A stretch of DNA of 37,633 nt from Clostridia bacterium (GTDB taxonomy: Bacteria; Bacillota; Clostridia; Christensenellales; Aristaeellaceae), in the NCBI GenBank assembly GCA_017521565.1, contig JAFXCE010000148.1, positions 1 to 37,633 on the forward strand, read 5' to 3'. The notes below the pieces were generated by a model that searched no databases, was not told where the DNA came from, and saw nothing but the letters and a program-made list of their open reading frames with translations. Of the stretch, positions 1 to 37,633 are shown piece by piece (within the stretch, counting starts at the first letter, position 1; the number at the start of each line of letters is the position of its first letter). Both the position numbers and the translations under genes were made by a program.

Positions 1-840
1 CGGGAACGGCAGGGTCGGCACCTCCAGCGGCGCGCCGAACATCTCCTCCAGCTCCTTGCCGTAGGTCTCCTTGACCTTGCCAAGGGCATAGGTCAGCAGC
101 TCGGCCTCCAGCTGCATCACGTCATGGAAGGACTCGATGAAGCTGAACTCCAGATCGAAGCCGGAGAACTCGGTGGTGTGCTTGCTGGTGAAGCTCTTCT
201 CCGCGCGGAAGACCGGGCCCACCTCAAAGATGCGCTCAAAGCCGGAGGCCATCGCCATCTGCTTGTAGAACTGCGGGCTCTGCGCCAGGTACGCCTTGCG
301 GTCGAAGTAATCCACCTCAAACACATCCGCGCCGGACTCGGACGCCGCGCCGATCAGCTTCGGGGTGTGGATCTCCACGAAATTCTTCTGCAGCAGGAAC
401 TCACGCATCGCGCCGACCAGGCAGGTCTGGATCTTGAAGAGCAGTTGGTTCTTCTCGGTGCGCAGGTCAACCCAGCGGTAGTCGATGCGCTGATCAATAG
501 AGGAACGCTCGTGGCCCTTGCGCGCCTCGCGGTCGATCGGCAGCGGAGCCGCAATGCTCTCCACAATGATCTGCTTCGGGTAGATCTCCACGCCACCGAG
601 CTTAACATACTCGCTCTCGACAGCCTTGCCGATGACGGTGATCACACTGTCCGGGGTCAGGGAATTGACCGCCGCATCCAGTTCCGGATCCTCGTTCTTC
701 TCCACGGTAACCTGCACCTTGCCGGTGATATCCTTGAGCACGATAAACGCCATCTTGCTCTTATTGCGGATCGTATCCACGAAGCCGCAGACCTTGATCT
801 GCTCTGCGCCGCGCACGTTCGCCGCATACGTTCTTTCCAT
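1..840 (-). CDS. aspS: Aspartate--tRNA ligase, archaeal/eukaryotic type (5' part; runs off the left edge)
   Basis: The 280 codons from ATG at 840 stay open to the window edge, so the C-terminal third (class II motif 3) is missing. Residues ~12-95 fit the N-terminal OB-fold anticodon-binding domain; from ~130 the class II catalytic core begins. Residues 168-195 carry the SESGADVF...YLAQSPQFYKQM block typical of AspRS, and class II motif 2 is FRAE (211-214) followed by the HTTEF segment. The block resembles archaeal and eukaryotic AspRS rather than the long bacterial type. Such enzymes are often non-discriminating in Clostridia, also charging tRNA-Asn for amidation by GatCAB; that is family knowledge, not shown here. 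A GGAGGA ribosome site precedes the start. AsnRS is the main alternative, but the YLAQSPQFYKQM block favours AspRS. Confidence 0.9.
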   Translation of the reverse strand, partial: MERTYAANVRGAEQIKVCGFVDTIRNKSKMAFIVLKDITGKVQVTVEKNEDPELDAAVNSLTPDSVITVIGKAVESEYVKLGGVEIYPKQIIVESIAAPLPIDREARKGHERSSIDQRIDYRWVDLRTEKNQLLFKIQTCLVGAMREFLLQKNFVEIHTPKLIGAASESGADVFEVDYFDRKAYLAQSPQFYKQMAMASGFERIFEVGPVFRAEKSFTSKHTTEFSGFDLEFSFIESFHDVMQLEAELLTYALGKVKETYGKELEEMFGAPLEVPTLPFP

Positions 841-899
841 AGCTTGTTCCTCCGTTTAAGGCAGGCATGCGCCCGCCGGATTATCATTTGCCAAACTTT

Positions 900-927
900 A
901 TTATACCGTGAATTTCTTCTAAATCAA
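900..927 (-). promoter_or_regulatory. Sigma-A type promoter for the AspRS gene
   Basis: On the minus strand TTGATT (922-927) and TATAAT (900-905) are separated by 16 bases. The predicted transcript start lies about 50 bases upstream of the AspRS ATG at 840. Confidence 0.7.
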
Positions 928-961
928 GCCCTGTCCGCCAAGAACACAGAATTTTCTTTTT

Positions 962-1023
962 CGGGCTGCCACCCGTACCCGCCCGGGAGCATTGCTCCTC
1001 AGGCTCCCTTCATCGCTTCACGC
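962..1023. repeat. Dispersed hairpin repeat, copy 1
   Basis: About 62 bases that align with 14931-14993 in the fabH-fabD gap. Both copies have a GGG(G)CTGCC.CCC(C) hairpin, a CCGCCCGGG core, a second hairpin and a TTTCGCTTCG-like end. In this copy the second hairpin is GGAGC-ATT-GCTCC, whereas in the other copy it is GGGGA-TTTCG-TCCCC. The stem is kept although its bases differ. It lies between the AspRS promoter and the tRNA promoter. Function unknown; it resembles REP-like intergenic elements. Confidence 0.6.
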
Positions 1024-1050
1024 TGCCCCTTTTCGTTCTCATCATGGTCA

Positions 1051-1079
1051 TTGACAATCCCTCTCCCGCATAGTATAAT
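1051..1079 (+). promoter_or_regulatory. Consensus promoter for tRNA-Arg
   Basis: TTGACA (1051-1056) and TATAAT (1074-1079) are spaced by 17 bases, a perfect sigma-A consensus. The tRNA begins 11 bases after the -10 box. Confidence 0.9.
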
Positions 1080-1090
1080 ATATCTCGCAT

Positions 1091-1167
1091 GTACCCGTAG
1101 CTCAGTTGGATAGAGCGTCAGACTCCGACTCTGAAGGCCGGGGGTTCGAATCCCTTCGGGTACGCCA
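1091..1167 (+). tRNA. tRNA-Arg (anticodon CCG)
   Basis: A full cloverleaf can be folded: acceptor GTACCCG (1091-1097) pairs with CGGGTAC (1157-1163), D-arm GCTC/GAGC, anticodon stem TCAGA/TCTGA with loop CTCCGAC giving anticodon CCG, and a T-arm with loop TTCGAAT. The discriminator base is G and CCA is encoded at 1165-1167. It reads CGG arginine codons. It is a single-gene unit with its own promoter and terminator. Confidence 0.96.
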
Positions 1168-1174
1168 TCGTCAG

Positions 1175-1213
1175 GTTCCTGATACGCCTTTGGTGTCAGG
1201 AACTCTTTTATTT
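1175..1213 (+). terminator. Terminator of tRNA-Arg
   Basis: Inverted repeat GTTCCTGA (1175-1182) / TCAGGAAC (1196-1203), then TCTTTTATTT, eight bases after the tRNA CCA end. Confidence 0.85.
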
Positions 1214-1219
1214 GCTGAA

Positions 1220-1256
1220 AACGGAGCCTCCCATAAGGGAGGCTCCGTTCTTTTTT
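1220..1256. terminator. Strong, possibly bidirectional terminator between the tRNA and the giant LRR gene
   Basis: A perfect 13-bp stem (1220-1232 with 1237-1249) and an ATAA loop. On the plus strand CTTTTTT follows; on the minus strand only TTTTC follows. It sits 25-60 bases past the stop of the 12.4-kb minus-strand gene and so probably ends both units. Confidence 0.85.
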
Positions 1257-1280
1257 GATCTAGCCAATCAGCGCATGCCG

Positions 1281-4200
1281 TTACAGGATGGACAGCTTAT
1301 TGATCTGGTTTCTGACTCTCCTCCATTCTGCCACTTTAGCGTGATCGCTGTAACCCGTAATCATCAGTTCATACAATCCGTCGTAGGCCATCTGTGCGGC
1401 ATCGAACGTCACTTTCGCCTTTCTCAGCGTCTCCATGGATGCATCGCCGCTGCGAACCTGATCAAGCATCGCCTTGAATGCTTCGTTGCTCTCGATGGCC
1501 AGATTCATCTTCGTCAGGAACTTGAAGTGCGTATCCGACGTCTCCTTGACGCCCGACATGTACAGCGCCAAATCAATCGCAAAGTCCGTCACCTTGTACG
1601 CCAGCGAACTCGAAGCGCCGACGAGTTCAAAGACTGTGTCCGTAATCGTGTCCATCGCCATGTTCGCCACCTTGCTGATGATCAGATCCACCGTCTCCGT
1701 CAGGATGATCTTTGCGCGGCTCTTGTATTCGGCGCGCACCTCCTCCATCGCAAGCCTGAACTGCTTCGGTGCAGTGCCTTCATAGACCTCCATCAGAGAA
1801 TCCAGAATGGCCATCATGTTCTGATAGTCGCCTGCCGCCTTACACAGGATCTTGATGAAATCCGCAGAATAGCTGACAATCTTCGTACCCTTCTTGAGTT
1901 TTTCAATCTCGTCGTCCATGCAGTCGAGGTATTCGAATGCATCCGCATACTCCTGATCGACGATTTTCTTGAGTTCAAAGGGATTCAGTGAATCGCCATA
2001 GTGATCCTTAAGCGCGGTGAGGTGATTATACTTAGTCTGAAGGATGATGCCCAGAAGCTCGTCGTGCGTATACTGCTTTCCATCCGCGAACAGGCTCGCC
2101 ATCTGCTTTTCAAGCGAGATATCCATGCTCGGGCTGATCAGCTGCGTCGATTCGTCCATGCGATCCAGAAGATCGAGGATCTGCACCTTGTACAGGTTGA
2201 CGACGTATCCCTTTTCCGATTGCGTCGCATGCGCCAGGATCTCGTCCATCGCGATATCGTTGCGGTTGGAAAGGCCCATCAGGAACGCATCCAGCCCGTC
2301 GATGTCATCGAGCACGTCACGATAGTCCTTAAAGCCGGAGAACGTCTCATAAGCGTCGTGGCGGTTGCAGAACTGCACAATCGCCTCCGCTTCCTCCTCG
2401 CTCATCTCGCCGTCGTAATTGGCCACGACGAACGTCTGTTCATACAGCACCTGCTCCTGCGCCTCGCCTTCGCACATCGCGTAGATGCCGTAATCGTAGC
2501 GGCCCGTGTCAAATGTGCTCAGATCAATGCCTGCATGCAGCGCGGCGGCCGATACGGTCTTTGCGCCCGGCGTGAGCAGCGGGCCGACAACCGGTTCCGG
2601 CTGCGCATTATTGCGGATCCTTACCTGTATGCTGTTGATCACGTGGTTCGTCTCAATGGTGCCCACAGGCGTATACGTGCTGCCTGTCACATACAGCAGA
2701 GCCGGCGGCCTGAATCCATCCGGGCTGCCATAGCGGAACGGAAGCGGGATGACGGTAAACACGGAAGCGCCCAGCGTTTCATACTGTTCTCCGCGGTCAG
2801 TATCCACATAGGCTTCAACCATGAACCGGTAAGTGCCCTCCTCCAGCGTTTCAAATGGCATCCGCGTACGCATCAGCGGCGCATAGTAGTAATCCGTTTG
2901 CCCGGAGTGATCAACCACGACCTGTCTCTTGATTTCCGAGTTTTTCGCATCATACAGCGTGATGACCAGCTTCGTAATCGGATCGCTGCAGCGGATGACG
3001 CCGCTGTGCGCAAACGGATCCGACCAGAAGAGTTCGCCTCTGGGCAGGTTGAATCCCACCGGAGTCAGGTAGAAATACCGGATTCCCTGCTCCTTGGCAA
3101 ATTCCACTGCCCTTGTGCCGTATTCGGTATAAATCTTGACCGAGGCGCAGGTCGAGAACGCATGGCTGCCGTTTGCGTCAAAGCCATACTCCGTCAGGTT
3201 TTCGCCGATGTATGCTTCCTGAAGGCTGGTACAGCCGCTGAACACATGCGGGAAAAGCGCTGTGACGCTATCCGGAATCTCCACGATGCCAAGCATCGTG
3301 CAGTTCTCAAACGCACCGTCTCCAAGCGTGGTCAGGCTGTCCGGCATGCTCAGCAGGCGCAGGGCGCTGCAGCCCATAAATGCGCGTACGCCGATGGTTT
3401 CAAGGCCTTCCACCATCGCAGCCTCTTCCAGGGCAGTACAGTTATAGAAAGCATACTGCCCAATCTCTTTGATCGTGCCCGAGAACTGAACGTCCTTCAG
3501 GCTTTCGCAGCCGGAGAACATATACTCGCCAAGGAACGTCGGTCCCTCCGCCATCGTCACCTTTTCAAGTGCGGCGCAGTTCTGGAACGCACCCCTTCCG
3601 ACAGTTCTGATATCGCCATCAAAGTATACGCTCTTCAGCGCAGGGCAATTTGCGAATGCAGCCCTGCACAGATGCCACAGCCCCTTGGGCAGCGTCACCT
3701 GCGTCAGGCCCGTCATGTAGAACGCCTGGTCGCCAATGTTCCAGATGTCATCATGGAAATTGACATACTGCAGGTTTGCGCAGCCCTTGAACGTGCCCTC
3801 TTCGATGGATTTCCAGGCCGGCGTAATGCTGATGCCCGGCAGGCTCGTGCAGTTCTTAAACGCGTAGTCGCCCACGGTTTCAAGGCTGCTGGGCAGACTC
3901 AGAACCTGCATCATGCCGCAGTCCTCGAACGCATACATGCCGATCGACTTAAGTCCCTGCGGCAGCATCATCCTGTAGATCTGGGTGCAGCCCGAGAATG
4001 CCTCTTGTCCGATGCTCGTCGTGTTGGCCGGGATATTCACAAGCATCAGCGACTCGTCGCCCATAAACAGGCCGTTGCTGATTGCTGTCAGTCCTTCGGA
4101 CAGCTCGGCGTCGCGCAGCATGATGCAGCCCTTAAACGCCCAGCTTCCTGCGCTCGTCACGCTGTCGGGCATGCTCACAAATTCCAGGCTGATGCACTCG

Positions 4201-7200
4201 CAGAACGCGCTTTCACCAATGCTTTCAAGCCCCTCCGGAAGGGTGATCTCTGCCAGCGCCTCGCAGCTGTCAAACGCGGATTTGCCAATGACCTTCGCGC
4301 CTTCGGCAAGCGTCATCGTGGTCAGCGCATAGCAGTTGCGGAACGCGTAGTCGCCTACATCGCCCGCACCGCCCCACGCAGCGACGTCGAGCAGATGGCA
4401 GTTTTCAAATGCATAATCGCCAATGCGCACCAGACCGCTGCCAAATGTCACATCCGTCAGATTGGTGCAGTTCGTGAATGCCCGCGCACCGATGCTCGCC
4501 AGACTGTCCGGCAGAATCAGATGGGCAAACTTCTTTGCACGGAATACATCGTCCGCAATCGCTGTCACAGGATATCCGTGGATTTCCTCCGGAATCTCCA
4601 TCGTTTCTCTCGGCTTTTCACTCAGCTTGTCGGATTCCCACAGGATAATCGTCGCCTTGTCCGCCTCGACACGGATGCCGAATTCATAGTCAAAGCGGAT
4701 CTCCTCCTCGCCGGCCGCGCGGAACGCCAGCGCGTTTTCAAGCGCATAGGTTTCCACCTTTCCGCCGGCCTCGCTGGTCACCACCAGCGTCAGCGGACAT
4801 CCCCACAGCGCGGACGCACCGATGCTCTCCACGGTCTCAGGGATCGTGATGGAGGCCAGCTGCGTGCAGCTGTTGAATGCCTGCGCGCCAATGGTTCGGA
4901 TGCTGTCCGGGAGATCGATTTCCGTCAGCCAGCAGCAGGAGTAGAACGCCCGCCTGCCGATGGTCTCCAGATTCTCAGGCATTGTCACACGCGCAAGCGC
5001 AAGGCAGCTTTCAAATGCAGACTCTCCAATGGACACCAGCGAAGCCGGGAGAACAGCGTCTGTCAGATAGGAGCATCCCTTGAACGCGTTATTCTCAATC
5101 CGCTTCACGCCTTCGGGAATTGTCACGCTCGTCACGCTATCTGCCTTGTCAAACACATTGCCGCCGATAGCCGTCACCGGATATCCGTCAATCACAGAGG
5201 GGAACGTCACCTCAGCCGTGTCGACATAGTGCTTCGTGATCGTCGCCTCGTTGTTCATCACGGTGTATTCATACGGCTGCGCATCCAGCGCAACAAATGT
5301 ATGTCCGTTCTCCTCCGCATAGGTTTTGACGCGGCTGTTCCTGTAGCCATAGATGACCAGATCTTCCGGGCAGCCCGCAAAGACCTCCGTCCCCAGAGAC
5401 GGATCGCCCTCGACGGTCACGCTCCTCAGGGTGTCGCAGTCTGCAAACGCACGGGAGCCGATATACGTAATCCCGCTGTGAATGCTGACAGAACTCAGGC
5501 TGTCGCAGTCCTCAAACGTACCCTCCATCACATAGAAGATATTGTAATATCTTGCATTGTAATACGCACTCTTGGGCAGCGAAATCCCGGAATCATTGCC
5601 CGTATATGCGCTCAGCAGCGCATTCGAACCGTTGATGATATATCCGTATCGACCCTCATGCAGCGTCTTTTGGGTATCCACATCCACAAAGGCAATTCCG
5701 TTTTCAAAGGCATAATTCTGCACATAGCCTCCGGCCTTGGCGTAAATCTTCATGCTCGCTCTGGCCCTGAATCCGACCCGCTTTCCGATGGACGTAACGC
5801 TTTCCGGAATGGTCAGCTTCGTCAGCCCGCCGCAATACGCAAATGCCATCTCGCCAATGCTCGTCACGCCTTCCGGAATGACCACGCGGCCCACACCGCT
5901 GTTCATGAACACCTTCGCGCCAATTGCCGTCACGGGATATCCGCCCAGCTCCGATGGGATCGTCACCTCGTCGTAATACGTCGCCGCACCTTCATAGCGG
6001 ACAATCGTCGCTTTTTGCTCTTCAACGATGTAGCAGAAATCCCCCTCGCTCTGCTCGCCTTCAATCAGCTCGATAAAGGTCATTCCGTTTTCCTGCGCAT
6101 AAATCTGTGCATAGCTGCCCGCATAACCATAGATCGCCAGGCCTTCTGCACAGCCGTCAAATGCATCCGCCGCAATACTCGTCACGCCCTTGTTCAGCGT
6201 AACAGCCTTGAGCCTGCTGCAGGAAGAGAACGCGCCTGCGCCAATGCTTCCGCTGTGCACCGTGACGCCCGTCACCTTGCTCAAGCCGCCAAATGCCTGC
6301 TTGTCAATATTTTCAATCGTCGCCGGCAGCATAATCTCTTCCACAGAAGCATTTCCATAAAACGCACGCTCGCCGATCGTCTTGACGCCCGCAGGAATCT
6401 CAATCCTTGTCAGGTTTGTGCCGCAGAACGCATATGCGCCAATCGTTTCAATGCCTTCGCTCAGCGTGACTGACGTCAGGTCGCTGTTTTCAAAAGCATG
6501 CGCAGCAATTGCCTTCACCGGATAGCCGCCAATTTCCGCAGGAATGATCAGCGCCTTGATGTTGTGGTTGCGCGCAACAATGGTCGCCTCGCCGCCGGAC
6601 ACTGTAAAACCGCAGTCATACGAGAAGATCACCCTGTCGCCGATCACGCCGAATGCAGCAGCATTCTCCTGCGCATACTTCTGCGCCGTAGAATCCGCTT
6701 CGCCCCAGATCGTCAGCCGGTCATAGGCAAGGCCGATGTCGCCGCAGTTCTCAAACGCATCCGCGCCGATGTCAGCCTCACCCGCAAAGATCGTCACCTG
6801 AGTCAGGCAATAGCTGTCTTTAAACGCACGCTCGCCAATGGACTGCACATTCTCGGGAATCGTCATTGCCTTCAGGCCTGTACAGCCTTCAAATGCGCCG
6901 CTTCCAATCGTCACAAGGCCGTCCGGCAGCGGCATGCTGCTCAGGCTTTCACAGAAACCGAACGCACCGTCGCCGATTGCCGTCACGCTTCCCGGAATCG
7001 ATACGCTCGTCACATCCGTCATGCCATAGAATGCTTCCTTGCCGATCGCCGTCACGGAATATACGCCCAATTCCGACGGAATCGCAATCATCGTATCACA
7101 ACCGGTGTATTTTGTGATCGTCGCCTCACGGTTTGCAACCGTATAGGTATAATCCCCCTCCGTCTGCTCGCCTTCCAGATCGGCATCCAGCGCCATAAAG

Positions 7201-10200
7201 ACAATACCCTTCTCCTGTGCAAAGCGCTCCGCCGCGCTCTTGATGTAACCGCAGATCATCAGTGCATCGCTGCAGCCGTCAAATGCATTGGAAGCGATAT
7301 CCGTCACGCTCCTGGGGATGGTGATCTTTGTCAGATTCTCACACGCCATGAACGCCTTCGGTCCAATCCTGAATACGCCGTCCGGGATCTTCACCTCGCG
7401 AAGTCCCGTGCCGCTGAACGCCTGCATACCGATCACCTTAAGCGTCGCAGGAAGCGTGATCTCCGTCAGGTCTTTCACACCGGAAAATGCATAATTGCCA
7501 ATACCCGTGATCGTATAACCATCCATCAGCCCCGGGATTTCGAGGTTCTCCATGCTGCCGGTATAAAACAGCACTGTACCCTCGCTTTCGTCCGTCGTCA
7601 GGTAGTAAACCCTGCTCATGGGCTGTCTGCCCGTCTCCTCAAATGCAATATTCCAGCGCTGTGCATACATGTACGCGTAGGAATACGTTACACCATGCAT
7701 CGTGACGTTCGGGCAGCCTTCCACGAGATTAGCACCGATGCATTCCACCGTCTCCGGAATCGTTATGCTATCCAGATTCGTGCATCCGCTGAAGCAGGAC
7801 TCGCCGATCTGCCAAACGCTCTGCGGAAACACGACGCTCCGGATCGCAGTATTGTTCAGGAAAGCGCTTGAGCTGACCTCAGTCACCGGGCAATCCTCAA
7901 TCACCGCCGGAATCACGATATCTGTCTCATAACCAGTGAAGCCCGTGATCGTAGCTTCACCGTCGGCAAGCCTGTACGCAAAGCTGCTTGCCGGAGTCTC
8001 TTCAATCACGGGCTCATCTGGTTCAATTGGTTCACTCGGTTCGCTCGGTTCGCTCGGTTCGCCGCTTCCGTCCATCGCGATGAACGCAATGCCGTTCGCC
8101 TGCGCATACGTTTCAGCCGCAGAGCCGGTATAGCCATACATCACAAATCCTTCAGGCGCGTCCAAAAATGCGCCGGTGCCGATCTGTGTCACGCTCGCCG
8201 GAACCGTCACCGTCTCCAAGCTGAAACAGCTCTGCAAAACTTCGTAGCCGATCTTCTTCACGCCCTCGGGGATGGTCACATTCGTCAGCCGATCATTGAC
8301 CTTGAGCGCTGTGCCGCCCAGTTCCGTCACCGGATAACCCTCCAGCGTGCTCGGCAGCGTCAGGACGCTCTCCGTGCCCGTATAGGCATAGATCACCGCT
8401 TCGCCGTTTTTGATCTCATATCCATAGTCGTTGTCAAAGAGTACCTCGCCCGTGGCGGCGTCCTTAAAGCCCACGCCGTATTTCTTGGCGTATGTCTCCA
8501 TCACCGAGCCGCGCGTTCCGGTCACGATCAGATCGCTATGGCACTGCATGAACGCACACTCGCCAACCGCCGTCACACTAGGCGGAATGACGATGCTCTT
8601 CAGATTCTCACATCCCGCAAAGCTGTAGCTCAGCAGCTTCACCATGCTGTCCGGCACAATGATGCTTTCCGCCTCGCAGCCATAGAATGCGCTTTGCCCG
8701 ACGCTCGTCACCGGATAGCCTTCCAGCGTCGACGGAATCATAAGCGTTCCCGTCTCGCTGCCGTTGTAATCCGTGATCTTCGCCTCGCTGTATTGAATCT
8801 CATACACGTAGACCGACGTATCTATGTTAATATCCAGTTCAACGAACCTATGTCCATTTTGGACAGCATAGGTCTCAGCCTCCGTGTCCGCATAACCGAA
8901 AATCGCAAAGAGCTCGTGGCTTCCATAGAACGCGCGCTCACCAATGCTCGTCACGCTTGCCGGAATGACTGCCTTCTTCAGATACGGACAACCGTAAAAC
9001 ACGTAGTTGCCGATGGTTGTCACGCTGTCCGGAATCTCGACCGCCGTCGTGCCCCTACAGCCGTTGAACGCCGAATCGCCGATCTCCGTCAGGCCCTGCG
9101 GCATCTCAACCGGCCTCAGGCTCGTGCAGCCCGCGAACGCGCCCACACCAATGCGCTTGAGCGTCGCAGGCAGGGTAACCTCCACCAGCGTTGTGTTGTT
9201 TTCAAAGGCATAGTTGCCAATGTGACCTACCGGATAACCGCCCAGCTCGGACGGCAGAACCAGCATGGTATCATCACCCGTATATCCGGTAATCATCGCG
9301 GTGAAGTCGCTGGCAATGCTGTAGGTGTATTCATCCAGCGCAATGAACGTAAAGCCATACTCCTGCGCATGCGCCTCAGCCGCAGAGTCCGTATAGCCGT
9401 AAATCGTAAAGCCCTCCGGCACGCCTACAAAAGCATTCCGGTTGATGTTCACAACACCCTTGGGAATCTCGATCTTCTTGAGCGACTCGCACTCATAGAA
9501 CACGTATCCTGCGATATCCGTCAGGCTCTCGGGCAGAATAACCTCCGTCAGCGCGCTGTTATACTGCATCGCGCTGTAATCAATGCTCGTCACGCCTTCC
9601 GGGATCTTGATCTTTGTCACGTCCGAATCGTTCATCAGCGCAGAGTTGCCAATCGCCGTTACCGGGCAGCCGCCCAGTTCGGACGGCAGATCAAGTGTCT
9701 TTTCCGTTCCGGAATATGCCGTCAGCGTCGCTTTTCCATCTGTAATCACATAGCCGTAATCGCCGTTATACGCAATCCTTCCGGTCTGCGCATCCTTAAA
9801 GTCAACCGCATTCTTCTGCGCAGCCGCTTCCGCAGCGGAGCCCGATTCGCCGATGATCATCAGCGCACTATTGCTCTGCAGGAACGGACAATCGCCAATC
9901 TCCGTCACGCTCGCAGGAATCGTGATGGTTCCAAGCTGCCAGCACCACGTGAAGTTAAAGCCCTCCAGCTTCTTGACGCCATCCTGCAGCACAATGCTCT
10001 TCACAGACTCTCCCGCAAATGCGCTGTTTCCGATGGCCGTCACCGGATAGCCATTAATCTGCTTCGGGATCACGACGTCCATCTCGCTGCCGTTAAAGCC
10101 CGTGATCGTCGCTTCCCCGTTCGCAATGCTGTAGGTAAAGCTCGCCGCCGGGGTCTCCTCGATTGCAGGTTCTTCCGGCTCTTCCGGTTCGTCCGGCGTC

Positions 10201-13200
10201 GCTTCGCCGTCCAGCGCGACGAACGTGATGCCGTTCGCCTGTGCATGCGCCTCGGCCGTAGAGCCGGTGTAGCCATGGATCACAAGATTCTCGCTGCCGT
10301 TGGCAAACACGATCCGCCCAAATTCCACATCGCGGGAGAGCACCGTCACCTTCGTCAGCTGCTTGCATCCCTCGAACGCATAGAATGCGATATAGTCCAT
10401 GTTCTCCGGCAGGACGACTTCCGTAAGCCCCGTATTCGAGAATGCGCTGCCATAGAACTCAATCAGTGTCGACGGCAGGCTGATGCTCGTCAGGTTTTCG
10501 CAGTACGAGAACGCGTTCGTCGCAATCAGCGTCAGCCCCTCCGGGAACACCACGCTGGTGATATCCATCCTGTCCCGGAACGTATCCGGCGCTATCATCG
10601 TCACCGGATATCCGCCCAGCATCGCCGGAATGCTCAGCTGTGCATCGCTGCCGGTATAGTCGACAACAGCCGCCTCCTCGCCCATGACGTTGTAGACGTA
10701 ATCGCCCTCGTAGTATTCGTCAAAGTTGTATTCATAGAAGATGCCGTTCGCATCCGCATAGTCCGCAGGCGCGGTGCCCGGATACGCGCGGAAGAAGATA
10801 TTCTCGCCGCAGTTGGCAAACGCATCCTCACCAACAAACGACACATTCTTTTCAAACTCGACAAAGTTCAGGCTCGGGCAGCCGTCAAACGCATGCGCGC
10901 CGATGGTTTCAAGGCTCACAGGCAGATCCACGCCATACAGCCCTGTACAGCCCGCAAAAGCCTCCTCGCCAATCGCCGTTACGCCTTCCGGAATCGTCAC
11001 GCTCACCAGAGTTTCATCATTCTTGAACGCACTCTCGCCGATCGCCGTCACCGGCTTGCCGCCAAGCGCAGCCGGGATCGCGACCTCCGCATTGCCGCCC
11101 GTATACTTTGTAATCGTCGCCTCGCCGCCCTGCACCGTATAGGTATAGCCGCCCTCGGTCTGCTCGCCTTCCGGGTCCTGCGGTTCATCCGGTTCGCCGT
11201 CCAGCGCGACGAACAGATAGTTCTGCTCGGTTGCGTAGGCCTGGGCCGCAGAGCCGGTGTAGCCGTGGATCGTGAAACCGTCGCCGCAGTCGCGGAATGC
11301 GTTGGATGTGATATTGGTCACGCTCGCCGGGATGATCGCCTTCGTCAGGCTGTAGCACTCCCGGAACGCATTCGGACCGATGTTGAACACGCCGTCCGGA
11401 ATCTCAATCTCCTTGAGGTCGGTGTAGCTGAACGCATTCTTGCCGATCACCTTGAGCGTGGACGGCAGGGTGACCTTCGTCAGGCCGTCCACATCGGTGA
11501 AAGCGTAGTTGCCAATGCCCGTGATCGTGTAGCCGTCGATCACGCTCGGAATCACCAGGTTCGTCATGCTGCCCGTATAGAACAGCACCGTCGCCTCGGT
11601 TTCATCCGTCGTCAGGTAATATTCGCTCGTGCGCGCCGGCAGGCTGCCGCTCGCGACGAACGGAATGCTCCACCGCTGCGCGTACAGGTGCGCATAGGAA
11701 TTCTCCACGCCGGTGATCGACGCCTTCGGGGAATCATTCAGGATGTTCGCGCCGATGTTCTCCGTCGCCGCCGTGATCGTCACGCTCTCAAGATGATCGC
11801 ACAGGCTGAAGCAGTACTCGCCGATCTCCCAGACGCTCTCCGGGATCACGACACTCGTCACCGCCGTGCCGTAGAACGCACCCTGATTCACGCGCGTCAC
11901 CGGGCAGTCCTCGATCTTCGCCGGGATCACGACCTCGGTCTCGCTGCCGGTGAACTGCTGGATCACCGCCTCGCCATCGTTAATCGTGTAGTTGAAGCTC
12001 GTCGCCGGAGTCTCCCCGACGTCCGGCTCATCCGGCTCGTCCGGGTCGTCCGGCTCATCCGGGTCGCCGCTCAGCGCGACGAACGGAATGCCGTTGCTCT
12101 GCGCATAAGTCTCCGCATAGCTGCCGGCGCCGCCATAGATCGTAAGCTCACTGTGGCAGTTGGCGAACGCCTTCGCGCCAATGCTCGTTACCGTTGCCGG
12201 AATTGTCACCTTCTTCAGGTTATAGCAATACTGAAATGCACCCTTATCAATGGTCGTCACGCTCTGCGGAATCTCAATCTCCTCAAAGCCCCAGCAGTCA
12301 GAGAGCGCGCTGTCACCGATGTACTCCACGCCTTCGCTGAACGGCAGCTTCGTAAACTCGTTGCAGCCTACAAACGCGCGGAGATCAATGCGCTTCACGC
12401 TCGCCGGCAGCTCAAAACCCGTCAGCTGATCGCACTGGAAGAACGCAAACTCGCCGATTTCCTCAACCTCGCTGTTAAACGTCACGCTCTTAAGATTATC
12501 GCAGCCCCAGAACACATAGCCGCCGACGGTCTTGAGCGTGGACGGCAGTACGACCGTCTCGATCTCATCGTTGTCGTCAAACGTCCTCTCCATCTTCGTC
12601 ACCGGATAGATGCCCATCATCTCCGGAATCACGATATCCGTCTCACTGCCGGTGTAGCCCGTGAGCGTCACTTCACCGTTATTTATGGTATACGTGTAGT
12701 TTACCGGTTCTTGCGGCTCGCCGCCCAATACGACAAAGTTCAGGCTGTTCGCCTTTGCATAGGTTTCCGCATAGCTGCCAGCGTCGCCATAGATCGTAAA
12801 CTCTCTGTGGCAGCCGGAGAACGCCTTCGCGCCAATGCTCGTTACCGTCGCCGGAATCGTCACCTTCTTCAGATACTGGCTGTACGCAAATGCACTCGCT
12901 TCAAGGGTCTTCACGCCCTCTGGGATCTCGAGCTCGACAAAACCCCAGCCCTCTTCAAACGCGCGCACGCCAATGGTCTCCACGTGCCCGCCAAACGGCA
13001 GCTTCGTGAGCGCACGGCAGCCGGCAAACGCCGCCGTTCCGATCTTCTTCACGCTCGCCGGAAGCTCAAAATCCGCCAGCACGCGGCACTGGAAGAACGC
13101 ATACTCGCCGATTTCCTCAACCTCGCTGTTAAACGTCACGCTCTTAAGATTATCGCAGCCCCAGAATACATAGCCGCCGAGGGTCTTGAGCGTAGACGGC

Positions 13201-13718
13201 AGCACAACCGTCTCGATCTCATCGTTGTCGTCAAACGTCCGCTCCAGCTTCGTCACCGGATAACCGCGCAGCGTCTCCGGGATCACGACGTTCGTCTTGC
13301 TGCCGGTGTATCTCGTGACATGTGCTTCACCGTTCACGATGGTAGCCTTGAACGCCTTTTCGTCTGCGGAGACGAACGTGATGCCATGCTCAGCGGCATA
13401 CTCCTGCGCATAGCTGCCCGACTCACCGTAGATCGTCAGCGTACAATCCGCAAACGCATCCTCCGCGATGGAGGTCACGCTTTCCGGAAGGTTGATCCGC
13501 GCAACAGAACTTTCAGCAAACGCACGCGCTCCGATCGTCTCCATGCCCTCCGGCAGGACGATCTCCTCCACGTGCTTTAAGCCCAAAAATGCTTCCGCCT
13601 CGATCTCTTTGATCGATTCAGGCAGCGTCAGGACCCCCTGCGCATAGCCCGCCGCCGCGCCAAGGCACAGCGCCGCCGTCAGCAACATCGCCGTCAGCAT
13701 TCTTTCCCATTTATTCAT
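1281..13718 (-). CDS. Giant secreted BspA-like leucine-rich repeat (LRR_5) protein, 4145 aa
   Basis: A signal peptide (residues 1-27, ending in AAAGYAQ) is followed by about 3500 residues of LRR_5 repeats with the core pattern V.IP..V..IG..AF..C..L. Groups of repeats form modules: a beta lead such as NGEATITGYTGSETD.VIP, several LRRs, and a cap like GYTGSAAETYAQANGI.F. Acidic/proline linkers occur near residues 551-573, 840-857, 1168-1190 and 1882-1910. From ~3550 to the end there are no LRRs: about 250 residues of likely beta domains, then about 330 mostly helical residues. No LPXTG, SLH or C-terminal membrane segment is visible, so the mode of attachment is unknown. GGAGGGG precedes the ATG. 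BspA-type LRR proteins of other bacteria bind host proteins or mediate adhesion; such a role here is inference. Confidence 0.93.
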   Translation of the reverse strand: MNKWERMLTAMLLTAALCLGAAAGYAQGVLTLPESIKEIEAEAFLGLKHVEEIVLPEGMETIGARAFAESSVARINLPESVTSIAEDAFADCTLTIYGESGSYAQEYAAEHGITFVSADEKAFKATIVNGEAHVTRYTGSKTNVVIPETLRGYPVTKLERTFDDNDEIETVVLPSTLKTLGGYVFWGCDNLKSVTFNSEVEEIGEYAFFQCRVLADFELPASVKKIGTAAFAGCRALTKLPFGGHVETIGVRAFEEGWGFVELEIPEGVKTLEASAFAYSQYLKKVTIPATVTSIGAKAFSGCHREFTIYGDAGSYAETYAKANSLNFVVLGGEPQEPVNYTYTINNGEVTLTGYTGSETDIVIPEMMGIYPVTKMERTFDDNDEIETVVLPSTLKTVGGYVFWGCDNLKSVTFNSEVEEIGEFAFFQCDQLTGFELPASVKRIDLRAFVGCNEFTKLPFSEGVEYIGDSALSDCWGFEEIEIPQSVTTIDKGAFQYCYNLKKVTIPATVTSIGAKAFANCHSELTIYGGAGSYAETYAQSNGIPFVALSGDPDEPDDPDEPDEPDVGETPATSFNYTINDGEAVIQQFTGSETEVVIPAKIEDCPVTRVNQGAFYGTAVTSVVIPESVWEIGEYCFSLCDHLESVTITAATENIGANILNDSPKASITGVENSYAHLYAQRWSIPFVASGSLPARTSEYYLTTDETEATVLFYTGSMTNLVIPSVIDGYTITGIGNYAFTDVDGLTKVTLPSTLKVIGKNAFSYTDLKEIEIPDGVFNIGPNAFRECYSLTKAIIPASVTNITSNAFRDCGDGFTIHGYTGSAAQAYATEQNYLFVALDGEPDEPQDPEGEQTEGGYTYTVQGGEATITKYTGGNAEVAIPAALGGKPVTAIGESAFKNDETLVSVTIPEGVTAIGEEAFAGCTGLYGVDLPVSLETIGAHAFDGCPSLNFVEFEKNVSFVGEDAFANCGENIFFRAYPGTAPADYADANGIFYEYNFDEYYEGDYVYNVMGEEAAVVDYTGSDAQLSIPAMLGGYPVTMIAPDTFRDRMDITSVVFPEGLTLIATNAFSYCENLTSISLPSTLIEFYGSAFSNTGLTEVVLPENMDYIAFYAFEGCKQLTKVTVLSRDVEFGRIVFANGSENLVIHGYTGSTAEAHAQANGITFVALDGEATPDEPEEPEEPAIEETPAASFTYSIANGEATITGFNGSEMDVVIPKQINGYPVTAIGNSAFAGESVKSIVLQDGVKKLEGFNFTWCWQLGTITIPASVTEIGDCPFLQSNSALMIIGESGSAAEAAAQKNAVDFKDAQTGRIAYNGDYGYVITDGKATLTAYSGTEKTLDLPSELGGCPVTAIGNSALMNDSDVTKIKIPEGVTSIDYSAMQYNSALTEVILPESLTDIAGYVFYECESLKKIEIPKGVVNINRNAFVGVPEGFTIYGYTDSAAEAHAQEYGFTFIALDEYTYSIASDFTAMITGYTGDDTMLVLPSELGGYPVGHIGNYAFENNTTLVEVTLPATLKRIGVGAFAGCTSLRPVEMPQGLTEIGDSAFNGCRGTTAVEIPDSVTTIGNYVFYGCPYLKKAVIPASVTSIGERAFYGSHELFAIFGYADTEAETYAVQNGHRFVELDINIDTSVYVYEIQYSEAKITDYNGSETGTLMIPSTLEGYPVTSVGQSAFYGCEAESIIVPDSMVKLLSYSFAGCENLKSIVIPPSVTAVGECAFMQCHSDLIVTGTRGSVMETYAKKYGVGFKDAATGEVLFDNDYGYEIKNGEAVIYAYTGTESVLTLPSTLEGYPVTELGGTALKVNDRLTNVTIPEGVKKIGYEVLQSCFSLETVTVPASVTQIGTGAFLDAPEGFVMYGYTGSAAETYAQANGIAFIAMDGSGEPSEPSEPSEPIEPDEPVIEETPASSFAYRLADGEATITGFTGYETDIVIPAVIEDCPVTEVSSSAFLNNTAIRSVVFPQSVWQIGESCFSGCTNLDSITIPETVECIGANLVEGCPNVTMHGVTYSYAYMYAQRWNIAFEETGRQPMSRVYYLTTDESEGTVLFYTGSMENLEIPGLMDGYTITGIGNYAFSGVKDLTEITLPATLKVIGMQAFSGTGLREVKIPDGVFRIGPKAFMACENLTKITIPRSVTDIASNAFDGCSDALMICGYIKSAAERFAQEKGIVFMALDADLEGEQTEGDYTYTVANREATITKYTGCDTMIAIPSELGVYSVTAIGKEAFYGMTDVTSVSIPGSVTAIGDGAFGFCESLSSMPLPDGLVTIGSGAFEGCTGLKAMTIPENVQSIGERAFKDSYCLTQVTIFAGEADIGADAFENCGDIGLAYDRLTIWGEADSTAQKYAQENAAAFGVIGDRVIFSYDCGFTVSGGEATIVARNHNIKALIIPAEIGGYPVKAIAAHAFENSDLTSVTLSEGIETIGAYAFCGTNLTRIEIPAGVKTIGERAFYGNASVEEIMLPATIENIDKQAFGGLSKVTGVTVHSGSIGAGAFSSCSRLKAVTLNKGVTSIAADAFDGCAEGLAIYGYAGSYAQIYAQENGMTFIELIEGEQSEGDFCYIVEEQKATIVRYEGAATYYDEVTIPSELGGYPVTAIGAKVFMNSGVGRVVIPEGVTSIGEMAFAYCGGLTKLTIPESVTSIGKRVGFRARASMKIYAKAGGYVQNYAFENGIAFVDVDTQKTLHEGRYGYIINGSNALLSAYTGNDSGISLPKSAYYNARYYNIFYVMEGTFEDCDSLSSVSIHSGITYIGSRAFADCDTLRSVTVEGDPSLGTEVFAGCPEDLVIYGYRNSRVKTYAEENGHTFVALDAQPYEYTVMNNEATITKHYVDTAEVTFPSVIDGYPVTAIGGNVFDKADSVTSVTIPEGVKRIENNAFKGCSYLTDAVLPASLVSIGESAFESCLALARVTMPENLETIGRRAFYSCCWLTEIDLPDSIRTIGAQAFNSCTQLASITIPETVESIGASALWGCPLTLVVTSEAGGKVETYALENALAFRAAGEEEIRFDYEFGIRVEADKATIILWESDKLSEKPRETMEIPEEIHGYPVTAIADDVFRAKKFAHLILPDSLASIGARAFTNCTNLTDVTFGSGLVRIGDYAFENCHLLDVAAWGGAGDVGDYAFRNCYALTTMTLAEGAKVIGKSAFDSCEALAEITLPEGLESIGESAFCECISLEFVSMPDSVTSAGSWAFKGCIMLRDAELSEGLTAISNGLFMGDESLMLVNIPANTTSIGQEAFSGCTQIYRMMLPQGLKSIGMYAFEDCGMMQVLSLPSSLETVGDYAFKNCTSLPGISITPAWKSIEEGTFKGCANLQYVNFHDDIWNIGDQAFYMTGLTQVTLPKGLWHLCRAAFANCPALKSVYFDGDIRTVGRGAFQNCAALEKVTMAEGPTFLGEYMFSGCESLKDVQFSGTIKEIGQYAFYNCTALEEAAMVEGLETIGVRAFMGCSALRLLSMPDSLTTLGDGAFENCTMLGIVEIPDSVTALFPHVFSGCTSLQEAYIGENLTEYGFDANGSHAFSTCASVKIYTEYGTRAVEFAKEQGIRYFYLTPVGFNLPRGELFWSDPFAHSGVIRCSDPITKLVITLYDAKNSEIKRQVVVDHSGQTDYYYAPLMRTRMPFETLEEGTYRFMVEAYVDTDRGEQYETLGASVFTVIPLPFRYGSPDGFRPPALLYVTGSTYTPVGTIETNHVINSIQVRIRNNAQPEPVVGPLLTPGAKTVSAAALHAGIDLSTFDTGRYDYGIYAMCEGEAQEQVLYEQTFVVANYDGEMSEEEAEAIVQFCNRHDAYETFSGFKDYRDVLDDIDGLDAFLMGLSNRNDIAMDEILAHATQSEKGYVVNLYKVQILDLLDRMDESTQLISPSMDISLEKQMASLFADGKQYTHDELLGIILQTKYNHLTALKDHYGDSLNPFELKKIVDQEYADAFEYLDCMDDEIEKLKKGTKIVSYSADFIKILCKAAGDYQNMMAILDSLMEVYEGTAPKQFRLAMEEVRAEYKSRAKIILTETVDLIISKVANMAMDTITDTVFELVGASSSLAYKVTDFAIDLALYMSGVKETSDTHFKFLTKMNLAIESNEAFKAMLDQVRSGDASMETLRKAKVTFDAAQMAYDGLYELMITGYSDHAKVAEWRRVRNQINKLSIL
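12435..12605 (-). repeat. Near-identical internal repeat of the giant LRR gene, copy 2
   Basis: About 170 bases differ from 13089-13259 at only a few positions. The offset is 654 bases, exactly 218 codons, so a whole 218-residue module has been duplicated in frame. Both copies encode the TFDDNDEIETVVLPSTLKT segment and the FWGCDNLKSVTFNSEVEEIG segment. Confidence 0.85.
13089..13259 (-). repeat. Near-identical internal repeat of the giant LRR gene, copy 1
   Basis: Partner of 12435-12605. This copy is nearer the N-terminus (residues about 154-210). High DNA identity, compared with the diverged modules elsewhere in the gene, indicates recent duplication or gene conversion. Confidence 0.85.
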
Positions 13719-13780
13719 ATGCGCCCCTCCAACTCTCTACAGTCACTTTTCCTGCAGATTGCTATAATTTTCCTTCTCTC

Positions 13781-13809
13781 ATTGTACCAAACAATTGACC
13801 ATACTTCAA
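13781..13809 (-). promoter_or_regulatory. Promoter of the giant LRR gene
   Basis: On the minus strand TTGAAG (13804-13809), a 17-base spacer and TACAAT (13781-13786) preceded by TGG (extended -10). The leader to the ATG at 13718 is about 55 bases. Confidence 0.7.
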
Positions 13810-13830
13810 CAGATATATGACAAATGAACA

Positions 13831-13867
13831 TAAAAACAGGGGATCCGATGCATTGATTCGGATCCCC
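13831..13867 (-). terminator. Terminator of the acp-acc-fab operon
   Basis: GGGGATCCGA (13839-13848) and TCGGATCCCC (13858-13867) form a 10-bp stem with a 9-base loop. On the minus strand it is followed by TGTTTTTA. It lies about 125 bases after the fabD stop and just upstream of the giant gene's promoter. Confidence 0.88.
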
Positions 13868-13993
13868 CATTTTGCTGTTTGTATTCTATTGATTCAGAAC
13901 GTTATGCCTCGCCTGAATTTCACGCGGATATCCGTCCGCTTCGCTGTATGGGAAGCCTTTTTCCTGTCTGTCCTCCCGCTCGCACGTCGACCT

Positions 13994-14920
13994 TTATCCC
14001 ATGATCGCCGCTATAGCGGCCTCCAGCGACGCGCAGTCCTCCACCGCAAAGCATCGAATCTCCGGCGCAGTCTTGGCAACAAAGCCGGACAGCGCGCGTC
14101 CCGGGCCGATTTCAATCACCGTATCCACTTTAAGCTCTGCAAGCCTGCGGATGGTGTCCTCCATGTACACGCTCTCCTGCACCTGACGGCAAAGCAGCGC
14201 GGGGATCGTATCCTCCTCGCCCATTTCGCGGCCAATGCAGTTAAACAGCACCGGGATCTGCATATCCCCGAAGCTTTCGCTTTCAAATCGCCCACGGAGC
14301 GCCTCGCCTGCCGGCGCCATCAGCGGCGTATGGAACGGACCGCTCACGCGCAGCGGCATCAGACGCCTCGCGCCCGCCGCCTTCGCCAGCTCCCCGGCCT
14401 TCGCAACAGCCGCCTTCTCTCCGCCGATGACCAGCTGACCCGGGCAATTGTAATTGCAGATGCGCACCACGCCCGCGTCCGCTGCTTCCTCACAGCAGCG
14501 CAAGAGTGCTTCACGCCCCAGCATCAGCACAGCGGTCATCGCGCTTTCAATGCCCTCCGCCGCCTTCGCCATCGCCGCGCCGCGGAACGCCGTCAGTTCG
14601 ATCGCCTGCTTCGCCGTGAACACGCCTGCGCCATGCAGCGCGCTGTATTCGCCCAGCGACAGGCCCGCCGCATACTGCGGCACGATGCCTTTTTCACGCA
14701 GCACCGCCGTCACGCCCGCAGCAAACGCGACCATGCACGGCTGGGTATACTGCGTCTGATGGATGACCCCATCCGGGTCGTCAAAGCAGACGGTCTTCAG
14801 GTCAAAAGGAAGCTCCGCCGCGTCAAACGCCTGCCTGAACGCCGGATACGCTTCGTACAGATCGCGGCCCATGCCGGCCTTCTGGCTGCCCTGGCCCGCG
14901 TAAAGAAATGCTAGTTTCAT
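13994..14920 (-). CDS. fabD: Malonyl-CoA:ACP transacylase
   Basis: Moves the malonyl group from malonyl-CoA to acyl carrier protein, giving the extender unit of fatty acid synthesis in the cytosol. The protein starts MKLAFLYAGQGSQ, the family's N-terminal signature. The nucleophile is Ser88 in GLSLGEYSAL (Leu replaces the His seen in the Escherichia coli GHSLG motif), and the catalytic His197 lies in GPFHTPL. The 308-residue length is normal. I chose the ATG at 14920 over an in-frame TTG at 14947 because it aligns with family N-termini and has a GGGGAG site upstream. It is the last gene of the operon, 204 bases after fabH, across a hairpin-rich gap. Confidence 0.95.
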   Translation of the reverse strand: MKLAFLYAGQGSQKAGMGRDLYEAYPAFRQAFDAAELPFDLKTVCFDDPDGVIHQTQYTQPCMVAFAAGVTAVLREKGIVPQYAAGLSLGEYSALHGAGVFTAKQAIELTAFRGAAMAKAAEGIESAMTAVLMLGREALLRCCEEAADAGVVRICNYNCPGQLVIGGEKAAVAKAGELAKAAGARRLMPLRVSGPFHTPLMAPAGEALRGRFESESFGDMQIPVLFNCIGREMGEEDTIPALLCRQVQESVYMEDTIRRLAELKVDTVIEIGPGRALSGFVAKTAPEIRCFAVEDCASLEAAIAAIMG

Positions 14921-14930
14921 GCGTTCTCCC

Positions 14931-14993
14931 CGGGGCTGCCGCCCCAATCCCCGCCCGGGGATTTCGTCCCCAGACCCCTTTTTCGCTTCGCGG
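14931..14993. repeat. Dispersed hairpin repeat, copy 2
   Basis: Aligns with 962-1023. Hairpins GGGGCTGCCGCCCC and GGGGA-TTTCG-TCCCC are separated by a CCGCCCGGGG core, ending in TTTTTCGCTTCG. It lies just upstream of the fabD start and may overlap its ribosome site region. Confidence 0.6.
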
Positions 14994-15047
14994 CGGTTTC
15001 ATGCCGCTGTCCCTCTGCGAACTCCGTTCGCGCAAGGATAAACCGAT

Positions 15048-15122
15048 GATCTGCCCGGCGCAGCGCGTTCTGCGCCGCAGGCAAATCCTTTTATGCTCCG
15101 GCTCTGATAAACGCTTTATCAG
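15048..15122 (-). other. Hairpin cluster in the fabH-fabD intercistronic gap
   Basis: Two stems fill this stretch. CTGATAAA (15104-15111) / TTTATCAG (15115-15122) is a perfect 8-bp stem two bases past the fabH stop. CGGCGCAG (15056-15063) / CTGCGCCG (15070-15077) is extended by GATCTGCC / GGCAAATC outer pairs. No U-tract follows, so these look like mRNA processing or stabilising elements rather than terminators. Confidence 0.55.
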
Positions 15123-15124
15123 AA

Positions 15125-16075
15125 TCACGCCCGCATCATCACGCCAGCCCACGTCAGGCCGCCGCCGAATCCGCACATGATGATCCGCTGACCGGATACG
15201 AGCTTGCCGCTCTCCATCATCTCATCCAGCGCCAGCGGGATGCTTGCCGCGCTCGTGTTGGCATAGCGGTCGAGGTTCTTGTAGAACTTCTCCGCCGGCA
15301 CGCCAAGCCTGCGCACGCTCGCGTCGAGGATGCGCTGGTTCGCCTGATGGCAGACCACCCAGTCGACGTCCTCAAGCGTCACGCCGCCCTTTTCCAGCAG
15401 CTTCTCCACGCACATCGGGATCGTCGACACGGCGAAGCGGAACACGTTCTGTCCCTCCATCGCCATCGGCTGCTCCCTGCGCGGGCCGCCAACCATGATC
15501 GCCATGTCGCCGCGCGTGCCGGTGACGCTCACATACTCTGCATCCTCTTCCAGCATAAGCACCGCCGCGCCCGCGCCGTCGCCAAAGAGCACGCAGGTAT
15601 TGCGGTCTGCCATATCCAGCACATGGCTCATCTGCTCCGCGCCGATGACCAGCGCATACCTGCCCCCGTTTGCGATCATCAGCGCGCGCGCCGTCTCGAC
15701 CGCATACAGGAAGCCCGCGCACGCCGCGCCTACGTCCATCACGGTGATGTTCTCATCAAGCTCCAGCGCCTTATGGACCATGCACGCGGTGCTGGGCATG
15801 GCATATTCGCCCGAGGAGGTCGCCACCAGCACACAGCTGATTTCACCCTTATCGATACCGGCCTTTTCAAGCGCCTTCTTCGCAGCCTCAATTGCCAGCG
15901 TCGTGGTGTTCTCATTTTCGCCGCAGAAATAGCGCTGGCGGATGCCCGTTCGGGATGTGATCCACTCGTCGCTCGTCTCCACGTACTGCGTCATATCGTC
16001 ATTGGTGAGCACGCGGCTGGGCAGCGCCCGGCCCGTGCCGATGATTCTGAGTCCGTACATATTCTTCAACCCCAT
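15125..16075 (-). CDS. fabH: 3-oxoacyl-ACP synthase III (KAS III)
   Basis: Condenses an acyl-CoA primer with malonyl-ACP to start fatty acid chains. The catalytic triad is visible: Cys119 in GAACAGFLYAV, His243 in VCHQANQRIL and Asn273 in YANTSAASIP. The GFGGGLTWA C-terminal motif is present, and the 316-residue length is normal. It begins 8 bases after the accA stop. The listed start gives MGLKNMYG; an internal ATG at 16060 (MYGLRIIGTG) matches other FabH N-termini equally well, so the first five residues are uncertain. It lies in the acp-acc-fab operon. Confidence 0.95.
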   Translation of the reverse strand: MGLKNMYGLRIIGTGRALPSRVLTNDDMTQYVETSDEWITSRTGIRQRYFCGENENTTTLAIEAAKKALEKAGIDKGEISCVLVATSSGEYAMPSTACMVHKALELDENITVMDVGAACAGFLYAVETARALMIANGGRYALVIGAEQMSHVLDMADRNTCVLFGDGAGAAVLMLEEDAEYVSVTGTRGDMAIMVGGPRREQPMAMEGQNVFRFAVSTIPMCVEKLLEKGGVTLEDVDWVVCHQANQRILDASVRRLGVPAEKFYKNLDRYANTSAASIPLALDEMMESGKLVSGQRIIMCGFGGGLTWAGVMMRA

Positions 16076-16083
16076 ATTGTCCC

Positions 16084-16983
16084 TTATATTGCCCGATACC
16101 GCCGGTATCTCTGCTCGGTCAGCTCCTGCGGCGCAAGGCCGTCAAGCTCAGAAAGCGCGCCCGCAATCACATCGTGCAGCCGCTGATACAGCGCCTGCGC
16201 ATCGCGCTGCGCGCCGCCCAGCGCCTCGGGGATAATCCCGTCGATCACACCCAGCTTCAGCAGATCCTGCGCCGTAAGCTTCAGCGCTGCGCAGGCCTCG
16301 CCGCGCTTTTTTGCGTCCTTCCACAGGATGCTCGCGCAGCCCTCCGGCGTCACAACGGAATAATACGCGTTTTCCAGCATGTAAATCCGATCTGCCACGC
16401 CAATGGCCAGCGCGCCGCCGCTTGAACCCTCGCCCGTGACAATCGCCACCACAGGCACGCGCAGCGCACTCATCTTCGCCAGATTGCGCGCAATCGCCTC
16501 GCCCTGCCCGCGCTCCTCGGCCTCCATACCGGGGTATGCGCCGGGCGTATCGATGAACGTGATGATCGGCCTGCCAAACTTCTCCGCCTGCTGCATCGCG
16601 CGCAGTGCCTTGCGGTATCCCTCCGGCCCCGGCATGCCGAAATTGCAGGCGATGTTTTCTTCAATCGTTGAGCCCTTGCGGTGGCCAATGACCGTCACCG
16701 GCCTTCCGTCAAACATCGCAATGCCGCACAGGATACTCGCATCCTCGCGGCACTGGCGGTCTCCCCGCTGTTCAAAGAAATCCGTGAACAGCGCCGGCAG
16801 GATCTGGCCGATCTTCGGCCGCTTTGCAAGACGCGACAAGAGGACCTTCTGCTCAGGCGTAAACTCCCGGCAGCTGTCATACAGCCGGGAAAGCCTTTCG
16901 CAAAGGGCCTCTTTTTCTTCTTCCTTTGCCGTCGCAAGGGCCGCTTCGGCCGCTGCGATCTCCTCAAGGATCGTCCGGATCAT
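16084..16983 (-). CDS. accA: Acetyl-CoA carboxylase carboxyltransferase subunit alpha
   Basis: With AccD it forms the carboxyltransferase that moves the carboxyl group from carboxybiotin to acetyl-CoA, making malonyl-CoA. Hallmarks: [20 protein letters not shown], the [10 protein letters not shown] segment, [15 protein letters not shown] and the [16 protein letters not shown] segment. The N-terminal ~60 residues are helical, as in the family. I prefer ATG at 16983, which overlaps the accD stop as ATGA and has GGAGGA upstream; a GTG at 16989 is also open. Translation is probably coupled to accD. accB and accC are not in the window and must lie elsewhere. Confidence 0.95.
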
Positions 16984-17687
16984 CCGCACAGTCCTCCGTT
17001 TTGATGATATCCGTGCAGGCGCAGAAGCTGCGCCAGCACACGTTTCATATCCTCCCGCGCAACAATCTGATCCACAAAGCCATGCGCCATCTGGAACTCG
17101 CTGCGCTGGAATCCATCAGGCAGTTTCTGACCGATGGTCTGCTCAATCACGCGCGGTCCGGCAAAGCCGATCAGCGCATCCGGCTCGGCGAGCATGATAT
17201 CGCCCAGCGCAGCAAAGCTCGCCGCCACGCCGCCGGTGGTCGGGTGCGTGAGCACGCTGATAAATAGCCCGCCCGCCTGTTGAAACCGCTCCACTGCTGC
17301 GCTCGTCTTGGCCATCTGCATCAGGGAGAGGATGCCTTCCTGCATGCGCGCGCCGCCGCTGGCGGAAAAGATGATCAGCGGCAGCCGTTTCTCCTGCGCA
17401 TATTCGACCGCAAGCGTCACTTTCTCGCCAACTGCCGTGCCCATGCTGCCCATGAAGAAACCGCTGTCAAGCACGCAGACCACGGCTTTCATGCCCTCGA
17501 TGCAGCCTTCAGCGCTTAAAAGCGCCTCGCTCATGCCGGTCTTTTCCCGCTGGGCGGCAATCTTTTCCGCATACCCGGGGAAGGCGATCGGATCGCCGGC
17601 AACAAGGCCCGCGTTCATCTCCCGCATCGTCCCCGCGTCAAAGATCATCTCAAGCCGCGCCGCGGCAGAAATGGGATCAAGCGCCAT
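16980..17687 (-). CDS. accD: Acetyl-CoA carboxylase carboxyltransferase subunit beta, lacking the zinc ribbon
   Basis: Partner of AccA. The crotonase-like core is intact: [12 protein letters not shown], the [20 protein letters not shown] run, [10 protein letters not shown] and [21 protein letters not shown]. Family members (E. coli type, about 300 residues) begin with a four-cysteine zinc ribbon. This 235-residue protein begins just after that point, and no CxxC pair is present. The sequence immediately upstream is the end of acpP, with which it overlaps by 11 bases, so no ribbon can be hidden in a longer N-terminus in this frame. There is no strong ribosome site, which fits coupling to acpP. 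Confidence 0.93.
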
Positions 17688-17907
17688 GTTCGTTCAGATA
17701 CTCGTGCAGGTCGGAAACCGTGCGGAAAGTCGCCATCAGGTCGTCCGGCACGTTCACGCCGGTCTTATCCTCCAGCGCCATGGCCAGTTCAACCGTGTCC
17801 AGGCTGTCCGCGCAGACGTCCGGCACAAGGCGGGCCTGCGGCGCCACCTTGCCCTCGGCATTGGGGCAGGTTGCAACGATGATTTCAGTCAAAGCTTCAA
17901 AAGTCAT
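17677..17907 (-). CDS. acpP: Acyl carrier protein
   Basis: A small acidic four-helix protein of 76 residues that carries acyl chains on phosphopantetheine. The attachment serine is Ser35 in [15 protein letters not shown]. The start MTFEAL at 17907 is chosen because AAGGAG lies at the right distance; a longer in-frame reading starting at 17952 has no such site. First gene of the acpP-accD-accA-fabH-fabD operon. Its stop overlaps the accD start (ATGGCGCTTGA). Confidence 0.94.
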
Positions 17908-17970
17908 ATGAATAATCTCCTTTTCGGTGTCCGTATGTTTGGTCGTCAACAAGGCTTCGCCTCATTTTTC

Positions 17971-17998
17971 ATTGTATCAGAGCATCGGAATTTGTCAA
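17971..17998 (-). promoter_or_regulatory. Promoter of the acp-acc-fab operon
   Basis: Minus strand TTGACA (17993-17998), a 16-base spacer, then TACAAT (17971-17976). The leader to acpP is about 57 bases. It starts just after the SGNH gene's stop at 18013, with no terminator in between, so read-through from the MBOAT-SGNH genes is possible. Confidence 0.85.
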
Positions 17999-18012
17999 GT
18001 GTCCGCCCTTTT

Positions 18013-19011
18013 TCACTGCGGCCATACGCGCGCCCTGTGCGCTTCGTATTCTTTAAGGTTCTCTTCCCAGTGCGCAAAGCCTGCCTGACCGCGGTAATCT
18101 GCGAGACCATGGTTTTCCCTGAGCCATGCGCCGATGTATGCCGTCGTCTTGCTCGCGCCGTCCGGGTTCATGTGTCCCAGATAGTCGTAGCAGTCCCGCT
18201 GCGGATCGATCTCCAGTCCCTCTGCGTCAAACAGATTGAGGAACACCGCGCCGCATTCCTGCGCCACATGCTCAACCGCATTCATCATTTTCTGCTCTTC
18301 CCATGTCGCATAGCCCGGCAGCGCCACGAACACCGGCGTGACGCCCTGTTCGCGGCACATAGCCGCAATCCTGCGCAGCGCATCATAGCCGGGCAGCTCG
18401 CCCTCATGCACCTTCTTCGTCCGCGAGAAGGTATGTTCGCTTGAATAGCCTGCGCGCAGTTCGCTGCCCATCATATAGGGCTCGCAGTCCACCATGCGCT
18501 CCGCCGTACCCGTGATCAGCTCTTCCCAGCGGCTGTGATAGAGCGAAAACGGCATCAGGAATTCAGTCCATTCGCTCTTGGGCAGCGTCGCGCGGACAGC
18601 CTCAAACTTCGATCGGCTCAGCGGGATCTCATCGTAGAACATGTGCCGGTAAGGATAGGTCCATGCTTCGTCCACCGCATGATGGACGTAGAATACATCG
18701 ATCATCGCCACCTTGGGCATGTGATGCTCCATCGCAATGCGCAGCACCTGCTCTGTAACGTCCAGCACCTCGGAGGAATTGGCCAGGTTGTAACTGGTGA
18801 TTCCATAATCGCGCCACAGCTCCATTGGCTGCACGCTGTCCATCATCCGGCTCGTTCCCAGAAACAGCACGTCAAATCCCGTCTCGCTGCTGAAAAACTC
18901 GCCATACTTGCGCTCGCCGTCGTCGCGGCGCATCGCCCTGTCCAGCAAAAGCAGGCAGCAAATGAGCGCCGCCAGCCAGAGGACGATAGAAAAAATGGTT
19001 TTCTTGCTCAT
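18013..19011 (-). CDS. SGNH/DltD-AlgJ-like membrane-anchored hydrolase family protein, partner of the MBOAT protein
   Basis: 332 residues. One N-terminal membrane segment (about 6-23) should place the rest outside the membrane. The SGNH block I signature is GTSRMMDS with the likely catalytic Ser54; the C-terminal HMNPDGA segment would supply the His/Asp block. Proteins of this kind (DltD, AlgJ/AlgX, PatB) work with an MBOAT channel to put acyl groups on surface polymers or peptidoglycan. It follows the MBOAT gene by 12 bases, with GAGGAGGA in the gap. The polymer substrate cannot be told from sequence. Esterase activity is a possible alternative. Confidence 0.8.
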   Translation of the reverse strand: MSKKTIFSIVLWLAALICCLLLLDRAMRRDDGERKYGEFFSSETGFDVLFLGTSRMMDSVQPMELWRDYGITSYNLANSSEVLDVTEQVLRIAMEHHMPKVAMIDVFYVHHAVDEAWTYPYRHMFYDEIPLSRSKFEAVRATLPKSEWTEFLMPFSLYHSRWEELITGTAERMVDCEPYMMGSELRAGYSSEHTFSRTKKVHEGELPGYDALRRIAAMCREQGVTPVFVALPGYATWEEQKMMNAVEHVAQECGAVFLNLFDAEGLEIDPQRDCYDYLGHMNPDGASKTTAYIGAWLRENHGLADYRGQAGFAHWEENLKEYEAHRARVWPQ

Positions 19012-19023
19012 GCCGTCCTCCTC

Positions 19024-20457
19024 TTAGAACTGGAAATAGATAAACGCCTGCGCGCTGTAGCCCGGGCCCCATACGCCAAAGACGATGATGGCCAGCACCG
19101 CCGCCAGATACAGCATGAACCGCGCCGCGCCCGGCAGCCTGTCGGTCATCTCCGTCAGCGTCTTTCTCTTTTCATGGATCATCTCAATGGCAAACAGAAT
19201 CGCAAAGCACACCGCCGTGCAGACCGCCTGCGCCAGCCCAAAGCCGGAGGCATACGGCTCGATACTCCATTCTGTCGGAATCTTCAGCAGCATATATAGC
19301 GCCGTAGAGAGCGAGCCCGCGCGGAAGATCAGCATCGTGATCAGAATCAGAAAATCTGTCCAGAGGATGTGCGCAAGCAGATTGAGCCGCGGATACTTCG
19401 GCTCGCGTTTGGGCGGCGGAAGCAGGCCCTCTATCACCTGCAGTGCGCCGTTGAGCATGCCCCATGCGACATATTTGAGCGCCGCGCCATGCCAAAGGCC
19501 TGACACCGTGTAGACGATCATCAGATTCCTTGCCTGCTTGAGCTTGCCGCCGCGGCCTGCGCCCAGCGGGAAATAAATGTAATCGCGGAACCAGGTCGAC
19601 AGCGAAATGTGCCATCTCGCCCAGAAGTTCTGGACCGAATGTGCGAAGTACGGCTGGCGGAAGTTGGTCATCAGGTCAATGCCCAGAATCTTCGCAGAGC
19701 CGATGGCGATATAGCTGTAGCCCGCAAAGTCGCACAGATCCTGCACGGCGAACACCACCGTCGCCAGCGCAATCTGCCAGCCGGAGGCGTCCACCCAGTT
19801 GCCGTAGATCGCGTCGACGTACATGCACGCGCGGTCTGCGATGACGACCTTCTCAAAGAAGCCAAGCATCATGATCAGAAGGCCCTGACGCGCGCGCTCC
19901 CAGTCGAACTTATGCGGCGCAGTCACCTGCTTCAAAAGCCGTCCGCTGCGCTCGATCGGGCCGGCAACCAGCTGCGGGAAGAACGACACGAACAGCGCGT
20001 ACCTGAACAGGTTCTTCTCTGGCTTCACGCGTCCCTTATAGACGTCAATCATGTAGCTGAGCGCCTGGAAGATGTAGAAGCTGATGCCGACCGGCAGCAG
20101 GATCGATACCTTCGGCATCGTCACGCCAAGACCCAGCAAGTCGCTTCCGCGCTCTATGATATCCAGCAAAAAGCCGGTGTATTTGAAATACGCCAGCAGA
20201 CCGATGTTGAACACAACGCCGCCCCAAAGCGCGGCCTTGCGCTTTTTCGGTTCCTTCGTCCCGTTGATCAGGTGGCTGCACACAAATGTCACCACCGTAC
20301 ACGCTGCCATCAGCAGCGCATACTCCGCGTGCCAGTTCATGTAGAAGAAGTAACTGGTTATCAGCAGCCAGATCCACTTGATCCTGTCGGGGATGGTAAA
20401 GTAGATCAGTGTGACAACCGGGAAAAAGATCAGAAACTCAAATGAATTAAACAGCAT
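19024..20457 (-). CDS. MBOAT family membrane O-acyltransferase (AlgI/DltB-like)
   Basis: 477 residues with about ten hydrophobic membrane segments. The AlgI signature runs from WARWHISLSTWFRDYIYFPL to GLWHGAALKYVAWG, which contains the invariant MBOAT histidine. The N-terminal MLFNSFEFLIFFP is typical of AlgI-like proteins. It passes acyl groups across the membrane to a surface acceptor, together with the downstream SGNH protein. No alginate or dlt genes are near, so acceptor and donor are unknown. AGGTGA precedes the start. Confidence 0.92.
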   Translation of the reverse strand: MLFNSFEFLIFFPVVTLIYFTIPDRIKWIWLLITSYFFYMNWHAEYALLMAACTVVTFVCSHLINGTKEPKKRKAALWGGVVFNIGLLAYFKYTGFLLDIIERGSDLLGLGVTMPKVSILLPVGISFYIFQALSYMIDVYKGRVKPEKNLFRYALFVSFFPQLVAGPIERSGRLLKQVTAPHKFDWERARQGLLIMMLGFFEKVVIADRACMYVDAIYGNWVDASGWQIALATVVFAVQDLCDFAGYSYIAIGSAKILGIDLMTNFRQPYFAHSVQNFWARWHISLSTWFRDYIYFPLGAGRGGKLKQARNLMIVYTVSGLWHGAALKYVAWGMLNGALQVIEGLLPPPKREPKYPRLNLLAHILWTDFLILITMLIFRAGSLSTALYMLLKIPTEWSIEPYASGFGLAQAVCTAVCFAILFAIEMIHEKRKTLTEMTDRLPGAARFMLYLAAVLAIIVFGVWGPGYSAQAFIYFQF

Positions 20458-20470
20458 ATGTTCACCTGTG

Positions 20471-20514
20471 TCGCTTCAGTATTGCTTCAGAATCGCTTGA
20501 GAATTGCTTTCGTG
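20471..20514. repeat. Four 11-base tandem repeats in the MBOAT leader
   Basis: Plus-strand units TCGCTTCAGTA, TTGCTTCAGAA, TCGCTTGAGAA, TTGCTTTCGTG. They lie between the predicted transcript start and the ribosome site of the MBOAT gene. The 11-base period is close to one DNA turn. Function unknown; protein binding to DNA or to the leader RNA is possible. Confidence 0.6.
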
Positions 20515-20558
20515 TCGGTCGCTTCATATCCGTATATTCACATAGATATACAGTTTAT

Positions 20559-20588
20559 ATTATATCTCACACAGCACTGGTCTGACCA
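20559..20588 (-). promoter_or_regulatory. Putative promoter of MBOAT-SGNH
   Basis: Minus-strand TATAAT (20559-20564) with a weak -35 TGGTCA (20583-20588) at an 18-base spacing. The weak -35 lies within a perfect palindrome, which suggests regulation. Confidence 0.5.
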
Positions 20589-20590
20589 GT
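20576..20590. promoter_or_regulatory. Operator-like palindrome ACTGGTC-T-GACCAGT
   Basis: A perfect 7-bp inverted repeat around one base, overlapping the -35 region of the MBOAT promoter. A repressor or activator site is the simplest reading; no cognate regulator was identified. Confidence 0.45.
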
Positions 20591-20631
20591 CCCAATTTCT
20601 GTTTTTTCCGTCAAGAAAGTTAAGAAAGCAA

Positions 20632-20684
20632 AAAGAAAATGCTCCTGTCCATCCGCGCAGGCAAATAACAGAAGCATTTTCTTT
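20632..20684 (-). terminator. Terminator of the transglutaminase-like gene
   Basis: AAAGAAAATGCTTCTGT on the minus strand pairs with ACAGGAGCATTTTCTTT (one wobble, 17-bp stem), followed by more T residues. It lies about 30 bases after the stop at 20713. Confidence 0.85.
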
Positions 20685-20712
20685 GGATTACAGCGCGGTG
20701 CGCTGCCCATGT

Positions 20713-22929
20713 TTATTTCATGATATACGGGATCCCGTTCTCCTGCGCGAAGCGCTGCCCCTCGCTTTCCGCTGCGCAGATCAGCGCGACGTTTTCGCTG
20801 CCCGCAAACGCATCCGCCGCAATCGCCTCAAGGCTCTGCGGCAGATTGACGAGCCTGAGCGTTTCGCTGCCCGCGAACGCGCGCGAGCCGATGCGCACGA
20901 TGCCTTCCGGCAGCACGATCTCCTCCGCCGCCGTTCCCAGGAATGCCTCGTTCCGGATCGTCTTCATCTCGCAAGGCAGCATAAGCGGCGCGCTGCTGTG
21001 TACGATGACCATGCATGCCGCGTTCAATTGGCTTACGTCCGCCGCCGTCGCGGTAAACGCTGTCCAGCCCGGCGTAAAGCAGCCAAGATGGATCGCATAC
21101 GTCCAGCATCCCTCCTGCGCATCCCACACAGGCGCATCCGCTCGGGAATACCCTGCGACCGTTTCCGACGCTGATGCATATACGAAACCGCCGGAAGGCG
21201 AAAGATAGTAATCCGGATCGTTCGCTCTTGCGTTCAGCCTGAGCGCAATGCTTCCGCCCGCCTCCGCCTCGTAGATCGCCTGAGAAAAAGCCAGGGCTGT
21301 CAGCTTCGGCGTTTCCTTGACGATGATCGTGCAGCTTCCGCTCGCGCCGCTTCCGTCCGCCGCCGTCGCGGTGAGCGTCGCTTCGCCCGGACCGATGATC
21401 TCCATGTCTGTTGTATACACCCAGCACCTTTTCTTGCTGTTCCATGTGATCGAGTAATTCTCACCCGGCCTGACCACCGTTTCGTCGCTCGACACAAGAT
21501 CAAAATACGAGATATTCTCCATGTAGAAGTCCTGATCACATCCCTCTGCATGCAGGGAAACCGAAAGCTGCGCATCCTCACGAACCTCATACACACTCTT
21601 GGCAAAGACCACCGCCGTCACCGGCTTTCGCACATACACGGTCATGCTGCCGGCTTCTCCATAAGCATTCTCCAGCGTCACCGTTGTCTGTCCATAGGCA
21701 ACACCGGTAATCACGCCATTCTGGTCGATTGCCGCGATCTTCTCATCCGCGCTTGACCATCTGCAGTTCATATCCTTCAGAAACCAGTTGTAGATCGGAT
21801 TCAGCCTGCACGGCTTCTTCTCGCCGATATCCAGATAACAGAAAAACTCATCCATCAGCCACGACGCTTCATACACCCAAACGCTATACTCTCTGATGCA
21901 GTTCCCGCTCTTCAGGGTGATGAATGCTCCGCCTATGCCCACAGCCGTAACCAATCCATCCTGCGATACCGTCACAACGCTTTCATTGCTGCTGGCAAAC
22001 GATACCGTTCTGCCCGCCGGAATCGTAGTCACATTGATCTGCGCGGTATAGCCGGGATACATCCCGTAATATCCCGCGGTCAGGTCCTCAGCCAGGCCGT
22101 CAATCCGGATTTCCTGCACCGGTTCCTCATCCGGATAGAAAACAAAGCTGTATACCGACGCGCTCTCCGGCGTCACCTCCACACGGCCCGATACGGCCCA
22201 GTCCGAATCCTTGCCAAGAATCAGCGCAATCGTGTAGTTCGAATACTGTCCCTCGGGAATATCGCTGTTGGCCAGTGTGATGGTTCCGGTATATGTTCCT
22301 GCCGCGATGCGCGCATTGATCGCGCTGCGCAGGGCAGCCAGTGCTGCATCCAGCTTCCCGTTTCTGTAATGATAATTGGCCGCCCATGAATCGCAGGTCA
22401 CATGACGGTAATTGTCCTGAGTCCCATGATTGACAGGCTCCGCATGAATTGCTGCGTCGCACAAACCGAAATAATCGTAATCATAGCTGCTTCCGCTGCC
22501 ATCATCCCATGTAAGGTCAAAATGATACCAGTCGCCGTCGATCTTCACGATACTCCATGCATGATCGTATCCGGTGACACTTTTCGCCTCTATGCCGGCC
22601 TTCTCCAGAAGCACATCATACGTCGCTGCGTAACCCGAACACACCGCCCATCCATCCATGATCGCAGCCTCAACGCCTAAGCCATGCGGACTGGATGGCA
22701 CCCCGGTTTCAATCGCTTGATAGTCATACTGCACATTCTCGCAGATCCAGTCATGCAGCGCCAATACGATTTCATATTCTGACACGCCGGAATCCGTATA
22801 GGTATCCACAATCCACGCGATCTTCTCCTCAAGCGGATCGGCTGCCGACTCCTGCGCAAAGCCCTGCACCGCGCAAAACACAAACAGCACCAACACGGCC
22901 GCCGTCAGCACGCGATATATCTTCCTCAT
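20713..22929 (-). CDS. Secreted transglutaminase-like protein with BIG2-type domains and a C-terminal LRR_5 module
   Basis: 738 residues. A signal peptide (1-25) is followed by a transglutaminase/protease-like fold (about 40-145) with Cys97 (WAVCSGYA), His123 (YDHAWS) and Asp138 (HFDLTWDD) as the likely triad. Residues ~270-440 hold two bacterial Ig-like BIG2 domains (for example SSNESVVTVSQDGLVTAVG and SADEKIAAIDQNGVITGVA). Two further Ig-like stretches follow to ~645. Residues 649-738 are an LRR_5 module like those ending two other proteins in this window and starting the mature giant protein. Bacterial members of this superfamily may be proteases or crosslinking enzymes; activity is not proven. 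It is divergent from the gene at 23207. Confidence 0.88.
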   Translation of the reverse strand: MRKIYRVLTAAVLVLFVFCAVQGFAQESAADPLEEKIAWIVDTYTDSGVSEYEIVLALHDWICENVQYDYQAIETGVPSSPHGLGVEAAIMDGWAVCSGYAATYDVLLEKAGIEAKSVTGYDHAWSIVKIDGDWYHFDLTWDDGSGSSYDYDYFGLCDAAIHAEPVNHGTQDNYRHVTCDSWAANYHYRNGKLDAALAALRSAINARIAAGTYTGTITLANSDIPEGQYSNYTIALILGKDSDWAVSGRVEVTPESASVYSFVFYPDEEPVQEIRIDGLAEDLTAGYYGMYPGYTAQINVTTIPAGRTVSFASSNESVVTVSQDGLVTAVGIGGAFITLKSGNCIREYSVWVYEASWLMDEFFCYLDIGEKKPCRLNPIYNWFLKDMNCRWSSADEKIAAIDQNGVITGVAYGQTTVTLENAYGEAGSMTVYVRKPVTAVVFAKSVYEVREDAQLSVSLHAEGCDQDFYMENISYFDLVSSDETVVRPGENYSITWNSKKRCWVYTTDMEIIGPGEATLTATAADGSGASGSCTIIVKETPKLTALAFSQAIYEAEAGGSIALRLNARANDPDYYLSPSGGFVYASASETVAGYSRADAPVWDAQEGCWTYAIHLGCFTPGWTAFTATAADVSQLNAACMVIVHSSAPLMLPCEMKTIRNEAFLGTAAEEIVLPEGIVRIGSRAFAGSETLRLVNLPQSLEAIAADAFAGSENVALICAAESEGQRFAQENGIPYIMK

Positions 22930-22969
22930 GTGTTTCCCTCCGCTTCATCAAAAAGAGCATGTTATCCAT

Positions 22970-22975
22970 ATTATA
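22970..22975 (-). promoter_or_regulatory. Extended -10 promoter of the transglutaminase-like gene
   Basis: Minus-strand TATAAT preceded by TGG (an extended -10). No good -35 box is visible. The leader is about 35 bases, with GGAGGGAAA before the ATG. Confidence 0.6.
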
Positions 22976-23120
22976 CCATAGGCCATTGCCTTTTTCGCCA
23001 GCATCTTCTCAGTTTCCAAAAATCAGCATGTCCATCTTCGCTCAGGTATACAGGATGGAACATAAGCGCATGCAGGCTGCATGGCCGCTCCCGATTTCCG
23101 GTGAAAAACATATGCTCATC

Positions 23121-23150
23121 TTGTCTATGTGCTTCCATTCGTGCTATATT
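23121..23150 (+). promoter_or_regulatory. Putative promoter of the 574-aa LRR gene
   Basis: TTGTCT (23121-23126), an 18-base spacer, TATATT (23145-23150). The start codon is at 23207, with AGGAG before it. Confidence 0.5.
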
Positions 23151-23206
23151 TATGCTGTTGACGATGTATCCGCACATTATGAAAGCTTTTTCAGGAGTGA
23201 TTTGCC

Positions 23207-24931
23207 ATGAAATCCCGCTTCTTCTCCTCACTTTTCCTGCTTCTGACCGCTATGCTCATGCTGTGTCTGCCTGCACTGCCCGCCTCCGCCTCCCAGGCCA
23301 CCGATTATTTCGACTATACTGTTCTGGAAGACGGCACCGCCCGGATCACGAAATTCAAGGGCGGACTGAACTGGGTCGACGTTCCGCTGGTGATCGAGGA
23401 CTGCGCCGTCACCGAGATCGGCGAACGCGCCTTCTATGGTTCGGCGCTCTATACGGTCACCCTCCCTTCCACCCTGACCTCCATCGGCGAATCCGCCTTC
23501 GGCGCCTGCAGGAACCTGACGTCGGTTACCTTTGGCTCCGGCGTCGCCTCCATCGGCAGTTACGCCTTTGAAAACTGCAGCGCCCTGACTGCCATCACCC
23601 TGCCCGAAGGGCTGACCACGATGGGCGATCACTGCTTCTGGGGCTGCAGCGCGCTGGAAAGCGCCGTCCTCCCCTCCACCCTGAGCGAAATTCCCTACGC
23701 CGCCTTCGGCGCGTGCAAGGCGCTCACGAGCGTGACGATTACCGAGGGCGTCGTTACCGTCGGGAACTATGCCTTCGGCACCTGCGAATCGCTGGAATCC
23801 ATCTATCTGCCCGATTCCGTGACGAGCATCGGCTCCCTCGCCTTCCAGTGGTGCTATGCGCTGCGCAGCGTGCGCATGTCCCCGAACGTGACGACCATCG
23901 GCGAAAGCGCCTTTGTCTCCTGCAAAAATCTCGCCGATATCGAGCTGCCCGCCGGCCTGACCGTCATCGAACCGCAAACGTTCAGCGGCTGCGCACCCCT
24001 TGCCCATATCGAGATCCCCGACGGCGTGACCTCCATCGGCCGCTCTGCCTTTCAGAACTGCACCTCTCTGGCCTATCTCGACATCCCTGCGAGCGTCGGG
24101 TTCATCGGCGAGCAGGCCTTCAGCTATTGTACCTCGCTCACAGAGGTGATCCTCCCGCAGGGCCTGACAGAGATCAGCCCCATGCTGTTTTCCGGCTGCG
24201 AATCCCTCAGCCATGTGTCCATCCCCTCCAGCGTGACCAGCATCGGCCGCAATGCCTTCAGCAGCTGCTATTCCCTTTCCGACATCCAGATCCCCGCCGG
24301 CGTGACCAGCATCGGCGAAAGCGCCTTCCTCTTGTGCGAGAATCTCGCGTCCATCACGCTGCCCAAGCGCCTGACCTCCCTCGGCAGACAGGCCTTCTAC
24401 AATTGCGACGCCCTGACAGAGCTGACGATCCCTTCCCGCGTCACGACCCTTCCGGAATACCTCTGCTACGACTGCGATAACCTCGCCTCGGTCACTATCC
24501 CCGCCTCGGTCACCAGCATCGACAGCCGTGCCTTCTCCTTCAGCTCCAGCCTGACCACGGTGTACTGCGTCAGGGGCTCCGCCGCGGAGACATGGGCCCG
24601 ATCCCAGCAGCTGACCGTCGTCTATATCGAAGGCGAAAAGACCGTCACCTATACCCTGCCGGATAACCTCGTCCGCATCCGGGCCGGAGCCTTCGCGAAC
24701 GATCCGGTGAACGTTGTCGTCATTCCGGACGGCTGCGAAGAAATCGGCGATGACGCTTTCGCCGGCTGCACCGAGCTGACCGACGTCTATCTGCCCGATA
24801 CCCTGACCGTCGTCTCCTCCTCCGCCTTCTCCGGCTGCGTGAATGTGACCATCCACGGCACGGCGGGCACCCTCGCGCAGACGATCGCCGAAAACTACGC
24901 CGCCAGCGGCTTCACATTCGCCGAGAACTGA
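23207..24931 (+). CDS. Secreted BspA-like LRR_5 protein, 574 aa
   Basis: A signal peptide (1-29, ending PASASQA) and a short beta lead (YFDYTVLEDGTARITKF) are followed by about 18 uninterrupted LRR_5 repeats of 22-23 residues (for example VTSIGESAFLLCENLASITLP). A spacer near 465-480 separates these from the terminal LRR module at 482-574. No wall anchor motif was seen. It is likely surface exposed or released; adhesion is inference from BspA relatives. Divergent from the transglutaminase-like gene across a 277-base gap holding both promoters, so the two may be co-regulated. Confidence 0.92.
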   Translation: MKSRFFSSLFLLLTAMLMLCLPALPASASQATDYFDYTVLEDGTARITKFKGGLNWVDVPLVIEDCAVTEIGERAFYGSALYTVTLPSTLTSIGESAFGACRNLTSVTFGSGVASIGSYAFENCSALTAITLPEGLTTMGDHCFWGCSALESAVLPSTLSEIPYAAFGACKALTSVTITEGVVTVGNYAFGTCESLESIYLPDSVTSIGSLAFQWCYALRSVRMSPNVTTIGESAFVSCKNLADIELPAGLTVIEPQTFSGCAPLAHIEIPDGVTSIGRSAFQNCTSLAYLDIPASVGFIGEQAFSYCTSLTEVILPQGLTEISPMLFSGCESLSHVSIPSSVTSIGRNAFSSCYSLSDIQIPAGVTSIGESAFLLCENLASITLPKRLTSLGRQAFYNCDALTELTIPSRVTTLPEYLCYDCDNLASVTIPASVTSIDSRAFSFSSSLTTVYCVRGSAAETWARSQQLTVVYIEGEKTVTYTLPDNLVRIRAGAFANDPVNVVVIPDGCEEIGDDAFAGCTELTDVYLPDTLTVVSSSAFSGCVNVTIHGTAGTLAQTIAENYAASGFTFAEN

Positions 24932-24948
24932 TTTCCCAATGCACCAAA

Positions 24949-24990
24949 GAAAGACAGGAACGAACGCTCCGGTTCGCTCCTGTCTTTTTC
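24949..24990. terminator. Bidirectional terminator between convergent genes
   Basis: AAAGACAGGA (24949-24958) pairs with TCCTGTCTTT (24977-24986), and inside it CGAAC/GTTCG. T-rich tracts follow on both strands. It separates the LRR gene (plus) from the ABC importer operon (minus, ending at 25030). Confidence 0.88.
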
Positions 24991-25029
24991 TTTGGTTTGT
25001 AATTCTGTTTCCGCCGTTCTGCGCCTGCC

Positions 25030-26109
25030 TTACAGCATATGCACGCAGCCCTCGCGGAAGGAGAGATATGCCGTATCGCCAACCTTGTAGACCTTGCGGC
25101 CGACTGGACAGTAATCCGAAAGCTTCACCAGCGTATCGCCGACCATCACATGATAGTTCTGATACGCGCCCATGAAGCAGGAGAGCACAACTCTGCACGG
25201 CAATGCGCCCTCGTCTGAAAGGATGCCCGCCTCCGGACGCAGAACCACCTTGCAGTCCTTGCCCACGGGGAAGCCGTCGGGATTGTCCACCGTCACATCG
25301 TGCCCGCCGATAGCCAGCGTGCAGCTGCGGCCATCGACCTTCCTGATGGTGCCGGTCAGGAAGTTGACCTCGCCGATAAAGTCCGCCACGAACTCGCTCT
25401 TCGGATGATGATAAATCTCCTCCGGCGTGCCCATCTGCGCAATGACGCCCTTGTTCATGATGATGATCTTGTCGGAGATCGCCATAGCCTCCGCCTGATC
25501 GTGCGTGACATACACCGCCGTGATGCCCAGCGCCTGCTGGATGCGGCGGATCTCCGTGCGCATGGAGACGCGCAGCTTCGCATCAAGGTTTGAAAGCGGC
25601 TCGTCAAACAGCAGCACGCCCGGCTCCACAACCATCGCGCGGGCCAGCGCCACGCGCTGCTGCTGTCCGCCGGACAATTGGTTCGTCATGCGGCTTTCCA
25701 TACCCTCAAGCTCTACCAGCTCCAGAATCTTCGCCACGCGCTCATCCATTTCCTTTTTCGGCACCTTGCGCAGCTTCAGGCCGTAAGCGATGTTGTCGTA
25801 TACGTTGTAATGCGGGAACAGTGCGTAGCTCTGAAAGACCATCGCCGTGTCGCGCTTGTTGGGGGTCAGTGCGTTGATCGCCTCCTTGCCCAGATAGATC
25901 TCGCCCGCATCCGGGCTTTCAAAACCCGCGATCATGCGCAGCGTCGTCGTCTTGCCGCAGCCGGACGGGCCCAGCAGCGTTACAAAGCTGCCCGGCTCAA
26001 TGTCAAGCGACACGTCGTTTACCGCATAGAAATCCTTGCCCGTCTTGGGATCCTTGTAAATCTTGGAAATATGCTCAAGGCGGACGCCCTTTTTCTCTTT
26101 GCTAGCCAT
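25030..26109 (-). CDS. ABC importer ATP-binding protein, Fe3+/spermidine-type (FbpC/PotA-like)
   Basis: 359 residues. Walker A GPSGCGKT (47-54), Q-loop VFQSYALFPH, signature LSGGQQQR (145-152), Walker B LLFDEP (166-171) and the H-loop VTHDQ are all intact. From ~240 a TOBE-type domain follows, as in the MalK/PotA/FbpC group. It drives import by the permease encoded just upstream; its start is 1 base after the permease stop, with AGGAGG inside the permease end. The substrate follows the binding protein: ferric iron is most likely, with phosphonates or other small anions possible. Confidence 0.92.
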   Translation of the reverse strand: MASKEKKGVRLEHISKIYKDPKTGKDFYAVNDVSLDIEPGSFVTLLGPSGCGKTTTLRMIAGFESPDAGEIYLGKEAINALTPNKRDTAMVFQSYALFPHYNVYDNIAYGLKLRKVPKKEMDERVAKILELVELEGMESRMTNQLSGGQQQRVALARAMVVEPGVLLFDEPLSNLDAKLRVSMRTEIRRIQQALGITAVYVTHDQAEAMAISDKIIIMNKGVIAQMGTPEEIYHHPKSEFVADFIGEVNFLTGTIRKVDGRSCTLAIGGHDVTVDNPDGFPVGKDCKVVLRPEAGILSDEGALPCRVVLSCFMGAYQNYHVMVGDTLVKLSDYCPVGRKVYKVGDTAYLSFREGCVHML

Positions 26110-26110
26110 G

Positions 26111-28057
26111 TTATTCCTCCTTCAGGCGAACCGCCTTGCTCGTGCCAAAGTGCCGGATCATAAAGTTCATCAGGACAATCGCACTGTAAGTGATGATGAT
26201 CAGGATCGTCGCATACGCACAGGCCACGCCATACGCGCCCTTCTCCGCAAACTCATTGATGCGGCAGGTGATGAGCAGATAGCGCGGCGTCACCAGCAGG
26301 ATGATCGCGCTGATGGCGGTGATGGAGCGCACGAACGTCGTGACCAGACCGCTCAGGAAGGAGTCCTTGATCAGCGGCAGCGTCACCGACATGAACACCT
26401 TTGCGCTGCCCGCGCCCAGATCATACGCCGACTCCTCGATCGACTTGTCAATCTGCCTGAGGGCCGAGATGCCGCTGCGCGTACCAACCGGCAGCGAACG
26501 CACGACAAACACGATCACCAGGATCACGCCCGTGCCGTAGATGCCCTGCATGAAGCCCGTGCGGAATACGCCGCCCGCGAAGCCGCGGATGAAGCCCACG
26601 CCCAGCACCGTGCCCGGCACGGCCATCGCCAGCATGGACACGAACTCGATGAAGCCCTTGGTCTTGAACTTCTTCTTGACGACGAGGTAGGAGATGATCA
26701 TGGAGAGCAGCGCCGTAATCGGGCTGGCAATCAGCGAAAGCACAAAGCTGTCGGTGAACGCCTTAAAGCCGTCGTCCCGGAAGAGCTGCTGGAACCACTT
26801 GAGGCTCAGACTGTAATCACGGCCCCAGAGCTTAAACAGCGCGCCGAAGGGAATCGCAATATACATCATGATGACGAACGCGGACAGGAGGGAACAAAGC
26901 GCCGTCAGCGGCACGCGCACGCTCCTGTCGTCGATCAGCGCGCGGGCGCGGCTGGCCTTGCCGGTCAGCGTCGCGGCTGTCTTGGCCTCGAGGTAATACT
27001 TCTGGATCAGGAACAGCACCAGCGTAATCGCCAGCAGAACGACCGCCATCGCAGCCGCGCCGGTGATATCATAGCTGCCGCCCGTGATGCGCAGGTAGAT
27101 CGTTGTCGCCAGCGTGTCATAGCTGCCGCCGATCATCATGGGGTTGGCGAAGTCCGCCACGGACTCAATGAACGTGACGAGGAACGCATTGCCAAGACCC
27201 GGCAGCATCAGCGGCAGCGTCACCGTGGTAAAGACCTTCATCCGGCTGGCGCCCATGTTGCGTGCGGCCTCCTCCATCGACGGATCGATGTTTTTGAGGA
27301 GACCCTTGAGCATCATGTAGCATACCGGGAAGAACGTCAGCGTCTGCACGATCGCAATGCCGCCAAGGCCGTACACGTCGCTGTCATAGATGCCCAGCAG
27401 TTCACGCGTGATCAGACCGCCGCGGCCAAAGAGCAGGATCATTGACAGCGACAGCACAAACGGCGGCGAGACGACCGGCAGCGTCGATACCACATCAAAC
27501 ATCCGCTTGACCGCCCTGCTGCGTACATCCACGTAGCAGTCCACATACGCAAAGAGCAGACCAATGATCACCGAGCCAAAGCTGGTGATCATGCCCAGCA
27601 GCAGCGTATTGTAAAACGCGCGGTTGAACGTATAGTCCTTAAAAATCCGCGGAAACGCATCAAAAGAAAGGTAATTGCGGGCAACCTTCACATAGGTGTT
27701 CGCAGGATCAATCTCGTTGCCCTCTTTCAGCATGCGCCCATTCTTGGCAAACAGGTATCCAAAGGACGTGTTCAGGCTGTCCACGGCGATCGTCGCCGGC
27801 TTGCCCTTGTTATCGAGGATCTCTACGGTCGGATGACCGCCTGCGTCCCCGTATGTCATTTCCGCCGTCCCCGCGATCACGGTATCCAGCGGAATCATGT
27901 TCGTCTCCCGCACATAGACGCTGTCCAGCAGCAGCATGGCCAGCGGATAGAGAATAAACAGCGCGAGCAATGCGGTCAGCAGGCAGATTGTGACCACCAT
28001 CACCGGATCGGCAAAGAACTTTTTGCGCTCCAGCGCCGCGCTCTGGCGTTTTTTCAT
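26111..28057 (-). CDS. ABC importer permease, fused double-domain (FbpB-like)
   Basis: About 648 residues with roughly twelve membrane segments. Two BPD_transp_1 domains are in one chain, each with an EAA loop: EEAARNMGASRMKVFTTVTL in the first half and EESAYDLGAGSAKVFMSVTL in the second. This fusion is typical of FbpB/AfuB ferric transporters. About 100 extracytoplasmic residues lie between the first two membrane segments. I chose the ATG at 28057 (MKKRQSAALERKK), with GAGGGGTG upstream; the frame is open to 28111. It is the second gene of the importer operon, after a hairpin that may reduce its expression relative to the binding protein. Confidence 0.9.
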   Translation of the reverse strand: MKKRQSAALERKKFFADPVMVVTICLLTALLALFILYPLAMLLLDSVYVRETNMIPLDTVIAGTAEMTYGDAGGHPTVEILDNKGKPATIAVDSLNTSFGYLFAKNGRMLKEGNEIDPANTYVKVARNYLSFDAFPRIFKDYTFNRAFYNTLLLGMITSFGSVIIGLLFAYVDCYVDVRSRAVKRMFDVVSTLPVVSPPFVLSLSMILLFGRGGLITRELLGIYDSDVYGLGGIAIVQTLTFFPVCYMMLKGLLKNIDPSMEEAARNMGASRMKVFTTVTLPLMLPGLGNAFLVTFIESVADFANPMMIGGSYDTLATTIYLRITGGSYDITGAAAMAVVLLAITLVLFLIQKYYLEAKTAATLTGKASRARALIDDRSVRVPLTALCSLLSAFVIMMYIAIPFGALFKLWGRDYSLSLKWFQQLFRDDGFKAFTDSFVLSLIASPITALLSMIISYLVVKKKFKTKGFIEFVSMLAMAVPGTVLGVGFIRGFAGGVFRTGFMQGIYGTGVILVIVFVVRSLPVGTRSGISALRQIDKSIEESAYDLGAGSAKVFMSVTLPLIKDSFLSGLVTTFVRSITAISAIILLVTPRYLLITCRINEFAEKGAYGVACAYATILIIITYSAIVLMNFMIRHFGTSKAVRLKEE

Positions 28058-28084
28058 CGGGCATTCACCCCTCTTCATTGATAC

Positions 28085-28114
28085 AAAGAAAGGGATGGGG
28101 CTTTCCCCCATCCC
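28085..28114 (-). terminator. Intra-operon terminator/attenuator
   Basis: On the minus strand GGGATGGGG (28106-28114) pairs with CCCCATCCC (28092-28100) around a 5-base loop, followed by TTTCTTTG. It lies between the binding protein and permease genes. Partial termination would give the usual excess of binding protein over membrane parts. Confidence 0.75.
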
Positions 28115-28203
28115 CTTGCAAAAGCTTAAGTCCTGTCACGTCTTTCGCAATCCCCGGCATCGCGCCGGAGCGCCCTATGCGCGTGCGGCGCGCTTAGAAG
28201 CAA

Positions 28204-28235
28204 GGCGAAGCGTAGCGGGTGTGGGCCCCGCCCAC
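28204..28235. repeat. Possible degenerate copy of the dispersed hairpin repeat
   Basis: Plus strand: GGCGAAGCG, GGGTGTGGGC, then the GTGGGC/GCCCAC stem touching the binding protein stop codon. The order GCGAAGCG - GGGT - G-rich stem matches the reverse complement of 962-1023 and 14931-14993, but sequence identity is low. Confidence 0.3.
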
Positions 28236-29306
28236 TTACTCGGTCTTGAAGCGGCCGTCCGCAGCGTCGCCGATCGCGTCGAAGTAATCCTTGACGTACT
28301 GGGTGGTGTTGTTCTTGGCGTCTTCGAAGTCATAATCGATGACGTTGTTGGGATCCAGGCCGAACGGCTCGACGGCGTCGGGCTGCTTGGCGCTGTTGAT
28401 GACCAGGAACTGATAGCTCTCGGCGTCGTCCGCCAGCTCCACGCACTCCGGAGACAGGGCGTACTCGATCCACAGCTTCGCTGCATTCTCATGCACGCAG
28501 CCATCGAAGATCGCGGTCGCGCCGATTTCGAAGGAAGTGCCTTCCTCCGGGATCACGAGGGCGATGTTGTCATAGCCGGAGAGGATCTGCGCGATGCCGT
28601 CATGCAGGAAGCCGATGCCGATCACGCACTCGCCGATGCCGACCTTCTTGGACGGGCCAGAGCCGGACTTGGTATACTGCGCAACGTTCTTGTCGAGCTC
28701 CACGAAGTACTTCATGGCTTCGTCGTGGCCCTTGAGCTGCACCATGGTGTTGATGATCAGCTTCGCAGTGCCGGCGGTGTTCGGGTTGGACATCCAGACC
28801 AGGCCCTTGTATTCCGGCTTGAGCAGGTCGTCCCAGCCCTTGGGCGCTTCGAGGCCCAGGCGCTCAAGCTCTTCGGTGTTGACCATGAAGCCCAGAATGC
28901 CCTTGTAGATGCCGTACCAGTAGCCGTCCGCGTCGCGATACATGTCGCCCGCGAGGTCGGCGGCGTTCGCCGCTTCATACGCCATCAGCAGGCCGGCCTT
29001 GGCGCTCTCGTTGTACGGATCGGTCGTGCCGCCGAACCAGACGTCGCCGGACGGGTTGCCCGCTTCTTCGTTGATCTTCGCCTGCACCTCGCCGGTGGAC
29101 AGACGCTGATAGTACACCTTGATGCCGTAGAGTTCTTCAAAGTGCTTGGCGGCAGCGGCCAGATACGGCTCCTCGCAGGAACCATAGACGACCAGCTCGC
29201 CCTCTTCCTGGGCAGCAGCGATCAGCGCCGGGTCGATCTCGGCCATCGCGCATGCGCAGGTCAGGGTCAGCAATGCGGCCAGCAGGAAAGCAAACAGTTT
29301 CTTCAT
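28236..29306 (-). CDS. Extracellular solute-binding protein, Fe3+-type (FbpA/AfuA-like)
   Basis: 356 residues. A secretion signal (1-22) contains two cysteines (LTCACAMAE); a lipoprotein is possible, but neither cysteine has an ideal lipobox. The mature part fits the ferric/thiamine/phosphonate binding class: ELVVYGSCEEPYLAAAAKHF, then GDVWFGGTTDPYNESAKAGL. It captures ligand outside the cell for the downstream permease and ATPase. It is the first gene of the operon, after a consensus promoter. Ferric ion is the most likely ligand by family and by the fused permease; phosphonate is the main alternative. No Fur box was recognised with confidence. Confidence 0.88.
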   Translation of the reverse strand: MKKLFAFLLAALLTLTCACAMAEIDPALIAAAQEEGELVVYGSCEEPYLAAAAKHFEELYGIKVYYQRLSTGEVQAKINEEAGNPSGDVWFGGTTDPYNESAKAGLLMAYEAANAADLAGDMYRDADGYWYGIYKGILGFMVNTEELERLGLEAPKGWDDLLKPEYKGLVWMSNPNTAGTAKLIINTMVQLKGHDEAMKYFVELDKNVAQYTKSGSGPSKKVGIGECVIGIGFLHDGIAQILSGYDNIALVIPEEGTSFEIGATAIFDGCVHENAAKLWIEYALSPECVELADDAESYQFLVINSAKQPDAVEPFGLDPNNVIDYDFEDAKNNTTQYVKDYFDAIGDAADGRFKTE

Positions 29307-29333
29307 AGTGTTCTCTCCCTTTCGTTTTTTTCA

Positions 29334-29355
29334 CATAAACGCACGTCGGTTTATG
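29334..29355. promoter_or_regulatory. Inverted repeat in the leader of the importer operon
   Basis: CATAAAC (29334-29340) and GTTTATG (29349-29355) are a perfect 7-bp pair with an 8-base loop, 20-40 bases after the predicted transcript start. It may be an operator or leader hairpin. It does not match the Fur consensus well. Confidence 0.4.
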
Positions 29356-29382
29356 CAGGCTTACGCCTTTTTTCTGATTTTC

Positions 29383-29411
29383 ATTATAGATGCTGCACAA
29401 GTTTATGTCAA
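29383..29411 (-). promoter_or_regulatory. Consensus promoter of the ABC importer operon
   Basis: Minus strand TTGACA (29406-29411), a 17-base spacer, TATAAT (29383-29388). Confidence 0.88.
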
Positions 29412-29496
29412 CAAAAAGATCGTCCGATATATGGAGAACATGTTATTCCCAAAAAAACGAAGCATCGCTTCATAAGATACCTGCCTTCCTCACATA

Positions 29497-29529
29497 CACA
29501 AAACCCCCGGCAGCATCGGCCGCCGGGGG
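29497..29529 (-). terminator. Terminator of the M18 aminopeptidase gene
   Basis: CCCCCGGC (29504-29511) / GCCGGGGG (29522-29529) with a 10-base loop, followed by TTTTGTG on the minus strand, 14 bases after the stop. Confidence 0.9.
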
Positions 29530-29543
29530 AAATATGTCTCTGA

Positions 29544-30950
29544 TTACACGACAGGCTTCGCGTCGCGCAGGAAGGTGCAGTAGCAGCGGTACGCCTCGTA
29601 AAGGTCGACCTTGCTGATCGCCTCATAAAGCGCATGCATGGACAGAACGGCCACGCCCGCGTCGATGCAGTTCATGCCGTAGCGGGAGCACATGTAGGCG
29701 ATCGTTCCGCCGCCGCCCAGGTCCACACGGCCCAGCTCGGCCGTCTGGAAGGCGACGTCCTCATCATCGAGAATCTTGCGCAGCTGCGCCATGAACTCAG
29801 CGTTGGCGTCGTTGGAACCGCTCTTGCCGCCGCGGCCGGTATACTTGCTGAAGCAGACGCCGCGGCCAAGGAACGCCGCATTCTTCTTCTCGAAGGCGGA
29901 GGCAAAGTTCGGATCATAGCCTGCAGAAACGTCGCTGGAGAGCATGCGGGAATTGCGCAGCGCGCGGCGCACAGCGAGGTTGCTGTCATAGCCGCACAGC
30001 GCGCACAGCTCGGCGACGATATTCTCAAAGAACATGGAGTTCATGCCGGTCGCGCCGACAGAGCCGATCTCCTCCTTGTCGCACAGGACGGAGCAGATGG
30101 TATACTCCGGCACACCGTCAAAGTCGTTGACCGCCTGCATGGACGGATACGCACAGACGCGGTCATCGTGGCCATAGGCGCAGATCATGCTGCGGTCAAG
30201 GCCCATGTCGCGCGCCTTGCCCGCCGGAACGATCTCCAGTTCCGCGCTCATGAAGTCCTCTTCCTCGACACCGTAGGTCTCCTTGAGGATCGCAAGCACG
30301 CCGTTCATCACACTGGCCTTCTCATCCTCGTTTTCGATGTCCTTCACCGGCTTTCCGCCGATGATCAGATCGAGGTTTTCCGCCTCGATGACCTTGGAGG
30401 CCGGCTTGGTCATCTGCTCCTGACCCAGATGCGGCAGCAGGTCGGAGATGTAAAGCACCGGATCCTCATCCTTTTCGCCGATGGCGACGGTGACGGTGGT
30501 GCCGTCCTTCTTGCAGATCACGCCGTGCAGCGCCAGCGGAGTCGCAACCCACTGATACTTCTTGATGCCGCCGTAGTAGTGCGTGTCGAGGTAGACAAAA
30601 TCGCTGTCCTCATACAGCGGATTCTGCTTGATATCGATGCGCGGAGAATCGATGTGCGCGCCGACGATGTTCATACCCTCGGTGATCGGCTTTTTGCCGA
30701 TGACAAAGTTCACAAACGACTTGCCCATCCAGTTGACGTAGATCTTGTCACCGGCCGCAAGCGCCTTGCCCTCGGCGATCGCGTCGTTCAGGTCGATGAA
30801 TCCGTTCTCCTTCGCCGCCTTCACCGCCAGATCCACGCACTCGCGTTCGGTCTTGCCGCCGTCCAGAAATGCGCAGTACGCTTTGGCAAACGCCTCGATC
30901 TTCTCAAGGCCCGCCGCGTCATACTTCGCCCATGCATTCTTTCTCTCCAT
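29544..30950 (-). CDS. M18 family metalloaminopeptidase (aspartyl aminopeptidase-like)
   Basis: 468 residues, cytosolic, with no signal peptide. It removes N-terminal, often acidic, residues from peptides using two zinc ions. Family marks: GAHIDSPR with His99 and Asp101, AYGHDDR, the DKEEIGSVGATGMNS segment carrying the catalytic glutamate, SGSNDANAEFM, and a C-terminal SMHALYEA with the last zinc histidine. Length and motif order are normal for M18. It forms a single-gene unit between its own promoter and terminator. AAAGGAG precedes the start. Exact residue preference cannot be read from sequence. Confidence 0.93.
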   Translation of the reverse strand: MERKNAWAKYDAAGLEKIEAFAKAYCAFLDGGKTERECVDLAVKAAKENGFIDLNDAIAEGKALAAGDKIYVNWMGKSFVNFVIGKKPITEGMNIVGAHIDSPRIDIKQNPLYEDSDFVYLDTHYYGGIKKYQWVATPLALHGVICKKDGTTVTVAIGEKDEDPVLYISDLLPHLGQEQMTKPASKVIEAENLDLIIGGKPVKDIENEDEKASVMNGVLAILKETYGVEEEDFMSAELEIVPAGKARDMGLDRSMICAYGHDDRVCAYPSMQAVNDFDGVPEYTICSVLCDKEEIGSVGATGMNSMFFENIVAELCALCGYDSNLAVRRALRNSRMLSSDVSAGYDPNFASAFEKKNAAFLGRGVCFSKYTGRGGKSGSNDANAEFMAQLRKILDDEDVAFQTAELGRVDLGGGGTIAYMCSRYGMNCIDAGVAVLSMHALYEAISKVDLYEAYRCYCTFLRDAKPVV

Positions 30951-30994
30951 ATGAAAAGCTCCTTTCGGGATATGATGTGTATTTGTTTTTATTC

Positions 30995-31023
30995 ATTATA
31001 CGTTACAATACTCTTTCTTGCAA
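30995..31023 (-). promoter_or_regulatory. Promoter of the M18 aminopeptidase
   Basis: Minus strand TTGCAA (31018-31023), a 17-base spacer, TATAAT (30995-31000). Confidence 0.8.
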
Positions 31024-31072
31024 GTACGCGTGTTATTTCCCATGTTTCATGCGCCGCGCATACATATTGTGA

Positions 31073-31078
31073 TATACT
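31073..31078 (+). promoter_or_regulatory. Extended -10 promoter of the LRR/peptidoglycan-binding gene
   Basis: TGATATACT gives TATACT with TG one base upstream (an extended -10). No clear -35. The start codon is 32 bases further on. Confidence 0.5.
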
Positions 31079-31110
31079 GTAAATAACGATACGTTCCGGG
31101 AGCGATGCAC

Positions 31111-33555
31111 ATGAAACTTACGTATATCATGACAAAATGGATCTCTGCAGCGCTGGCGCTCTGTGCGCTTTTTTGCCTTGCCGTTTTGCCGGCAAGGGCA
31201 GAAACGGAAAGCAGCTATATCTACGCTGTCACAGACGGACAAGCCGCTGTAACCGGCTATACCGGCACAGAAACCGAGCTGATCATCCCCAATATCCTCG
31301 GCGGATATCCTGTGACAGAAATCGGCCCCTCTGCCTTCCGCGGCTGCGCCTTCCTTGAAAGCATCGCCATTCCCGAGAGCGTAATCAGTATCGGGCACGG
31401 TGCATTTTATGGCTGTTCTTCCTTAAGGGCGCTCTCTCTGCCCGATGCGCTTTCCTCCATCGACGCCTATGCGTTCCATGGCTGCGCTTCGCTTGAGGTG
31501 ATCGCCATTCCGGACGGCGTGACCAGCATCGGCGACTCCACATTCGAAGGCTGTGCTGCGCTTATGGCAGTCAGCCTCCCAGATGGCCTCTCCTCCATCG
31601 GCGGCGGCGCATTCTCCGGCTGCGCTTCCCTGACCACGGTAAATCTCCCCAGCGCAATTACCGCCATCAGCAGCTATACATTCTATGGGTGCGCCTTGCT
31701 GGTGTCCATCAACATCCCGGATACGGTCACCATGATCGATTATGCTGCATTCTCCGGCTGCATGGCCCTTGAGGAACTGTATCTGCCAAGCAGCATCGAC
31801 ACCCTTGGCGCGCTGGCCTTTGAACCGTCAACCACCATCTACGCCTCCAGCAGGACCCTCACCGGTACGTTGCTTGAGGCCGCAGGCTATCCCTATACCG
31901 ACACCTATCAGCCGCTGACCATCGTGGACGGCGTCGTCAAGGCCTGCGATCCCACGGCCACCAAGGTTGTCGTTCCCCACGGCGTAACTGAGCTGTACGC
32001 GGATGCCTTTGAGGGCTGTGTGAACCTTACATCCGTTACCCTGCCGGACAGCCTGACCAAGATCGGCCCGCGCGCCTTTCAGGATTGCACCGCTCTTGAA
32101 TCGCTCATTCTGCCGGACAACATCTCCACCATCAGCGCAAAGACGCCGTTTGCCCATACGACGACGCTTTACTGCCGCCGCGGCAGCACCACGGCTGACC
32201 GGCTTGAAGCAAATATGCGCTTCCACCTGTATCTCGATTCCGATCCGGAGAATCCGCTGACCATCGCAAACGGCGTTGTTCTCGACTGCGATCCTGCCGC
32301 CGTCTCCGTCATCGTTCCCGAGGGCGTAACCTGCATCGGCGAGAAGGCGTTCTTCCTCTGCGGCCTGCTGACCTCCGTCACCCTGCCGGACAGTCTGGAG
32401 GACATCGACGAGAGCGCGTTCCTTGCCTGCTCCTCCCTCACCGATATCAACCTTCCGCAGGGGCTGACCATCATCCGCCCGAACACATTCGAGTTCTGTA
32501 AATCCCTGACGAGCATCACCATTCCGGACGGTGTCGTTTTCATCGACAACTATGCATTCAACGAATGCTACTCGCTTAAAAACGTGCATCTCCCGGATTC
32601 CGTCGTTCATATCGGCGAGGGAGCATTCCGCTATGGCGCGTTTGAGACCTTCGACCTGCCGCCGTCGCTCACGTCCATCAGCCGTCAGTTGTTCATGTTC
32701 TGCGAGAACCTTACAAGCGTATCCATTCCGAATACTGTCGCCGGAATCGGCTCCAGCGCGTTCTATGGCTGCTCTGCGCTTACGCAGATTGACCTGCCGG
32801 GTGCGCTCACCACCATTGGTTCTAATGCATTCTTCGGCTGTGATGCTCTCACTTACGTCCGTCTCCCTAACTGCGTCACCTCCATCGGCAGCTGTGCTTT
32901 TGAAGATTGCACAGTGCTTTCAAGAATCATTATGCCTGAGAGCGTGACCGAAATTGGCGAGCACGCCCTCTCCGGCTGCGCAGAAGAGCTCGTCTGCGTC
33001 GTCAAAGACGACAGCTTTGCGCACGAGTGGTGTCTGGAAAATCACATTCCCTTTGACCTTCTCCTTTATCGCCTTGGCGATACCAGCGAAGGCGTTCTGC
33101 GCCTGCAGACGCTGCTCCGTTCCCTCGGCCTGTATTACGGCGAGATCACCGGCAATTTCGGCAGACTCACCGAGCGGGCAGTAGAAAACTACCAAAAAGA
33201 AATCGGCCTTCCGCAGGACGGCATTGTCACGCAGTCCATCATGAAAGCCATTCTATCTGCCAATGGCGCTTTGAACGCCTTTACCCTCCCCGCCTCGCTC
33301 AAGATCATTGAGAGCGGAGCGTTTGCTGGCAGCACAGCAAACATCATCGTCATTCCCGAAGGCTGCACATTCATTGGCTCGCGCGCATTTTCAGGCTGTA
33401 CAGAGTTGATCGAGATCACGATTCCGGGAAGTGTCACATACATCTCTGCGGATGCCTTCTCCGGCTGCTCGGGCGTGACTGTCATTGCCCCGGCAGACTC
33501 CGCCGCGCAGCAAATGGCAGAAGCCAACGGCTTTACCTGGCAGAAGCTCGAATAG
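31111..33555 (+). CDS. Secreted LRR_5 protein with a peptidoglycan-binding domain, 814 aa
   Basis: The start at 31111 is preferred over an ATG at 31105, because GGGAG then sits 8 bases away. A signal peptide (to AETES) leads to a YAVTDGQAAVTGYTGTETEL module and about twenty LRR_5 repeats. These are broken twice by a short repeat of the type LTI.(D/N)GVV..CDP.A. Near residues 648-720 a PG_binding_1-like domain appears (LGDTSEGVLRLQTLLRSLG ... FGRLTERAVENYQKEIG), which should bind peptidoglycan. The last 91 residues (33280-33552) are the shared LRR end module. Wall-bound adhesin is the likely role by analogy. It is the only one of the four large LRR proteins with a recognisable wall-binding domain. 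Confidence 0.92.
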   Translation: MKLTYIMTKWISAALALCALFCLAVLPARAETESSYIYAVTDGQAAVTGYTGTETELIIPNILGGYPVTEIGPSAFRGCAFLESIAIPESVISIGHGAFYGCSSLRALSLPDALSSIDAYAFHGCASLEVIAIPDGVTSIGDSTFEGCAALMAVSLPDGLSSIGGGAFSGCASLTTVNLPSAITAISSYTFYGCALLVSINIPDTVTMIDYAAFSGCMALEELYLPSSIDTLGALAFEPSTTIYASSRTLTGTLLEAAGYPYTDTYQPLTIVDGVVKACDPTATKVVVPHGVTELYADAFEGCVNLTSVTLPDSLTKIGPRAFQDCTALESLILPDNISTISAKTPFAHTTTLYCRRGSTTADRLEANMRFHLYLDSDPENPLTIANGVVLDCDPAAVSVIVPEGVTCIGEKAFFLCGLLTSVTLPDSLEDIDESAFLACSSLTDINLPQGLTIIRPNTFEFCKSLTSITIPDGVVFIDNYAFNECYSLKNVHLPDSVVHIGEGAFRYGAFETFDLPPSLTSISRQLFMFCENLTSVSIPNTVAGIGSSAFYGCSALTQIDLPGALTTIGSNAFFGCDALTYVRLPNCVTSIGSCAFEDCTVLSRIIMPESVTEIGEHALSGCAEELVCVVKDDSFAHEWCLENHIPFDLLLYRLGDTSEGVLRLQTLLRSLGLYYGEITGNFGRLTERAVENYQKEIGLPQDGIVTQSIMKAILSANGALNAFTLPASLKIIESGAFAGSTANIIVIPEGCTFIGSRAFSGCTELIEITIPGSVTYISADAFSGCSGVTVIAPADSAAQQMAEANGFTWQKLE

Positions 33556-33639
33556 ATCCTCTCCTTTCGATAAAAACACCAGTGTACATTGACGAATGTG
33601 TTCTTCCCCCACTATGGGATATTTCTCGCATCATATGCA

Positions 33640-33685
33640 AACCCCGCAGACTTCCTTCAAAGAAATCTACGGGGTTATTCTTATT
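33640..33685 (+). terminator. Terminator of the LRR/peptidoglycan-binding gene
   Basis: AACCCCG (33640-33646) pairs with CGGGGTT (33670-33676), extended by AGA/TCT, then ATTCTTATTCT. It lies 85 bases after the stop. Confidence 0.75.
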
Positions 33686-33814
33686 CTGTAATGCGGACAA
33701 AGGAGCCGTATTGAGCACGCTGCCCCGCACTAAAAAGCGCTCTGTCAATACAAGAATCATATACGAACGCATCTCCCGGACAGCATACCAAAATCATCGT
33801 TCTTCTCGCCTGCC

Positions 33815-34180
33815 CTATTCCAGTTCCAGAATCTCCTTCTGCCTCTTCCTGCTGAAACCAGCCAGCACAAGCGCATAGGACTGATCCAGCATATTCCGCA
33901 GGATGTCGTCCGGCACAGCGCCGTCCGGCTTGATCGAATTCCAATGCAGCTTATTCATATAATATCCGGGGATCACGTCCGCATATTGCCTGCGCCAGAA
34001 CTCGCCTTCAAGCGGCTCGAGCTTAAGCGTGATATATACCGCCTTGCCCGTATCATCCAGACAAAGCGCCGCAAACATTTTCCCGCCCACATGATAGCGG
34101 ATCCAGTTCCAATCCGCCTGTAGATCCTTCGTAACGCCTTTCTTGGCGAGCAGGTATTCATCCATCCATTCATACCGCAT
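33815..34180 (-). CDS. MmcQ/YjbR family protein
   Basis: 121 residues. The pattern W.WIRYHVGGKMFAAL..D...VYITLKLEP.....R..Y.DVIPGYYMNKLHWNSI is the YjbR (double wing, CyaY-like fold) signature, and length is normal. Members are annotated as possible DNA-binding proteins, but the cellular role is poorly known. GGGGGA lies 8 bases before the start. It lies downstream of the GyrI-like gene on the same strand, about 90 bases away. Confidence 0.88.
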   Translation of the reverse strand: MRYEWMDEYLLAKKGVTKDLQADWNWIRYHVGGKMFAALCLDDTGKAVYITLKLEPLEGEFWRRQYADVIPGYYMNKLHWNSIKPDGAVPDDILRNMLDQSYALVLAGFSRKRQKEILELE

Positions 34181-34269
34181 GCGAATTTTCCCCCTTTGTC
34201 TCGCTTCTCTTTATCACAAATCTGGAAAGAAAACGGCCCGGCAAATGGCAGCGGGAAGTAAGGATGTCC

Positions 34270-34734
34270 TTATCGTTTCCTGATAGGAAAATACATGTAA
34301 TTTTTCCCTGTTTGCGGACATGTGAAATCGTGTACAGCCCCTACAAGCGATAATTCATAGTCCTTCAAATACTGGATCATATCTGCAAAAACTGTGTCGC
34401 TGTCACATTCGACATAGATGTATTCAAAGCCGGGAATCACCCATTTGGTCCATCCTTCAGGCGCTTCAGCAGCGGAATCACACTCAACGCCGGCGAGGTA
34501 AAGTCCCTCAGTAAAGCCATTCTCCCACGGCTTGAAAGTACGAGAGTTGTCAGACATTGCCCCCCAAATACCCATCAGATTTCCTCGTTCGTCTTTCTTT
34601 GCCAATGCGGACACTTCGCTGAAGTGTGAATTCACATCTGACCATAGACGCTGAATAAATCCTTCTCCATCGCTGGTGGAACCTTCTTTGCCAATCACCA
34701 CGAACGATTCTTTGACACATTTCTGAATATTCAT
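34270..34734 (-). CDS. GyrI-like small-molecule-binding domain protein
   Basis: 154 residues from ATG at 34734, chosen for AGGAG nine bases upstream; the frame is open to 34797. The layout (VIGKEGSTSDGEGFIQRLW ... GIWGAMSD ... YLAGVECD...APEGWTKWVIPGFEYIYVEC) fits stand-alone GyrI/AraC effector-binding domains (SOUL-like fold). These bind small molecules, or gyrase in the SbmC case. No DNA-binding domain is attached. The ligand is unknown. Confidence 0.8.
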   Translation of the reverse strand: MNIQKCVKESFVVIGKEGSTSDGEGFIQRLWSDVNSHFSEVSALAKKDERGNLMGIWGAMSDNSRTFKPWENGFTEGLYLAGVECDSAAEAPEGWTKWVIPGFEYIYVECDSDTVFADMIQYLKDYELSLVGAVHDFTCPQTGKNYMYFPIRKR

Positions 34735-34768
34735 CTCTTCGTGCTCCTGCTTATGTTGTTTCCAGATC

Positions 34769-34797
34769 ATTGTATCATAGCAAGCACAGACTGTCAT
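34769..34797 (-). promoter_or_regulatory. Promoter of the GyrI-like gene
   Basis: Minus strand ATGACA (34792-34797), a 17-base spacer, TACAAT (34769-34774). Confidence 0.7.
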
Positions 34798-35210
34798 CAG
34801 CTTAAATCAGATACAGGTTAAACCATCCTTTACAAGTGAGTTCGCCCAGACATTCTCCCATGGCTGTATTGCACGCACTGCGTGCCGCTCCCGGGCCGCT
34901 TCGCCGGGCTTTATTGTGACCCGAGGAACTCGCATAGTCGCGGCATACTGCCGCTCCTTGCGATTCCCGACACTCCGCCTGCCTGCTTCCGCCACTGGCT
35001 GCGGCAGGCTGCGGTCCCACGGACGCCGCCCGGCTACGCGCTAGCCAAGTACAATGCTGCACTCAGCTGAGACATTCCGGGAGAGTAGGCACAACGGAGG
35101 GCAAATTGATTCTCTGCACTATCCGCTCCCGGGCGTTTATTGTAGCGGCGCGCTTTTCATGTCACGCCGCGCGCGCTCTATGTCACACTTACTATACAGC
35201 CAAAAATGCA
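34798..35210. other. GC-rich gene-free stretch at the edge of the prophage-like block
   Basis: No convincing gene was seen. It holds a GCACGC-ACT-GCGTGC hairpin (34871-34885). The 12-base motif CCGCTCCCGGGC occurs twice (34885-34896 and 35123-35134), each followed within about 20 bases by TTTATTGT. There are several other GC-rich inverted repeats, for example around 35141-35180. Short arginine-rich reading frames here have no ribosome site and look accidental. It may be a degraded repeat element or an attachment-site region; that is a guess. Confidence 0.5.
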
Positions 35211-35242
35211 AAAAGGCGACCATTTTATGCAGGTCGCCTTTT
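35211..35242. terminator. Terminator of the holin-like/methyltransferase unit
   Basis: AAAAGGCGACC (35211-35221) / GGTCGCCTTTT (35232-35242), an 11-bp stem with a 10-base loop. On the minus strand TTTTTGC follows; T residues flank both sides, so it may be bidirectional. Confidence 0.88.
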
Positions 35243-35277
35243 CTTCATTCATGCAGTTTTTTGCGCCGTCTGAAGCG

Positions 35278-35769
35278 TCAGAAGGGCTCTGTCAGCTCGC
35301 CGTTTTTCTCGGCCTCAGTTTCCTCCGTCCGAGCGGTCTTCAATTCAATGCCTTCCTCACTCAGCAGGCGGGCCGCTTCTACCAGCTCGTCATTCTTCTG
35401 CGCTTCCGGCAGAGCAATCGCGCGCTCGTATACGCCCATCGCAGCAAAGGCAACGATCACCGCATTGAGCGCGGCCAGCGCAACGACCTCCGGCGTGAAC
35501 GCCTGCGCCGTGAACAGCTGCGCCAGCAACAGCACGGCCAGCGATACAACGTAAACCAGCACCCTCGTCGGGACATGGCCGATCCTGTCGATCGGCAGCT
35601 TGAGGAACTGGACGATGAACACAACGGCAGCCACCGCGCCGGAATAGGTCGCCAGATAGCTCCAATCGAAGAAGGCGTTGACGCCCGGCTGGGACGCCTC
35701 GGCACAGGCCGGAATAGCGAACACCAGCAGCATCGCAAGGGTCATAACCAGCAGATTAAGTTTCTTCAT
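35278..35769 (-). CDS. Small membrane protein, probable phage holin-like
   Basis: 163 residues. An N-terminal hydrophobic segment resembling a signal peptide (1-23, PACAEA), two further membrane segments (about 44-58 and 70-88), possibly a third near 95-112, then a charged tail rich in Glu. It starts within the last 14 bases of the methyltransferase gene with an ideal AGGAGG, so translation is probably coupled. Its place next to a lysin and a phage-type methyltransferase suggests a holin. I cannot name the family from sequence alone; another phage membrane protein is possible. Confidence 0.6.
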   Translation of the reverse strand: MKKLNLLVMTLAMLLVFAIPACAEASQPGVNAFFDWSYLATYSGAVAAVVFIVQFLKLPIDRIGHVPTRVLVYVVSLAVLLLAQLFTAQAFTPEVVALAALNAVIVAFAAMGVYERAIALPEAQKNDELVEAARLLSEEGIELKTARTEETEAEKNGELTEPF

Positions 35770-36499
35770 AATGTACCTCCTGAATGTACCTCAGATCCGT
35801 TTGCAGGCGCTCTGAGGCCGTCTTTGCAATATCCGGGGACAATTCCACCCCTATAGAATCATATCCCTCAAGCTCCGCTGCAGCCAACGTCGTGCCGCTT
35901 CCTGCAAACGGGTCGAGGATCCTGCCGCCCGGGACACAGATCCGACAGATGCTGCGCATCAATTCGAGCGGCTTTTGCGTCTGATGCAGGCGCTTTACAC
36001 CCTGCACATTGCCCGCCTGAAACACGCCCGGCAGTACCGGCACAGGGCGGTCGATCGGCAGCTTGCCATTGCTCGCCCAAATGGCGAACTCAGCCTGCTG
36101 ACGGAATCGGCCTCGCTGCGGCCTGCTGCTCATCTTGTCCCATACGATCGTGCCGCGCCACATCCAGCCCGCCCATTGCACGGCATCGGCTAGCAGCGGC
36201 AGCTGCCTCCAATCGCAGAAGGCAACCAGCACTGCGCCATCGTGACAATGAACGCGCGCAGATGAAAGCACGTCAGCCATCATGTGAAGCCAGCTCCGGG
36301 CGTCCATCTGGTCGCCAGCGAAATCAGGAAACGGGCAGCAGCGCTTGGTGCTTGTATATTTCTCGGCGGTCGAGGCAGCGCGCTCAGAAAGCGTCGCCCC
36401 GCCGCTGGAATACGGTGGATCCGTGATTACAGCGTCAAACTTGGGGCCGTTATAGTGAGTCAAAAATTCCCGGCAGTTGCCTTGGTAAAGTTCCAGCAT
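35756..36499 (-). CDS. Phage-type DNA methyltransferase (beta class, N6-adenine or N4-cytosine)
   Basis: 247 residues. The catalytic motif IV DPPY (27-30) comes before the S-adenosylmethionine motif I DPFAGSGTT (196-204), with HQTQKPLELM just before it; this order defines the beta class. It transfers a methyl group to an exocyclic amine of DNA. No restriction endonuclease lies beside it, so it is an orphan, as is common in prophages, where it can protect phage DNA or affect regulation. AAAGGAG precedes the ATG. The target site is unknown. Confidence 0.9.
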   Translation of the reverse strand: MLELYQGNCREFLTHYNGPKFDAVITDPPYSSGGATLSERAASTAEKYTSTKRCCPFPDFAGDQMDARSWLHMMADVLSSARVHCHDGAVLVAFCDWRQLPLLADAVQWAGWMWRGTIVWDKMSSRPQRGRFRQQAEFAIWASNGKLPIDRPVPVLPGVFQAGNVQGVKRLHQTQKPLELMRSICRICVPGGRILDPFAGSGTTLAAAELEGYDSIGVELSPDIAKTASERLQTDLRYIQEVHYEET

Positions 36500-36591
36500 G
36501 GAAGTGCTCCTTTCGACTGACCGGCAAAGTTTTCTGCGTAGGGTTTATACACCGCTGTACATCCCATTACAGATCAGGGTTTTCCCCTCTC

Positions 36592-36620
36592 TTGTGCCGT
36601 CTTTTTGGGTCTGATATAAT
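36592..36620 (+). promoter_or_regulatory. Extended -10 promoter of the structured RNA
   Basis: TTGTGC (36592-36597), a 17-base spacer, TATAAT (36615-36620) preceded by TGA. Both adjacent genes are on the other strand, so this promoter serves neither of them. Confidence 0.78.
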
Positions 36621-36626
36621 AGAAGA

Positions 36627-36795
36627 AACACACTCCATGTTTGAGCAGGAGAAAAGCTGACGCCGCACTTCCACCTGCGTCAGCTTTCCGATTGGCGGCA
36701 TGTTTTCTGGCCGGAAAGCATACCGCCATAGACTCCTTTTCCTGCTCAAACACTCATGTGTCAGCGGGCTGCATCAGCATCCCGCTTTTTCTATT
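36627..36795 (+). ncRNA. Candidate structured small RNA, about 170 nt
   Basis: It runs from the predicted start of the promoter at 36592-36620 to a U-tract terminator. A 12-bp perfect stem GTTTGAGCAGGA (36639-36650) / TCCTGCTCAAAC (36740-36751) encloses two hairpins. Hairpin 1 is AAAGCTGACGC (36653-36663) / GCGTCAGCTTT (36677-36687) with a 13-base C/U-rich loop. Hairpin 2 is GGCGG (36694-36698) / CCGCC (36723-36727), one mismatch, then an 8-bp stem with one wobble and loop TGGCCG. The result is a three-way junction. No open frame with a ribosome site was seen in it. I do not recognise the family; 6S RNA (rod-like) does not fit. It lies in a prophage-like block, antisense to neither neighbour. 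Confidence 0.65.
36763..36795 (+). terminator. Terminator of the structured RNA
   Basis: AGCGGG (36763-36768) / CCCGCT (36781-36786) with an inner CTG/CAG pair, then TTTTCTATT. Orientation is plus only. Confidence 0.85.
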
Positions 36796-36820
36796 GCATT
36801 ACGTTTCTTCATGTGTTATC

Positions 36821-36838
36821 ATAATAATGGATTATTAT
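36821..36838. repeat. AT-rich palindrome ATAATAAT-GG-ATTATTAT
   Basis: A perfect 8-bp inverted repeat, 28 bases past the lysin stop (plus side of the RNA terminator). It may be a protein-binding site or chance in AT-rich DNA. Confidence 0.35.
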
Positions 36839-36865
36839 ACTTTCTTGACCACTACCCGCTTTGGG

Positions 36866-37633
36866 TTAATCAATGCTGCCCAGCAGCACTCGGAAATCTC
36901 CGACCGGCTCGAAGCGGTTTCCCCTGCTGTCGATAATCGTCACCTTCTGTGTATCCGGCGTTTCCACCTCGACCTCCTCGATGATTTCCTCTTTGATCTC
37001 CGTCATAGAAACAGGCGTCAGATACTGCCCGCTGACATAACCTTCCAGTTCATTGAAGCGGATAAGCGGCCAGCCGTCGCCGATGTCCTTTAGGACGTCC
37101 ACGATGCACCCCTTATCGACATGCCCAAGAATTTCGCCGGTCTTGGGCTGTGCCCTCACGCGCAGCGGATCCTCATTGGTGGAAATGGTCGCCTGATACA
37201 GCACGGTAGCCGCCTCGGTTTCCTGCTGCACCTCCTCGGAATAGTCCACGAAATTGAGCGCCGCAACGTACTGCCAGCTGCTGTCCAATTTCTCGCAGAC
37301 AAAGCCGTACTTCTCACCCTTCGCGTGCAGTACATGCTTGCCGTCACGGCTCACAAGGCCAACGTGCTTAAAGTTTCCGAGACCGTCGCTGTACTTCTCC
37401 TCGAGTTCTGCCGTCTCGAAGTCCTTGCGCCACCTAAAGGCCGCATAGCCCGGCTTGGCAGCACTGATCGGCAGCAGCATCGGGCAATTGAGGCGCGCGA
37501 TCCTGTTGCTACTGTGCAGCACGTCGGGTCTGCCGAACTGAGCGGCGGCATAGTCAAATGCGCCGGAGCAGTCCACTTCGCCCTCGCTTGCTGCGCCGTA
37601 TTCGTACTCCCAATGCTCCTCTTCCATGGTCTC
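36866..37633 (-). CDS. Phage-type endolysin with NlpC/P60-like and SH3-like domains (start probably outside the window)
   Basis: An in-frame ATG occurs at 37627, but the frame continues to the window edge and the catalytic cysteine would be only 20 residues in, so the true N-terminus is probably missing. Counting from that ATG: VDCSGAFDYA with Cys20, FKHVGLVS with His88 and VLHAKG with His101 form a likely NlpC/P60 or CHAP-like Cys-His peptidase, which cuts peptidoglycan. Residues ~140-205 fit a bacterial SH3 domain (RVRAQPKTGEILGHVDKGC ... GYVSGQYL). The tail is acidic. It precedes the methyltransferase and holin-like genes on the same strand, with the plus-strand RNA unit in between. Confidence 0.78.
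   Translation of the reverse strand, partial: ETMEEEHWEYEYGAASEGEVDCSGAFDYAAAQFGRPDVLHSSNRIARLNCPMLLPISAAKPGYAAFRWRKDFETAELEEKYSDGLGNFKHVGLVSRDGKHVLHAKGEKYGFVCEKLDSSWQYVAALNFVDYSEEVQQETEAATVLYQATISTNEDPLRVRAQPKTGEILGHVDKGCIVDVLKDIGDGWPLIRFNELEGYVSGQYLTPVSMTEIKEEIIEEVEVETPDTQKVTIIDSRGNRFEPVGDFRVLLGSID

Follow-up and report, generated by a model that had tools for sequence, protein, structure and literature searches.

A candidate regulatory RNA element between a lysin-like gene and a DNA methyltransferase gene of a Mu-like clostridial prophage

The locus at the right end of a Mu-like prophage

The window, by which we mean the whole 37,633-nt stretch of clostridial DNA that was analysed, closes with part of a prophage in which two minus-strand genes, one for a lysin-like protein and one for a DNA methyltransferase, are separated by a gap (Table 1). 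Reading of the sequence places a candidate RNA element in this gap at window positions 36592-36795, on the strand opposite to both neighbours, as the initial annotation had it. The same annotation named the right-hand neighbour a lysin; the gene product carries an SH3 domain (PF08239) and is lysin-like, its identity as a lysin being unproven. From position 35137 onward the window matches an IMG/VR contig (93% identity, 1657 columns), whose other end finishes with CTACA, giving the phage the ends TGTAG and CTACA, and which encodes a Mu-type transposase (Mu-transpos_C) and an S24 repressor at the opposite end. Within the genome of the window, contig C62 carries a transposase 81% identical to that of the IMG/VR relative and, about 4 kb away from it, a Mor-family activator (PF08765, E 6.8e-17); C62 and the window are inferred to belong to one prophage. 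With a transposase, a Mor-type activator and TG...CA ends all present, the sequences point to a Mu-like transposable phage, and the prophage setting suggested earlier can thus be specified as the right end of such an element. Judged by the transposase, the nearest named phage is Faecalibacterium phage FP_Mushu at 26.5% identity.

Two relatives of the element were found, one in the IMG/VR contig (86%) and one in a decayed prophage of genome G022 (69%), in which the lysin-like gene contains a stop. The gene order lysin-like gene, element, methyltransferase is common to both, and a search of G022 for the methyltransferase at E up to 1e-40 gave no match. The stretch leading from the element to the methyltransferase gene is strongly conserved too, and includes a dyad that is perfect in the window and is the sole copy in the IMG/VR record, in C62 and in the phage part of the window; its counterpart in G022 is imperfect. 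This region is a possible methyltransferase promoter or operator (Table 1) and, if a separate promoter there is real, the locus would consist of two divergent transcription units. On the other flank of the element, the approximately 70 bases between the terminator and the lysin-like gene (36792-36865) contain an AT-rich inverted repeat, and the relatives are shorter and different there. At the prophage end lies a gene for a 163-aa protein (35278-35769) that is 99% identical in the IMG/VR relative and has no Pfam or PHROG match, and a neighbour protein of the IMG/VR relative gave one weak match, at 31% identity, in the window's genome, which was left out of account.

Table 1. Features of the prophage end and of the candidate RNA element, in window coordinates
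Feature	Position	Strand	Details
Right-end part of Mu-like prophage	35141-37633		End begins TGTAG
DNA methyltransferase gene	35756-36499	-	247 aa, N6_N4_Mtase
Methyltransferase start region	36499-36513	-	Shine-Dalgarno-like AAAGGAG, then GCACTTCC, A of ATG; repeats the hairpin-1 loop in inverted form
Conserved region, possible promoter or operator	36544-36572	-	TATAAA (36544-36549) and dyad CTGTA-N8-TACAG (36555-36572)
Promoter-like site	36592-36620	+	TTGTGC 36592-36597, 17-nt spacer, TATAAT 36615-36620, TG 36612-36613
Predicted transcript, candidate small RNA	36627-36790	+	About 164 nt, inferred from promoter and terminator sequences
Three-way junction	36638-36752		Closing stem of at least 13 bp (36638-36650 / 36740-36752)
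Hairpin 1	36653-36687		11-bp stem, 13-nt loop 36664-36676; CGCACTTCCA invariant in three homologues
Hairpin 2	36693-36728		
Intrinsic terminator	36764-36791	+	Hairpin 36764-36785 (-12.6 kcal/mol), then TTTTTCT
SH3-domain lysin-like gene	36866-37627	-	PF08239; at contig end

Signals, fold and distribution of the element

Both an extended -10 promoter and an intrinsic terminator had been proposed for the element, and sequences resembling each are present. The motif TGNTATAAT occurs three times in the window against 0.44 expected. The -35 hexamer matches TTGACA at 3 of 6 positions and the terminator stem contains an internal mismatch, which is probably why a stricter consensus scan of 36400-37000 returned no promoter and a single terminator-like site other than the one listed in Table 1. 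Promoter spacing is equal in all three homologues, and a full TATAAT and a T-tract are each found in two of them: the IMG/VR relative has an identical -35, identical spacing, TGnTATAAT and the T-tract TTTTCT, and G022 has a degenerate -10 (AACAAT) and a weak CTTATT. The description of the RNA as autonomous agrees with these promoter- and terminator-like sequences, on which it is founded, and it competes with the reading of the same region as a minus-strand methyltransferase leader.

The plus strand is predicted to fold at -84.0 kcal/mol (z -7.3) and the minus strand at -92.3 kcal/mol (z -8.0), in each case with none of 200 shuffles as low. The three-way junction with two strong hairpins that had been annotated on the plus strand is thus recovered, with a closing stem longer than the 12 bp first given, and the minus strand folds at least as well. 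Indeed, the minus fold is the lower one in all three homologues (-92.3 vs -82.2, -78.5 vs -68.0 and -69.8 vs -58.8 kcal/mol). In the IMG/VR relative both strands fold far below shuffles; G022 folds weakly (z -0.86, -1.96 and -2.50). Counting G-U pairs gave 9 minus-strand cells vs 2 plus-strand cells when the structure was derived from the minus strand and a balance of 6 minus to 4 plus when it was derived from the plus strand, and G-U pairs were rejected as the decider of strand because the count shifts with the strand used to derive the structure. The promoter and terminator favour the plus strand, and fold energy, G-U pairs and the loop-start complementarity described below favour a minus leader; as a transcription unit, the element leans towards the plus strand.

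Conservation of the stems was assessed in an alignment of the three homologous sequences, in which 134 of 136 cells are paired (98.5%), compared with 34 to 48% when partners are slid. Five of the 46 pairs have changed on both sides, and sliding the partners yields 0 to 2 such pairs. In all eight pairwise comparisons the number of broken pairs is below that obtained by placing the substitutions at random (P 0.0002 to 0.045); two-sided changes, taken for each pair of sequences, exceed chance more weakly (P 0.015 to 0.63). The five two-sided changes in three sequences give modest compensatory support, and the structure is probably under selection, as judged from these few homologues (n = 3). Loss of the stems in relatives, which the initial annotation had named as grounds for refutation, is not seen in these three sequences, G022 with its weak fold among them.

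The distribution of the element appears narrow. A DNA search of 29 genomes of the genus gave some match in 28 at E up to 1, and below 0.01 only in the window's own genome and in G022. With the covariance model R1, matches at E up to 0.1 came from 29 of the 308 genomes of the family, strong ones only from the same two (202.7 and 161.2 bits, respectively, followed by 25.6 bits). Of 396 genomes of the order, sampled evenly from a larger group, the window's genome alone matched at E up to 1e-5. When eight weak R1 loci and locus L085 were searched again, nine matches were obtained, 6 of the 7 alignments shown consisting mainly of the terminator hairpin or hairpin 1; the weak hits were discarded. 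Across 38 loci around relatives of the methyltransferase or lysin-like gene, three of which (L085, L091 and L092) end inside the methyltransferase gene and hold no DNA upstream of it, R1 was strong only at L121, the G022 locus, with a next best E of 0.09. A distant blastn search of phages and plasmids gave no match at E up to 0.01. Five viral-contig loci carry a 17-nt loop pattern; four, with unrelated surroundings, were rejected as chance and the fifth is the known IMG/VR relative. Rfam, a match in which the initial annotation had named as grounds for refuting its proposal, places the element in none of its families at the gathering score: Rfam 15 reports only a tRNA at 1091-1164 across the whole window, four matches in 36500-36900 at E up to 5 all fall below the gathering score, and L048 and L002 give no match. 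In the literature searched, we recognised no description of this element. By sequence comparison, then, the element is real, conserved and structured; it belongs to a narrow group of related Mu-like prophages and carries, in its sequence, the signals expected of a small RNA gene.

Complementarity between the hairpin-1 loop and the methyltransferase start

Of the 13 positions of the hairpin-1 loop, 10 are invariant in the three homologues. The sequence GCACTTCCA has two copies in the 37.6 kb, one in this loop and one inverted across the methyltransferase start, so that loop and start region form an inverted repeat, which is present in all three homologues. Nine nucleotides are shared between the loop and the start region, as happens for 0.12% of random 13-mers drawn from this DNA. 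On the minus strand the two segments can form 9-10 bp, with a predicted energy of -21.7 kcal/mol in G022 and of -17.5 kcal/mol in each of the other two homologues, and 0.16% of random 13-mers pair as well with the start region; the match was spotted first and these chance tests were made afterwards. In 13 of 13 methyltransferase relatives that have no element and whose start is included, GCACTTCC is missing from the start region. The nine matching bases never vary among the homologues, and the loop-start pairing is therefore without covariation support. Geometry counts against the pairing, as 9-10 bp must fit within a 13-nt loop. The plus-strand RNA is identical, and not complementary, to the methyltransferase start. 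Together, these observations make a link between the loop and the methyltransferase suggestive only.

Possible function and alternative explanations

From the fold, the transcription signals and the inverted repeat we tentatively propose, with a probability of roughly 0.4, that the element encodes a regulatory RNA by which the Mu-like prophage controls its neighbouring DNA methyltransferase. In the likeliest form of this proposal, the plus strand would be transcribed from its own housekeeping-type promoter into a three-way-junction RNA of about 164 nt ended by the terminator, and this RNA would be antisense to any transcript passing from the lysin-like gene into the methyltransferase. Such a leftward transcript would fold as well, and its hairpin-1 loop, UGGAAGUGC, could pair in the cell with the methyltransferase start, GCACUUCCAUG, and hold down translation, with the antisense RNA tuning or removing the leader. 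The phage might in this manner keep its DNA-modifying enzyme off until late, RNA taking the role that Com and a special promoter have in phage Mu. The regulatory reading gains from a related methyltransferase in phage Smp131 that overlaps an annotated translational regulator gene, and a possible methyltransferase promoter downstream of the element, at the TATAAA, speaks against it, since it would give a leaderless methyltransferase mRNA.

Unlikely, yet the most serious competitor, is a purely cis-acting arrangement in which only the minus strand matters: the element would be the leader of a late lysin-methyltransferase mRNA, hairpin 1 would mask the start with its loop, and the plus promoter and terminator would be chance or vestigial. 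The lower minus folds in all three homologues, the G-U count obtained with the minus-derived structure and the complementarity of loop and start region on one strand are all consistent with such a leader, which however requires read-through from the lysin-like gene, leaves unexplained a plus promoter with its 17-nt spacer and a T-tract just past the structure that are kept in the IMG/VR relative, and loses most of its G-U advantage when the structure is derived from the plus strand. We also consider it rather unlikely that the element is a trans-acting prophage small RNA whose loop, CGCACUUCCAYY, would target phage or host mRNAs by pairing at their ribosome-binding sites, the methyltransferase match being incidental. 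Its own promoter and terminator sequences and a C/U-rich, largely invariant loop would suit this role, C/U-rich loops being usual in small RNAs of Gram-positive bacteria; against it, the two other 9-nt complementary-side matches to TGGAAGTGC in the 35.2 kb of the IMG/VR relative (at 25028, and at 1886 on the minus strand) appear to lie in coding sequence and not at starts. It is fairly improbable that the structure is passive and regulates nothing, acting between two late genes as a terminator or to stabilise an mRNA end; the element would then be ordinary. In the relatives the lysin-like gene has its 3' end close by, as would suit such a structure, and a second prophage contig in this genome also folds strongly (z -6.0) in the gap behind its lysin-like gene, although that gap is a different one; yet the lysin strand has no T-tract after the terminator hairpin, and a simple terminator would have no need of so long a stem, of a pair of hairpins or of a loop that hardly varies.

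The remaining explanations carry little weight. That the structure is a feature of the DNA itself, either what is left of a small inverted-repeat transposon or a cruciform bound by protein, is very improbable: folding of both strands and the inverted repeat formed by loop and methyltransferase start would be expected of it, but the element has one match in its own genome at E up to 0.001 and occupies the same place in three of three relatives, so there is no sign of mobility, and a mobile repeat was dropped on the strength of the single genome match. About as doubtful is a phage RNA aimed at the ribosome, in which the plus-strand RNA might bind pre-ribosomes or immature 23S rRNA in late growth. 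Over 14 nt, the plus hairpin-1 loop is the complement of a G022 23S rRNA hairpin that lies close to the 3' end of that molecule (L050, 18950-18970); the window's loop pairs with this 23S rRNA at a predicted -31.9 kcal/mol, the loop of the IMG/VR relative uses U-G pairs, and the assembly of the window's genome yielded no 23S match. Among the 11 readable of 12 loci in the genus, one has the exact 14-nt site, three match it over 13 nt (one genome supplying two of these) and seven differ more, so the site is variable in the genus and the complementarity is probably due to chance. Least credible of all is a minus-strand gene for a short peptide. The initial annotation held that no coding frame explains the element, and although small frames do cross it (59 and 60 aa on the minus strand, 150 and 78 aa on the plus strand), Pfam gave no match for the two minus frames and none better than E 0.027 for the plus frames. 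One minus frame (FEQ...GSAAS) is partly alike in the three homologues, and two 12-nt gaps in G022 keep it in frame, but DNA identity alone yields a similar reading, the frame starts with GTG in the window and has no clear ribosome-binding site, and in the least decayed relative, the IMG/VR phage, it contains a stop and an indel of 1 nt. The element is thus unlikely to be protein-coding. A retron was set aside, as there is no reverse transcriptase among the neighbouring genes scanned. Nor was any evidence seen for the packaging-type RNA that had been suggested as one option, the packaging site of phage Mu lying at the opposite, left end; the broader idea of a regulatory RNA fares better, given a structured element that Rfam does not match, promoter- and terminator-like signals and stems kept in the relatives.

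The favoured regulatory reading invites comparison with phage Mu, in which com and mom are located at the right end. There, as here, the right end of the phage has a DNA-modification gene past its lysin-like gene, the start region is conserved, and post-transcriptional control comes into question, although in our case it is only suspected; here, however, the gap at 36500-36865 holds no Com-like gene, only small overlapping frames and a structured RNA in its stead, and the enzyme is an N6/N4 methyltransferase and not Mom. Com is described as stimulating mom translation by binding the mom start region (PMC9369418), and mom as a cytotoxic modification gene of Mu under elaborate control that includes late promoters (PMC4461284). 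In Smp131, a phage of the Peduoviridae, the related methyltransferase is 47.6% identical, and the overlapping regulator is annotated as a protein, unlike the RNA element considered here. A cis-encoded antisense RNA is also familiar from phage P22 as sar. Further cis-encoded phage antisense RNAs covered in a review include lambda aQ and BTP1 STnc6030, which are likewise short and are encoded opposite phage genes (PMC12197685); the present candidate, by contrast, would lie in a gap and not opposite a coding region, and is predicted from sequence signals. Hence the element would fit a known kind, the phage regulatory RNA, in an unusual position, with a plausible link to the methyltransferase start. 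Some members of the GOLLD/ROOL/OLE class are phage-borne, and GOLLD, ROOL and OLE are several times longer than the present element. These RNAs are presented as large, ornate, structured bacterial non-coding RNAs (PMC12286853). If the regulatory reading is true, an RNA switch at the place matching that of com and mom would give a distant Mu-like phage an answer to a similar problem that dispenses with protein, in the form of a compact antisense or leader system.

Two further observations concern the neighbouring genes elsewhere. On contig G000:C86 of the window's genome (L097, 130686-132998), the first part of a lysin-like gene is nearly identical to that of the window's gene and both contigs end there; the strongly folded gap downstream of it (z -6.0) differs from the element and leads to a 103-aa gene, with no methyltransferase. 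At G018:C87, G238:C118 and L085, relatives of the methyltransferase sit at the ends of contigs and match only from residue 122 or 123, a pattern suggestive of a repeat at which assemblies break; G238:C118 and L085, whose contigs are equally long, may be one record.
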